The translations under genes were made by a program, and so were the position numbers. Positions 1 through 64,000 of a stretch of DNA of 64,000 bases are shown one piece after another. Position 1 is the stretch's first letter. The number at the start of each line of letters is the position of its first letter. Source of the stretch: Beverwykella pulmonaria (Eukaryota; Ascomycota; Dothideomycetes; Pleosporales; Melanommataceae); contig BCHH01000005.1 in the NCBI GenBank assembly GCA_001599595.1, positions 1,831,667-1,895,666 on the forward strand, read 5' to 3'. The notes beneath the pieces are model-generated. The model saw only the letters and a list, made by a program, of their open reading frames with translations, did no database searches and was not told the DNA's origin.

Positions 1-3000
1 TCATCGATAGAGCCATGGCACTCCATTGGTCATGTCTCAGCGCTTTGGTGTTGGATAGGGCAAGGTCTTTTGGCGGGCGGGTTGACAATTAAGTATCGGC
101 ATCTGCACTGCTTGCCACTCGAGGTCGGAATCCCTCGGGGATATTGCGTTGGCTAGGCGCTGCAGTGAAGCTTCTCTGTCTTCGCCGCGCCGTTGCAGCG
201 GGCTTCATGCGATATTCCTCTGCAGCTATCTGCCGATGTCACTCAGGCGGAGACAGAGCCTGCAAGTCAGCCGTCACGCATCACCGGCATGCAGAGTAGC
301 ACACGTGCAGGTTTATGGAAGGATTCCAGACGTGCTTCGAATTGATTGGTCTGTATCTAATGGTTGAGTGTCTGTCTCAGTTATGCTCCTTGCGGGCGTA
401 CAGTCGTCACACTGCCCAAACGGTGTACCTTCAAAATGCTTAATGCCCGTCCATATTGCAACCTCGCAGCAGGATCGCAGTGTGATCGCGAAGCAATTAG
501 CACCCTCGTCGCCGCTCTGCCTGCCCTGTGGTTTGGGTTCTTACAACGTCAGCCTCGCGGGCCTTCGAGAAGTTTACTCTGCAAGGAACACTGCAAGCTG
601 AATTCCGAAACCCGCATACAGGCGAGAGTCCCAGGAACTGACGAAGCAGAGATTGCGATCCCGATGGGTGCCAAAGCGCATCCTCCAGACGCCTTCGGCC
701 AAGCTTGTACTGAAGTGGCAAAAGGTTAAACTGATAAGTCAGCAGCACACGCCGTTTGCGGTGCCGGCGAAACGAACAGCCCATGTTTTCAGATTTCAAA
801 TGAAGTGCCCTGGGCGGGTTGGGTCGTCGTTTGACCCGTGAAAATGTTACGCGCTGGTCGTTGATCTGTCTGACCGCGTCACCATTGGCTCATCTGCATC
901 ATGGAGGTGTGTGCTGGGACCCTCCCAAGACCACCATCTCGGTTGCGGAAGTGCAGGACCGACTCAAAGAACGGCAACCCTGCCAGCGGAAATTCCGACC
1001 GTCTGGGAGGCCATGCCCTGGCAACCGCTTCTGGCGACGTCGAATGCAAAAACGTGGAATGGAAGGGATTGCGAGCAGTTTGTACAACCCAACGCAAACC
1101 CTTTCCATCAAACTCCAGGCGGCTCTTCCGGCTCAATCCTCCGTGTTGGGTCCCCTGAGTTTCCTGAGCAGAAAGATGCAAGCCTTCTGCAGTGTTGTGC
1201 AGGACGCGCTCGAGCCTCGAAAACCGGTGAAGAAGCTCCTGTGTGTCTGTGACGTGCAACGTGCAGTAGCGACCTTTTGCGCTCGACTCGATAGTCGTGG
1301 CGGCAAAACGTCGGACATTATTCTGATACATTCCCATGGGCGGCGATGGGCGCATATTTCCACCGATTGTCGACACCGTTGTGGGCTGTTGCCAGTCGTC
1401 CTGCCCTACGATGGCGCGAAGCTTGGTTGACGTGTTCACTAAGGTGTCAGGCCACCCGTACTCACGCAGCGTTTTGCGGCCCATGCTGGGCAACGCTGTC
1501 CGTGTGGAGATTGGGGACGGGGGTTATGTTCAATAGCCGCACACTGGCGCGGAGAGACTGCACGCCGATGATGACGGCTTCAGAGCCCGAATTTTCAGTC
1601 TGATATTTGGCGGCAGGCCAATCAGCAGGCCGAAGAGGGGGTTTCAGCGCTGTTGGATTGTGCATTTCTCGAATCTCGTCGCGACGCTGGCGATGTTGTC
1701 GCCGTCCCAGTGCAAGAGAGCCCGAGTATCGCGACGACGCGCGCTGTATTCATTTTGCAGCGGGACATGGAACCCCCGCCTGAGGCTACACATCTGCCGC
1801 ACTCCAACAATACCCGCCTACTCCTCCACCCACCAATGGCCTCAGGATAGCCTCACCGTCCAGGATAGCCCGCTCAGAGTGTGCAGCGGCCTGCATCGTG
1901 ATATCGACCTCGCGTCTGCAGGGGCAGCCCACAGCACGCCCACCCACATCGTCCGCTCCCCAACCAGCGGTCCCCGACGGCTGCATCTCGACATCGACTC
2001 CACTTCTGCTCTGTTGACCTCATGACATCGCGACTCGGCGCCCTCGTCGCTGGTGTGGCAGCCGCCTCGCTGTTGTGCCGCCTCAGCGGTAAGCCGCAGC
2101 CCGGCGCAGAGGGGCTGAGGTGTGCGGCTGGCCATTCACACGTCTCGCTATTTTCGGGCTACCTACCCTCCATCGCACGCTTCCTCCTTGGTGGCCAAGC
2201 CACACCCATCTTAGCAACCCAAAGCGCCGCTGTGCTTGAGTGATGGTTTGAAGCGGGAACGGTCCGCCGCCTGGCGTTGCTGTGCCCTGTCCTCCGCCCA
2301 CTCAGAGCCCGAGCCCGACAAGGTGTGTTGCAGGGCTCTTGCAGGGCTATTGCAGGGAAGTCTGCGCAAGGCGAGCCCGTTCCACCCCAATTTTGGTGCT
2401 CGGATGCCTCCTTGTCCTTGCGGCTACTGGAACCGTTCGGTTGCACGCCTCTTGCCACGCCCGTGGGCTCAAGCTTTTCAAGGTTCTCCTCCATCATTCA
2501 GCATCTCTGTCATGAGAACCGCTGCCGCGATGCCCATTGGCGTGTGCCTGCTGCTCCCGTGCTATGCTTCCCAGCGTCAAGGGACCTGCAGCTGCACCTC
2601 ATCTCATCTGCCTTCTCTGCCACTGCCAGTGCTGCTCCCCTCCCGTCCCATCCCACTCTCACTAATATCAACTTGTGTGCTTGGCCCAGGCACAGCCCGC
2701 AGATATTTCAGTCTCCCCACAAGCAGCACATGTTGGCGCAGCAATCCCCTCTGCATCTATCGTCAGAATCGTCAGAGATCCCGATTTGGAACGGCCTTGA
2801 TCCCCATTGTGGACTGACGCCCACACGTTTCGCATCTGCCCTGGTCGCCAATCGTCTTTATTGTTGCGCTTCGTCCTCCGAGTCCGCCTACTTCTCCATG
2901 TCCACTCCGCTGCGCCTTTTCAAGACATGAGCCTTAGCCCATACCCATCTGCTGTACGACCGGATCTGGACCGTTCTCCGCAACCATCTCTTCGCGCATC

Positions 3001-3089
3001 TCGTCCGGAGTCCCACTTGCGGCTCGAGTAATCCTTCCCGTCCCCTCAGCTGTTGAATATATACTCCTCCTTCGCCGCCTCAGTCAGCT
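1..3089. other. Gene-free leader region upstream of the transcription factor gene
   Basis: I see no gene I can support here. Open frames of up to about 200 codons exist on both strands, but they overlap one another in opposite directions (for example around 820-1490) and none shows a recognisable motif. From about 2480 to 3060 the plus strand is rich in C and T runs, a common look for promoter and 5' leader DNA of filamentous fungi, so the last few hundred bases probably serve the gene starting at 3090. Confidence 0.5.
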
Positions 3090-6000
3090 ATGTCGGATCA
3101 CAGTGAGACAAGCGGCCGCCCACTGGCCTCGAGCACCCACCAACTTGAAGCAACTACACAAACACAATCTCTTCGTCGCAAACGTCAACAAAGTTCGCCA
3201 TCTTCGGATGAACGTGTTGGTGGAACCCAGTCTTCTTCCTCTCGTCGTCGTCCAGGAACCAGGAAAGAGGCGTTGTTTGCCGGCCCCCACACCGGCTCCT
3301 CCCGCGGGGATAGTTCCACCATGCAACGGTCTGCCAGCCCTACGCAAATGTCACCGGAGCTATCGTCAGTTGCCTATACCAGGACTGGTCGCATCAGCAA
3401 AGCGAAGAAAGGAAGGAAGGTGCACAACTGCGAGTGCGGTAGAGTAAGTTATACCCATCCCACCACCTCAGCTCCCTTCCTAGCATGAATACCTGGCTGG
3501 CTGAGCACGACGTGTCTCAACGCCTCATTCTCCTTCATGTACCTTCCTTTGGCATCAGCCTCTTCAGCTTTGCATTGTCCTCTGATTCAACTTATTCTTC
3601 AATGTGGTCACTGACCCTTTTCATAGTCCTACACGCGAGCAGAGCATTTGAGGTAAGGCAAACCGCTGCTCGATTCGGAGATGTGTCTAACATGAGTTTG
3701 CTTCGTAGGCGACACCAAAAGAATCATGCTCAAGAGGCACTGATATGCGAGTTCCCAGATTGTGGGAAGACCTTTTACAGGATCGATCTCCTGCAACGTC
3801 ACCAAGAACGACAGTAAGCCACATAAAACATCAAAAACAAATGGCAATACTGAGTGATCGCAGCAACGAAATTGGCAAAGATGGAGACTCACGTCGACCC
3901 TCACTGTCTAGTCAGGGAGGGACTATAGAGTCAGGACCTCAGGTCTCTCTGTCGGTCTCTTTACCATCACCGATGGTGACCACGCCTCCCCAGAACACTA
4001 CGTTCTATCAACAACCCATTTCCTCTTTGCCAGAACCGGCATCAAATCCAAGGTATAATTCCAAACAGTTTCGTACTCCTCAGATTCCTTCCTCCGTTTT
4101 TGGTCATATTCTTCGTTCTTCTCCAACTTCCAAGTCTGCTTTCAGTTCCAAGTGAGTTCAACTGTACATCAGAGATCATATTTCGTTCCTTTCCTTGCTC
4201 TTCTTGCCACAATCTTGTTATTGTATCTTAGCTGACACTTTATTTGCAGTCTTGGGAAGCAGCAGAGACCATCGTATTCTACGCACCAAACGTCTGTACC
4301 AATCCAGGTCCAGGTCGACGGATTACAAACAGGTGTTACCTGGCACGACCCTTTCAACCAATCCCCATACTCTTCCTCCAGTGGATACGCATCGCCCATT
4401 CCCAGCGCCGGCGATTATTCAAACATGTTCGCCAATCCTCCCTACGGCGCTCCAGCGAATCGCACCCGCACTTCCTCTAATGCTTCTTTCATTCAGCCTT
4501 GGGAATTCCCATCGCGGTCACCAACATCCGCCACATCGACATTGGCATACACATGGACATCGAATGATAAAAGCCCAGTGCCAGTCAGCCTTCCCTATCT
4601 GACTACATCTTACCCGATGACGAGCATGCCCTTATCAGCTGGTGTGGACCCGATGTCCGCATATGGGCATTTTGGTCCAAAGTCTTTGGCACAAAGGGAT
4701 GAGGAGGAGCAGGCGTTCCTGTTTCCAGAGCAGTCTTTCGGTATGGGCCAAATCGCACACACCTATCCGTTTGAACAATATCTTGACAATTACTGGAGAC
4801 TGTTTCACCCCTCTTTTCCCGTCGTCCATCGACCTACCATTGACGGCATAAGCGAGCCACCAATGCTCCAAGCGGCCATGATTGCTGTTGGCGGACAATA
4901 CTCGAACGATCCCAGCGTCAAACGAAAATCTCGAATTCTTCACGACCGATGCATGAAGTTGCTCGACAAGGTATGATAACGAGTCTGAATGGCCATACCC
5001 AGCGCTAATAAGAAGTAGAGGAATCTAGATGTTATCGTCGAACCGGAGCGACTTTCCGATCAGCAAGCCCTATTTCTCGTTGAAGTCCTATCTCAATATA
5101 GAGCCCGACGCGCTGCTAAGACTCTCTCCACCCGGTTCGAAGGCTTGTACCAAAAGGTAGGCATTAAACGAATTCCCCGCATAGGCTCGTGCTGACTTCA
5201 TTAAGCTTTGTCAAGGTTTTAGTGTCGTGGCTTCTAGCATCGTTGACATTGTGTCTGCTCTTGTACGACCAGAGAACGCCACCTACGAACGTTGGAGCCA
5301 ATGGATAGAGCTTTCCGGCCAACAGCGTCTGCTCCTCTGTTGTTACATCCTAGAATCTCAACAAGCCACTCTCCTAGCCCGCAACCCTCGACAATCAGTT
5401 GCACCATTATCTGGCTTTGATCTACCCTTCCCTGCCCACTCTGCCTTGTGGGACGCTACTGGTCCCTCCGAATGGGCAATGGCCGCGCAACAATACTCGC
5501 ACCTCCCGAATTTTGTGTACGATGTGGATCCAGAGATGAGCATCGGCCCCTTTGATTGCTTCCAGTCCTCTCTCCTTATTGCAAGCCGCTACAATTACTT
5601 CAACAACCCTACGCCCTACCTGGAACCCTCAACACTCCCTACGATCGACCATCTCCTTGACGGCTCCGCAATTACCAAACATCAGCTTCTCACTGCAAAG
5701 CTTCTCCAAGTAACGCCTATTCGTGCCTTGCTTGCTGTGTCGGGCGAGTCGTGGATTCTCTCAGAGAAGGTGCCTTCTCCTCAGGCGTTTGCAGCCTTCA
5801 AAGGGACACTGAGGAACTGGGTCAATGGCCTTTGGGCGCCAGCACAGGAATCACACATTCAAGCCGCGAATGAGGCTCTCAAAGTAGCCATCGAACTGCT
5901 TCAGCATGCCATGATATCACCTGTCCACGACCTTCGCCTAGAACTCGGTGCGGACATGGGACTCTACTTCGCCGCGCTGGTCATTTGGGTTGTGACTGTT

Positions 6001-6534
6001 GCTGCCAACACACGTATAAATGCACCCCAGTCTCAAGCACAACCACACCGATTCCAATCTGTTTCCCCCCTCCCTTCAACCCACTTTCCCTCAACTCCGA
6101 CACATCTCTCGGCCAACACGTCCCAACCTTCTCAGTCTCCAAATCCCTCTCATGCCACATCGCTTGGCCTGCTTCCACATTCCCACACTTCTCCTGCTCT
6201 GCCACCTACCGCTGCTAGCATGCTGCACTCCGAGATTACGATGACGTCCGTAAGCTTTCTTAATAGCGCGCTCCTCGAACTCGACTTCCTCGGCACTGTG
6301 GCTCAGTGGCCTCGCGATGTCGCGCAGTGGCAACAAGGCTGTGCAGCCTTGATGCGCTGGGTGAAGATGCGACTTCGCAATGGAGCATTTGAAGGCCGAG
6401 ACAGTGTCATTGGGAGTGGCCCCACTAGCGCCGGCACCGGGCGTGGTGGTGACGGACTCGGCGAGCTTCTCGATGGGGTCATCGGCGTCTTGGAGAAGAT
6501 CATGTCACGCGGTTGGGAAGGCTGGAGTGTCTAG
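3090..6534 (+). CDS. C2H2 zinc-finger / fungal-specific transcription factor
   Basis: This is a probable nuclear DNA-binding regulator of 986 residues, assembled from seven exons: 3090-3443, 3627-3652, 3709-3813, 3864-4151, 4250-4970, 5019-5156 and 5206-6534. All introns are GT-AG and all phases agree. The first three splices rebuild two adjacent C2H2 fingers: CECGRSYTRAEHLRRHQKNH, then CEFPDCGKTFYRIDLLQRH. The first finger has only one residue between its cysteines. A Ser/Pro-rich linker follows, then a Fungal_trans (PF04082) region containing YWRLFHPSFPVVHRPTI. The C-terminal half is helical with a low-complexity Ser/Pro/Thr insert around 6020-6230. A 26-base exon carries part of the first finger. 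Target genes cannot be deduced. The architecture resembles AmdX/Adr1-type regulators, but I do not assign an orthologue. Confidence 0.9.
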
Positions 6535-7458
6535 CCTCCCAATTTCACTTTTCATTGCCTTCTAGATACGGATTATGTTTTCCGCAGCATAGGGATTGTG
6601 AGGACAGTGTGGGGATACACACATGGATTGAAGACTCAGTTTCTTTTGCTCACATCTCTCGCAATTTTCTTTTCCTTTTCTCTCTTTTTTCTTTTGTTCT
6701 TTCCTTCCCGCGATTGTTGGATAGTGCATCGGCATAGCGAGGTCTGAACATTTTCAATTCATAAAACGGTACAAGGCATAAACGGCATGGGACGACGTAT
6801 TACCTCACGAATGATGGATCTTTTGGAACGGCTTTGGATTTGGATACCCTCTTCTCTTTCTCCTTTTTATGCTGCTCTGATTTATTTTTATTCGCGCTAT
6901 TTGTTGAAGTTTCTATACGTCCTTGCCGCAGATAGCTTCTTTTGGTGCTCTTTGTGCTGTACTGCCCTCTGCGTCTTCTGCGGGGGTTGTATCACTCGTT
7001 TCTATTCTATGATCTTCTTTATGATTCGGACAAGCTGGGTCTATGTATTTGAATGTGTAAATGTGTATTTCTAGTTGCATGAAAGCTCTCTTATATCGTT
7101 GTATAATAGTTCAAAACCTGATGCTTTCGGACTAATCCGGCAGATTGCCAGGTTTGACGCTCTTCATATCCTTTTCAGCGTAGTCTTTTCCGGTGCAGTG
7201 GTAGCCTTCATCCTTCTTTCACCCCCACGGTAGGTGTTACTCAGCTCGTGTTCTTACCGTAAGCCAGGCCCCGTCGTGGTGAACAACCCACCGACTAAAT
7301 GTCAGAGCTAAATTAGGCCTCCCGCCGTACACGACCTCTTATACGACATCCCGCCCCATCGCGACCTTAATTGAACATCACACTTTTTATGCCAACTTTG
7401 ATCCCGCTCGGATAAGTACAGTGCATTACAGTCTACACCGACATTAAGTCCAAGAACG
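6535..7458. other. Intergenic region
   Basis: This holds the 3' region of the transcription factor gene and the promoter of the next gene. It has T-rich tracts (about 6650-6720) and a 95-codon hydrophobic open frame at 6787-7074 that looks like chance coding in T-rich sequence. I see no further gene. Confidence 0.5.
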
Positions 7459-8493
7459 ATGGCTACCACGATCTCACTACCGCGTCACAACATCGTCTTC
7501 ACGCTCCCACGAACAAGCTCAAACCTTCTAACACAGATCCTCAACCTCCCCGCCCAGCCAAATATACTTCGCCACCCCTCAGACGGGTACATCTTCTTTC
7601 CACCGACCATCCACCGGTTTACACACAATCTCGCAGGCAAGAATGTGGATACATGGACGGATGAAGAACGGCGTGGAATGAGAGAAGCGTTCCAAAAGGC
7701 ATATTCCGACCTCGAGAAGTGGATGGGAGAAGCGCAGGAACAAGGAAAAGGTATTTTTATTAAGGAGCATATCAATTGGCTTGTGGAGCCTGGCCGAGAA
7801 TCATGGTACCTCTGGGACGAGGAAAGCAGTACTGAGGAAGACGCATTCACAATCACACCTTCCGACCATTCCTCCTCGCGCTCCAGATCTATAGCCAACG
7901 AAACGTGTCTTCCCGACGTCATCCTCGGTCGCTTATCCCCAACAATCCTAATCCGTAACCCACTCCTTACGTTCCCGAGCCTCCTCCGCACTAGCATCGA
8001 TAACGAGGGCTTGGAAACTGTTTTAGCAACTCCGACGAAGCAGTGGCTCTGGGAATCGGCATTCCCTTGGTCGAGGTCCCTCTACGATTTCTACACCACC
8101 ACCTTACCTGCCACCGCTCGCGCGACGAATACCCCGGGGATCGAATATCCGATCGTTCTCGACGCAGATGACCTCTCGAACCCAGAACTTATGAGACGCT
8201 ACGCGAAGGCTGTAGGACTGAAAGAGGATTTGGTGCGGTTCCAGTGGGATGCAGCGAGTGAAGAGGAGGTAAAGAATATTGGGGCAGTAGAGAGGAGAAT
8301 GAAGGATACGCTGTTGGCTAGTAAAGGGATTGTAGAAGGGAAGATGGCGCGGGGGTTGAGCGTGGAGACGGAGAGGGGGAAGTGGCATGAGGAGTTTGGT
8401 GGGGTTTTGGCGGGTCGGTTAGTAGAGATTGTTGGGGTGGTGAGGAGTGATTATGAAGAGTTGTGGAAGAGGAGGTTGGGGATGACGCTGTAG
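7459..8493 (+). CDS. Sulfotransferase-like P-loop protein
   Basis: This single-exon gene encodes 344 residues. The N-terminus, VFTLPRTSSNLL at about residues 13-24, looks like the PAPS 5'-phosphosulfate-binding loop of sulfotransferase-fold proteins, where fungal members often have LPRTASNLL-type sequences. A later LIRNPLLTFPS at about 163-173 resembles the RxP-type 3'-phosphate-binding segment. The middle contains GIFIKEHINWL, which is usual for this fungal family. Family members are often annotated only as hypothetical, and some occur in secondary-metabolite clusters, but no biosynthetic genes surround this one. The substrate is unknown. The ATG at 7459 is chosen because the P-loop follows it immediately and the frame is open without an intron. 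Confidence 0.7.
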   Translation: MATTISLPRHNIVFTLPRTSSNLLTQILNLPAQPNILRHPSDGYIFFPPTIHRFTHNLAGKNVDTWTDEERRGMREAFQKAYSDLEKWMGEAQEQGKGIFIKEHINWLVEPGRESWYLWDEESSTEEDAFTITPSDHSSSRSRSIANETCLPDVILGRLSPTILIRNPLLTFPSLLRTSIDNEGLETVLATPTKQWLWESAFPWSRSLYDFYTTTLPATARATNTPGIEYPIVLDADDLSNPELMRRYAKAVGLKEDLVRFQWDAASEEEVKNIGAVERRMKDTLLASKGIVEGKMARGLSVETERGKWHEEFGGVLAGRLVEIVGVVRSDYEELWKRRLGMTL

Positions 8494-10238
8494 GTTTGGC
8501 GGATTGATTGGAGGAATTGTAGGGATGGGGGCTTCGACATGTTGGGAAATTCTTACTCCATTTGGTCACCATGCTTACTTGACAGCTATTTGGTAACAAA
8601 TCTCAAGAAACTTTATGGCTTGGTTGCTGATTACGACCTACTAGCATTCGAAGGTATACGTATAAACCCTTTCTTAAGGAAATAGAGCTAATTAAGGGCA
8701 TTAGTACAGGAAGGAACGAGAGAGGAAGCAAGGAGTGATTACCCACCTCCTAATTTCGAGAGAGAGACTAAAACGATAAGAACAGCCTAACATAGTGGTC
8801 ATGTATGTGCCAGCATTGATTTTGAATGGGTAAAGATTCTTGCTATCACCTCCTATTCCCAAAAGGTCGCCGGTAAAAGTGATAAGCGCTACAAATTACC
8901 GAAAAGAAATTACGAAATTCCTGTATACAGCTATGCCAAAGTGAGCTTGTAAGATCTGCGCCGCAACAAAAGATATATTTCATATCCTAGTGAACAGCTA
9001 GGAGTGTTGAATCTTTAGCGAGGCCAGAATACCCCAAGATCGTATTAAGGTTTAAAAGCAAGGACGCCTTTAATCGTAGATTTTGATAGGCTTATCTGGT
9101 ATATTTTATCTTCTATTGATGTGAATGATAAACTGCAAAAAAGTGGTGTTCCGTGGGGCGTAAAAAAAAGCGCTAGGCTAGACCGCATTCTTAGCAGATG
9201 ACTCAAAGTACAAAATGTAACACCTGTGTAGTTCAAGATCACAACTATCCTGCTTGCATGACAATCGCTAAGTCTTCATACGATGCGTGTACTATTAGAG
9301 CTCCTCCGCACCATTCTCGAATATGCGGAAAGCATCTACGCAGTGCCAGAGATTTTGAGTTTAAGACTTGTCTGCAGTACGTCCTCATTTCTCCATATAC
9401 GCAGCGTCCTCTAATCTCAATCCCAAGGGCTCTTCAACGACGAGGTTCTGCCCATAATCTCCACCAGTCGACGTTCTGTACACGACAAATGTGTCTTCAA
9501 CACTGACTCGTGGAAGCAAATCCCGTGGAGTCTGAGGTACCAATACATCCAGTACAAGATGGCGAAATTTAAAACTGAGCCGAGCTTATTCTCCTACCTT
9601 TTCCTCATAAACCATATTGTATCGGCTTAGAATCTACCATATCTTGCAGATTTTGCCTCTGAAAGTAGAAATATTGTGGGCCCTAAACCCATGTTTCGAA
9701 CACAATTCTGGCAAAGCTGTAGGATTAATAAGTACTATCTGTACCTATTAACATTTCTTACTGTTTACTTCCTAACTGTTTCGCTCCGCCTTAGTATATC
9801 CTACCGTTGCCTTCGATTCTACTCCTGCGAACTTGATACAGGTAGGCGTATAGGGGCTACACGCTTTGCCAAACACTAGGAGAAGACTAGCCTGTCAGCA
9901 AAACGTACCTCTGTGCCTTGTTCGGACCACAATATAGTGTGATAGTGTATATAACAGTATACCTTCGCTTGGAGGCTGTTATGGTCTGATTCTGAGCTTC
10001 GGACAAACCCAAAATTTCCCAGTCACAGCGTGTTGAAGTGTATTCTTTTTCCATGGTAATCGGATCTGAGTTGGAATCATAAGCTGGAAAAGTTTACTAG
10101 AGCAATTGACAGCTTCAAGAAGAGCACTGCAACATGCGCGGCGTGTTCCAGCCTTCTCATTGCAATAGAGCTCGAAGGATGTGGCGCAGCGTGGCGCAGC
10201 GTGGCTATGCAAAGCCTTGCCATGACATACCTCCAAGG
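8494..10238. other. Intergenic, AT-rich, no recognisable gene
   Basis: About 1.7 kb with only short open frames (at most about 100 codons) and none with a family resemblance. Base composition is visibly more AT-rich than in flanking genes, so this may be an old decayed repeat, but I could not identify one. A 10-base unit, GTGGCGCAGC, is tandemly repeated near 10183-10202, just before the next promoter. Confidence 0.4.
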
Positions 10239-10246
10239 TATAAGTA
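10239..10246 (+). promoter_or_regulatory. TATA-like box before the gasdermin-like gene
   Basis: The sequence TATAAGTA lies 78 bases before the ATG at 10324. That spacing suits a TATA element with a short 5' leader. It is the only good TATA match close to this start. Confidence 0.35.
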
Positions 10247-10323
10247 CTGCACCTCTTCGAGCAAGAGAGCATACATTAATTCTCCTCTCTTACACCTCTC
10301 CCACAACAACGGGTTGCTGCAAA

Positions 10324-11148
10324 ATGTCTCCAAATATTCTACTTTCCCAGTTTTTCCTTCCCGTATCAGCCGTCAGCCTTGGACGCTTCGTTACCAGCTT
10401 AGACGACCCTCTTCAAGACTTCCACGATCCTATACACACTACTGGTCCCGTGGTCATTGAGAATTTCCAGGCCCAGTATCATAGTTTTCAACACTCTGTC
10501 AAGCATCGAAGTGTGGCATCACAGCTTACCACCTTCCTTTCCTCGTCTTTTTCGAAGCGTCTCAAAACGTCAGTTGAGGTTTCGGCCCATGAGATTAAGA
10601 CGTATTACTTGAACAATGCCGGGCAATATTTCCGAGATGCAGTACAGTCCAAAGAAACTCGGAAGTGGATTGAAAGAACCATTGACGAAGGAGAGGACAT
10701 TTATGTCATCGTAGCCTGTCACACATTAACCAACGCTCGAATAAGAGAACATATGGGTGATCAAAGCGCCACTGCCGGAAACTTGACGATACCTGTGTCA
10801 ACAGCGCTGACAGCTTCGGGCGTAGTTGTACCGGTCAACATTGGGGACCCTGGGCTCAGTGGCTTTCACGGCCATTCAGAGAACGAACAAAGACAATTCA
10901 CAGCACCAGGCGAACAAATATTTGCAGTACAATATCGCAAGGTTTGCTGGAGGTGGTTTTCAAGCAATAAGGTAGATAAGATGACGCTTGCGAAGAAAGC
11001 AGGGTGGGAAAGATACGATAGGCTAAGGGATATCGGGACCGAGGCTGAAGACATGATTGAAGTGGAGCTAGAAGATGAGATGGCATTGGAAAGAGACCAT
11101 GACGAATGCGTCGTGGAGTCTGGGGAGGTTTTCGTCTCAACTGCATAA
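10324..11148 (+). CDS. Gasdermin-like pore-forming protein (RCD-1/HET-Q1 type)
   Basis: A single exon of 274 residues. The frame is open upstream to 10201, but the ATG at 10324 gives the compact N-terminus MSPNILLSQFFLPVSAVSLG and follows a TATA-like box. The length agrees with known fungal gasdermin-like proteins (roughly 250-280 residues). The central part follows the order seen in gasdermin N-terminal domains: a KWIERTIDEGEDIYVIVACH segment comparable to the xxVYVVTEV strand region, then a variable loop, then FTAPGEQIFAVQYRKV, comparable to the later TIPSGSTLAFRV strand. A charged tail rich in Glu, Asp and Arg follows from about residue 220 and would be the part removed to release the pore-forming domain. 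No signal peptide is expected, as the protein acts from the cytosol on the plasma membrane. Its neighbour 644 bases downstream on the same strand is a caspase-like CHAT protease, the partner type known for this family. The assignment rests on remembered family patterns, not an alignment. Confidence 0.65.
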   Translation: MSPNILLSQFFLPVSAVSLGRFVTSLDDPLQDFHDPIHTTGPVVIENFQAQYHSFQHSVKHRSVASQLTTFLSSSFSKRLKTSVEVSAHEIKTYYLNNAGQYFRDAVQSKETRKWIERTIDEGEDIYVIVACHTLTNARIREHMGDQSATAGNLTIPVSTALTASGVVVPVNIGDPGLSGFHGHSENEQRQFTAPGEQIFAVQYRKVCWRWFSSNKVDKMTLAKKAGWERYDRLRDIGTEAEDMIEVELEDEMALERDHDECVVESGEVFVSTA

Positions 11149-11792
11149 TTCGCATTTTGACATTTAGTCAATGTTTCGACAGAAACACTTTGTAACATTT
11201 GCTTAGACAAAGCATGGCAAAGCTGTAAGCTTTACATTATCAGCAAAGGTTAAGAGGGTGAAATGCAGTTTATATTATCGTTGGTGAATCCTGTTACTGT
11301 CTCAACCTTACGGGACCGACTGCTGTGCTTCGAACCATACATGCCTGCCACAGCGCCTTAGTTAGCCGGGCTGCGCCACGTTCGTCGAGCTAAACTAAAT
11401 CTCATGACCGGGTCTAATACCGGTACCACAACCCTTCTCTATCATACGGCACCAACTACACCGAAATTCTTATTAACATAGGCAACATTAACAGTCTCCT
11501 CCGATCTCAACTTACAACACGCTTAACTTATAGGCCATTATTCTGATACTTCTAGCGCCATCATTAACAATTTTCGAGAATTTGCAACCACCGACCCTGT
11601 GTGTGGCTGGGATTACCGGTAATTAAGTGATGCATGCCAAGGCATCCCCCAGTTTATGAATAGGGCCGATTGCCAGAGCAGGTTTAACACACGCCACGGT
11701 TTACCGTACTAGTAAGCTGTAATCTTAAACAGCCTCGTTATAGGTTTTTCAGTTGCCTCTGCATCTCACTTCCTGCAACTTTTTTCGACAGC
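11149..11792. other. Spacer between the gasdermin-like gene and its protease neighbour
   Basis: A 644-base stretch with no open frame of note. It must hold the 3' end of one gene and the promoter of the other, since fungal neighbours on the same strand are normally transcribed separately. The last 90 bases are T- and C-rich before the ATG at 11793. Confidence 0.5.
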
Positions 11793-14700
11793 ATGGAAGA
11801 TAAATTCGATCTCGACACGCACATTCTCCAAAACTTCGCGCTTTTCTCGAGCTTAGCAGCTAACAAAGATGACAGTTTCCGAACATCCTTGTATATGCAC
11901 TACGCTGTGCTAAAATTCAAGTTATTTGAGCGTTGGGGGCGAACAGAAGATATTGAGGAAGCGATTGAGAAGGGGATGCATGCGGTGAAGGAAACACCAG
12001 CAGAGGATAATGCCTATGTCGAAAGATTAAACGGCCTAGGGAACATGTTCGAAAGTCGATACGAACGCCTAGGAATCATGGAGGATCTTGAAATGGCGAC
12101 TCGATTGGCACGCCAGGCCGTTGATATTACGCCCAAAGACTGCCCAGATCTTGCAATCTACCTGAACAACCTTGGAAACAAGCTAGAACTCAGATACGAA
12201 TGCACCAGGAAGAAAGAAGATCTTGAGGAGGCAATTCGAATAGCGCGACAAGCCCTCAGTATTCCGACTAGAGACTCATTAGCTCTAGCAGGGATGCTCA
12301 ATAATCTAGGGACCAAACTTGAAAACCGATACGAATGCACAGGAAAAATAGAGGACCTTGAAGAGGCGATTCATTTAGCGCAGCAGGCCATCAAGGCTAC
12401 GACAGAAGCTCTTCCAGATCTCGCGGCCTGGTTTAACCAAGGAATTCAACACAAAGACCAACGTAAACGTACAGAAAATACAGTGGACATAGAGGCGAGT
12501 CAAGTGGCACAGCAGCCCGATATCCTCATGCCTGAAGATAGTGGAAGTCTTTCAGGGATACTACACAATCTAGGAAATAGACTTGGTCGCCGATATGAGT
12601 TCACAGGGAACATAGGGGACCTCGAAGAGGCAATTCAAGTAGTTAGACAAGCTGTGAGTATCATGCCTGAAGATCATCCAGATCTAGCAGGGCGGCTTGA
12701 CAACCTTGGAATTAAACTCAGTCACCGCTACGAACGAACAGGGAGGACAGAAGACCTTGAAGAGTCGATTCAAGTTGCTCAGCAGGCCATTGACATCACT
12801 CTCGATGGCCATATAGACCTAGCAGCCAGGCTAAATAACCTCGGAAATCATCTCTCAAGACGATACAAACGTACAGGGAAGATAGAAGACCTTGAAGAAG
12901 CGATTCGAGTAGCTCAGCAGGCTGTTAACGTCACCCCTGAAGAGCATTCGGATTTTGCAATGTGGCTAAACAACCTGGGAAACAAACTTGAAAACCTATA
13001 CATACGCACAGAAAAGATAGAAGACCTTGAAGAGGCAATTCGAGTATCTCAGCAGGCTGTTGAAATTACGCCTGAAGAGCATCCAGATCTTCCAATGTGG
13101 CTAAACAACCTGGGAAATAAACTTGAAGGACGATACGCACACACAGAGAATATAGAGGACCTTAAAGAGGCAATTCGTATAACTGAACTAGCTGTCAATC
13201 TAACGCCTGAAGGTCATCCAGATCTTGCAGCGAGGTTGAACAATCTTGGAAACAGTTTGGAAAGCCGATATAAGGTTACAAAACAGATAGAGGACCTTGA
13301 AGAGGCAATCCAGTTGACACAACAGGGTATCAGCGTTACGAATGAAAACTCTCCAGACCTTGCACTCTGGTTGAGTAACTTAGGAAGCAAACTGAAAAGC
13401 AGATATGAGCACACGGGAGAGGTGAAGGATCTCGAAGACGCAATCAAGATGACTCAACAAGCTTGGAGATGCGAGAACGCAATTCCCTTTGTTCGTATAA
13501 GTGCCTCTGTTCTCGCTCTCCAGTTGCTCCAGACCCAAGAGGACTTCGAGAGCGCCTATAACCTCTCAGTTGAGACTTTAAGCCTGCTACACTACGTCCA
13601 CAACAGGTCTCTAAGCCACGAAGATCAAAAGTACGTCCTCTCGCACTTTTCTGGACTAGCTACATCTGCCTGTTCTCTTGCTCTACAAATAGGAAAGGGT
13701 CCAGATACAGCCTTAGAGTTGCTAGAGCAAGGGCGCGGAGTCATCCTCCGTCTTCTTTTCAATGACCGAAGCGATACCTCTAAGTTAAAGGCCACCCATC
13801 CCGAGTTGTGGGCCCGATACGAGAGTCTTCGCTTGGAAATAAACCAACCTGTCGAAAATATCAGACAAGATCGCACGCGGAGGACTGCCTCAACAAGACG
13901 AATAGAAGCAATCACAAAGCTAGAGGAGTGTATACAAGATATCCGGCAGCTTCCCGTGTTCAGTCAGTTTCAGAAAGGCCTCACTGCCAAGCAGATGCAG
14001 GACTGCTCTACGGAAGGCAGCATTATTATAGTCAACGTCACGACTCTCCGGAGCGATGCCATAATCATTACTCCTGGCGCATCTAAGGTCGTTCCGATTC
14101 CCGATTTGAGTGCGCGGCAATCCATGGACTGGACTAATCAGGACCTTACCACTTTATCGAGCGACCGCGGTCGCAAGAACAGAGCCTACCTAAAGTTCTT
14201 GTCGTGGCTCTGGCACGGATGTGTAAAGCCTATCTTTGAAGAGCTTCAGTACCACGTACAGCCTTCGGCGGAAGACCTACCGAGGGTTTGGTGGATTGGC
14301 ACCGGCCTTGCTAGTTCCTTTCCCTTCAATTCTGCAGGAGATTTTTCTGCTGGGACGACTGAAAGTGCGTTTTACCGAGCCATTTCGTCCTATACGCCAA
14401 CAATCAAAGCCCTTCAATATTCTCGCGAGCTTAGAGGAACCACTCTCTCATCACGCTGCGATTCTTGGAAAGTACTTGTGATAAGTATGCCTACAACCCC
14501 TGGTGTAGGGAGAGTTTTAGCGAGCAGAGAAGAGGCATCTGAGGTTATTGCAGCTCTGGGGGCTTCTGCTTCTGTAGAGGTTCTAGAGCACCCAGACGTC
14601 CCAAGCACCATGATTCAGCTCCAGCAGTGCGACATTGCCCACTTTGCCTGCCACGGGATTTCGGATTCGATAGACCCGTCTAGTAGTGGTCTAATACTGC

Positions 14701-15095
14701 AGACCAATGGGACAGTGACTGAAGAGCTGAAGCAGGACATACTGAGCGTTCGCGAGGTATCCCAGGCGCACCTCTCGCAGGCGCAGATTGCATATCTCTC
14801 TGCCTGCTCAACCGCGCAGAACAGGGCAGAAGAGCTGTCAGACGAAGTGCTCCACGTTGTCAGTGGATTCCAAGTTGCTGGATTCAGGCATGTAATTGGG
14901 TGTCTGTGGCCGTCTGAAGATCAAGTATGCGTAGATATTGCAAAATCTTTTTACTCTGAGCGGAGGAAAGCTGCGATGTACGACGACAAAGCCACTGCAT
15001 TGTCATTACACAAGGCTGTTATGAGGGTTCGAGAAAATCGGGAGTTCTGTAAGCGCCCACTGTTCTGGGCGCAGTATGTGCATTTTGGGGCGTAA
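11793..15095 (+). CDS. TPR-CHAT caspase-like protease
   Basis: A single exon of 1100 residues. Residues from about 50 to 560 form eleven to twelve tandem tetratricopeptide units of about 45 residues, each with the pattern DLEEAIRVAQQAV followed by LNNLGNKLxxRY. Repeats 4 and 5 are the most diverged. After a helical linker, the C-terminal third is a CHAT domain (PF12770, caspase/separase clan). The catalytic His is His954 in HFACHG and the catalytic Cys is Cys1005 in YLSACSTA, followed by the usual VSGFQVAGFRHVIGCLW. Both dyad residues are present, so the enzyme should be active. The TPR array probably senses a ligand or scaffolds a complex. TPR-CHAT proteases cleave gasdermins or other partners in bacteria, and in fungi CHAT or subtilisin-type proteases neighbour gasdermin genes. 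The adjacent gene at 10324-11148 is the natural candidate substrate. The reading frame is intact. Confidence 0.9.
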   Translation: MEDKFDLDTHILQNFALFSSLAANKDDSFRTSLYMHYAVLKFKLFERWGRTEDIEEAIEKGMHAVKETPAEDNAYVERLNGLGNMFESRYERLGIMEDLEMATRLARQAVDITPKDCPDLAIYLNNLGNKLELRYECTRKKEDLEEAIRIARQALSIPTRDSLALAGMLNNLGTKLENRYECTGKIEDLEEAIHLAQQAIKATTEALPDLAAWFNQGIQHKDQRKRTENTVDIEASQVAQQPDILMPEDSGSLSGILHNLGNRLGRRYEFTGNIGDLEEAIQVVRQAVSIMPEDHPDLAGRLDNLGIKLSHRYERTGRTEDLEESIQVAQQAIDITLDGHIDLAARLNNLGNHLSRRYKRTGKIEDLEEAIRVAQQAVNVTPEEHSDFAMWLNNLGNKLENLYIRTEKIEDLEEAIRVSQQAVEITPEEHPDLPMWLNNLGNKLEGRYAHTENIEDLKEAIRITELAVNLTPEGHPDLAARLNNLGNSLESRYKVTKQIEDLEEAIQLTQQGISVTNENSPDLALWLSNLGSKLKSRYEHTGEVKDLEDAIKMTQQAWRCENAIPFVRISASVLALQLLQTQEDFESAYNLSVETLSLLHYVHNRSLSHEDQKYVLSHFSGLATSACSLALQIGKGPDTALELLEQGRGVILRLLFNDRSDTSKLKATHPELWARYESLRLEINQPVENIRQDRTRRTASTRRIEAITKLEECIQDIRQLPVFSQFQKGLTAKQMQDCSTEGSIIIVNVTTLRSDAIIITPGASKVVPIPDLSARQSMDWTNQDLTTLSSDRGRKNRAYLKFLSWLWHGCVKPIFEELQYHVQPSAEDLPRVWWIGTGLASSFPFNSAGDFSAGTTESAFYRAISSYTPTIKALQYSRELRGTTLSSRCDSWKVLVISMPTTPGVGRVLASREEASEVIAALGASASVEVLEHPDVPSTMIQLQQCDIAHFACHGISDSIDPSSSGLILQTNGTVTEELKQDILSVREVSQAHLSQAQIAYLSACSTAQNRAEELSDEVLHVVSGFQVAGFRHVIGCLWPSEDQVCVDIAKSFYSERRKAAMYDDKATALSLHKAVMRVRENREFCKRPLFWAQYVHFGA

Positions 15096-15343
15096 ATTGG
15101 CAGAAATTTTTACCTGTCTATGTAGTAACGCGAGAGGCTGAATGCTAGTCTTGATGGGAAATAGGAGGGTAGTAGGATAATTTGTAGTATATATAAGGGG
15201 GTAACATGAGCGGGCCAGCTGCACTCCCTGCTAGCACTTCCGTTGCCACCGCCGTTGCCAGTAATAAATACTTCGTTGGGCCTCTATCTGCAGTAATTAC
15301 AGCGAGGCAGCGCACCCTCATATTGCAAGTATACTTCTCAAAC

Positions 15344-15540
15344 TGTTGGGAGTATATAGAACATGATGATCACGTGGTGGTGTCGTGATCACGTGGCGAT
15401 CACATGAGACACTAGCTATGCTTGGCGGAAAAGGGATGATACAACCTCCTGAGCCTCACCTCACATAGACATATATACGAATCAACACCTTGTTTAGAAC
15501 CCCCCCCCATTGCTATTGCAATAGTCCTGTGAGACCAACA
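15344..15540 (+). mobile_element. Solo Copia LTR with perfect target duplication
   Basis: A 197-base unit beginning TGTTGG and ending CCAACA, flanked on both sides by the 5-base direct repeat CAAAC (15339-15343 and 15541-15545). It is the same length as, and clearly similar over its whole length to, the LTR at 62906-63102 in reverse orientation. That LTR adjoins a Copia RNase H reading frame, which identifies the family. No internal region is left, so this is a solo LTR formed by recombination. It contains several CACGTG/CGTGATCACG-type palindromes. Confidence 0.85.
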
Positions 15541-15944
15541 CAAACGAATGCCAACAATCCCACAGTCTTGACCAACTTCGGTTGTTGTGACTCTTACCTT
15601 ACGTCTATTATTATGCAGGGATTTCACAAAAGCAGTCACTGCATATTCATGTACATATACCACCCTTGAGGAAAAGGTCTTACACGCGGTGGTGATCGTA
15701 GCGATCAAATGTGTGACTGGGCCCGGGGGGGTGGGGATTTGTATAATATATGTTAAAATGTGAGAGCTCTGAGTGGGAGGAGGCTTCATAATATTGCTTG
15801 AGGTGCCAACCTAGAACCAGGCTGGTACTATATATACTCGGACATCTGTCCGGCCATCTTGGTCACGTGCCTATCATGTGCCTATCACGTGGATGTCACG
15901 TGTCCTAGTCTCGGCAAGCCGGCTGCCCTTCAACAGTTATATCT
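15541..15944. other. Repeat-like intergenic sequence
   Basis: Between the solo LTR and the F-box pseudogene there is no convincing gene. A G-rich run lies near 15720-15735, and several near-repeated CACGTG-containing segments lie at 15862-15902 (TCACGTGCCTATCATGTGCC and variants). It may be another decayed LTR, but no matching copy was seen. Confidence 0.35.
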
Positions 15945-16645
15945 ATCATCCCACAACTTCTATCCACAAGACATGTCCTCAAGCTCCACAAGCCTAGCAT
16001 TGGGCTTGGGAATGAAGTTGAAATACTTCCTGTCCGCTTTGATCTTCTCCCAGTGGCTATTATTAGGGCTGTGCTTGTGCTGTACACGCACGTATCTTTG
16101 CTCAACAGGATTCTTAAGATACAACTAGAGGTTGCTAATAACTCTAGAAAATATATTAAGAGTCTTTTTCTTAAACTTGAACTAAATACTCCTCTAAAAT
16201 TTGTGTATTACGTGTTGTGTTTGCTGGGCTACTAAAGTTTGGCTATTTAACCTTATCTTTTGTTAAAGCCTGTGCAGTATCTGTTCCTCTTAGTAGAACA
16301 CAAGTTGTAAGCTGGAGGATGGAGAAAAAGGTGTCAAGATGTGTATTGTATGTGATGTATGTACAGCTGATATATATATGTGACGGAGTGATTAGTCAGT
16401 GGCATATCCACGTGACATGATGGTGTCCTGGGCTTACACAAGTAGAACTCCTTCTAGTTGAACTAAACCTCCTTCTGGGCAGGAAAAAACCCAAGGCCTG
16501 GAAGCTTAGTACCATTTATTAAACACGAACCTAAGAACTTTGTCCCATATCTCTGTCGGAAGGCTAGGTAGAACTGATGATGGTAGTGCAGCTAGCGCAG
16601 GGGCGCAGGCGGTAATATGGCTGCGGTTGCCAAGGCTTTACCTGG
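15945..16645 (-). pseudogene. Decayed copy of the F-box-like gene at 27 kb
   Basis: Read on the minus strand, 16645 to 16444 and then 16305 to 15945 match the plus strand from about 27165 to 27740 with many substitutions, mostly C-to-T or G-to-A in direction, and several new stops. The alignable start is the segment encoding LATAAILPPAP in the better copy, and it continues past the LPTEIWNK F-box region. A 133-base LTR (16306-16438) interrupts it. The substitution bias fits RIP of a duplicated sequence, so the copy cannot encode the full protein. Confidence 0.75.
16306..16438 (-). mobile_element. Solo mini-LTR (TGTAAGC family), copy 1
   Basis: A 133-base unit with ends TGTAAGC and GCTTACA, flanked by the perfect 5-base duplication CAAGT (16301-16305 and 16439-16443). 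It is nearly identical to 17647-17778 and 61915-62048. The copy at 62 kb sits directly next to a purine-rich tract and a Copia RNase H region, so this is an LTR and not a miniature DNA transposon. It is inserted within the F-box pseudogene. Confidence 0.85.
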
Positions 16646-17394
16646 TGGGTGGGTGACGATAGAGTCTTCATAAAAACGACCCCTCTGGCACAGCCCCTCA
16701 CCGCCCCCAAAAGATAGTGCTGTAGACCAATTAAACGTGAGTGAACGTACTATAACGCGCAATTGTGTCCTCATCATGCACATTTGGGAACGCTAAAGCC
16801 ATCACTGCTATCAATAGTATATCCACGGTGACCTTTGTATGGCTGACAGGGGGGACGGTGCGCTTAGCATGTTCAAATATCCACCCATGTCCACTGCCCA
16901 CCTCTATGAGGTATACCGGTATTAACGCCGCCACCTGCAGAAATAACCTGATTTTTGAATTAGATGGGGCTATAAGGCTGCTGCTGCGCTGCTAAGGTGC
17001 TGCGCTAAATTTGAGCGCCTGTTGCTGCGTTAAGCTCGCGTGGTAGTAGTAGTAGATACATACATGACACCACCCTCCTTCCTAGCAGCTCTAAGCTGCT
17101 TGAAAAGCTGGTCTAGTGAACACCTTAGCTGCTGCTGTTGGTGGCTTACCTGCCACATGGCTGCCTCTTTACTGCGTCTCTGCGCTAGAGCTATACTGTC
17201 AGGAGTAAGCTCTATACCACTCGACCTGCGCTACCTAAAAAGGTGCAGTGAACCCAATAGGGTGAGGTGCATATAGAATAGCATATATACTGTGACATAA
17301 TCCCCCTCTCTCCTAGGACTCGTCCCGAGGACTGCGTAGGTAGAGGGTAGAGCGCGGTCCCAGACCCTTTATTGTATAGTCCTAGATTGTCTCT
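16646..17394. other. Unidentified, probably repeat-derived
   Basis: No gene recognised. Several 60-80 codon frames occur on both strands. The position, between a pseudogene and a hAT transposase relic, suggests eroded transposon DNA, possibly the upstream part of that hAT element. Confidence 0.35.
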
Positions 17395-17560
17395 CTATCC
17401 TATCAACCTTATGGAAGTGTGAGAGGGCTTTTAGCAAGGGCAGAATGACTGTTACTGATGATAGAAATGGACTTAGAGGTGCCTTAATTAAGGCTCTTTA
17501 ACTGCAGAAGAATTGGATCCAAAACAAGGCAGTGGAGAGTCACCTGATTAACGTTTCACG
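17395..17560 (+). pseudogene. hAT transposase C-terminal relic
   Basis: Frame translation gives KCERAFSKGRMTVTDDRNGL, then GALIKAL, a stop, LQKNWIQNKAVESHL. This matches the ECERVFS...DDRNRL...LQKNWL pattern of the hAT-family dimerisation region in fungal transposases. One in-frame TAA stands where a residue is expected between the last helices. Only the last 50 or so codons are recognisable. Confidence 0.7.
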
Positions 17561-17900
17561 ATTTGTTTCACGATTTGTTTCCCGCCAAGAATGAGGCTAA
17601 ATCTACCGTATACAGCATATACGGTGGTCACCGTATGTAAAAATATTGTAAGCTGGAGGGCGGAGGAAAGAGGTGTCAAGATGTGTATTGTATGTGATGT
17701 ATGTACAGCTGATATATATATGACGGACTGATTAGTCAGTGGCATATCCACGTGACATTATGGTGTCCTCGGCTTACAAATATACACCCATTTACGGCTC
17801 CGTATAGCCTGCCCTCATATCAGCCCTCGTACGTACGTACGCCAAAATTGACCCGTACAGCTTTTTCAAATCCTACGGTTATACGGTGTACGTACTGTTG
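17561..17900 (+). repeat. CCGTA-rich sub-terminal repeats of the hAT relic
   Basis: Short motifs of the type CCGTAT, TACGG and CGTACGTACGTACG recur many times on both sides of the mini-LTR inserted at 17647. They lie just past the hAT transposase relic, where sub-terminal transposase-binding repeats of hAT elements are expected. The same vocabulary occurs at 32917-33070, so that region is probably the end of a sibling element. Confidence 0.5.
17647..17778 (-). mobile_element. Solo mini-LTR (TGTAAGC family), copy 2
   Basis: A 132-base copy with ends TGTAAGC/GCTTACA and a perfect 5-base duplication AATAT on both sides (17642-17646 and 17779-17783). It is inserted into the terminal repeat region of a hAT relic. 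It shares almost every base with the copy at 61915-62048 and looks young. Confidence 0.85.
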
Positions 17901-18207
17901 ACAACGCTGGTAGTTCGCGTTTTTAGGTATTAGAGTTTCGAATGACGGCTAACACGGAGTAATATATGAGGATTGACTAGATATATATTACCAGAGTGGC
18001 GGGAAGTGAATATGCTTCGCGCAATTCATCTAGTCAACGAATGAATCCCCCAACCACTCAACCATTCTCCCCAACACCGAAAAATGCATACAACGTCTAA
18101 TATTATATCTACGGTAACCTCCCACCGGAACACCACCGCGATGCAAATAGCAGCAATAAACCGAAGGCTTTTTTCCCTATCCCAAAAGGTCCTCCCTAGA
18201 TCATTGT
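17901..18207. other. Intergenic
   Basis: AT-rich sequence leading to the 3' end of the minus-strand E2 gene. I see no feature beyond a short run of TA dinucleotides near 17984. Confidence 0.4.
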
Positions 18208-21200
18208 TTAACCTTGCTCTGCTTTCAACGCTTCCAGCTTCTGGACCTGCCGCCTCAGCATCACCATAGCACCCAGACTAATCCTTCTCAATCCGTCGCG
18301 CTCCGCTCCATCCTCGGCCCTCTCGCTACGCTCTAGGATGTCTTTTGATGCGGCGACAGCCTTTTCGAGCAGTTTTGGTGCATCGTCCCTTTTACTAAGA
18401 TACAGATATTTGACTTCGTTCTCGAATGGATCAACGTCAGCGGTGAGGGCGCGAACAATGAACGCTCGAGCGCGGAAGTATGCTCGCTCAGTGTACAGCG
18501 CGCTGCTGAGTTTTGTTTCTGGAGCCTCGCGGTGGACGTCGTAGCCAGCTTCATTGTAGTATGGCTCTTTGACGAGAACGAGACCCATGATGGACACAAG
18601 GACTTGGAGCAGTGTGCTTTTCGCAGGGCTCCAGTTTTCGTTTCGTTCGTCGGCGTGCCAGGTTCCTAACAAGCTGAGGCAAATCTTGCCGTCTTCGTAT
18701 AGATTCGGGTTGACAGGGCCTTCAGCATTTGTCCAGGAGTGGAAAAATGCTTTGGGTGGCACTTGAGGGTAGGAGGAGTCGAGGTGGAAGTCGATAACGA
18801 AGGGGGCATATTCGTAAGGCGTGTCCGAGGGGCCGATCATGAGAACACGGATGAGATCGAGACGCGACTCCCAGGTCCGGACGAAGATTCCAGGAGGGAG
18901 GGATGAGCGTAGTATTTTGTGCTCTTTTGCGACTCGCCGTGTGAATGTGGACGAGGAAGCAGAGGACACATTCAGGTAGTGGTGATTTGTTGGCGGTGGG
19001 GCGTCGAGGATCAAGAATGATGAAGGGGGGTCATCGGCGTCTGTGCGAGTGTTGTGAAGGACAGGGATGGAGACGGAAGGATCATCCACGTCCATTTCAC
19101 TTGTATTGGCCTCCGATGTGATTGCAATGTTGGTTGGATGGGTAATCTCCAATGGTGATTTTTGTTCCCCCTCCGAGTGCAGCTCCGGTGTTGTTTTCGA
19201 GGTCTCGATGCCATCTGGTATGACGAGATCAGGCATAGAATCGTCGGAGTCGTCTCCATCATCCTCATCTTCTGTAGACCAATCTTCTTCATTGCCGATG
19301 CTCATTGGTTCTCCATCCATGCCCTCGTACTCGATCCACGTCTCATTGAAAAATGCAGAATCGAAGTCGGAGCCATCTTCGTCCGAATCTTCCACAGATT
19401 CTCCTTCCAGCGTTGGCATGTCGAACATGTGGTTGTCCATATCACTGCTATAAACAAGCGTCACGCGCTCCGCGGCAATTCGGATGTCCACCACAGGCTT
19501 CGCGGCACCCAGCCTAACCGTGACCTTCCCGTCAAGACCCAAGTCAATTATTTCTCCAAACCAGTCTGGGCCAAGAGAGCGAATGTTGCGCACCGCCGGA
19601 ACGGAATCTGGATGTATCAAGACAAAATCTCCTCGACGTCGGGTCAGGCTAGGAGTCGATCGTATGTCGTAGAGGCTGACATCCTCGGTTGCGTCACAGA
19701 GGGGACCTGTCTCGGATGGCGGAATCAAGTCATCACCAAGGAAGTGGATGTTTGCATGCTTGAACCAGCGGACAGTTGCTATGCGATCGTGCGGCTTAAC
19801 GGATTGCACCACGCCCGTTCTCGCAGGTTCAAATGTCCACGTTGTGTCGGGATTCTTCTCTTTCCGCTGTTCTTTTGTGCAGACAATCTCCCCGGGCCAA
19901 ACCTCATCATCGTCCTCCACATTGGGATCGGGAACTAGCGACGGGCTCATGTCTTCTGTGATGGAAAGATCTTGCCACTGCACGGTGACTTGGGTGTGAG
20001 TCTGCATGACCAAGAACACGTTCAAGTCGTAGCCTAGAGATTCGGTCCGCGGTACTCTCGTTAGCCTTCCTTGTGGGTGTCCATCCGGCAGTATGCGGCT
20101 CCCGTCATACTTGACAGCCGCTCCCGTCAAGTCTTTGAAGCGCACACGGTCACCCACAGCGATTTCAGCAACGTGGTATGACCGATCTTGGCCGTTGGTA
20201 GACACGGGTAAGGTGGCGACGGCACCGCGGGAAGCATCGTAGACATAGAAGTTAGGGCTTTCCAAGTCGTCGGTAGTCAGCCGGGGAGAGGGCTCCAAGC
20301 CATGTGAGAGGATGGAGCTTCCTGCGAATCTCTTGGCCAGCCAGTGTACATCGACCATGACGGTGCGGGTTTCCACAACCATGCCCTGGGGCCGGATGTT
20401 CGGCTCGTAGGCACCGTATCGCCAACGCCCTCGCCGCAAGTTGACCTTTTTCGTCTTGACCGTATCGCCGACGCTGATTCGGTCGAGCATGGGGTCATCG
20501 TTGTCCAAGTCGTCCGGGTTCTCGACAATGACTACCGAGTTGTTGGACAGCCTGAGGGCCACCTCGTCGTGCACCTGGTCTATTCGTCCGATCCAGTCAT
20601 CGTAGACAACCAGGGCTCCCTCGACGTACTCGTGGACATTCAACAGCTCGTCTGCGGGCACGCCGCGTATGGAGAGGTCCTCGGCCAAAACCTGGGTGAG
20701 CTGGCCGCCATTGAAATGGGTTGCTGGGAAGAGCGTGCAGGTGGCTTTGGTGCCAATGACGGTGCCGCTCATGGGGTCTTTGGCGTTCCGCTTGACCACA
20801 TCTCCCACATACAGCGCGCGGTCGAGGAGGTCCAGGCGCGGCTCCGGTATGAGTTCCGTCTTGAGCTGTGTTTGCCACGACACCAGCACGGTGCCCCGCG
20901 GCGGAATGCCTGTCTTGAGGAACTTGGAGAAAAGGTCTCGCGGGATATCGTCGTGGCGCTCTATATCATCGCCGTAGTCGCGCTGGGGGCGGGGCTCGTG
21001 GGAGTCGACATCCCCGAACGAGCGGTCCACGACGCCCACCATGTACTTGTCGTCTTTGAGACTGACGGTGTCATCGACGCAGAATCGCACCGCGTCGGCG
21101 GCCATGGCAGGCAGCGTGCGCGCCGCGAGAGAGCTGGGGATGGGCGGCGCTTCGGAGAAGCTTGCGGGTTCTGAGCGGCGGCGGGCGCGGTGAAGGCGGG

Positions 21201-21339
21201 AGTTTTCGGCGGGGGCGGAAGACGCGGTGGAGAGGAGGAGACGGTCCTCGAAGAGCTGGCGGAGCAGGCGTTCGAACCAGCTGGGCGACGCGCGAGCGAT
21301 GTGCGAGTGCGTATTTGTGGCGTCGTTATCACGGTCCAT
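18208..21339 (-). CDS. UBE2O-like E2/E3 hybrid ubiquitin-conjugating enzyme
   Basis: An intronless gene of 1043 residues, starting at the ATG at 21339 ([13 protein letters not shown]). The frame extends 50 codons further upstream, but those codons overlap the divergent COG8 start. The first two thirds carry several SH3/Tudor-like barrel modules with the pattern [19 protein letters not shown] and VHWLAKRF, as in UBE2O (CR1/CR2 regions). An acidic stretch rich in Asp, Glu and Ser follows. The UBC fold is C-terminal, and the active-site cysteine is Cys887 in [18 protein letters not shown], the signature HxN-less motif of UBE2O/BIRC6-class E2s. A coiled C-terminal helix ends the protein. UBE2O enzymes ubiquitinate orphan or misassembled basic proteins in cytosol and nucleus. 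It shares a 154-base promoter with COG8. Confidence 0.9.
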
Positions 21340-21493
21340 CTGGAAATAATAATTATCGAAGCGCCGACGACAAAAAAGGGCTGAAGAGCCGCATGTGAAT
21401 GGGTCCCCACCATGCTTGCTGTCTGCCCCATCCGCCAGCGACCACGCAGCAGCCGCGACAACCACCGCGACGGCCCGCGAGCAAACCATACCA
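21340..21493. promoter_or_regulatory. Bidirectional promoter of the E2 gene and COG8
   Basis: Only 154 bases separate the two divergent start codons, so the 5' regions must be shared. No clear TATA is visible in either direction, which fits housekeeping genes. Confidence 0.55.
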
Positions 21494-23011
21494 ATGGCCG
21501 ACCCGCTGTACGAGCTGCTGATCCCCTACTTCGACGCCCACGACGTGACTGAGCGCCCGCCGCCGCACGATGCCGTGACCGCGACGTACCTCGCGCGCCT
21601 GACGACGCTGCCCCTCGCCGCACTCACCTCTTCCGAGCAGCAGTCGCTGTTGCAGAGCTCGCAGTCCGTCCTGCGGTCCCTCCAGGCCCTCTCGAGGCGC
21701 TCGCACAAGCCCATAATATCCTCGACGGGCCACCTCGCCCGCCTGCGCACCTCCCTCCCCAGAATCGGCCACGATGCGGGCGCCGTGCGGGCGGAGCTCC
21801 CCAAGCTCGAGACGGCCGCCCAGCACTTTGCAGACAAATACAGCAAGAGCACGGAGAACCCCATCCTGGACCGCCGGCGAAAGGCCATGTTGTTAGCCCG
21901 GAACATGGACAGGGTGTCGGATGTGCTGGACCTGCCCACGCTCTTGTCCTCGGCCATCTCTTCCTCGACCGCACCTTCCCAAGCGGCCGCATCCGCAACC
22001 TCGTCCACCACGAACGCGAACTATGCCTCGGCCCTGGACTTGCACGCGCACATCAAGCGCCTCCACAGCCTGTACCCCAATTCGAAGCTCATTTCCTCGC
22101 TCTCGGCCCAGGCGGAGCAAGAAATGAAGACCATGACGACCAATCTCATCGCCAGCCTCCAATCCCAGGGCATCAAGCTTGCGGGCGCCATGCGCACAAT
22201 AGGATGGCTGCGTCGCGTGGCCCCCGAGCTCGATGAAGCGTGGTCCGTTCGACAGCCATCGAGCATCAACAGCGGGGAAGGGAGTCTGGGTGCACTGTTC
22301 CTGGTCTGTCGGCTCGGCTGTCTCGAAACTATGCTCTCGGCCCTAGACCCGTTGCGCGAGCTTGCCGACCAGGAAACCGAGAGACGACTGAAAGGCGACG
22401 GCAACGGCAGCGGCAACGGCAATGCAGCGTGGGCCGTCGGCCAGCAGACAGAGAAGTATCTGAAGAAGTACCTCGAGATCTTCCGCGAGCAGAGTTTCGC
22501 CATCATCTCCATGTATAAGTCCATCTTCCCATCTGCGCTCCCTGCGCCTGGCCCAGGCCCGGACGGAGAGAAGGCTGCACCACCCGTCAGACCCGCTGCA
22601 GGTCCGGAGAACAACCCACTCCAACCTATACCCTCCGCCCTGGCCACGTTCCCGCTGCATCTCGTCGGGATGCTCTTTGACACGCTACGCTTCTATCTCC
22701 CGAATGTTCAAGATCGCTCCAGTCGAGACTCCATCCTCACCCAAGTTCTGTACAGCGCAGGCTCCCTGGGAAGGCTCGGCGGCGACTTCAGCATGATGAT
22801 TGCGCTCTTAGAAGAAGATCTCAGGGAGGAATTCGGTGAAGAAGAGACTGCCGATGGAGAAACAGAAGAAAAGGACGTAGAAGAAGAGTGGGTGGAAGTC
22901 ATGAAGAAGCACCGTGTACAAGCTAGTCGGCTAGAGCTACTCGCAAGTGGCGTAGGAAGCGGACGGACGGTTACCAGTCCAGTAGATAGGGTCGTGAGCC
23001 CCAGCCATTGA
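21494..23011 (+). CDS. COG8: Conserved oligomeric Golgi complex subunit 8
   Basis: A single exon of 505 residues from ATG 21494 ([18 protein letters not shown]). The order of conserved blocks fits the Dor1/Cog8 family (PF04124): an N-terminal helical region with [25 protein letters not shown] at about residues 134-150; [20 protein letters not shown]; a [16 protein letters not shown] block at about 266-281; [17 protein letters not shown]; and near the end [20 protein letters not shown], matching the family's CMYFGLSFSRVGADF-type block. COG8 is part of lobe B of the COG tether, which returns vesicles to the Golgi to keep glycosylation enzymes in place. The C-terminus is acidic and variable. Confidence 0.85.
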
Positions 23012-23628
23012 AGGGTACATGGACTTGTCTCTGTCTTCTATCTACGATACACCGAGCCGCTCATTCCAAGTCGTCCATGCTATGTCACCCACGTCTCCAC
23101 CCCTTCGTCTCCCCGAGCCAAAGCGCTGAGAAATCCAAGTCATTATCCATGAGAATAGGCAGCAGGTCGACAGCCACACCTGCCGCCGACGAGCTGTGCC
23201 CCGCAGTCGTAACTCGTACGAAGTTCGTTGGTGATGGCGAGTGTGCACTTGTCGGTGGTGAATGCAGTTCCTAGAGTGAAAAGGATGCGTGAGACGCCAT
23301 GTAGTTGTGAGGAAGTGCGGAGGCTGGATGGGGAGGGAGGCGCGAAGTGCGAGTAGTGCCAAACCTTTGGAGCCGGTGTGGCGTGGCGGTGGATGGCAAG
23401 GGTGGTGCCGATAATTTATGGGAGGAGTGGTTTGGTTGTTGTTGGGGGATTAGATGGTAAGAGAGGATTGGGAGAAATTCGTCATTCTGTGAACAAGCTT
23501 GAGGGCTGTACTGTGCTGTGATCTAGGTTGATGTGGGTGAGGTCTTCGCACATGCTGGGGGAGTCAGTGAAAGAGTGAAACATATATCCTCATTTCCGCC
23601 AATTCTGCAAACGGTAACCCTTTAACAT
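23012..23628. other. Intergenic
   Basis: This is the 3' region of COG8 and unassigned sequence. I see no gene or repeat I can name. Confidence 0.45.
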
Positions 23629-23762
23629 TATTAAGCCCAGGGCACACCATACCAGTCACGTGGATATGCCACTGACTAATCAATCCTCGCATATACATCA
23701 CAGTTTTACGTGCACACATACAATACATTTCTTCATACCCTCTTACTCACACCGTACTTACA
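23629..23762 (+). mobile_element. Diverged mini-LTR (TGTAAGC family), copy 3
   Basis: Plus-orientation relative of the mini-LTR: the order AAGCCCAGGGCACACCATA, CACGTGGATATGCCACTGAC, ATACAATACA and a final CTTACA parallels the reverse complement of the copies at 16, 17 and 62 kb. It has many substitutions, a lost first TG and no matching target duplication, so it is an older insertion. Confidence 0.65.
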
Positions 23763-24049
23763 GAACAAGAGAGCGGTTTCTGGCAGATGCAGTAGGGATT
23801 AGAGGTACGATGTCAATCCTTTCGCCCTCTCATTATAGGCAAGATTCAAAGCCATCGAAGCAACTCTACATAGCTCCATCGTGTCTGCCAGAGGCTGCTA
23901 TCCGTACCTCATACTTTAGTGCCGTTTTGGGTTGTAGTCACCCTACGCTCCTCAGTGAATGGGGTCTCGGCTTCTACCCAAAACACTCAATACAAACTCC
24001 AAGGTCGTCAAGAGTGAGAACTAATGTTGTGAGAAGCTCCAAAGACAAC
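23763..24049. other. Intergenic
   Basis: No feature identified between the old LTR and the small minus-strand gene. Confidence 0.4.
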
Positions 24050-24589
24050 TCAAAACTCTTGTATCGGATTGGCCCCAACTGCAGCTGCTATCAGAACGCC
24101 CAATATTGCGCCGCGAAACTTGTCTGGAGGCTGAACATCGCGATGTGACAGCGGTACATAACCACGTCCGAGTTTCAGATAAACTAACTTATTGTACATT
24201 ATACAGCCATGTTCTGCACCGTACTTTGCTTCTCCAGCGAGTGCCTTCATGACATTCTCGCCATCATCTCCAGCCCCAGGGCCAAAGTCGCTGACTGATC
24301 CGCAGTTCTTGCAGAGCAGACTCATAATGGCCTTTTCATCGGCTCCATCGTCGAAGAGAAAATAAATATAATGGCATCTGTGGTCGTCAATGTCCCCGCC
24401 TCTTTCCACCATGATCTCTTTCTTGCAGGACCTTGTTAGATAGCACCGCATCAGGGCGATGATGTCGAATCCGATGGCTCCGCGAATGTCATACGCGCTG
24501 TGAGACTCGGATGTTGGGCAGATTGCGAGAGGGGTTTTGATTAGTTCATTTGTCTCCTTTAGGTTTAACACGTTCGTGTACTGCAACAT
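24050..24589 (-). CDS. Hypothetical protein, 179 residues
   Basis: An open frame from ATG 24589 (MLQYTNVLNLKETNE). I do not recognise the family. It has a central HCHYIYFLFDDGADEKAI segment, two cysteine pairs (LLCKNCGS), and a short hydrophobic C-terminus, ILGVLIAAAVGA, too short and too late to be a confident membrane anchor. It lies between an old LTR and a small conserved fungal gene on the same strand. Amino-acid composition is protein-like and no stop interrupts it. It could be a species-restricted gene or one exon of a longer one. Confidence 0.5.
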   Translation of the reverse strand: MLQYTNVLNLKETNELIKTPLAICPTSESHSAYDIRGAIGFDIIALMRCYLTRSCKKEIMVERGGDIDDHRCHYIYFLFDDGADEKAIMSLLCKNCGSVSDFGPGAGDDGENVMKALAGEAKYGAEHGCIMYNKLVYLKLGRGYVPLSHRDVQPPDKFRGAILGVLIAAAVGANPIQEF

Positions 24590-24956
24590 GGCCAAAGAGA
24601 GGCCGGAGATTGGGCCGTACCGCCACTTTTGGTATCCAGTTGGGTGTGGGCGAAGATAATCTTCAGTGGAACATGTTGATGGAACTAGAAGACTCTGTAA
24701 ACAAGTGGCAAATCTTTGAATTTCTTCGTAGCGTTGTGGAGGCTAAGTTTAGAAACAAAATCGCTGAATCGCCTGTAGCGGGATCACAGTGCTTCAAGGT
24801 TTCTAATTTACAGTCGTGATGAAAGATAAACCTCCGCAACGTCTCGTGTTGTTATTTTAAAACCATGGTTAGACAAGCAGTCAATCCTGTCTAGAGGGTA
24901 TGGAAATCAACATGACTGAGGTGTTTAAGAGCAACCATCGCGATTCTTTCGCTTAA

Positions 24957-25587
24957 TTAGTTCTTGGGTGCATTCTCAACATTTCTGACAGCCTCCACAC
25001 CAATCACTCCTTCCTCTGCCATCTTGTCCACTACTTCCTTCACCCAAGTCTGACAGTTCTTCAACTCGATCCGTCGGCGCCTCGGTCCCTATATTACACG
25101 GAATGGAAGTTAGACAAGGTCACATTGGTTCCTACTTCACAATCACAAGGGACGATGTACGCTTACTCAGAGCTCCTCTTTTAGATACATTATAATTGAA
25201 GCCCCGTTGATCCATTTGGATACTTGCTGGCATTACATTTGTAGACAAATAGTCTCGATAATGAGGTTGTGCACGGTCATGAGGGTTCGTTACTGCACTC
25301 ACCGTGTCAGATGCCGGAAGCAAGCTCTTCCCTGGTGCATCGATACGTCTTGCCACGCGCTCTAGTTCCTCTACTTCTACTACGCCAAGTTCGATGATTT
25401 GATAACTCTGTGCACATTCTCGAAGGTCGTACTCAGGCTCAAAATGTACCTCGAAACCGCTCGCTGGGCTGCCGTCGGCGTGGATGCGCTTTCCGATCTT
25501 GTCATTGGTGTGTCGGGGTAGGAAGAGCGCCCAGTGAGCGGCAAAGAGCGGGGAGTGATATACTACGAGATTAAGTGGACAGGTCAT
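24957..25587 (-). CDS. Small conserved fungal protein of unknown function, 138 residues
   Basis: Two exons on the minus strand: 25587-25303 and 25088-24957. The intron begins GTGAGT, ends ATATAG, and lies between codons. The N-terminus PLNLVVYHSPLFAAHWALFL and the C-terminal NCQTWVKEVVDKMAEEGVI are both typical of a widespread family of short Pezizomycotina proteins in which the conserved Asn-Cys-Gln-Thr-Trp motif ends the fold. This looks like an NlpC/P60- or PPPDE-type papain-like arrangement, with a His early (VYHS, AHW) and Cys late, but that is only inference. The splice restores both family signatures in one frame. Function unknown. Confidence 0.65.
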
Positions 25588-25930
25588 GACAGCACATCGA
25601 AAGTTGGGTGGCGAGTAAAATTGTGGCTGCCATCACGATTGAGGTTTGCGTTGGATGCCTGAAGCTCGCTAAAGGAACGGAGGTATGAGAAGAACAAGGA
25701 AAGAATCGTTTTCTTGCTATTTTCCAAGTAGCAAAAGACGATAAAGTCTGACTTTCTCACTTCGTATGCACCTACCTTCGTTCCAAATTCACGGTCAACT
25801 TCATCGCTGGCATGGATACACGTGGCCGCTGACATAATCAAGCTAGCCTAATCACCTTGAATAGCTCCGCTCCTCCGACTTGACTCCCTCCCCTCACATT
25901 TCCATCACTCGCCACCTCCTTCCTATAATC

Positions 25931-27031
25931 ATGTCGGAACTGGCTATGAACTATGGTACCTGTGGCTCAGATATCGACAAATCTATCGATATTGACAACG
26001 ATGAATCAAAATTTTTAAAAGTATCTTCTTGTCCAAGGCTGCCAGCAGAGTTGTGGGGCCAGATCTTTTCCCTTATTACCTATCAGCCCTACGCCTCAGA
26101 CGACTGCTTTCTCTGGATGACTTGCCGACAGGTCTGCAGAATGTTCAGATCCGAAGTCGAACATCTTTTCTTAACACAACGTCTTCCGCAAACGACAATA
26201 CAGTTCAACCTATACATGGCTCACCCAAAATTCGATTCGTCTAACATAACCCCCGACGTCCGCGCAAGCTATCATCACGTCACAGAGGATAGAAGTCAAG
26301 CTGTTTTTTGTCTAGCAGAAAAGTCTAAGTCCTATAACATAGCACCAGTCCAAATTGTTTCTGAATCGCTTCGAAAACCGGATGGCACCCCCAGTACGTG
26401 GTATCTGAACATTTTCAAAGAGTGGAGCCAGGTCTACTTGCCGAATCCTAGATCTCTGGGCGAGCGTGGGCTCGGCAGAACTTTCTACGAGGTCGCAGTG
26501 GGCCCAACAGTAAACAGTACGGAAATCCCTTGTCTGCATGTCGACGACAATATCCACGAGCTCACCTTCGACTGGCGCGGAATGTATACCAATATGTTCA
26601 GGGAAGAAGAGTACGTACGCCGCTTGAAAGCAAATGCAGCTCCCAAAGCAGACCGTAGTGAAGAATTAGATTTTCCGTCAAGCGACCGAATCCGTATCTA
26701 CGATCGATTGTTGCGAAAACATGAAATCATCATGTGGCGCGTAGACAGAAAGTTTTACCAACAAGCGTTGCTCCATCGACTTCGGAAGTATTATAGACAG
26801 CATTATTGCTTCGATCTCAACATAGACGTACCGCCTGGGGACTTCCACTATCCAGTAGATGTGAACAACTGGTCCTGGGTTCGACAATTCGGTGCTTGGA
26901 ATTGTAGAAGGCGGGCAATTCAACGTCTCAAAAAGGCCTGGATTGAAAAACATAATATAGAGTCTAAATGGTGTCCTGGAAAAACTTTTGTGAAAATTTG
27001 GTCCAATGATATGGAAGCAGAGAAGCAATAA
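25931..27031 (+). CDS. F-box-like protein
   Basis: A single exon of 366 residues starting at ATG 25931 (MSELAMNYGTCGSD); an earlier in-frame ATG at 25880 is possible. Residues about 34-52 read CPRLPAELWGQIFSLITY, the F-box signature (LPxEIWxxI) that binds Skp1 in SCF ubiquitin ligases. A Trp/Cys-containing second helix follows (LWMTCRQVCRMFRSEVE). The rest has no recognised substrate-binding repeat but is rich in Trp, Tyr and Arg, a common look for expanded fungal F-box families. It lies head-to-tail with another F-box-like gene just downstream. Confidence 0.7.
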   Translation: MSELAMNYGTCGSDIDKSIDIDNDESKFLKVSSCPRLPAELWGQIFSLITYQPYASDDCFLWMTCRQVCRMFRSEVEHLFLTQRLPQTTIQFNLYMAHPKFDSSNITPDVRASYHHVTEDRSQAVFCLAEKSKSYNIAPVQIVSESLRKPDGTPSTWYLNIFKEWSQVYLPNPRSLGERGLGRTFYEVAVGPTVNSTEIPCLHVDDNIHELTFDWRGMYTNMFREEEYVRRLKANAAPKADRSEELDFPSSDRIRIYDRLLRKHEIIMWRVDRKFYQQALLHRLRKYYRQHYCFDLNIDVPPGDFHYPVDVNNWSWVRQFGAWNCRRRAIQRLKKAWIEKHNIESKWCPGKTFVKIWSNDMEAEKQ

Positions 27032-27080
27032 GTGCGAGGGTATCCACGAGAAGCCGGTCAAGTTGCTGCGTGAAAGAGTT

Positions 27081-27870
27081 ATGGAAATTGGTGATGGTGC
27101 CTTTTACGACTTTCGCAGCGCTAAGAAAGCCTCGCTTTTATTCGTCAATGACACTATTCAACTGCCACCAGGTGAAGCCTTGGCAACCGCGGCCATATTA
27201 CCGCCTGCGCCCCCTGCGCTAGCTGCACTACTATCATCAGTTCTACCTAGCCTTCCGACAGAGATATGGAACAAAGTTCTCAAGTTCGTGTCTGATAAAT
27301 GGTACCGAGCTTCCGGGCCTCGAATTCTGTCCTTCCCAGAAGGAGGTTTGGTTCGACTAGAAGGAGCTTTACTCGGTGTTCTACCGAGAGGAACAGATAC
27401 TGCACGGGCTTCAACAATAGATAAGCTCGAACAGCCGAACTTTGGTAGCCCAGCAAACAAAACATGTGATGGGCGAATTTCAGAGGAGTATTTAGTTCAA
27501 GTTTAAGAAGAAGACTCTCAATATATGTTCTGGAGTTATCGGCGACCTCTGGTCGTATCTCAAGACTCCTGTTGAGCAAAGATACGTGTGCGTACAGCAC
27601 GAGCGAGACCCTGATGATAATCACTGGGAAAAGTTCGAGGTGGACGGGAAGGATTTCGAATTCATTCCCGAGTCCAATGCTGAGCTTGTGGAGCTTGAGA
27701 ACATGGCTCGTGGATGGCAGTTGTGGAATGATGGGTATGACCATGTTGATGAAATCGATGAGTATGATCAGGACAACGAGGACGATGGAGACGATGAAGA
27801 TCATGAGGAGCGATGGATGGGCAGTGATGCGACTTCTATTCGCAGCATCATAAGCTTTGAGGGTCAGTGA
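27081..27870 (+). CDS. F-box-like protein with acidic tail, frame break inside
   Basis: The first part runs from ATG 27081 (MEIGDGAFYDFRSAKK) to a stop at 27506 and contains SLPTEIWNKVLKFVSDKWY at about residues 55-73, an F-box signature. The sensible continuation, YLKTPVEQRYVCVQ to an acidic end (DQDNEDDGDDEDHEERWMG), is in the +1 frame from 27496 to 27870. I could not find a GT-AG pair that joins the two frames in phase, so either an intron escapes me or there is a one-base shift. The same spacing occurs in the pseudogene at 16 kb, so any shift predates the duplication. An antisense open frame of 233 codons (27981-27280) is a shadow of the acidic coding. Confidence 0.55.
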
Positions 27871-29082
27871 GAACCAATATTCTCGTGGTGCAAAGACTTT
27901 TTTGGGTTCAGCGAATTGCATTTTTTTGGCCTCGCTATTTTGCTTGGGCGTTCCGGTTCGAATGTTTAGTGACATGATCACATTGACTCGTGGTTAACTT
28001 CCTCACGGTGAGTCGATACAAGTGCACAATGAGGGCAATGTACGTTTGTACGCCCAAATATACTAGCTCATTCTTTTCCTGGCTTACCTTTCTGCAAGTA
28101 CAAGGCATGTGGAAAATTTCATTTTGAATTAATATGCATGAATAACTGTATATGCTGCGTCACTCAATCCTGACACTAATTATCTCAGTTTCCCGTGACA
28201 TACTCGTCGAATACACAGCTAAATGAGTGACACTTGCGCAGTATCTTCCAATTTTGTTCTGTCTCACCGTTTCTTACATTCCTTATTCTGTTACAATGTA
28301 TATAACATCCCCCACCACGTAGCGAGAAGTACTCCGTAGCGAGAAAATTCACAGGTACTTAGACTTCAAAGTAGTCGACACCGATCCACATCTGACTATC
28401 TGTGCTGCACCGTTCAGGGTAGCTGCTAGGGATATTCCTCTACCTGCCCAGCGCCGCCTATAGCAAAATTACTAATCTCGTTGTTGCCTTTGCAGCCTCA
28501 AGAGTTATAATAATGCTCTATCGCCAACTTAAAGCCTGACTAGCACGCTAATAGGTCATTATCAGCCCTATGGCGGCTAGAAGAAGAAGATTCATGCAAT
28601 GTTGCCACGCTGATCAGTACCTGCTACTAAGTGAGATGACCCTGGTCGTCCAAAACGCCTTCTGCGTATCCACGTAATAATTACAGTGTAATATAAGTTA
28701 TGCCTGCTGACAAGCTAAGTCTGTGGCTACAAGTAGTAAGCTTGTGGCGGTACACACGCCCGCTTTGTTTGACGCACTTTGGAGCTTCGCAGCGCTTAAG
28801 GTGCGGCTGAGATGTACAGCCACGTTCAGGTTGCTACGCAGCACCTCAACAGTCTTCAGCCTGATGACTGGCATTGCACCCAGCTTTACTCTCCATCCCG
28901 CTCTACGCTCATCGCCTTTGTTCACACACGACTCGATAGCCTATCCCCTTCGGTGCTGTACAGCCACTCATCTTCTATTGCATATGCTGACCAAATAAGT
29001 GAATCTTCTTACCAAGCTGCCGCATCAAGCCTCTCATGTCTCGTTCCCACCGCATGCGCCTACCACGCATTCACACAAGTCA
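27871..29082. other. Intergenic
   Basis: About 1.2 kb, AT-rich in its first half, with no recognisable gene. Short frames at 28698-29141 overlap on both strands and look random. The last part must hold the promoter of the HET-NACHT gene. Confidence 0.45.
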
Positions 29083-32000
29083 ATGCGTCTTCTAAAGAAC
29101 AAAGAAGATGGAGAGCTCACGATCATCAGCTTCGACGATAACGCGATACCTCCATATGCGATACTTTCGCACACTTGGGGAGCAGATGAAGAGGAGGTGA
29201 CTTTCGCGGACCTAGAGAAAGGTGAAGGCAAGAACAAGCCTGGCTACGAGAAGATTAGATTCTGCGGAGAACAAGCACAGCATGATGGTCTACGGTACTT
29301 CTGGATTGACACATGCTGCATTAATAAGGCAAACAAGGCTGAGCTCGCCTTTGCTATTAGGTCAATGTTCCGCTGGTATCGCAACGCAGTTCGATGTTAT
29401 GTTTACCTATCAGATGTTTCGGATGACGCTATTGGCTCTAGTAAAGCAGTAGAGTTATTACACAGGGAGACAGCCTTCCGCAATAGCAGATGGTTCACCC
29501 GTGGCTGGACACTGCAAGAGCTTCTTGCCCCACCATTAGTAGAGTTCTTCTCTAAAGATGGGGAAAAGCTAGGTGATAGATTATCACTCATACCACTATT
29601 ACGGGAAGTCACAGGCATACCTGATTCAGCTTTGCAGGGTGCGCCCTTGTTCGACTTTGATGTTAATGAGCGAATTTCATGGAACGAACACCGAACAACA
29701 AAAATTCCAGTAGACCGCGCATACTCTCTGATGGGAATTCTCGGCGTCAGTTTGTCTCCGTTCGACGATGAAAGTCCAGCTGAAGCATTGAAACGACTTA
29801 CGGATGAGGTCGACAAGCAGAACAAGTGCCTTCAAGACTTGCGCCCTAGTAATCCGCGCGACGATAAGAAGCGGATTGAGGAAACAAAGGGTGGCCTTCT
29901 GGAGAATGCATACTGCTGGGTCCTAGGAAATGCCAGCTTCCAACAATGGCGTAATGACGCAAACAGCCATCTGCTGTGGGTGAAAGGCGATCCTGGTAAA
30001 GGCAAGACAATGCTGCTCTGCGGCATTATCAACGAACTACAGAAGGCAGCAGGTAACACCGTTACTATCTCGTACTTCTTCTGCCAAGCAACCGACTCGC
30101 GCATCAACAGCGCCACGGCTGTGCTACGAGGGCTATTATACATGCTCTTGAATCAGCAACCCTCACTTGCATCTCGCGTCCGCAGAAAGTACGATCACGC
30201 AGGCAAAGCCCTGTTTGAGGACGCAAATGCCTGTATAGCCTTGACGGAAATCTTCGTGGATGTCCTACAAGATCCAAGCCTACGCTCAACATATCTGATC
30301 ATCGACGCGCTTGATGAATGCGTTACTGGGTTACCAAAGCTTTTAGATTTTGTCGCAAAGCAGTCGTTGACGTCTAACTGTGTAAAATGGATCGTTTCTA
30401 GCCGCAACTGGCCTGATATTGAAGCACAGCTAGAGCAGGCAGGACACAAAGTAAGACTAAGCCTTGAGCTGAACGCGAAGTCGGTCGCTGATGCGGTTGC
30501 TGTCTTTACCCAGGAAAAGGTGGACCAGTTAGCACAGAAGAATCGGTATAAAGCAGCGACTCGAGATGCTCTGCTCAAGCACTTGAAGTTAAACGCGAAT
30601 GACACCTTCCTCTGGGTAGCTTTGGTGTGCCAAGACCTGAAAGAGACGGCGGACCGGAATGTACTAAAGAAGCTAGCTGCATTCCCGCCTGGATTAGACC
30701 CTTTGTACAAGCGGATGATGCACCAGATGAGCAAATCAGATGACGCCGATAACTGTCGACAGGTGCTGGCTTCAGCTGCGATTCTGTTTCGACCTGTTAC
30801 GATATCCGAACTGGTTGTGCTTGTTGGGCAGCTTGAGGAGTTTGTTGATGACCTAGAGTCGATGCGAGAGATTGTTAGCCTTTGTGGATCATTCCTTACA
30901 GTTCAAGAAGACAAGGTCTATTTTGTGCATCAGTCTGCAAAAGACTTTCTCTTTGCAAAGGCGTTTAATGAAGTCTTTCCACAGGGAACTAAAGATGCTC
31001 ATCAGGTACTCTTTTTAAAATCGCTGGCAATTCTGTCTGGGACATTGCACAGGGATATGTACAGGCTAAAAGCTCTAGGATTTCCTGTTGCGAACGTTAA
31101 ACCGCCTGATGTAGACCCATTAGCAGTATTACGCTACCCGTGCGTCTACTGGATTGATCATCTACACGACTCAGAACTTAAGTTTTCAGCAAACAGTGTT
31201 GGCGACCTGCAGACTATTAGCGTAGCCGACGAATTCCTAAGAAAGAAGTTCCTCTACTGGCTAGAGGGGCTCAGTCTCTGCAAGAGTATGCCAAAAGGTA
31301 TACTCTCTATGGCTAAGCTGCAATCACTTGTCCATGTATGTTAAAGATAGGCAACATGTAGACTATTTGCATGCTGACAAGGACAAGGGAACAGGACACC
31401 CAGATCCTCTCAGATCGCTTGTCAACGATGCCTATAGGTTCATTATGTATCACAAAGGGGCGATTGAGAGTTACCCTCTTCAAACATATGCATCTGCGCT
31501 GTTGTTTAGTCCAAGAAGTAGTCTGATTAGGCAGCAATTCCAATACGAAAATCCAGAACGAATCACGATTAAGCCAGCCATGAGCGATGCTTGGAGCGCG
31601 TGCCTACAGACGCTCGAGGGCCATAGCAGCGACGTCAACTCAGTGGCCTTCTCTCACGACTCGACCCGGCTGGCATCGGCGTCGNNNNNNNNNNNNNNNN
31701 NNNNNNNNNNNNNNNNNNNNNNNNNNNNNNNNNNNNNNNNNNNNNNNNNNNNNNNNNNNNNNNNNNNNNNNNNNNNNNNNNNNNGGGACAGCACAGTCAA
31801 GATATGGGATGCGAGCAGTGGCGCGTGCCTGCAGACACTTGAGGTTGGCAGAGTGCTCAGAAAGCTATCATTTGACACCACTGGTTTGTATATTCATACT
31901 GAAATTGGTACTATCAGCATGAGTGCAACATCAAATGCCATAGAGCCTCAGAATCCCAGATATCAAGGCCTAGGTTTGAGTTTAGACCAAGTATGGATAA

Positions 32001-32125
32001 CATATAATTCTAAAAACCTGGTTTGGATACCGTCAGAGTTTCGGCCATCATGTTCAGCGGTATTAGGGAACATAATTGGCATTGGTGTTGGAAGTGGAAG
32101 AGTTTGGATATGCAAAGTAGGATAG
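29083..32125 (+). pseudogene. HET-NACHT-WD40 (HET-E/D/R-type NLR) gene, frameshifted and gapped
   Basis: The first frame starts at ATG 29083 (MRLLKNKEDGELTIIS). A HET domain follows, with IPPYAILSHTWG, YFWIDTCCINK and WFTRGWTLQELLAP, up to about residue 240. A NACHT NTPase follows, with a P-loop GDPGKGKT (Lys308) and Walker B-like YLIIDALDECV. A winged-helix/ARC region then leads to YWLEGLSLCKSMP. The frame stops at 31344. The expected linker and repeats continue in another frame from 31328 to 32125 (SDAWSACLQTLEGH; STVKIWDASSGACLQTL), which are WD40 repeats. An assembly gap of 100 N lies inside the repeats. I tested introns near 31299-31349 and none joined the frames in phase, so a one-base frameshift or an assembly error is likeliest. 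HET-E-type proteins trigger vegetative-incompatibility cell death, and their nearly identical WD40 repeats vary to change recognition. Confidence 0.8.
31685..31784. other. Assembly gap of 100 N
   Basis: Exactly 100 undetermined bases, the usual placeholder length, located between a WD40 unit ending STRLASAS and one beginning STVKIWD. The true number of repeats is unknown; highly similar repeats commonly collapse here in assemblies. Confidence 0.95.
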
Positions 32126-32291
32126 TAGAGCTTTTGTGTGTAGATAACTTATTATTCCTATTTTCTTTTTATCTCTATTTCATAGAGGGGCCGGGGATCA
32201 AGGTGCGGGGCAGCGCCCAGGAATCTCAACATCGTACCTCATCAGAAAGCTGAGGTTTAATAGCGATTTTGTAGTCTATCAATGTTCAAAT

Positions 32292-32905
32292 ATGCCTCTT
32301 GCACCTCAATACAGCCTTCCTACTCGTGCAGCAATTGTTACCTTACGTTTTGAGGGCCGCGGATGGACGTATATCTTAGAGAAGCTCTCCAACTGTTCGC
32401 CACAAGGCGTACAGCAGTTCTTCCGCCGTGCTCTTGCTCGCGCTGATTGCGATCCTAATAACCTCAACCTGCCTCTTATCCTTCAAGTACTTGAAGATCC
32501 ACCTTACTGCAGTTGGCAGGAGCGCTTTCCTAAGGATTTAGTAGTTAGTAAGGCGCTAGCGCAGACGGCAACTATTAATGAGGCCCACCAGGACAAGCCC
32601 TTTAGACATATAATTGAGGAGGTAGAGGAGCAACAGGGTGTTTGGATACCATATACTACAGGGTATAAGGCTTTAAAGAAGGCAGAGATTGTTAAGAGAG
32701 TCCCTCCTTGCAAGATTTAACTCTGCCAAGACCTAAAAGATTATTACCTCTTCTTTGCTAAGTGGGCTCTAGGCAAGCTCTATCTCTAGTGTATATTTAT
32801 CTTTAGTAATAAGATGTCTATTGAGACTAATTACCACTGCAAAAGGCTAAAGGTCTTAAGGCCTATTAGTGCCAATCCTTTCAATTACGCTCACCCTGCT
32901 GCACA
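32292..32905 (+). pseudogene. Tc1/mariner-like transposase relic, truncated
   Basis: The open frame 32292-32720 begins MPLAPQYSLPTRAAIV and has the helix-turn-helix pattern LRFEGRGWTYILEKL used by fungal Tc1/mariner relatives. After a stop, the sequence continues with YLFFAKWALGKLYL, a stop, CIFIFSNKMSIETN. The last segment matches the FSDEMSIE catalytic block with Asp replaced by Asn. It breaks off near 32905, where CCGTA-rich repeats begin. It cannot make an active enzyme. Confidence 0.6.
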
Positions 32906-32916
32906 GCGTGGAGGTC

Positions 32917-33070
32917 CATACGTAGTACGGTCGTATTTTACGGCACCGTAAGTTCACCGTACACCGTACGTACGTAGCCACCTTTGTGGATATTTTTGAC
33001 CGTACGTAAATAATTGAGATGGTGGATTTACGCGTACGTACGTAGGTGAAGCTGTATATATACGCGTATA
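32917..33070. repeat. CCGTA/TACGG-rich terminal repeats, hAT-like
   Basis: Dense CCGTA, TACGTACGTA and ACCGTACG motifs like those at 17561-17900. Their abrupt start within the Tc1/mariner relic suggests the end of a hAT-type element inserted there. Confidence 0.45.
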
Positions 33071-33229
33071 TGGTCCGTATAGGCCGATTTTTAGAGTCAT
33101 AATTTGTCCGTGCGGAGGCTTGTGTTGGGGGCCATTTTGGCTTGTTTAGTAGGCTTGATTTGGTTAATAAGGAGTAGCAGGGCGTAGAGCCTACGATTCC
33201 AGAACCTCAAAGCTCTTCTATACGATTCA

Positions 33230-33760
33230 TACAATTTCGACGCAAAAGCAGCTTCTACAGTATGAGAATAAGGAGCTCTGAGAGGCGTTAACTAATAAGA
33301 AGAAGCGCCGCCAGCAGGGTAGGACCCTGCTGCTCAAGGCGCCGGAGGAGTATAACAGTAGAGCTGTTTTTTAGTCGCCAGCCAAGGTACAGTACGCGCG
33401 CGATCTCCAGGCACAAAAGGACGCGGAGGAGAGGGCAATACAGCTTTAAAAGGGCGAGGAGAGGAAGCGCAGAGAGTAGTAGAAGCTTGAAAAGGCAGCT
33501 CTACTAGAGGAGAGGCGTTGTGAGAGAGCTGCCGTCAAGCTAAAGCGTCTCTAGGAGCGCGAGCTCAAGGCCCTTGTAGCTCAGGAAGTGCGCCAAGCTC
33601 GCGTAGTCGAAAAACAACTCTGTAACGAGCTTAAAGCTTCCCAAAAGAGTAGTCAACGGAGAGTTAAGGCCCTAGCATAAACTCCAGAGGATATTAAGGT
33701 TGTACAGCCAGAGACCTCACCTATTAAAGATGGGGCGCCCAATATAGGGCCCTGAACGCG
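33230..33760 (+). pseudogene. Pogo/Tigger-type transposase C-terminal relic with RIP-type stops
   Basis: Translation gives a Lys/Arg/Glu-rich helical tail (LQYENKEL, stop, EALTNKKKRRQQGRTLLL; later LEKAALLEERRCERAA and ERELKALVAQEVRQAR) typical of the end of fungal pogo/Tc5-type DDE transposases. At least six in-frame TAA/TAG/TGA codons stand where Gln, Trp or Arg is expected, for example in REQQKLEK-type and RLQERE-type contexts. That is the C-to-T/G-to-A signature of RIP. Confidence 0.6.
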
Positions 33761-34953
33761 CACACGCAGGATACGCCTCCCCGAGCGATTTCGGTAGCAA
33801 ATATTGTGCTAGAATTACTTACTAAGCTCCTCTAATTATTACTCTAAAAAATCAGGCAATTTTACAATATATATACAGCTCTACAGCCTCAAGTTTGTAG
33901 GTGGCGACCATCTAAAATCGTGCGCTGGCTGAACCCGTGCGTTGGCTGACTCAACACGTTATTCTGCCGCCACTCTCCGCGCCAATCAGCTCGGGTACCC
34001 GGCCCGGCGTTAACCTCATTGACGTCACGCTTTGTTCCCGACAGAGCTTTCTTACAAGGTGCCCTCCTGAACGGGCGGAGGCGAGGGTGGCAATACATCA
34101 GTGCGTATGCTCGTGCATGGAAGGTTCGGGATACTATACCTGAATTGTAAGCAGAACACTATAAAGCCAAGGTATTTTATCCCAAACTCGCCGTACCAAC
34201 TCATCGCCGGCTCACCTGGTAGAGCTCGACTAACTGCATCTCGTTACATTGCTACCAAGTGGTAAACCAAGTGGTAGTAATCAAGTGTAATAGAAAAATA
34301 ACAGGACGTAAACACTGCTGTAACCGCCGCTCGCGTCCGCCCGCACAGGAGGGCACCTTGTACCACTCTTCATCTCCCCATATTAAAGCCCTGACTCTTC
34401 TATTGTCTGCTGCTTGGCCGTTGCGCGCCTTCTCTTTCTGCTGCCTATCCCTCTGCCGCCACTCGTACACCTGCTGCTGGTACTCGCCTCTACTCTCCCT
34501 TTTACTTCATCTATTTCGCCCACCGCTCGCCGTCCTTGTGATGCCAACACTGATCAGTGGTTGAACCCAAAACCACAGACAGCAAGGTTTCTCAGGAAGA
34601 GGCAGGCCTAGTAGGACACGTCATCTCCTTTTGCAGATGTGTGTGTCTGAAGACCCTGTGCTAAAGGAAATCGGCTTTTGAGCGCTGAACGTTTGAAGCA
34701 AGTTCTCCAAGACTCAAGCTCAAGGATCGAATGAGCTGAGTTGCGTCCATCACGCAGACTACGACCGCTCGCCGCCACGAACCCTGGCGACGAGAACCCA
34801 GTGTCACCACCACCACCCAAACCGCATCGACCCCGAACACACTCGCAGACTACGAACAATTAGTCAACACCACCGTACGCGCTGTACACGCCGATTACCC
34901 TCCTTCAACCGTTTTCCTCGACTCCCAACCTACATCCCGTACACCTAATCAAG
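33761..34953. other. Repeat border and promoter of the Crinkler-type gene
   Basis: The first part, to about 34150, is GC-rich with no gene. The rest contains short overlapping frames on both strands and a CT-rich stretch (34380-34560), then CCACC/CCAACC-rich leader sequence before the ATG at 34954. No gene recognised. Confidence 0.4.
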
Positions 34954-37437
34954 ATGTCATTCGAGTACTCAAGCGAATGGAAGGACGAGCTATATCCTGC
35001 CACTTGGCAAACGAAGCGTCCCGACGTATCAAACCCTGATACTGTTGATCCCAAGGACCTTACTGGTTACGTAGTACAGCGCCTGGAGGAATACAAAGAC
35101 TGTGGATATGCTGGCGATGAACTCTGGTACATTCTCACAGACGATTTTGATGGATGGACTGAGCCTATTTGGAAGAAAGTGTTTGATGACGCCGTCAAGG
35201 TGTTCCGAAGCTTTCTCCGCAAAAACGGAGTGTTTGTAGAGCTAGAGAAAGGCCCCAACACCGCCCCAAAGAGCATGGCACTCATGCTCGCGAGGGATAA
35301 GCCATCACTCAGACTGCCACAACAGAGTGAAGATGTGGAGATGACCGATGCCGTCAATATAAAGAGCAAGTTACTCTCTTTCATACCATGTACACCACGT
35401 AGACAGCAAACTAACAACGTCACAGGCCCGAGGAAAGCAGTAGATGCGTTCAAGGCCGGAATCAAGTACAGGCCCCCACTTCCTCTGGTAAAATCGAGCG
35501 GCGCGGACTGGGAATTTCAGCCACATCCGGATCTATACAACGCACTCGCGCCGAACCTTCTCGAGCATTACACCTACTACAAGAAAAATAAAGTTGACAA
35601 GACATACGCCCCCACCTATTTCTATCTAGGGGGAGCCGGAACTGGAAAGTCAAGGCATGGCTCAGAGTTCGCCTCTTCGGTCCAAGAAGCAATTAAGGCC
35701 GATACTAAACTCCACGCTGAGTTCCACGCTAAGCTCCACGCTGAGCTCCACGCTGAGACCCATGGTGGACCCCGCACTGATGACGACTACTGCAACCGGT
35801 GCGGCGTTTACAATGAGCTCTCGCAGAGATTGAAAAAAGCCTTCGTATTTCATGTTTCGTTTGAGAACGGAACATCCTTGCGCAACGAAGAAAAGAGTAA
35901 CCTGTTGAATGCGGTCGGTGCAAGAATGCTAGTACAGCTACTTCAACAGAATATTCATTCTGTCCGCGAAAAATACATCGCAAACCCTGTCGACATTTTC
36001 CAACTTGTCGCGGCAGCCGAAAATGTTGACTTGTGCAACGATTTCACTGGAATTTTGGTTGTTGACGGAATTCAAAAGGCTAGTACGGGGGACGGTGAGG
36101 GGAAAAATAAAAGCAGTGGCTTTTATTCATTCTTGACTGACATCAGCGATTTAAGTATAATGCCATACGAGGAAGGAATGACACAACCACCCTTTATTAT
36201 CAGTTGCGTCACTGCAACCTTCTTTGGGCCTGCAGACGAATTTTTAGCTGAGACGCACCGCAAGCGCGTATTTCTACCACTCAACTTGTTAGATATGCCG
36301 ACTTGGAAGGGAACCAACTTAAACGTTTTTAACAATGATCCTGGCACCCGTCTTCTCGTGAAAGACGTTGGTGGGCATGCGCGGGCGATAGAAGCAATTG
36401 CTGACGAGCTGGCTGTGTATGAAAATGGGTTCCAACGAAATATCACTGAATTGGCTAATGCTGTCTTCCTCAAATTATCGGACCGCTATAGCGAAACTAT
36501 CCTAGTTATAGGAGGTGCTCTCCTCTCTGTCGTACAGTGTATCCTCTCTAGGCAACTAATTCGTCTCCGAGAGTTTATCCCTAACTCGACCTTGCGGTGG
36601 GAGCATATTATAGCGCCTGGACTTCTCTGGTTTGAGAAAGTTTCTGGTAACCAATTTACTTATGACGCAGAGGGGTACCTTATAGCACCATACATGTGGC
36701 TCTGGTTGTTTGCTAGGGTGCCACTCCAAGTAGATAAGCACCTTCACCAGTTCCTAACAGAATGGGAATTTAACGATTACCAAAAACTTCTCTACCTTGA
36801 AACAGGTAAAGGAATTACTGGAAATATTACTTGGCAAGACTTTGAGACATTCTGTAGCTACTTTCGCATTTTGCGGTCGCTATGGTTTAAAGAAGGAGAG
36901 GAAGTGGAGTTCAAGCGCTTGCACGAAGGATGCCAAAAATTACGAGATGATGCAAACACGAAAGTGGTAAATCGACGCCTTAGTTACGCAGCAGCGGCCT
37001 ACCAGTATAGAACTGAGGCGACGTCGGCCAAAGATGTTGTTACCAAACATGACGGAACTTTAGACGCGGAATGGCAATTATACCTCCTCAACGGTCAATC
37101 AGCGTCGGCTGGCGATTTCTTCCTTAGTGTCCAGACTTATACACGGCAATTCCCACCATCTTCGCCTGATCATTACGAAATTGTGCGCGAGGTAGGACAG
37201 TCTAAATTTGTCAATGGGAAGTTGAGCCAGAAAAAGTACAATGAGGAAAGAAATAAGTCTGCTGGGCCAACCGATTTCTTTATATTGTACACAACAGCCG
37301 AAACTCCGGATGACATTGTCTTGCCAGACCGGTCTGGGCTTGTTGATAAGAGTAGCTGGAACTCCTATTTTGGTCCATTTGCCGGTCGTGCCTTCCGGTA
37401 CTCCTGCTCTCGCTCCCAACATGAAGAACCGCAATAG
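34954..37437 (+). CDS. Crinkler (CRN)-type P-loop NTPase with nuclease-like C-terminus
   Basis: A single intact exon of 827 residues. The P-loop GGAGTGKS lies at residues 226-233 (Lys232), followed by FVFHVSFENGTSL and AVGARMLVQLLQ. A Walker B-like GILVVDGIQ comes next, then FYSFLTDISDLS, PPFIISCVTATFFGP, RVFLPLNLL and VGGHARAIEAIADEL. This order is the one I know from Crinkler/RHS-type NTPases of oomycetes and fungi. The C-terminus has EIVREVGQSKF, FFILYTTAE and a final YFGPFAGRAF, which resembles the restriction-endonuclease-fold tail of these proteins (an E-x-Q/K core). No secretion signal is visible at the N-terminus, so an intracellular conflict role fits better than a secreted effector. 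A 12-base in-frame tandem repeat (HAE/HAK units) lies just after the P-loop. Flanked by transposons on both sides. Residue function is inferred, not tested. Confidence 0.65.
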   Translation: MSFEYSSEWKDELYPATWQTKRPDVSNPDTVDPKDLTGYVVQRLEEYKDCGYAGDELWYILTDDFDGWTEPIWKKVFDDAVKVFRSFLRKNGVFVELEKGPNTAPKSMALMLARDKPSLRLPQQSEDVEMTDAVNIKSKLLSFIPCTPRRQQTNNVTGPRKAVDAFKAGIKYRPPLPLVKSSGADWEFQPHPDLYNALAPNLLEHYTYYKKNKVDKTYAPTYFYLGGAGTGKSRHGSEFASSVQEAIKADTKLHAEFHAKLHAELHAETHGGPRTDDDYCNRCGVYNELSQRLKKAFVFHVSFENGTSLRNEEKSNLLNAVGARMLVQLLQQNIHSVREKYIANPVDIFQLVAAAENVDLCNDFTGILVVDGIQKASTGDGEGKNKSSGFYSFLTDISDLSIMPYEEGMTQPPFIISCVTATFFGPADEFLAETHRKRVFLPLNLLDMPTWKGTNLNVFNNDPGTRLLVKDVGGHARAIEAIADELAVYENGFQRNITELANAVFLKLSDRYSETILVIGGALLSVVQCILSRQLIRLREFIPNSTLRWEHIIAPGLLWFEKVSGNQFTYDAEGYLIAPYMWLWLFARVPLQVDKHLHQFLTEWEFNDYQKLLYLETGKGITGNITWQDFETFCSYFRILRSLWFKEGEEVEFKRLHEGCQKLRDDANTKVVNRRLSYAAAAYQYRTEATSAKDVVTKHDGTLDAEWQLYLLNGQSASAGDFFLSVQTYTRQFPPSSPDHYEIVREVGQSKFVNGKLSQKKYNEERNKSAGPTDFFILYTTAETPDDIVLPDRSGLVDKSSWNSYFGPFAGRAFRYSCSRSQHEEPQ
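35709..35756 (+). repeat. Four tandem 12-base units coding LHAE/FHAK
   Basis: The unit CTCCACGCTGAG and close variants repeat four times in frame, giving LHAE-FHAK-LHAE-LHAE. The position is about 20 residues after the P-loop of the Crinkler-type protein, so copy number could vary without breaking the frame. Confidence 0.8.
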
Positions 37438-38019
37438 GGCTGCCAAGATTAGCTTGCAGAGGCAAGAAGGGACGAAAGTAGGAGGAGATGAGTGATGGTG
37501 TTGGTACCTCTACTAAGAGCCTGTTCGGTAGAGATTCTTTTATTTAAAAATACAGGTGATTTTGGCTGACTGATGGGAAATTACGATGGCTTGGTGGCGT
37601 TTGAAATGTCGGTGGAAAACAATGAGAGGTGGGATAAAGATCACGTGGTAAAGATATATCGCCTGAATCCTCGAAAAATAGCTCTGGGGCTGTTTTTTGC
37701 ATATATCGACTGTCTCTGGCCAAAGAGGTAATAAGTGGGTCAAAACTACACTCAGCAGGGTACAGAAATTGCTCATTTTACATACAAAATATATCGTTAT
37801 ATATGTCGATTTTGGATTACGGTAACCGAACGCCCCCGTAATTTCAACCACTGAAATCGAGCTTGGCGAAATACAGCATATATATTGCCGAATCAAGACA
37901 ACATCTCTGGAAAAAATAAGGCGACAGTCGCGAACAGCGTTGTACCAAGTTAAAACCATCAAAGTTATCACCTAGTACAGTACTATGCAATCAGAGGACC
38001 TCTATAGCCAAGACGCAGA

Positions 38020-39130
38020 CGGTGCAGCGCCGTGATGCCGCCGGCGGGAAGTCGAGGCGCCGTCGCGTCGTGAGGGGGAAACCATCACCACCCACAACAA
38101 CGCAACGGAGACCCAACCAAGGTACGAAACCCCATCATTGAAAGACTGACAGAAATCATAGAGGAAATTAAGAAAGAGGGAAATAAGAGAGTAGAGGAGT
38201 TAGCACGGCAGGCAACAGAGGTGATAAAGAAAGTCGAGGAAAGGTTGCAGGAGAAGACGATCGAGAAGGTCGCACAAACATGCAACAAAATTCTGCAACA
38301 CGTGCAAGAAGCTAGCAAAAAGAAGAACGAGCAATGCAATACGCGGACCGCACAGAGCATACGCTAGTGGAACAGGCAATATCACAGACAACGCAAGCCG
38401 TATGGGACTCGATGGCTACGCAACGCCGAAACGGACGCACGGAGAAACCACCAACCCAAAGCGAGACAACAAGGACTATAGCAAAAGCAAGGAAGGCTGA
38501 GATACAGGGATGGAACGAACACCAGGCAGCACGCTAGCGACAACTACAAAACAAAACAAATTGAACCAACCGAATCAACTAAGCAAAACAATCAGCTAGA
38601 ACATGGCTAGACCTAGAATGGGCGAAACAGTGGAGGAAGCACGGGGCAAACTGAGGGGAGACAACCTGGCGCGAAGCATAGGCGAAGGGCCCAAGCCAGC
38701 TATACGACAATCTTACAAAAGCTTAGTCAACAGTACTATTTCTCATGCGCACAGAAGCAATTAGACTAAACAAATGGCTAACTACCTGGCACGTCCCTGG
38801 CGTCACAAAGGAATGCACATGCGGATGGCATGAACAGACTGTACAACACATAGTCTTCCACTGCCCAAGATATGACCGCGAGACACTGCTGCCTCACCTG
38901 CGCAGCGAACGCCTACAGGTGGTACTAGGTGACCCCCTTAGGCAAGAGCAGTAGCAAAGTGGTTCATACAACAGAACGTTTTGCGGCAATTTACAGTAGC
39001 AAAGTGGTTCATACAACAGAACGTTTTGCGGCAATTTACAGTAGCAAAGGAGCTTGAAAGCGAGGCGGTCTACTGATACTAACAAGCAGACGGGCTGTCA
39101 TCATGGGAACGAAGGAACAACGACGGCGAA
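38020..39130 (+). pseudogene. Internally deleted LINE (Tad1-like) relic
   Basis: A 5' part (about 38130-38350) reads as an uninterrupted coiled coil, RLTEIIEEIKKEGNKRVEEL and KKVEERLQEKTIEKVAQ, like a LINE ORF1. Further on, stop-broken frame gives EWAKQWRKHGAN, KGPSQLYDNLTKA, LMRTEAIRLNKWLTTWHVPG, then KECTCGWHEQTVQHIVFHCP, the C-terminal Cys/His knuckle of Tad1-type LINE ORF2 proteins. The reverse transcriptase is missing altogether. Several stops are at Gln positions. Confidence 0.7.
38949..39038. repeat. Two tandem copies of a 45-base unit
   Basis: A 45-base segment, starting CAGTAGCAAAGTGGTTCATA, occurs twice in direct succession without a mismatch, followed by the first bases of a third unit. 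It lies in the end of the LINE ORF2 relic and encodes the same WFIQQN-type segment twice. As 45 is a multiple of three, it is a recent in-frame duplication. Confidence 0.9.
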
Positions 39131-39159
39131 GCGACTACCTGAACTAAACTGAACTCTTA

Positions 39160-39330
39160 CCTTCTTACACTCCTACCTTCTTACACTCCTACCTTCTTAC
39201 ACTCCTACCTTCTTACACTCCTACCTTCTTACACTCCTACCTTCTTACACTCCTACCTTCTTACACTCCTACCTTTATACTCCTACCCTTATACTCCTAC
39301 CCCCACCCTCATACTCATACCCCCACTATC
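39160..39330. repeat. Minisatellite of 16-base pyrimidine-rich units
   Basis: About seven copies of TTCTTACACTCCTACC in succession, degenerating to TTATACTCCTACCC and finally CTCATACTCATACCCCCAC. It follows the 3' end of the LINE relic and may derive from its simple-sequence tail. Confidence 0.85.
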
Positions 39331-39880
39331 TCTTATATTCTATTCTCTTTTCTTGATTTTCCCTGTACGGGGGCAAGCGTGACAGGACGGGCGGTCGAAA
39401 GTTAAGGAAATATGCTATATACGCTCAAGAGCGTACAAACAGCGCATAAGGCACACGAAAGGTTTTCCTTGTACATAGGTTTTTCCTAAGGCAATAGTCT
39501 GCATAGCTCTATAGAGGGCTGGGAACAGACGGTAAATAGAAATAATAATAACAATAATATATATTGCCGAAATATTGCGCTACCGAACAGGCTCTAAGCC
39601 GTCGCTAGGCCAGCTGCCTCGCTTGAATCTTACCTCCCTGCTGTGGAGCTAACCGAATGTCCACTGAGTTTGATGGAAGTCGTCCCACGTGACCCTACGT
39701 AACAATATCTTTACCTTTTTTGGGTTTACAATATTTTGATAAAAAACTGTATTACATATAAACAAACAAAGTTTCTTTCTATACAAAGTTTTATATTTAT
39801 TTTTCATATAATTTTGGCCTCAGCTCTCTCCGGCCAAATTCTATTCTCCCCCCACTCGACCCATTGCTTCCTACAAACGT

Positions 39881-41572
39881 TCACTTCACCGTCACCAAAT
39901 ATCCGGCCCAAGTATCCATATACACTCCCCTCGGCGCAAACTGAAAGCACGAAAACGCAATCGCAATAAGCGCTAGTCTGGACGTAAGATAGAGAAGTAT
40001 AGAAGTATACTGCACTGCATTCGCAAACGTCTTCCAAAGCCCAAACCACCAGGTAGCACTCTCGATCTTCTTGACCATTGCCTGAAGTTTCGGTTGTTGG
40101 TGTCTGAACTTCTGCTTGGCCGCTGGGTTATCCTCGACGAACGTTTCAAGGAGCCGAGCATCGTCCGTTGGCCCTACGTAGGCTAACTCTCGGGCATGTT
40201 TAATTTGCCGATTGCGCGGAGGTCCGAGCAGATCGCGCAGATCGCGAGACCCGATCTGGTTCATGAGGGACTCGAAATCTGCCCATGCTGTTCTTACCCC
40301 TTCCGCCTGGCGTACAAAAACAGGGTTCAAGATAACAATGGCAAAGAGGAGGATGCCGGGTGGATATCCAACCCCAGCGAGAGCACACGCTCTCCAGATC
40401 CATTTTTCCGCCAGCGTCGGAAACTCAAAATTCCAGGCCGAGCAATGAATGAGCCCGAAGAAAATGGTTGAAAAACTGAGGAGGTTGGAGAAAAGACTTT
40501 TGGACTGCCTAGTCGCTCGAAACGAGTCGTTTGATACTCTCTCAAGGTTGTTCTCGCGTCCGGTGCGATGCACAGATCGCGCCAGATAGGTCTGGTAGAG
40601 GGAGTCGGGCGACGTGTCGGGATAATTAGTAGAACCGTCGCCTTCGAATATCATAGCTTGTCCTACGTCCTTTGGCTTCTTGATGTAGGCAAGGACAGTC
40701 AAAAGCGAGATTGCAGAGAAGGATGCGGTGATGATTTCTAGCTGGGTAATAGGGTATTTCCGCGACGTCCTCACACAAAGTTCAACCAACAATCGCAGCA
40801 TCTGCCAAAGCCACAGTACGCGAACAAGGGTGTCAGCTTTGCTTTTGTCCTGGATATCGGCTTTGGACACGTGGTTCCTTGACAGCAATGCCTCTGCGCG
40901 GACTGAATCAGAAGCAAGAATGTGACCTGTGATAGGTCGGTTCCTTTCGAGAATGCCACCCATGTTGGCAAAATAGCTGTGTGTGAGTGTCCAGACCGAG
41001 CGACCGTGCGTGCTACAGTTGTTTGGTCCGCCACAAGTGACCAAAGTATGATCTTCTGCTGGTTGTGCTGCTCCTCTGGGCTGATCGTTGGGCGGCGTCT
41101 TGGTCGAACCGTCAACACCTTGGGAAATATCTGGCTCCCACTTGCGTTCTGCATCGACGTCGTATTCTGCGAGTCCCCAGATCCATTCGGTCCAAGGGCC
41201 AGAAAGGATCTTATGCATGACTCGAGCGCCTTTGCCTGGATGCACACACCACCCTATTTGGGAGAAAGGTTTCTTGCCTTTAGCCATAGAGAGGTAGTCA
41301 TCAAGAGCCATCTTGAGTTCTAGGACGGCGTGGGAGAAGACCAGCTCGGGAAAAAGGATCATGATGATCATCCACTTGATCTTGCGTAAAAGGGTTGTCC
41401 AGAAGGAGTCAAACTGGCTCGGGACGTTGAGATGGAGTACAGTCCACGTGCAGGTGATAACGAGCGCGAGGCAAGCCCATATGATACTAAGAGCACCACG
41501 CTGCGAGGGACCGTTTTGCCATGGCACCCGTTCGCTGAGATTCAAGTTCTGGGTTGCATTCTTTCCCGGCAT
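39881..41572 (-). CDS. Multi-pass membrane protein of a fungal-specific family
   Basis: An intronless gene of 563 residues from ATG 41572. Predicted membrane segments are at about residues 28-48 (ALSIIWACLALVITCTWTV), 66-80 (IKWMIIMILFPELV), one near 295 (ITASFSAISLLTVLAYI), one near 370 (LLSFSTIFFGLIHC), one near 400 (LAGVGYPPGILLFAIVIL), and one near the end (LLYLTSRLALIAIAFSCF). Before the third helix it has WTLTHSYFANMGGI, a motif I know from many unnamed Pezizomycotina membrane proteins. There is no recognised transport or catalytic signature, so no function is proposed. It begins 421 bases downstream of the PRKRIP1-like gene on the same strand. Confidence 0.7.
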   Translation of the reverse strand: MPGKNATQNLNLSERVPWQNGPSQRGALSIIWACLALVITCTWTVLHLNVPSQFDSFWTTLLRKIKWMIIMILFPELVFSHAVLELKMALDDYLSMAKGKKPFSQIGWCVHPGKGARVMHKILSGPWTEWIWGLAEYDVDAERKWEPDISQGVDGSTKTPPNDQPRGAAQPAEDHTLVTCGGPNNCSTHGRSVWTLTHSYFANMGGILERNRPITGHILASDSVRAEALLSRNHVSKADIQDKSKADTLVRVLWLWQMLRLLVELCVRTSRKYPITQLEIITASFSAISLLTVLAYIKKPKDVGQAMIFEGDGSTNYPDTSPDSLYQTYLARSVHRTGRENNLERVSNDSFRATRQSKSLFSNLLSFSTIFFGLIHCSAWNFEFPTLAEKWIWRACALAGVGYPPGILLFAIVILNPVFVRQAEGVRTAWADFESLMNQIGSRDLRDLLGPPRNRQIKHARELAYVGPTDDARLLETFVEDNPAAKQKFRHQQPKLQAMVKKIESATWWFGLWKTFANAVQYTSILLYLTSRLALIAIAFSCFQFAPRGVYMDTWAGYLVTVK

Positions 41573-41992
41573 GGCGTTGTCCCTTGATATTCAGTGAAAA
41601 TGGTTGAGAGAGGGAACACGCAAGACATAGGCCATGGCAAGGTGCGATGATGCGTGGGTTTGACACTACTTTCAGCTTCGGCTACGCTAGACCGGAAAAA
41701 GCAATAAGCCTTGGCGACACGAAGAGAGCACTTGGTAGGCAATGTAAGTCCAGTCCTAGCGACAGGTAAGAAGTGCGAATGGAAGCCTGACAGGGGATGT
41801 TAATTGTTCTACTGATTCTATGATACGTAAGCAAAAGGACTGGGAAACTGTAGATTTCCGGAGACGCACCTCCGCTTCGAAAAGATCGTCCTGAGATGCC
41901 CTCGGCGCTTGAAGGAAGGCTCCCCTCTCTCTTGGAGGACTACCAAAGACGTCTGCCTGTTCAACCGTGGGAGGCCTACCCATTCCTGCGCT
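41573..41992. other. Intergenic
   Basis: This is the promoter of the membrane-protein gene and the 3' end of the PRKRIP1-like gene. Nothing else seen. Confidence 0.45.
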
Positions 41993-42598
41993 TCAGTCGT
42001 CGTCCTGAATGATCAGGCCAACCTCCTCCGCATGCTTGACCTCTCCGCCTCCGCTCATGACTGCATGGTCCTCGTCTTCCTGCACCCTTGCCAGGGCTGG
42101 ATTCGGGGCGAACTTCTTGACTGTGCTGTCCTTGTCGGCGGCTGCAGCCTGGGCCTTGGGCGCTGTCTTGCTGTGCTTCGCCTTGCGTGCCATTTGCTTC
42201 TCTCTCCTTGCGCGGTTCTTTTCTGTCTTGGCGCGGTCCTTCTTCTCCTGCTCTGTTCTCCGTTCCTGAAACGCCTTCTCGTCTTCCTCCTTCTTGACCT
42301 CCTCGTCCATCAGCCGCAAGCGCTCATACTCGCGCCGTCGGCTCGCCTTGTACACGTGGAACTCGCCGCTCCCCGCGCCTGCACTGGAGCCCTGGACGTT
42401 TGCAACAATTTCGGGGGGCGGGGCCAGGCCCTTCTTGGGGCCTGCACCGGAGACGTGGATCTCGCGGTCTGGCTTGGCAAAGAGCGCCTCGACATCAGCG
42501 GCCACGGCGCTCCGGGGCGTGAGGGCGCGCTTTTTGGTGGGCCGCTTGGATCGCGGGTCTGCAGAGGTGGGAATGGACTCGGGGATGGGCTCCGACAT
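41993..42598 (-). CDS. PRKRIP1-like splicing factor (DUF1168)
   Basis: A single exon of 201 residues from ATG 42598. The signature IVANVQGSSAGAGSGEFHVY, followed by RRREYERL, is diagnostic of the DUF1168/PRKRIP1 family. A long charged helix follows (EEDEKAFQERRTEQEKKDRA, then RARREKQMARKAKHSK), as in PRKRIP1, which lies across the U2 and branch-site region of the catalytic spliceosome. The acidic C-terminus is normal for the family. It acts in the nucleus. It is divergent from the DET1-like gene, with about 480 bases between start codons. Confidence 0.9.
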   Translation of the reverse strand: MSEPIPESIPTSADPRSKRPTKKRALTPRSAVAADVEALFAKPDREIHVSGAGPKKGLAPPPEIVANVQGSSAGAGSGEFHVYKASRRREYERLRLMDEEVKKEEDEKAFQERRTEQEKKDRAKTEKNRARREKQMARKAKHSKTAPKAQAAAADKDSTVKKFAPNPALARVQEDEDHAVMSGGGEVKHAEEVGLIIQDDD

Positions 42599-43080
42599 GG
42601 CGACAGGCGTGCGGTGATGGGCTCTCGGAGCAGGCAGTGCAGGAGCAGCCGTCGCGCGAGCGAAGCGTGCGTCGTCGACGGGAGCTGTGCGCGCGTGCGT
42701 CGTGGTCAGGCGACGGGACCTGGGAGGCGCAGAAGACGCTGGCAGTGGGTGGAATGCGCTGAGAAAACCAAGGGCGTGGAGGGCGAAATTGCTGGTGTGA
42801 GGTGAGGCGAAAGGTGCAGTCAGGGAGGATGACGCGATGTTTTCATGCGGCTAATAAGCTTGGACCCTCAAATTATGGTAGAGGCACGGCGGGGCACACC
42901 TGCCAAACGCGCAGCGGGCGACTTCGCTGGCGCTTGCTTGCACCTCTCCGGCCCGTTTCACGCTGCTTCCTTGCCCACACTGCTCGCTCTCCCCTCCTTC
43001 TGTCACCCCTCTCTGCGCCCATTCACTCCCCGTCCCTCGCTGCACACCATCCGAGCCCACTTTCCACCTCCCAGCCAGTC
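42599..43080. promoter_or_regulatory. Shared promoter region, PRKRIP1-like and DET1-like genes
   Basis: About 480 bases between divergent ATGs at 42598 and 43081. The half next to the DET1-like gene is C/T-rich on the plus strand (42940-43080). No TATA is obvious. Confidence 0.45.
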
Positions 43081-45051
43081 ATGGGCAAGCCTCGGGTCAG
43101 TATTTCTTATCCCACCCTGCGAACGGATGGCTCATGCAGGCACAGATGATCATTCTGGTCCGCCATGCCCAATCTGAGGGAAACAAGGACCGTGATATTC
43201 ACCAGTTTATCCCAGACCACCGCGTCAAGCTCACAGCCAATGGCTGGAACCAGGTGCGTTCGCCGTGCGCGGATGTGTGACGGGCTCGTAAAGGGAAGCT
43301 AATCCCATGTTTCGATTCACAGGCAGAGGAGGCCGGACGCCAGCTCCGCTCTCTCCTCAAGCCTGACGACACCCTGCAGTTCTTCACCTCGCCGTACCGA
43401 CGCACCCGCGAAACCACCGAAGGCATCCTCCGCACCCTCACCTCGGACGATCCAAGCCCGTCTCCGTTCCCGCGCCACAAGATCAAGGTATTCGAAGAGC
43501 CGCGTCTCCGAGAGCAGGACTTTGGCAACTTCCAGCCGTGCTCCGCCGAAATGGAGCGCATGTGGCAGGAACGAGCCGACTACGGCCATTTCTTCTACCG
43601 CATCCCGGACGGCGAGAGCGCCGCCGATGCCTACGACCGCGTCAGCGGCTTCAACGAGAGCATGTGGAGGCAGTTTGGGGAGGAAGACTTCCCGAGCGTC
43701 TGCGTGCTCGTCACCCATGGACTGATGACGAGGGTGTTCCTCATGAAATGGTAGGATAGCACCTCGCACCCGCCAAAAGTCTGCGAGGCGTCTAACAGGG
43801 AGCAGGTACCATTGGTCCGTCGAGTACTTTGAAGACCTCCGCAATATCAACCACTGCGAGTTCATCGTGATGAAGCAGAGTCCGACCAACGGAAAGTACA
43901 TTCTCCAAAACGAGCTGCGAACATGGTCCGACCTCAAACAGCGTGTTGCCGCAGCAGGCAATGGCAATGGCAATGCCCCCGCCGTCACTTCTGCACGAGG
44001 CGCCCCGGCCCCCGCCCCCGCTCCAGGTAATCTCAATTCTTCCCCTACCATTCCGATACGTCGCTGGGGAGGTTGTGCGAATGGATGTAATCACGACAAG
44101 GTGAATTGGCCACGCCGTACCATGCGCAAGAACACGGCCGAGTATTTGGGAGGTACACTGCCCCCAGCCGTACTACCAACACGCAATCTCGACGGCGAGA
44201 AGGACGACCACCCCGTTGCATCACAAGAAGCCGATCACACGCCCACGATCAAAGAGCCCAGCCCATCCAAGCCCGCCCGCAAATCCAGTACCAAAGCCGC
44301 CCCAGTTCCCGCCATGCCCTTAACCCCAGCCTCTCCGAACGACGCCTCCAACGACGCCGCATCCAGCTCCAGCTCAGACGACCGAGTTGGTAGCAGCGAG
44401 GAAGAAGAGGCCGCAGTGGCCATTCCACGCGCGTCACAACACCCCGCCCCTAGAACGGCTGCCATCCTGCGTCATCTTAGCGCGCCTCGCAATTTCAGCG
44501 GACATACCGTGGGGCCAAGCATCCCCGGTGAAGGTTTCTCCGATGACTCAGACTATTTCCCCGGCATGCAGCATGCTCACACCCACCACCACAACCATAC
44601 ACACACCTCGCCGGCCAAAAACTCGAATGGAGTCCATGGCAAGTCGCGACTCCGAGCAAGCTCCAAGCAAAGACAACAGAGCAAAGAGCGCAAGGCGGCC
44701 CGCAAGATGAGTGAGCAGAGCTGGATGCAGGAGTCGGGCATGGGTGCCGGTGCTCGCGCCGACACGCTAGGTGACGGCGGCGGCAATGGAACAAGTGACG
44801 ATGCTGGGTTTTCAAAGAACGAAACAGCCTCCCCGACGAGTATGTCGACCGACGATGAGAAGCCCATCTTAAAGGAAGCGCTGAAGGGTGACATGATTGT
44901 GGAGAAGAGCGAAGAGGAGAGGGAGGATGGCCATGTGGATCAGGAGAAAGAGAGGGAATTAAATAAGCAGATTGACGAGGGGGAGGTGGGCAAGAAGGAT
45001 ATTGAGAAGATGAAGGCGCATGAGAGGAAGGGATTTGGGGAGGTTTATTGA
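43081..45051 (+). CDS. DET1-like histidine phosphatase (phosphoglycerate mutase family)
   Basis: Four exons: 43081-43095, 43140-43253, 43323-43750 and 43806-45051, all GT-AG and in phase, 600 residues. The phosphohistidine motif is LVRHAQSEGNKD, followed by HRVKLTANGWNQAEEAG. The second arm is FFTSPYRRTRET, the acid residue lies in RLREQDFGNFQ, and the second His in VTHGLMTRVF. These are the four active-site elements of the family, and all are present. The KDRDIHQFIPDH pattern is that of yeast Det1-type broad-range acid phosphatases. After about residue 230 comes a long, disordered, Ser/Pro/Glu-rich tail with a run of His residues (HAHTHHHNHTHT), absent from yeast Det1. The 15-base first exon could instead be followed by an acceptor six bases later. 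Enzyme substrate in this fungus unknown. Confidence 0.85.
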
Positions 45052-46083
45052 TGAGTTATGTTCATGATTGTCGTACATGCTGAGATGAATGTCATAGGAA
45101 GGGCTTGGGCAAGGAATTGGGTAGACTAGGAATCGAGAATAGATGGCTTTCCACAGGGCTATAGAATGTAAATGGAGGGAGACTATTCCAATCTGACTTG
45201 AGATGTGATCAAGACTTGATAGCTCTTGCTCGTTGCGAACATTCCCGTGCTGCGGGTTGTACAGAGTTCTTCCTCGAAGTACGCAGCTACTAACCAACTA
45301 ACAGATAGCTTGTCCCGTTCCTTAAGCAGATGGCTTTTGGGCTTAGCTAAGAACTCGCTCCAAAATCAGAGGTTCTCTTGCAGGGAATCCGATATGTCTG
45401 GGGACACAGTTAATGAACAACGTATCCGCGCAACAAAAGACTGCGAAAAAGCGGAGGAACGCCGCTGCATTGTTGTGTGACACATAATTCGATCGGGTTA
45501 GTAAAATGTTACACGTGAAACCATCCAAGGATAGATGGGCTAGCGTTGAGGAATGGGGAAATTGGGTTGTTTACTGTGGAAAAAAAAGAAGAAAAAGAAA
45601 GAAAAAGCAAACGAAAATGAAAATGAAAAAGGGGGGAAGTCGTTTTCAGGTGGACTTGATTGCGATTGTCTAACCAAAGTGGGGTGGGTGAACGGATGCG
45701 TGGCTGATAGAGATGTTCGACGTTTGTCACTTCAGAAACTCTTATGATATATATATAGTACTTGCCTTACGGCTGTATTACTTCCTACACCTAGACCTAT
45801 ATAGTCCTCTATTATCTCCACCTTTCCTATTAAATGTGCAAGCGCCCTGGGGTATTATATGACCATAAACCAAAGTATCCGAAATGCGTTACCAATGCAG
45901 TCCTCCCATCCATTTGTATCCTAGCCGGTCTTGTGATGTCAACAAACCGGTCCATCCTATGTCATTAATCATTATTCCTATTTATTTTTTCGGGTCCATC
46001 CGTTCAAAGGCTGTCGGGGCGCCGCTCGAGCATATGAGGCTAAGTGCCTCTGGTATTAAGTTCACGCCAAGTCGCATTTCGTC
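45052..46083. other. Intergenic
   Basis: No gene recognised. It contains an A/G-rich simple tract at about 45579-45637 (AAAAGAA-type units), giving only low-complexity Lys/Glu/Asn frames. The right third is the 3' region of the convergent surface-protein gene. Confidence 0.5.
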
Positions 46084-48924
46084 TCACGCCACCAAGCTCA
46101 AGACTGCCATCATCAATGGCAACGCCCAGCTTTTTATGCCTGAGGCGCTGCTCCTGACACTCCATCCTGCACCCTTGGAAGACGTCGTCGCTGCCGCCCC
46201 TCCATTCAACACTGTTGCTCCCGCACTCGGTTCACTCGTTCCGGTCATAGATTGGCTTCTTGTTGTCGTAGCAGGGAACAGCGCTGTTGTAGTCGTTCTC
46301 CCCGAACTCCCGTATATGAGCTGCGTTGCGCCAGGCGCGAGGACAATCGTTGTCCCGTCGACCGTGATAGTGCCGCCGGGAGTGAGTGTTTCGGAACCTA
46401 TAATAAATGTAGTTCCAGTGCCAGGGATTGCCGTGAATGTATAAGATCCAATGGTCAGGACGGGAGGGTTGGTGATAATCGGGGTTTGGGTTTGAGCGGT
46501 GGGTAGGAGGGTGGTTTTCCCATTAATGATGAGAGCGGTGGCTCCGGGAGCCAGAGAGATCGTGGTATCGGCTACGATTATGACACCGCCAGGGGTCAGT
46601 GTGTGTGTTCCGATAACGTATGTAGTCCCGGCGCCTGGGAGCGCGGTGAAGACGACATTGCCAATCGTCAGAGGCGGCGCTGTTATTTGAGCGGCAGCCG
46701 GGTTAGGGAGAGTTGATGTCGCGCCATTGATTACAACGAAGGAGCCGGAGGGCGCGAGAGATATTGTGGTTCCATCTACAGTTATGACTTCACTAGGAGC
46801 CAGGGTTTGGCCAGAGATGACAAAGGTTGGCGCAGCATCCGGATTTCCAGGATTGGCAGTGAACGTCGAGCTCCCAACGATGATCTCGGGGCGAGCTGTA
46901 GCAGCTGTAGGAAGCGTCTGTGTCGAGCCTCCGATCACAATGAAGGAACCGGAGGGTGCAAGAGATATCGTTGTGCCATCTATAGTTCTGACCTGACCAG
47001 GTTCGAGTGTCTGGCCAGATATGACAAAGGTAGGACCACTCCCGGAACTCCCAGTGCTAGCAGTGATCGTGGAACCTCCTATTACAATTTCAGGCTGAGC
47101 TGTAACGGCCGGTGCAGCAGTAGTCAGTATCTGCGTCGAACCTCCTATCACAATAAAGGAAGCTGAAGGAGCGAGGCTGACTAAAGTACCGTCGACAGTA
47201 GCAGTCCCACCGGCAGTGAGGGTCTGACCTGGCGCAATAAAAAATTGAGTAGCAGCATTTCCAGTCAGCGTTGAGGAACCGATTGTCAGAACTGGCGGGG
47301 CTTGGGCCTGGGCAACAGACGTGGCTACCTGTGGTAATTCGGACGTTACCCCGCCCACAACAATGGCAGTAGCGGATGGGGCGAGAGAAACGGGCTGTCC
47401 TCCGATCGTGATGGCCGGACCTCCGACTTGGAGAGTTTGCGAACCGACAATTACTACTGAGGGGCCAATCACGACTGGGGCTGTGCCGATTGTACCAACT
47501 GTCACACGTGTTTGTTCGGGGGCCGTAGAACCTTGTGGTGGGTTACTTCCAGCGTTTTGTGCATCCTGGGCGGTCGATGCTGCAGCAGTCTGCTGGACTG
47601 CTGGTTTCACGACTGCTTTGCTGGTACCGAATCCATCAGCGGTAATCTCAATCCTTGGTGGATTGACTTGCGATGTCGTCTTAGCGCTACCTGTGTTAAA
47701 GACGACGACTTGCGGATTATCCGTGGTTACATCCCCAAATCCTAGCGCTGAGGATTCGATGTGGACAAGAAACGGGTTTCCAAGAGCCTTGTTGACATAC
47801 GTCAGGTCCACGACAAACAGGACGGTTACTATTGCCTGGAAACTCCCAGTACCGCAAGCCGATTGAGGGATTTGTTGGAGGAATTCTTCTGGCACCGCCC
47901 CCGTAGCCGTCGCGAAGTCTTCAATGCCTTTGAGCCAATACGGGTATGCATACGCATTGGGTAGATGAAAGGTCTCGGTAGTAGCAGTACTCCCGACGCG
48001 TCCATTATCTGCAGTGACGACAACCGTAGACTCTACCTCATACGCGGTGAAGTAGAGAAACGGGGTGGCAGAAGTTCTGCACGGGTTAAATTTAGTATTC
48101 GTTCGATTACGTACTAGGGACGCGGGGAGAAAGTTGCCACTTACGCTACAAATGCAGAGTCGGGGGCGCCGCGAACAGCTACCGTTGCGGGCGCGAGGTC
48201 GTACACGTTGAGATTATAGTTGCTCGCATCAGAGGCTGGAATGAAACCGCCAGTTGGAAGTGGAAGTGCTGCGGTCCGGGTGATGACTGATGTGATGGCT
48301 GCTGCAGGTTTCACCGTATATTGTTCATAATAGGTCCATGTCCAGCCCCACTCAGAGTCGTAGCTTTCACTCTCAGTGTAGACGGCATCCGTTGCGAGAG
48401 CACTAGCCACATCAAAAGTCTCCGTGATGGGGATGGTAGTAAGATAACTCTGGCCATCTGTGGCGTTTACTCCGAAGCTGGTGAGAGTAGCGATTTCATG
48501 CTCGTATGTGGCAGCGAACCACCAGTCGATATTTGCATTGGGGATGTTTACCGTACACGCCAAACGGGTGTCGTTCTTGGATAACAGAGACTTGACTGCA
48601 CCCTGGTCGGTCGGGCGTGGACGTCCATTCTCGCTAAAGTTACTCGTGGCGGTGCCAAGAATGGGATAGGGTGGCTCCTGTGTTGCTGGCAACGTTGAGG
48701 TCGCTGACAGCGTTGCAATAGCCAGAGGCGTGGCGATAGTGGGCGACAATGTCGCAATAGAGGTGCGGTTCTGATATGAGGCTGGATACAAGGCGTGTTA
48801 GTCTGGGGTATGCGTACGGAATACGAGCCGTACCAGTCAAGGCGTTACCACGTGGGCGGAACGGCGTTGATGTGCAGAAGGACAGAATCGCACAAACAAC
48901 GACAAACGAGTGTAGAGCAAACAT
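46084..48924 (-). CDS. Repetitive GPI-anchored cell-surface protein
   Basis: Three exons on the minus strand: 48924-48834, 48781-48145 and 48076-46084. All phases agree and the product is 906 residues. The N-terminus, MFALHSFVVVCAILSFCTST, is a signal peptide. The unique N-terminal region has TYEHEIATLTSFGVNATDGQ and VESTVVVTADNGRVGS. The second half is a tandem array of about six units of about 70 residues, each with TLxPGGTITVDGTTISLAPS followed by GSFIVIGGSTQTLP and a variable linker. The end, SVRSSASGIKSWALPLMMAV, is a GPI-anchor signal (small residues then a hydrophobic tail). It should sit on the plasma membrane or in the wall. Repeat number probably varies among strains. Many Ser/Thr sites suggest O-glycosylation. 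Confidence 0.8.
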
Positions 48925-50278
48925 GCCTGCGTAGACAAAGTGTCCCAGGCAGTTGCGTTGGGCGTCTCTCACGCGAGCCAGAGAGTGATGCGCATATGCG
49001 GAAGCGATAGGAGGGAGCGAAAGGCAATCAATATGGGAAAAGCCCTCCTCACTCCGACGGGCATGGCCGAGGGCTGGCCGCTAGCTACCTAGCTTTGGCT
49101 TCGGCGAGATGATGCCTCCCGCGATGGCCGGGATGGTGCATTTCAAATTGCGGGCCACTGCCACTCTGGGCGATTTGTGCCACTCAAACGCCTGCTACTT
49201 GTTAGCCGGCCCTCGAGCGACGCGTGGGCGATATTGAAGGTTGATTTTGGTGGTTTGGGTGGTTTTGATTGCCCTTTATGCGTCCACGCCGGCTCAGTTA
49301 CCGGCAACCGAACTCGCTCACTCCACCCTCCGTCGTGAGGAGCGGTAGTAGCAGCAGCCGCAGCAATATCACAACACCAGCAACCACCCCGACGACGCCT
49401 GCAGGTGAGGTTGCAAGCTCGTGGAATGCAGCGCCAGCGCCAGCGCCAGTGCGAGCCGTCGACTCCGGCCGGGCGGGACTCGTCGTGCTCTCGCTGCCCC
49501 TGGTCGGCGCGGCGATCGGACGGGGTGCTGGCTGCCTCTCTGATTCGACGGGAGGGCTGCGGAGGTGCGCGTCACCTCCCCCGTGCTGATATCTCAGCCA
49601 TGCCGCACGTTCGAGGCTTTCGTGGCACCGCCCAGCCAGCCCCTCCACAAAAGAGAGTCCTCAAGTTGCTGTCCCACGAACTAGTGGCCCCCTCTGAATG
49701 AAACAGACGGGCTGGGCTGTCGGCTTTTCCGCGCAGGAATATGCTTGTCGGAGTGTGGCCCTTTCATATGTGCGGGAGAATTCACCGGCTGAAAGGGTAC
49801 GGAGGCAGGAGACCGCAGCCAGATGCGCTGCTCACGCTCTCTGCTGCGTCTTTCTTCGTGTTGCTCGCTGATGCTGCTTCCCGCAGCGCAGCGCAGCGGG
49901 TGCAGCCTCTTTTGCACGGCGTGGGTGGCATTCTAGAGCGGTTCGTCGGTCCCGTGAGAACATGCCCAAGCCATGGCAGGTCGCGGGCAGCCATGGTTTC
50001 GCCGTAGCGAATGGCGGCTGTTACATACGCTGAGATGCTATCGAGGGTGCGACCAAACCCGCCGTTAGTTCAGCAATTTAACGTGCCCTTGGCTGATTAG
50101 ACTCAGGGCCGGTCGCCTCAACTGAACACCGCCGGGCCACTCCTCGCTACCTCGTTGTTCCCTCTCTTGCTCTCGTGTGAGGCATCGACAATGCTAGGGC
50201 GTTGTTGCGCACGCTGCTGCCGACTGTGATGCTCCTCGCTCGCCATAGCTCTGTGGCTCTTCCTCTGCCTCGCTTACG
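48925..50278. other. Intergenic, divergent promoters
   Basis: About 1.35 kb between the divergent surface-protein and aspartic-protease-like genes. It includes short repeats of CAG/CGC triplets (49340-49450). Open frames on both strands overlap and look random. No gene supported. Confidence 0.5.
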
Positions 50279-52436
50279 ATGGCAAGTCACCGTGGTGATG
50301 GCGGCGGCACATACCTTGCCTGGGTGCTAGTTCTGTCCAACATCTTCGTCGCCCACGCCATCGACTTTCTCCCCCGCGACACCAAAAACACCTCCCTCCC
50401 GGCTCCCATTTCGTTCGCGCCGAGCCAGAACTGGGAGGGCATCGACGGCCAGTGGAACACCTTCAACCTGCGCGTTGGCACGCCTTCGCAATGGGTGCGC
50501 GTGCTTGCTTCGACCGCCAGCCAGCAGACCTGGACCATCTTCAAGGACCCCCAAGCTTGCCCTGGCCTGAACAACAGCTGCTACGACAGTCGCGGACGCA
50601 CCTTCGACAATAACACCTCCACGACGTGGAACAACAAGGGCTTCTACCAGCTATGGCTAGAGAAACAACTCAACTTTACGGGCAACGGCTTGTTCGGCTA
50701 TGACACCGTGGGCCTGGGGATTCCGGGGGAGGAGGGCCCGACCCTGCTGAATACCACTGTTGGTTCCCTCCTCACGCAAGACTTCTGGCTCGGCCACTTC
50801 GGCCTCAATGCGAAACCCACAAACTTCTCTGCCTTCGAGGAGCCCTCGCCGAGCTACATGACCTACCTCTTCCAGCAAAACCTTTTACCCAGTCTGTCTT
50901 TTGGCTACACCGCGGGCGCCCGGTACCGTACGTTCCCTCTTTCGCAACCCGCTTTGTCCAGAAAGTTAACTCTGCTTAGGCCTCGCAACCGTATTAGCAA
51001 GTCTTACGCTTGGCGGCTACGACGCCTCCCGGTTTATACCCAACGACCTGACATTTGCCTTCGCGCCAGACAATGAAAGGGACATCGTGGTCGGAATTGT
51101 GGATATCAAGGCAAATGGTGCAACGGACAACAATGTCAACTTGCTTAGCCTCAGGCGAGACGCCTTCAACATGTACATCGACTCGACGGTTTCGGAGCTC
51201 TGGCTGCCGGTCGAGGTGTGCCAAGCCTTCGAAGACACCTTCGGACTTCAATTCAACCACGACACCCAACTCTATGTTGTGAACGACACTGTCCACAGCA
51301 ATCTACTGGCGCGGAACGCCTCCATTACATTTACCCTCGGTCAACAGGCCGCCACCAGTGACACAGTCAACATCACTCTACCCTATGCTTCCTTCGATCT
51401 GACGGCAATGCCACCGTACAGAAATTTGAATACTTCAGAACGATATTTTCCCATCCGACGAGCCACGGATCAGAACCAGTTCATACTTGGGCGAACCTTC
51501 CTGCAGGAGGCATACCTGATTGTTGACTGGGAACGCCAGAACTTTTCAGTTTCTCAATGCAACTTTGAGTTCGGCCAGAGCAAGAACATTGTTCCGATTA
51601 TTTCACCAACCTATTCAAAGACTCCCGTTGTTACTTCTCACACAGCAAAGCACTCCCCAACAAGCACCATTATTGGAATCGCCGTAGGATGTGGTTTCAT
51701 GTTCGCCTTGGTCGTTTGTAGTCTTTTTGGGTGGTTTTGGCGGAAACGACATCAGCGGAAACTGGCCCAGATGAAAGTCGAAATAGAATCGAACGCCAAG
51801 GCAGCGGCAGCGGCAAAGGTGGAACTTCCTAGGGAGCTCGACGAGATCCCAACATCGCCAATCGGGGATCCAGAGGAGGGCTCAAACGTCTTCCCCAAGG
51901 CCGAACTGCCCGCAGATACCCCTCGTAGGTCCGAGCTAAGTACGGACGTGAAGAACGCAGATCAGTCATCGGACCTTGATCTACCGAGCATAGCAGTAGA
52001 AGTGGAGAATACGGAGCGGCAAATTTTCGAGATGCCCGGAGACATTCCAGAGCGGCAAGAAGCGGGCGGCCGCCAGCTTTCAGAAAAGGAGTCGATGATG
52101 GTGCGCGAACGGATATACAATGGCGTAGATCCTAACGGGCCGCCAGAAGTGTCGCCCATGGCAGGAGAGCAACCGAAGAGGCCTCCGCCAATATTACCTT
52201 CAGAGGTGGCGCTAGTAAACAGGAGAGGATTGCCAGTGTCTCCTGTGACTCCGTTGACGCCTCGAACGCCTCGAGACGGCGCATATCTCGAGGCCAGCGA
52301 TACGTTCTTCCAGCCATCCACCCGGACGCCTCGCGATGGCAGATTTCTGGAGACCGACGACACACTTCTCTCTCCCATTTCTCCGCTGGACGGTTCGGCG
52401 GACACAAGCAGGCGGCGCTTTTCTTACGAGTCATGA
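50279..52436 (+). CDS. Aspartic-protease-like (A1 fold) membrane protein, first catalytic Asp missing
   Basis: Two exons, 50279-50927 and 50980-52436, 701 residues. A signal peptide (LAWVLVLSNIFVAHA) is followed by a pepsin-type fold. The N-lobe has NTFNLRVGTPSQWVRVLAST, where the family motif DTGS is replaced by STAS, so the first catalytic Asp is absent. The splice restores LATVLASLTLGGYDASRF, the LGGxD landmark of A1 proteases. The second lobe has MYIDSTVSELWLP in place of DSGTS, keeping one Asp, and QNQFILGRTFLQEAYLIVDW is the conserved end of the fold. A single membrane helix follows (IIGIAVGCGFMFALVVCSLF), then a long cytoplasmic tail with repeated TPRTPRDG motifs. This looks like a fungal pseudoprotease receptor-like protein. 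An active enzyme is unlikely. Confidence 0.8.
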
Positions 52437-53615
52437 CGAAGACAAAAGTTTCATCAGGTCCGACATTTATGACAGGCGTACTGGGTTATAGGAATCTTGC
52501 GTTGGGCAGGCTGATTTGATCTGTTGGCAACATATGTGGCGTTTGACCGGAAGATACCTTGCCGTGTTTTTTGCATTTGAAATTTAGAAGGAGGTCAGGA
52601 GTAGCATGAGTGGACGTCTTTCAAGTTGTCACCGTCTAAGGAGGGTCTTCACCACATAATTTCTTCTGTCGATCTAAATAGCGAAATAGCAGCTGGCAGG
52701 TGGAGACAGCTCGGTCCTCAAGCTCTGGGCCAAAACCAAATAAACACATAATACCAACACTTTACGAAGTGGGGCACAACGTGTCCAAAGGATTCCAGTG
52801 AAGACCTGAAAGGATCGACTCTGTACTGCATGTTCCCACATCCAAAGAAAAATGACTAACATCTTGGCAAAGGACAAGAGGATTAAACTTGCCCCTACTA
52901 AACCCTATTATTCTATCTGCTAGTACACCGTTTTAGCCTTATACACATCCTCCTTCACGCATCCTAATTATTCTCCTTACACATGAGAACATGTAGTCGA
53001 CTTCAAGTGGCCTTGAAGAATCCATGCCACAATTATCCGCTACCGCTCTGCTTGTAACATAATATTGCCGAGCGATCCGATGGTAGTGATGAGAGGAGAT
53101 ACTTGCTTAGCTGGGGATTAGTGGTGTTGGTTGGCATGAAAGACGGCTTTCGCTTTCGTCGTTACCGAACAAGCAGCGGTGTCTGAAGAAAACGCTATGC
53201 TGAATGCAGCTTAGAGTGCTGCCTTTGAAGGCTGAGCGACCCAACCCCACCATGCCTAGGATAAGTAAAGAGGCACGACTACCACGCCGCCAGTTCTCAC
53301 CATTCACGTCCTCAATCGCTTACCCCTCTGCTCTCCCGTCCCTTGTGCTACGCGGTGAAGGTTTTCACAGGCTACTTCTTGGCCCTGCAATCTGGTTTCA
53401 ACAGCCGCTCTTCGGTTGACGGTCATCATTACCACGGGCGCCTACAGCCCTCCCTTATTACACCTGCGGCTGCTCCTGATACCTCTTGAGCCATCCACAG
53501 GTTCTGATCACTTCTCCCTGCCATCCCTAACCCAGACGTCCTCCTCCTATCGCCTAGATATTCGCACCCACTAAATACAAGCCCGCGTACCCCGCCGGAG
53601 CACGAGTCCGTCGCC
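52437..53615. other. Intergenic and Slt2 promoter
   Basis: No gene recognised in about 1.2 kb. The last 250 bases before the MAP kinase start are C/T-rich on the plus strand, as usual for fungal promoters and 5' leaders. Confidence 0.5.
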
Positions 53616-55274
<1,659 letters not shown>

Positions 55275-56027
55275 ACATATATTCCCATTGCTGACGTCAC
55301 CAAAGAAGTAGCGTTTAGCCCGTATCGTTGCGATAGTGTTCATTTTGGTTCGGTATACAGTATAGGGTCATCTATTTAGGACTGGAATGAAATGGGATGT
55401 GTCATAGCTTGGATGAACGGGATGGAATAGGAACGTCGATGTGCATACCCTGTTCGTGGAGGGCTGGTTAGTTTTCTTTCTTTCACCGTCTAAGATGGAT
55501 CTTGCCCGACAGACTTTCTTTCTTTTGTGAGAGATGAATTGAAAAATCTTGGCCTTCGCGGTCTGTCCATATCTGCGTGAGAGTGCGTTGGAAGGCATCG
55601 GCAAAATTGTGGGTGTGCTAAGCCTTCACGCATGAACTTGAACGAGCGGAAATCGCCTTTTTCTTCATCAGGGTGCTGGATTTCGGTTCCTGAGGTTCAT
55701 GTGCCAGAATTTGATTGGATGGTAGGGTTCGGTTTCTAGGGTTTTGGGGCGCATGCGGCGTGGGCGGAGAATGGGAAGGCACGTGAAAGTGTTGTAGCGC
55801 CACACCTCAGCCACATATTTGGTGGAGCAGTTAGGAGGACTGTGTTGTGTATAGTATAAAGGAAAATATGAGCGTTCGGGATAAGACTGGATCTTTAGCG
55901 TTTATTCCTACAATCCGCTCTTACTGTCCATCTTCCTCACCGAATACACCGATCCCAAACCAGCGTGTATCCCACCCCACTCTAGTGCTAATCCCTCTAT
56001 CCCTTCCCTCTTCTCTTCTTCATCAAT
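55275..56027. other. Intergenic
   Basis: The 3' region of the kinase gene and promoter of the next gene. No feature identified beyond a CT-rich leader (55910-56020). Confidence 0.5.
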
Positions 56028-56642
56028 ATGCAGCCGATATCCGCCGACGCTGCGCTCTCTACCTGCGAGCATATCCTTGCCTACACTTTCACAAACAAAC
56101 TTCTAGCCCTTGAAGCGCTCAACACCACTGGCCAAGGAATCGCGATTCAATATAACGGCGAGCTGTACGACGACATCCCGAGGAACAAAATAATGGCCGA
56201 GTTCGGCGATAATGTCGCTGATTTTATTGTTCATTTGGATTGGATATGGCGTACTTCGAGCCACCAGAGAAGATTTAGGAACAGTACGTATTGCTGACAT
56301 CTCCTGTATCATTATGCTGACGACTGACTGACAGCAGTCATACCATGGGACACACTCAAAAAGACCCTTCTCACCAACAAAGCTCTGCATAAGCGCGGTG
56401 TTGATTTTGGGATTGACAGGTGTATTTTGCTCAACCCTGGCACGGAGCTGAAAGGCGACTCGTTTAGGATAGTGGCTACGGTTATGGAAGCGCTGTTTGC
56501 TGCTGTGTTTCTGGATGGTGGGGTGGAGGCCCTTACAAGGGTTCTAGAGAAGTTAAAGTTGATGGACTTGGATCTGAGCAATGGGCTTCCTTTGAATACT
56601 GAAGGGACTAATGGGCAGGAGATGGCGGATGGTGGGTTGTAG
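56028..56642 (+). CDS. RNase III-domain protein, small
   Basis: Two exons, 56028-56283 and 56335-56642, joined in phase, 187 residues. The motif ILAYTFTNKLLALEALNTTG, then NKIMAEFGDNVADFIV, corresponds to the RNase III helix pair (FxNxxLLxEAL and NxxLAxLGDxVL). A later SFRIVATVMEALFAAVFLDG is the second half of the signature (VAxxxEAxxGAxxxDGG). The Asp of the first half is retained. There is no double-stranded RNA-binding domain. Short fungal proteins of this type are often annotated as RNase III domain-containing; some are relatives of the mitochondrial ribosomal protein mL57 and inactive. No mitochondrial leader is obvious. The role is uncertain. Confidence 0.75.
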
Positions 56643-57427
56643 AATGGGAGGGCGGGGAAGGGGGAGAAGGGGAGATTGGGTTGTGTTTCTTAGTGTATTG
56701 ATAGACTGGATAAACTGTACTGTACGTTATTAGAGTGATATCTCTTAATTTTGTATGTCTCCCTCTCTCTCTCTCTCTATATATGTATCCTTCTGTCTTG
56801 CTCTTATATATATCTTTCATTTCTCTACAATTTGCTCTTCACTCTCCCTGACCTAAAGTAGCCCTCCATCCCATAGGCATTTCTGAGTGAAGCATGTTAT
56901 AAGTCTTGTGATGCGATCTACAAGAACCCTGCTTCAGCATCTCAAACATTAGCAACCTCGTCATCCCTACGCTTACCAGAGTGCATCCACCAGAGCAGCC
57001 TTAATAGTGGATAACACACCTATGACAGTATCATCTTTTAGTGTATTAATATATGTATCTCTAGTGTCCTGTTGTTCTGTGTTAGAAATACTGCCTGTGT
57101 AAGAGCCCAAGGGTCAGAAACACGCCCTTATCGTAATAGTCTCGGCGCCCTTGGACCTCAGCGCCTTGATAACAATCTTTGCCTAAGCTGAAGTACCGAT
57201 CTCCAATGTCTTATCTCTCTATTCAAGATCTAGATGCACAAGGCCCACTGGTAGCAGCGAAGCTCGTCCTCAAAGCCTGGACTCATTAACGGCCTGAGTT
57301 TTCAGATGAATAATCTCTTGATGTTGAGCGCGTACTTTTCATCATTAATACGGCTAAAGATTTACTTCGAGCTTATGATGGTAGCGCCCATTTTCCCAAG
57401 TCCAATGAAATCCACAAGAACCGTAAT
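56643..57427. other. Intergenic
   Basis: It begins with the 3' region of the RNase III gene and a CT/TA microsatellite (56757-56815). Beyond that the sequence has scattered stops in all frames and looks like decayed repeat DNA. No feature assignable. Confidence 0.4.
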
Positions 57428-57721
57428 CTAAGTGAGAGCGTAGTTCGGCTCTGAATCTCTAATCCTCCTAAGCCCGTCGGAGTATCCAATCTGATAATCG
57501 GGGTGTTCGCAACCCGGAAAGAACTCTTCGTTGTCAGCCTCTGCTGCTACTCGCTTAGTCTCTGATAGTGCCCATTTGTCGAGCATATTCTGACGCCTTG
57601 CAACAGGGATCTGGATGAAGTTGTGCGTCGGTACGGCGTCTTTGGGAATGGAATGTTTCGCGAGCTTATCTACCAATTCCGCAACCTCATCCTTCAACTC
57701 GCTTCCTTTGAGTGCATACAT
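57428..57721 (-). CDS. Hypothetical fragment, 97 residues
   Basis: An open frame on the minus strand (MYALKGSELKDEVAELVDKL and later PGCEHPDYQIGYSDGLRRI) with protein-like composition. There is no recognised family. It lies in a decayed region, so it may be a remnant of a longer gene. Stops bound it on both sides. Confidence 0.25.
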   Translation of the reverse strand: MYALKGSELKDEVAELVDKLAKHSIPKDAVPTHNFIQIPVARRQNMLDKWALSETKRVAAEADNEEFFPGCEHPDYQIGYSDGLRRIRDSEPNYALT

Positions 57722-57787
57722 CTTGTTTCGTTGAAGAAGTCGTTGAATTATTGTAGGCCGGTGTCAAAGAGTGAACCCACCTCTTTA

Positions 57788-57810
57788 CCCCCCCCCCCCC
57801 CCCCCCCCCC
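57788..57810. repeat. Poly-C run of 23 bases
   Basis: An uninterrupted run of 23 C on the plus strand. This is very rare in fungal DNA by chance and prone to sequencing and replication slippage. Confidence 0.95.
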
Positions 57811-58980
57811 ATGGTAATCTCAAAACCTCTCGCAAGATGAGCAATAGTGAATGTTGCATCTTCTGGAGAAGTCCCTTAGATTTAGGCATTCATATATAGC
57901 TCAAAGAACCTTTAGCAGAATATCTTTAACTCCTTTCCTCCACTCTTGTAGTAGCAGATGGGTTGCGAGACTTGCACCCATGCATGCTCTCCATCAAACA
58001 ACCTTCCAGATCTTTGTCCGAAACGCTGCACCATCTCCGTCTGCATCATTGCCCTACTCATGTCTTAGTCGCTTCGAGAATATATTCATTCTGCTGCTCT
58101 AGAAATTGATGATAGCACCATCGGGATTCTGCTAATGATTAGTAACGTCTCGTGTAGGCAATTTATCAAGATATGGCATATACTGAAGATTTTGAACTTT
58201 AATGAGTGCATAAAGTATCTCTAAGTTACTCTGTTATAGTATACTGGGTGCGTTAGTACCTTGTGGCATACTACCCCGTCCAAGGTTTTCCTCTCTTCTA
58301 TCCCCCTATTTTTAAGCCCTATTTTTGTCCGAATTAATATTGGGGAGGAGGTACCGTAGTTCGTTCAATTGCTACCACTGTATTTGGAGACGATGTTTTT
58401 TCCTATTGTTATCTATTCAAGTTGGCTGTAGCGCATACCTTCTATAGTAATATCCGTTGCAGTGATGACATACCTCATAGTCTGGTAACAGTGTTACAGC
58501 TAGAACGCAAAACAACAACCTTGGCGAAACTTCAGGCAGAGGCTGCAGGGTTACAAGCTACAAGCCTCTACATACCTAAACGACAATAAGATACTACCGC
58601 GTGCGCCTACTAATGTCTCAGCACGCGAACTTAGCCTTGAGATAGATCACACTGCCACTCGGCAGAGGGTAATGCAAGGTCAAGCCCTTCCCTGAGAGAC
58701 TTCCTTTTCCTTTTAAAAATATTGAAATAGTGGTAGGACGCACTGTAACGACCAACTCAGCTATTCGCTTCGCGACCTTGCAGCGCCATAGCATGTTGAT
58801 TATATGCATAATATCAGCTTGCACGGCTCAAGAGCTAGGTCATATCCTCTCCTCCCTTTATATCAATAACCTTTGTCTTACGCTGCGGACCACCGCATCT
58901 TATCTTCTACTCCCACTGGACGACAACTTCTCAGGTCACAAGCCAATTTCTGCATTTCTTAAACTTGAACGACTCGAAAC
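57811..58980. other. Decayed, no recognisable gene
   Basis: AT-rich sequence with short frames and no family resemblance. Probably transposon or repeat debris, but no element was identified. Confidence 0.4.
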
Positions 58981-59618
58981 ATGGCTGAAAGTATTGGCCT
59001 TGTCCTGGGCACGCTCGCGCTGGTAGGTGTTTTTAAGGATTGCATTGGTTTGATATCACAAATCGCTATCGCGAAATCCATTGGCCAAGACTATGAGATC
59101 TTTGACACGAGGCTTAACATTAAGAAGACGCTACTCCTTCAATGGGTGAATCGAATACACCTTTTTCAATCGCTAGCAGAACGACACGCGTCTCGATGAC
59201 CCAGAAAACACGACGAATCATCTTAGCTGCATTCACCTACTTTTTGGAGAAAGTAAAGAGCCGCAGCGCCGTTACGGTGTTCGGACGGCTAAGAAGGGTG
59301 AGGAGACTGAAACCTCTTCGGCTGTCAGTAGTCGTCTTATGTCTCGCTTTTATCAGGAGTCATAGTCCCTCATGCTGTGGCGGAATTCACAGATTCTCAA
59401 GCTAGGTCAGGAGGCGCAGCCTTTTCAGCCGCGGGTTGAGGTCTACAAGAAGGATAATTCAACTTTCACCAAGATCAAGTGGGTTATTAAGTGGGTTATC
59501 AAAGACAGGAGAAGTTTGAAGGCTTCATCCGGGAGCTATCGGACCTCATCGCCAACCTCAACAAAGTGATACCCGACAAACAAGATTTTACTCGCACTTA
59601 TCTAAAACGGGAAATTTA
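58981..59618 (+). pseudogene. HeLo-domain (HET-S-type) pseudogene, frameshifted
   Basis: It opens with MAESIGLVLGTLALVGVFKD at 58981, and the first frame continues to DYEIFDTRLNIKKTLLLQWV, typical of the HeLo helical bundle (PF14479). The frame ends at 59199 in ERHASR. The expected domain then continues in other frames: LDDPENTTNHLSCIHLLFGE, then near 59470 IKWVIKWVIKD, and finally EKFEGFIRELSDLIANLNKV, the normal end of HeLo. At least two frameshifts and one stop break it. HeLo is the membrane-permeabilising domain of HET-S and related NLR-linked proteins. The second half of the protein was not found. Confidence 0.7.
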
Positions 59619-59935
59619 AAGAATGTGAAGTGTTCCTACCCTGAAAATAATACCACATGCTTCAACGGACGATAACAATGATCCCGTCAATGTCACTAAC
59701 GACGCCATCATAAGAGAGCGTAGGCGCTTTGAAGAGGGCTGTGACGATATTATGCATCGCCAGCCCCGGAAGGCCCTCGGGTAGTGTAAGGAATTGGGTT
59801 GTCTCGCACTAAACAGGGTTGAGAGTAAGGTTTCGGGGTAGATAGGAGTGTATTGTAGGAGGGACGAATCACTGCCAAACCACATTGGTAGCGGGGGAAC
59901 ACTAATAGGCTAAATCGCATGACACCTGCGCCATA

Positions 59936-60350
59936 TTGCATCCGTACAGGCCCGGTACCAGCTTTACAACATGTACAGGCCAAAACCGGCCTTATCCTAA
60001 CGGCGCGAGAAGTCGTGAGGAGGCTAGGGATCTAGAGGATTTCATGAACCCTGAAGATGGAGATGAGGAGCTAGAGGAGCAAGAGGTGGTACTACAAGAT
60101 ATTATCAATCATTACACTGGTGCTGTCGGTGTTGAAACTGTAGAGGAGGAAGATGCTGAGCCACCACCTCCACCGTCTTTAACTGAGGCTCTCGCGGCTT
60201 TATCAACTTTACAAAGCTATCTAGAAGCCCAGGCAGACTCTACAATTGATGATACGAAGGGTATTAGCACCATGGAGCGCAGGCTTACCCACAAGGCCAT
60301 TGCATCGCGCAAGTAAGCTTCAATCAAGGCATATTTTAAAGCTCCGGCGG
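59936..60350 (+). pseudogene. Tigger/pogo transposase C-terminal relic
   Basis: The open frame has EEQEVVLQDIINHYTG, an EEEDAEPPPPPS stretch, EALAALSTLQSYLEAQAD and a final KAIASRK, stop, ASIKAYFKAPAAR. The IKAYF-type ending after a Leu-rich helix is the pattern of fungal Tigger-like DDE transposases (QTxIxxFF). The stop occupies a Gln position (CAA to TAA). Everything upstream is lost. Confidence 0.5.
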
Positions 60351-60828
60351 CTAGATAGTGCTTTGGTAGTACGGCGCCTGTTGAGGGACTGGTGCAGGAT
60401 TTTGTGTACTACTTTTAGGGTAGGTAGAGTGTTATAGACACGTAGTTTGATTATTTGGGAAGAAATTGATAAGGAGTTTTGCTGTTTTTAATGACTTGTA
60501 TTGTGGACATGTGAGTGTAGTGATTGGGATAGTGTGGCTGATTCCTTTTTTACGAAAGCGAATTAACCACTGCACCACGCCAAGGTGTGGGCAGTCTTTC
60601 GGTGACTAAGCCATCGGCGCGACGGAGCAATGGCCGATTGGTACACTAAGCACTGCCCACTCAAACATCCCACCTCCTGTGGCCCGTGCCTCCGCATTGG
60701 TCCAAAGGTTCGGTCGCTTGAACTTGGCGAAGGATGCGCCAGTGATTGCTGTCCTTATAAGAACTAGCTACAGTCCCTCTTGTTGTTCGTTTGCATTTTC
60801 TCACAACACTGCGGAGCAGGTTTCAGGA

Positions 60829-61250
60829 TGAGTGGTTTTCGGTCGAAGTCGTACGGGGGATATCGCACTTCTCACGGGAGGCGTGGCCGTGGTAGTGGCT
60901 GGGTGAAAGGGAAGTCCTAGCGCAGTCGTAGTATTCGTTATGGGAGGATCTGTCGTCGTTATGGGGAGATCCGTCGTCGTTCGGGCAGGACGGCGGTTTC
61001 GAAGTTGGCCAAGGGAGTGGCGAGAATCAAGCGGGGCGAGATGCAGAAGGTGCAGCTGCGCACCATTCTAGAGGCTGTGGTGGAGTGTTTGCGCGAAGCG
61101 GGTATAGAGAGGTCGAAGTATTTTCCGGTTCTGGCGATACTAGAGACTATGCATTGCTGTTATTCAGCTGTCACTACTTTGACAGGGAACAACATCACAC
61201 TAGGCAAAGTTTTTAAATACTTTTTGAAAACTTGTACGAAAGCTTCATGA
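60829..61250 (+). pseudogene. Arg/Ser/Gly-rich small ORF, interrupted by one stop
   Basis: From ATG 60829 the frame reads MSGFRSKSYGGYRTSHGRRG, then RGSGWVKGKS, a TAG, RSRSIRYGRICRRYGE, and then an uninterrupted 80-codon stretch (VARIKRGEMQKVQLRTILEA; LREAGIERSKYFPVLAILET) to a stop at 61250. The basic N-terminus suggests nucleic-acid binding, and the second half is mostly helical. The stop stands where Gln (CAG) could be. I do not recognise the family. A TATA-like ATAAGAA lies about 75 bases before the ATG. Confidence 0.35.
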
Positions 61251-61263
61251 TTTTGGATATAGT

Positions 61264-61340
61264 ACAATAGAATCTCGTTGATATGATCTTATTTACCCTG
61301 GCGATTTCTATCGTACTATTAAATTATCACAATAACGATC
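61264..61340 (+). repeat. Possible pogo-type element terminus
   Basis: TACAATAGAATCTCGTTGAT resembles the terminal inverted repeats of pogo/Tigger elements (CAGTAGAATCTCGTTAAA-type). No partner terminus was found, so the identity is tentative. Confidence 0.3.
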
Positions 61341-61914
61341 TAGGGTCTGTCTCACCCCTTAACGACCAACAATCAAATATATTTGGAAATCCGGTCGTTT
61401 GATCAATCAAATCTGAAAATCCATCAACTCGAATCCTACAATAGAGATTTGTATGGCAAATCAAATCTTACCGTTGGATTTGATTTGTAGATTTAAAGGA
61501 TGTTGATAGGGATCTTACAGCTAGCTGCATAGTGGTGCGAGCACTAATCGGCAAGGCATAAGACAGTTGTACGGTGTACACAGCGTACGGGGACAGTAGG
61601 GTGGGCAACAGGTTTCTGGTTATTGCTCTCCTCATCTATGTACAAACGCGAGCGATATTTAAGGAGGCGCGCCCGTGCACGGGAATCACGTGATATACCA
61701 CGTGATCCCATGCCGGGCTAGACAGATACTTTGCGCCGTATCGCTCCTGCGTACGGACAAAGGATTTGATATTTACTGTGCTCCTGCTCAACGCGCTGTT
61801 TTGTGAGGTTTCTTATGAGCTGATTTCCCCACCGGCTGCCACCTATCCATGCTCCGCTCAGGCTTCGTACCCAGCAATCTTATATACTATCGTCGTCAGC
61901 TTTGTTGTTGATCG
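61341..61914. other. Intergenic, one hairpin
   Basis: No gene. A 10-base perfect inverted repeat (AAATCAAATC / GATTTGATTT) with a 9-base loop lies at 61458-61486. Two CACGTG-bearing palindromes lie near 61687-61704. Confidence 0.5.
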
Positions 61915-62048
61915 TGTAAGCTGGAGGGCGGAGGAAAAGAGTGTCCAGATGTGTATTGTATGTGATGTATGTACAGCTGATATATATATATGACGGACTG
62001 ATTAGTCAGTGGCATATCCACGTGACATTATGGTGTCCTCGGCTTACA
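61915..62048 (-). mobile_element. 3' LTR of a Copia element (TGTAAGC family)
   Basis: A 134-base unit with ends TGTAAGC/GCTTACA, nearly identical to the solo copies at 16306 and 17647. On the minus strand it is preceded directly by the purine-rich GAGGGGGGTG (62049-62058), a polypurine tract, and further upstream by a Copia RNase H region. It is therefore the 3' LTR of that element. Confidence 0.75.
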
Positions 62049-62342
62049 CACCCCCCTCAGTTTTGAACTTTAAAGCTGGAGCGATCGAAGGCCATCCTCT
62101 ACCTTTCTTAGGCAGAGCTGCATATTTGTGGGTCTGTCCTGCTGTAATACAGGCCTGTCAACCACTGCTGGTGCAGTTCCTGATGGGGCGATCATTTTTG
62201 TGCTTCGTGTGTTCTGTATGGAGGTTGGAGGTTTGAAATAGCTGTTTACAAGAATTGACAGCAATGTACAGAAGAAGAATACAAGATAAAGAGATACACA
62301 AAATAATTATGATGGGAAATCCTTGAAATGCAAAAGGGATAC

Positions 62343-62850
62343 CTAGTGTTTATGCCTTTGTCTCAGCAACAGCTTTGTAAGACTGTTAGCTGGTTGACTA
62401 TTAGTCTGTATATATGCGAGATTGATTTGATTGTTTTGAACCTCTTGACGAAGCCAGTGGTGATGGATATTAATGTGTTGTAGTTTAGTTTTAAGTCGCG
62501 GAGAAGCTTCTTTCAGCAACCTAATTGTTTGTTGATTGTCGCAGTATAGCAGTTGCTTATTGTCAAGCTTGAATCTGATGGATTTGAATAGTCTCCACCA
62601 CCATATTAACTTAGTGCTGGCTGATGATGCAGCGATTAATTTGGATTTAGTGGTTAATTTGGTGACACAGCGTTGCAACGTTGCTTTCTAGTTGATAGGA
62701 CTGCCAAATAGGAAGAAGATATAACCTTGTGAGCTTTTGCGCGTGGCCTTGTGATTAGTATATAATGCGTCTAATGCTCTAAAGAAGTCAGGTTCTTTGC
62801 AGTTAGCAATATAGGCTAAGTTGGTTGATACTAATGCATTATAGCATAGT
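62343..62850 (-). pseudogene. Copia polyprotein relic (RNase H end)
   Basis: On the minus strand, from about 62850, the frame gives ALVSTNLAYIANCKEPDF, SSQGYIFFLFGSPIN, a stop, KATLQRCVTKLTTKS, and then a 111-codon open frame with KLIAASSASTKLIWWWRLF and LLYCDNQQTIRLLKEASP. These are the SGY...W.S, the Glu-replaced TEAEY and the DNQ blocks of Ty1/Copia RNase H. The stop is at the conserved Trp (TGG to TAG), a RIP-type change. The end is NSLTKLLLRQRHK, the usual DxxTK end. The element is cut at 62905 by the next LTR. Confidence 0.75.
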
Positions 62851-62905
62851 GACTAATTACGTGTCTAACTAAGGTATGCAATTACATAATATGCGGCGTT
62901 AATAT

Positions 62906-63102
62906 TGTTGGTTTCACAGGGCTATTGCAATAGCAATGGGGGTTCTCAAAGGGGTAATAAATCGTTGTGTCTGTCTCTATCTGAGGTGAGGCTCAGGAGG
63001 TTGTATCATCCCTTTGCCGCCAAGCACCGCTAGTGTCTCATGTGATAAACACGTGATCACAACATCACCACGTGATCACCATGTTCTATATATATTCCAA
63101 CA
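62906..63102 (-). mobile_element. 3' LTR of a second Copia element
   Basis: A 197-base unit with ends TGTTGG/CCAACA, matching the solo LTR at 15344-15540. On the minus strand it is directly preceded by a purine-rich tract (AAAAGAAAGAG within 63103-63125) and by a Copia RNase H frame. Its far end abuts the older Copia relic at 62905, so this element is inserted in that one. Confidence 0.8.
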
Positions 63103-63227
63103 CTGGCAACTCTTTCTTTTGTCGTTGTCGTTGCCAGTTGCAATCAAATAAGGAAAAGAAAACATGTAACGAATGGACGCTCAATTGAGCTAGAAATAAA
63201 AAGAGAACTCCATCCACTTTGATCGGA

Positions 63228-64000
63228 TCAAACACGTGACTGACTAGATTGACCGTTCGAACGGTTGACCCAACCGTCGATTCGTATGCGGAGCTTGTTC
63301 GTGTCGACAAGGGTTTTGAGGGCGTTGTTTGGTATAACCTTGGTGAAGGCGTCGGCCGGGTTGTCGTTGCCATTGATCCACCGAATCTCCTGGAGCTCAC
63401 GTCGCTCATATGACTGGCGAAGAGCCATGATATCAATCATAAGGCGTTTCTCCTTTGTGGTGCCGAGTTTGACAAGGCATTCGTATAGGGAAAACGAATC
63501 GGTGCATACAACGATCGGGATTTCGGGGATCTCCAATCGGTCCGTAATCATCTTGAGTGTCGTGCCGAGAACGATAGCGATATCAACTCCTGCTACCATC
63601 CCATAGACCTCTGAAGCAAGCACTGCTCGGGTCACTCTTTTGCTTTTGGTAGAGCTGTAGTGGATGATATTGCCAGTAATATTGAACTCGCTCTCTCCGG
63701 GGGCTTCATTTGCAATGGCGATTAGATATCCTAACTGGGAGCTTAAATCTTTGTTGTTTGCAAATGAGCCGTCGACGAACACAAATAGCTTTGCTGATTC
63801 GATCTCAATAGGCAGATATTGGAGTCCTCGGTCGAGATTTGCCATGTGCCATGAGATGCGTTTGTTGAGGGCCTTGATCTCGTCATTACCAGGTTCCTGA
63901 GTCTGCGCAGCGGTTGATAGATCAAAAGCAGCTTCCGGTTGACATATCGATGAGATGAACGCAGCTCGAGCACGCTGCTGTCGGTATACAGTTTGAGTAT
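63228..64000 (-). CDS. Copia polyprotein, RNase H end (partial at window edge)
   Basis: On the minus strand the frame is open from the window edge at 64000 to the stop at 63228. It reads SSICQPEAAFDLSTAAQTQE near the edge, then SAKLFVFVDGSFANN (the first RNase H Asp), HYSSTKSKRVTRAVLASEVY (the TEAEY-equivalent with Glu), PIVVCTDSFSLYECL, and IRWINGNDNPADAFTKV, the ADxxTK end of Ty1/Copia polyproteins. Unlike the relic at 62.3-62.9 kb there is no stop in the visible part, so this copy may still be coding. The reverse transcriptase, integrase and 5' LTR would lie beyond the window. Confidence 0.8.
   Translation of the reverse strand, partial: TQTVYRQQRARAAFISSICQPEAAFDLSTAAQTQEPGNDEIKALNKRISWHMANLDRGLQYLPIEIESAKLFVFVDGSFANNKDLSSQLGYLIAIANEAPGESEFNITGNIIHYSSTKSKRVTRAVLASEVYGMVAGVDIAIVLGTTLKMITDRLEIPEIPIVVCTDSFSLYECLVKLGTTKEKRLMIDIMALRQSYERRELQEIRWINGNDNPADAFTKVIPNNALKTLVDTNKLRIRIDGWVNRSNGQSSQSRV

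Follow-up and report, generated by a model that had tools for sequence, protein, structure and literature searches.

Does the small gene lying upstream of a TPR-CHAT protease gene encode a gasdermin-like pore former, and do the two genes act together in regulated cell death? This question is raised by a window of 64,000 nucleotides, the whole stretch analysed here (C5:1831667-1895666 of a 45.6-Mb assembly of 31 contigs), the source of which we judge by its gene content to be a fungus. We consider it quite probable that the two genes, here called A and B, constitute a fungal regulated-cell-death module in which the sensor-protease B would release the gasdermin-like pore former A.

The gene pair and the TPR-CHAT protease

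Gene A (10324..11148, plus strand) encodes 274 amino acids from ATG to TAA and gene B (11793..15095, plus strand) encodes 1,100 amino acids, the two being separated by an intergenic gap of 644 bp (11149..11792). These coordinates agree with the first-pass annotation, which had placed a 274-codon gene 644 bp upstream of a TPR-CHAT gene on the same strand. Judged from the DNA alone, each of the two genes consists of one uninterrupted open frame. From the upstream stop codon to 10324 two in-frame ATGs were found, and 10324 is the likely start of gene A since the methionines of its relative on C2 and of a further copy on C3 (both described below) are level with it. Two other long frames near the pair bear a resemblance by eye, the one at 18208-21489 on the minus strand to a large ubiquitin-conjugating-enzyme protein and the one at 7459-8493 on the plus strand to a sulfotransferase-like protein.

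The CHAT domain of gene B (residues 802-1099; 14196..15089, plus strand) matched Pfam PF12770 with an E value of 4.6e-34 and 118.6 bits (cut-off 24), and nine stretches of the protein matched Pfam TPR_10 (E 2.4e-34, 116.8 bits, cut-off 27.5). By motif, the TPR array (residues 78-570; 12024..13502, plus strand) comprises ten units of 45 amino acids, with a stretch at residues 213-255 in which the motif is missing. The predicted catalytic residues His954 (codon 14652..14654, plus strand) and Cys1005 (codon 14805..14807, plus strand) are located in the motifs HFACHG, which begins at residue 950, and SACST, which begins at residue 1003. The dyad described as intact in the first reading of the locus is thus indeed complete, and its histidine and cysteine are each conserved in all 11 CHAT domains of the genome that were aligned (the twelfth, at C2:669k, was left out). 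With TPR and CHAT both above the Pfam cut-offs and the dyad intact, the predicted product of gene B has the features of the TPR-CHAT class; NACHT and NB-ARC, the domains that mark CHAT-bearing NLR proteins, were absent among its 22 listed Pfam families. Gene B also exceeded the Pfam cut-off for CENP-Q (45.2 bits, cut-off 28.5, E 1.5e-11, best stretch 469-510), a match which we take as a likeness to the repeat array, and its PADLOC matches to DruC and AbiGii fall within the TPR array. Fresh homogenisation of a repeat array is a mark of fast-evolving fungal sensors. A freshly homogenised array was considered for gene B and found to be unsupported, as even the most alike pair of units reaches only 71% in protein and 79% in DNA.

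Gene A as a gasdermin-like candidate

Gene A had been proposed to carry gasdermin-type landmarks, namely GEDIYVIVACH and FTAPGEQIFAVQYRKV. Both stretches are indeed present, and we take the core motifs of gene A to resemble those of gasdermins; recognition of the protein as a gasdermin by Pfam, PADLOC or NCBIfam failed. Nothing matched gene A in PADLOC and NCBIfam, and the Pfam Gasdermin profile (PF04598), run with no established fungal gasdermin to serve as a positive control, gave zero matches genome-wide at E values up to 10. Gene A, its C2 relative, core pieces and three alignments were compared with PDB chains, again at E values up to 10 and with no positive control, and no gasdermin was returned; the searches yielded either no match or a few weak ones to unrelated proteins, the best being calcyclin (E 0.11). 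The sole Pfam match of gene A was a sub-threshold one to DEAD_assoc (E 0.049), and alignment A2, which holds four members, two of them fragments, gave DUF1797 (E 0.005) and SteA-like_C (E 0.26), in one member each. HMMER filters discard weak matches, which bears on the gasdermin negatives, and these negatives in Pfam and PDB carry little weight because no proven fungal gasdermin served as a positive control. Relatives of gene A were also sought in prokaryote genomes (41 pattern matches) and viral contigs (three pattern matches per search), none of which was confirmed, and in plasmids, where none was found. One frame at L031:6318-6563 (profile E 0.18 and 0.14) was rejected as a gasdermin, since a longer open frame, read in a different phase across the same stretch, looks by eye like part of the CHAT gene of that locus.

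While the profile and sequence searches for a gasdermin thus found no match in Pfam or PDB, the size, layout and neighbourhood of gene A fit. Gene A and its C2 relative encode 274 and 290 amino acids, in line with the roughly 240-290 of fungal gasdermins such as RCD-1 and HET-Q1, with the main conserved block reaching to residue 207 and a tail following it, and at both loci a CHAT domain lies less than 4 kb away, inside the 10 kb within which a protease gene is expected beside a fungal gasdermin. Residues 1-207 of gene A (10324..10944, plus strand) are conserved and form the proposed pore-forming domain. The C-terminal tail, residues 208-274 (10945..11145, plus strand), is the proposed inhibitory piece and is placed outside the main BLASTP alignment with the C2 relative. 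That this alignment ends at residue 207 is as expected of a domain followed by a removable tail. Consistent with the charged tail noted in the first-pass annotation, the segment is acidic, with a net charge of -9 over residues 208-274 and of -12 over residues 230-274; no recognisable cleavage site was found in it. By its size, layout and neighbourhood, gene A is therefore a plausible gasdermin-like candidate.

Gene A might instead encode a non-gasdermin substrate or effector of gene B, such as a membrane-active or signalling protein, comparable to Csx30 and Craspase. We regard this as unlikely, as the length, the short acidic tail and the neighbourhood of gene A match fungal gasdermins as reviewed, and the presumed likeness of its core motifs to gasdermins, taken as a lead only, points in the same direction. 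In its favour, gene A was recognised by none of the libraries or PDB chains searched, and CHAT proteases are able to cleave unrelated partners: Craspase is described as having Csx30 for its natural substrate (PMC11106740, in the part available).

Relatives of the pair and the neighbours of CHAT genes

A relative of gene A was found in the same genome on C2 (L019:5841-6713, 290 amino acids) that is 20% identical over residues 1-207 (pairwise BLASTP E 2e-11), and the two genes were reciprocal matches in searches of their own genome (E 9.9e-7 and 1.6e-6). MAFFT aligned their tails with scattered identities. The neighbour of the C2 relative, 708 bp away in head-to-head orientation, is a TPR-CHAT gene whose protein of 1,159 amino acids is 27% identical to gene B over 1,145 aligned columns. 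A third copy of gene A (L018:4227-5306; C3:2591.7-2592.8k) is disrupted by stop codons and changes of frame, with 48-60% identity remaining in pieces; the 48% piece spans residues 147-274 of gene A, so that the tail has been kept. The last frame of this broken copy continues in frame into one TPR unit, the best match of which was gene B (63%), followed by C5:1562k (60%), among 11 frames of CHAT genes, two of which are short and CHAT-only. No CHAT domain was detected within 225 kb of the C3 copy. The two-gene module proposed at the outset is supported by this second, diverged pair and by the broken third copy running into a TPR unit.

A Pfam search of the genome located CHAT domains at 12 places. 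A tree was calculated from 11 of them, C2:669k being dropped since the query domain did not match there; the rows of C5:1524k and C6:1849k represent incomplete frames. Gene B and the C2 CHAT gene fell within one group of five members (support 87/90), which includes two caspase-linked members, has long branches and is drawn open, and for these reasons the tree is not taken as proof of co-evolution. At the dyad, HFACHG and SACSTA are common to the CHAT domains of gene B, C2:3628k, C4:2331k and C6:1849k (four of the 11 aligned); the other seven have HFAGH[GA] in five cases and HFHGHG and HFAFHG in the remaining two. The CHAT genes at C5:1524k (L031) and C6:1849k (L032) each extend across several frames, interrupted either by introns or by damage.

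The genome holds at least three A-like loci; of the three detected, two have a CHAT domain no more than 4 kb away. Under uniform placement this corresponds to P = 2e-5, a rough guide in which gene density and shared descent are ignored and the distance was picked post hoc. We find it scarcely credible that the adjacency of A and B is a coincidence and that gene A is unrelated to the CHAT gene. Besides this linkage, the two A-B pairs are strongly diverged, the third A-like locus still has its TPR unit, and in a control none of 19 S8 peptidase loci (merged from 23 matches) had a CHAT domain at a distance of 15 kb or less. Coincidence would nevertheless be in keeping with the third A-like locus having no CHAT domain nearby, and with an intact A-like gene occurring within about 5 kb at only two of the 12 CHAT loci, a recognisable A-like gene being absent near the other ten.

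Genes for caspase-like C14 peptidases were found next to CHAT domains more widely. The genome-wide search gave ten C14 matches representing nine genes (two neighbouring matches on C1 were joined), seven of which have a CHAT domain no more than 7 kb away, the distances being 1.3, 2.6, 2.6, 2.7, 3.0, 3.0 and 6.8 kb; uniform placement gives P of about 7e-16, again ignoring gene density and shared descent and with the distance picked post hoc. Both C14 genes lacking a CHAT domain within 7 kb sit on C1. The linked genes belong to L030 (C4), L032 (C6), L024/L036 (C2), L028/L037 (C15), L026/L038 (C5) and L025/L035 (C9). Searching the fetched loci by tblastn with the seven linked C14 proteins revealed an additional, broken copy at C5:1562k (L027:1572-2463), which is interrupted, stops at query residue 301 and has as its head-to-head neighbour an open CHAT frame of 1,203 codons (L027:3473-7081). 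A C14 gene is thus found near seven of the 12 CHAT loci, six times intact and once broken: C2:4657k, C4:2331k, C5:788k, C6:1849k (two C14 genes), C9:1611k (at 6.8 kb), C15:994k and C5:1562k (broken). Head-to-head orientation was observed at five of the seven loci (C2, C4, C6:1852k, C15 and C5:1562k). The C14 gene at C5:788k and the second one on C6 are tail to tail with CHAT, and at C9 the C14 and CHAT genes share a strand. At C3:2365k, C2:669k and C5:1524k, three of the 12 CHAT loci, neither a C14 gene nor an intact A-like gene was present in 4-5 kb on each side, and the genome-wide search gave no C14 match within 7 kb of them either.

The seven linked C14 proteins range from 521 to 806 amino acids. 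The histidine motif SGHG is present in all of them and DCC[FHYN]SG in four, the remaining three having DCCHSA, DSCHSG and DCCFSA. The 521-amino-acid protein at C2:4660k (L036:2664-4229) has a C-terminal hydrophobic stretch that by eye resembles a membrane anchor. Pairs aligned by BLASTP (E up to 1e-5) are only 22-50% identical, with the C2 protein aligning by its N-terminal part only, so that the association of CHAT with C14 genes does not go back to a single recent duplication. At the level of individual loci, the CHAT proteins of C5:1562k and C9:1611k are 66% identical and the broken C14 copy is 58-60% identical to the C9 C14 protein in two pieces, so that here the CHAT and C14 genes were probably duplicated together.

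These findings raise the possibility that TPR-CHAT proteases may drive two kinds of partner. We tentatively propose, as a reading that is possible though we would not yet favour it, that TPR-CHAT proteins form a modular sensor family with interchangeable death partners, in which a gasdermin-like protein would be released directly at two of the 12 loci and a CHAT-to-caspase cascade would operate at the C14 loci; partners would be exchanged around a constant sensor architecture. At the latter loci the CHAT protease would cut the caspase-like protease and thereby start the cascade. In bacterial type III CRISPR systems, SAVED-CHAT reportedly acts on a prokaryotic caspase in such a proteolytic cascade. 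It is named as a CRISPR protease in the portion of the literature available. The presence of a nearby C14 gene at seven of the 12 CHAT loci (one broken), versus an A-like gene at two, is also a point in favour of gene A being a non-gasdermin partner. CHAT/C14 pairs in fungi are not mentioned in the accessible parts of PMC12881547, PMC10197012, PMC9815663, PMC5640708 and PMC13304501. The finding of CHAT genes near caspase-like genes in a fungus may be novel; no report of such pairing was found in the literature searched, from which most subscription journals were excluded, so that one may well be in print.

Proposed mechanism and comparison with known systems

For the preferred reading, in which A and B form a gasdermin-like module, we envisage that the TPR array of gene B restrains the CHAT cysteine protease and would let it act only once a cue signalling non-self or damage is perceived. 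Active B would then cleave A near its C-terminus and remove the acidic tail, and the freed N-terminal domain, likely a gasdermin-like pore former, would assemble in the plasma membrane, leading to death of the hyphal compartment. If true, this would represent a compact pyroptosis-like switch in which one protein is both sensor and protease. The stimuli that are sensed are named as a major open question in the consulted part of a 2025 review (PMC12881547), and such pairs could reveal what fungal TPR sensors detect. The C14 genes near seven of the 12 CHAT domains would in turn point to a candidate upstream activator for fungal caspase-like proteases, and the CHAT/C14 pattern would make a caspase-like role in cell death testable pair by pair.

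The comparison with known systems is drawn from those parts of the cited sources that were available. RCD-1 of Neurospora crassa (257 and 244 amino acids; PMC12881547) is small, like A. Unlike the proposed A, it is described as two alleles that activate together, with no proteolysis observed and no inhibitory domain. The A-B pair might likewise act without proteolysis, variants of A co-activating each other and B serving only to regulate or as a scaffold. We hold this to be very unlikely, as an inhibitory C-terminal domain is absent from RCD-1 as described, whereas 67 residues follow the conserved part of A, and as the dyad of B is intact. The release of A by B, as proposed above, has a counterpart in HET-Q1 of Podospora anserina, a pore former of 278 amino acids that becomes active once a short stretch of about 40 residues has been removed from its C-terminus (PMC10989679; PMC12881547), a description that the length of A and its acidic tail beyond residue 207 fit. 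Its partner HET-Q2 differs from B in being a subtilisin-like S8 protease of 388 amino acids, and het-Q1 and het-Q2 are idiomorphs at one locus, unlike A, which lies beside a TPR-CHAT gene.

In bacterial operons, as proposed for the A-B pair, a gasdermin gene adjoins protease genes, those of caspase-like enzymes (Peptidase C14 or CHAT) among them, and cleavage of bacterial gasdermins takes place about 20 residues before the C-terminus, a likeness by description only (PMC9612521). A CHAT-domain protein resembling B, of 1,327 residues, is encoded by the heterokaryon-incompatibility locus hetB of Aspergillus fumigatus, whose authors leave the involvement of a gasdermin open (PMC11138114). In fungi at large, about 80% of gasdermin genes are reported to lie near a protease gene, 63% with S8 and 19% with CHAT within 10 kb (PMC10197012), and CHAT accounts for about 17% of the proteases near fungal gasdermins in a second account (PMC10989679). 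A similar arrangement is the two-gene cluster of Podospora anserina, in which, as proposed for A and B, a gasdermin gene is clustered with a gene for a TPR-bearing CHAT protease that activates it (Clave et al. 2022, via PMC12881547). For that cluster activation has been reported, whereas A and B are known from sequence alone and are likened to it by description only. In view of the reported fungal gasdermin/CHAT pairs and of the P. anserina cluster, the pairing of A and B is already known in kind, and the idea that such a module needs no NLR is not new.
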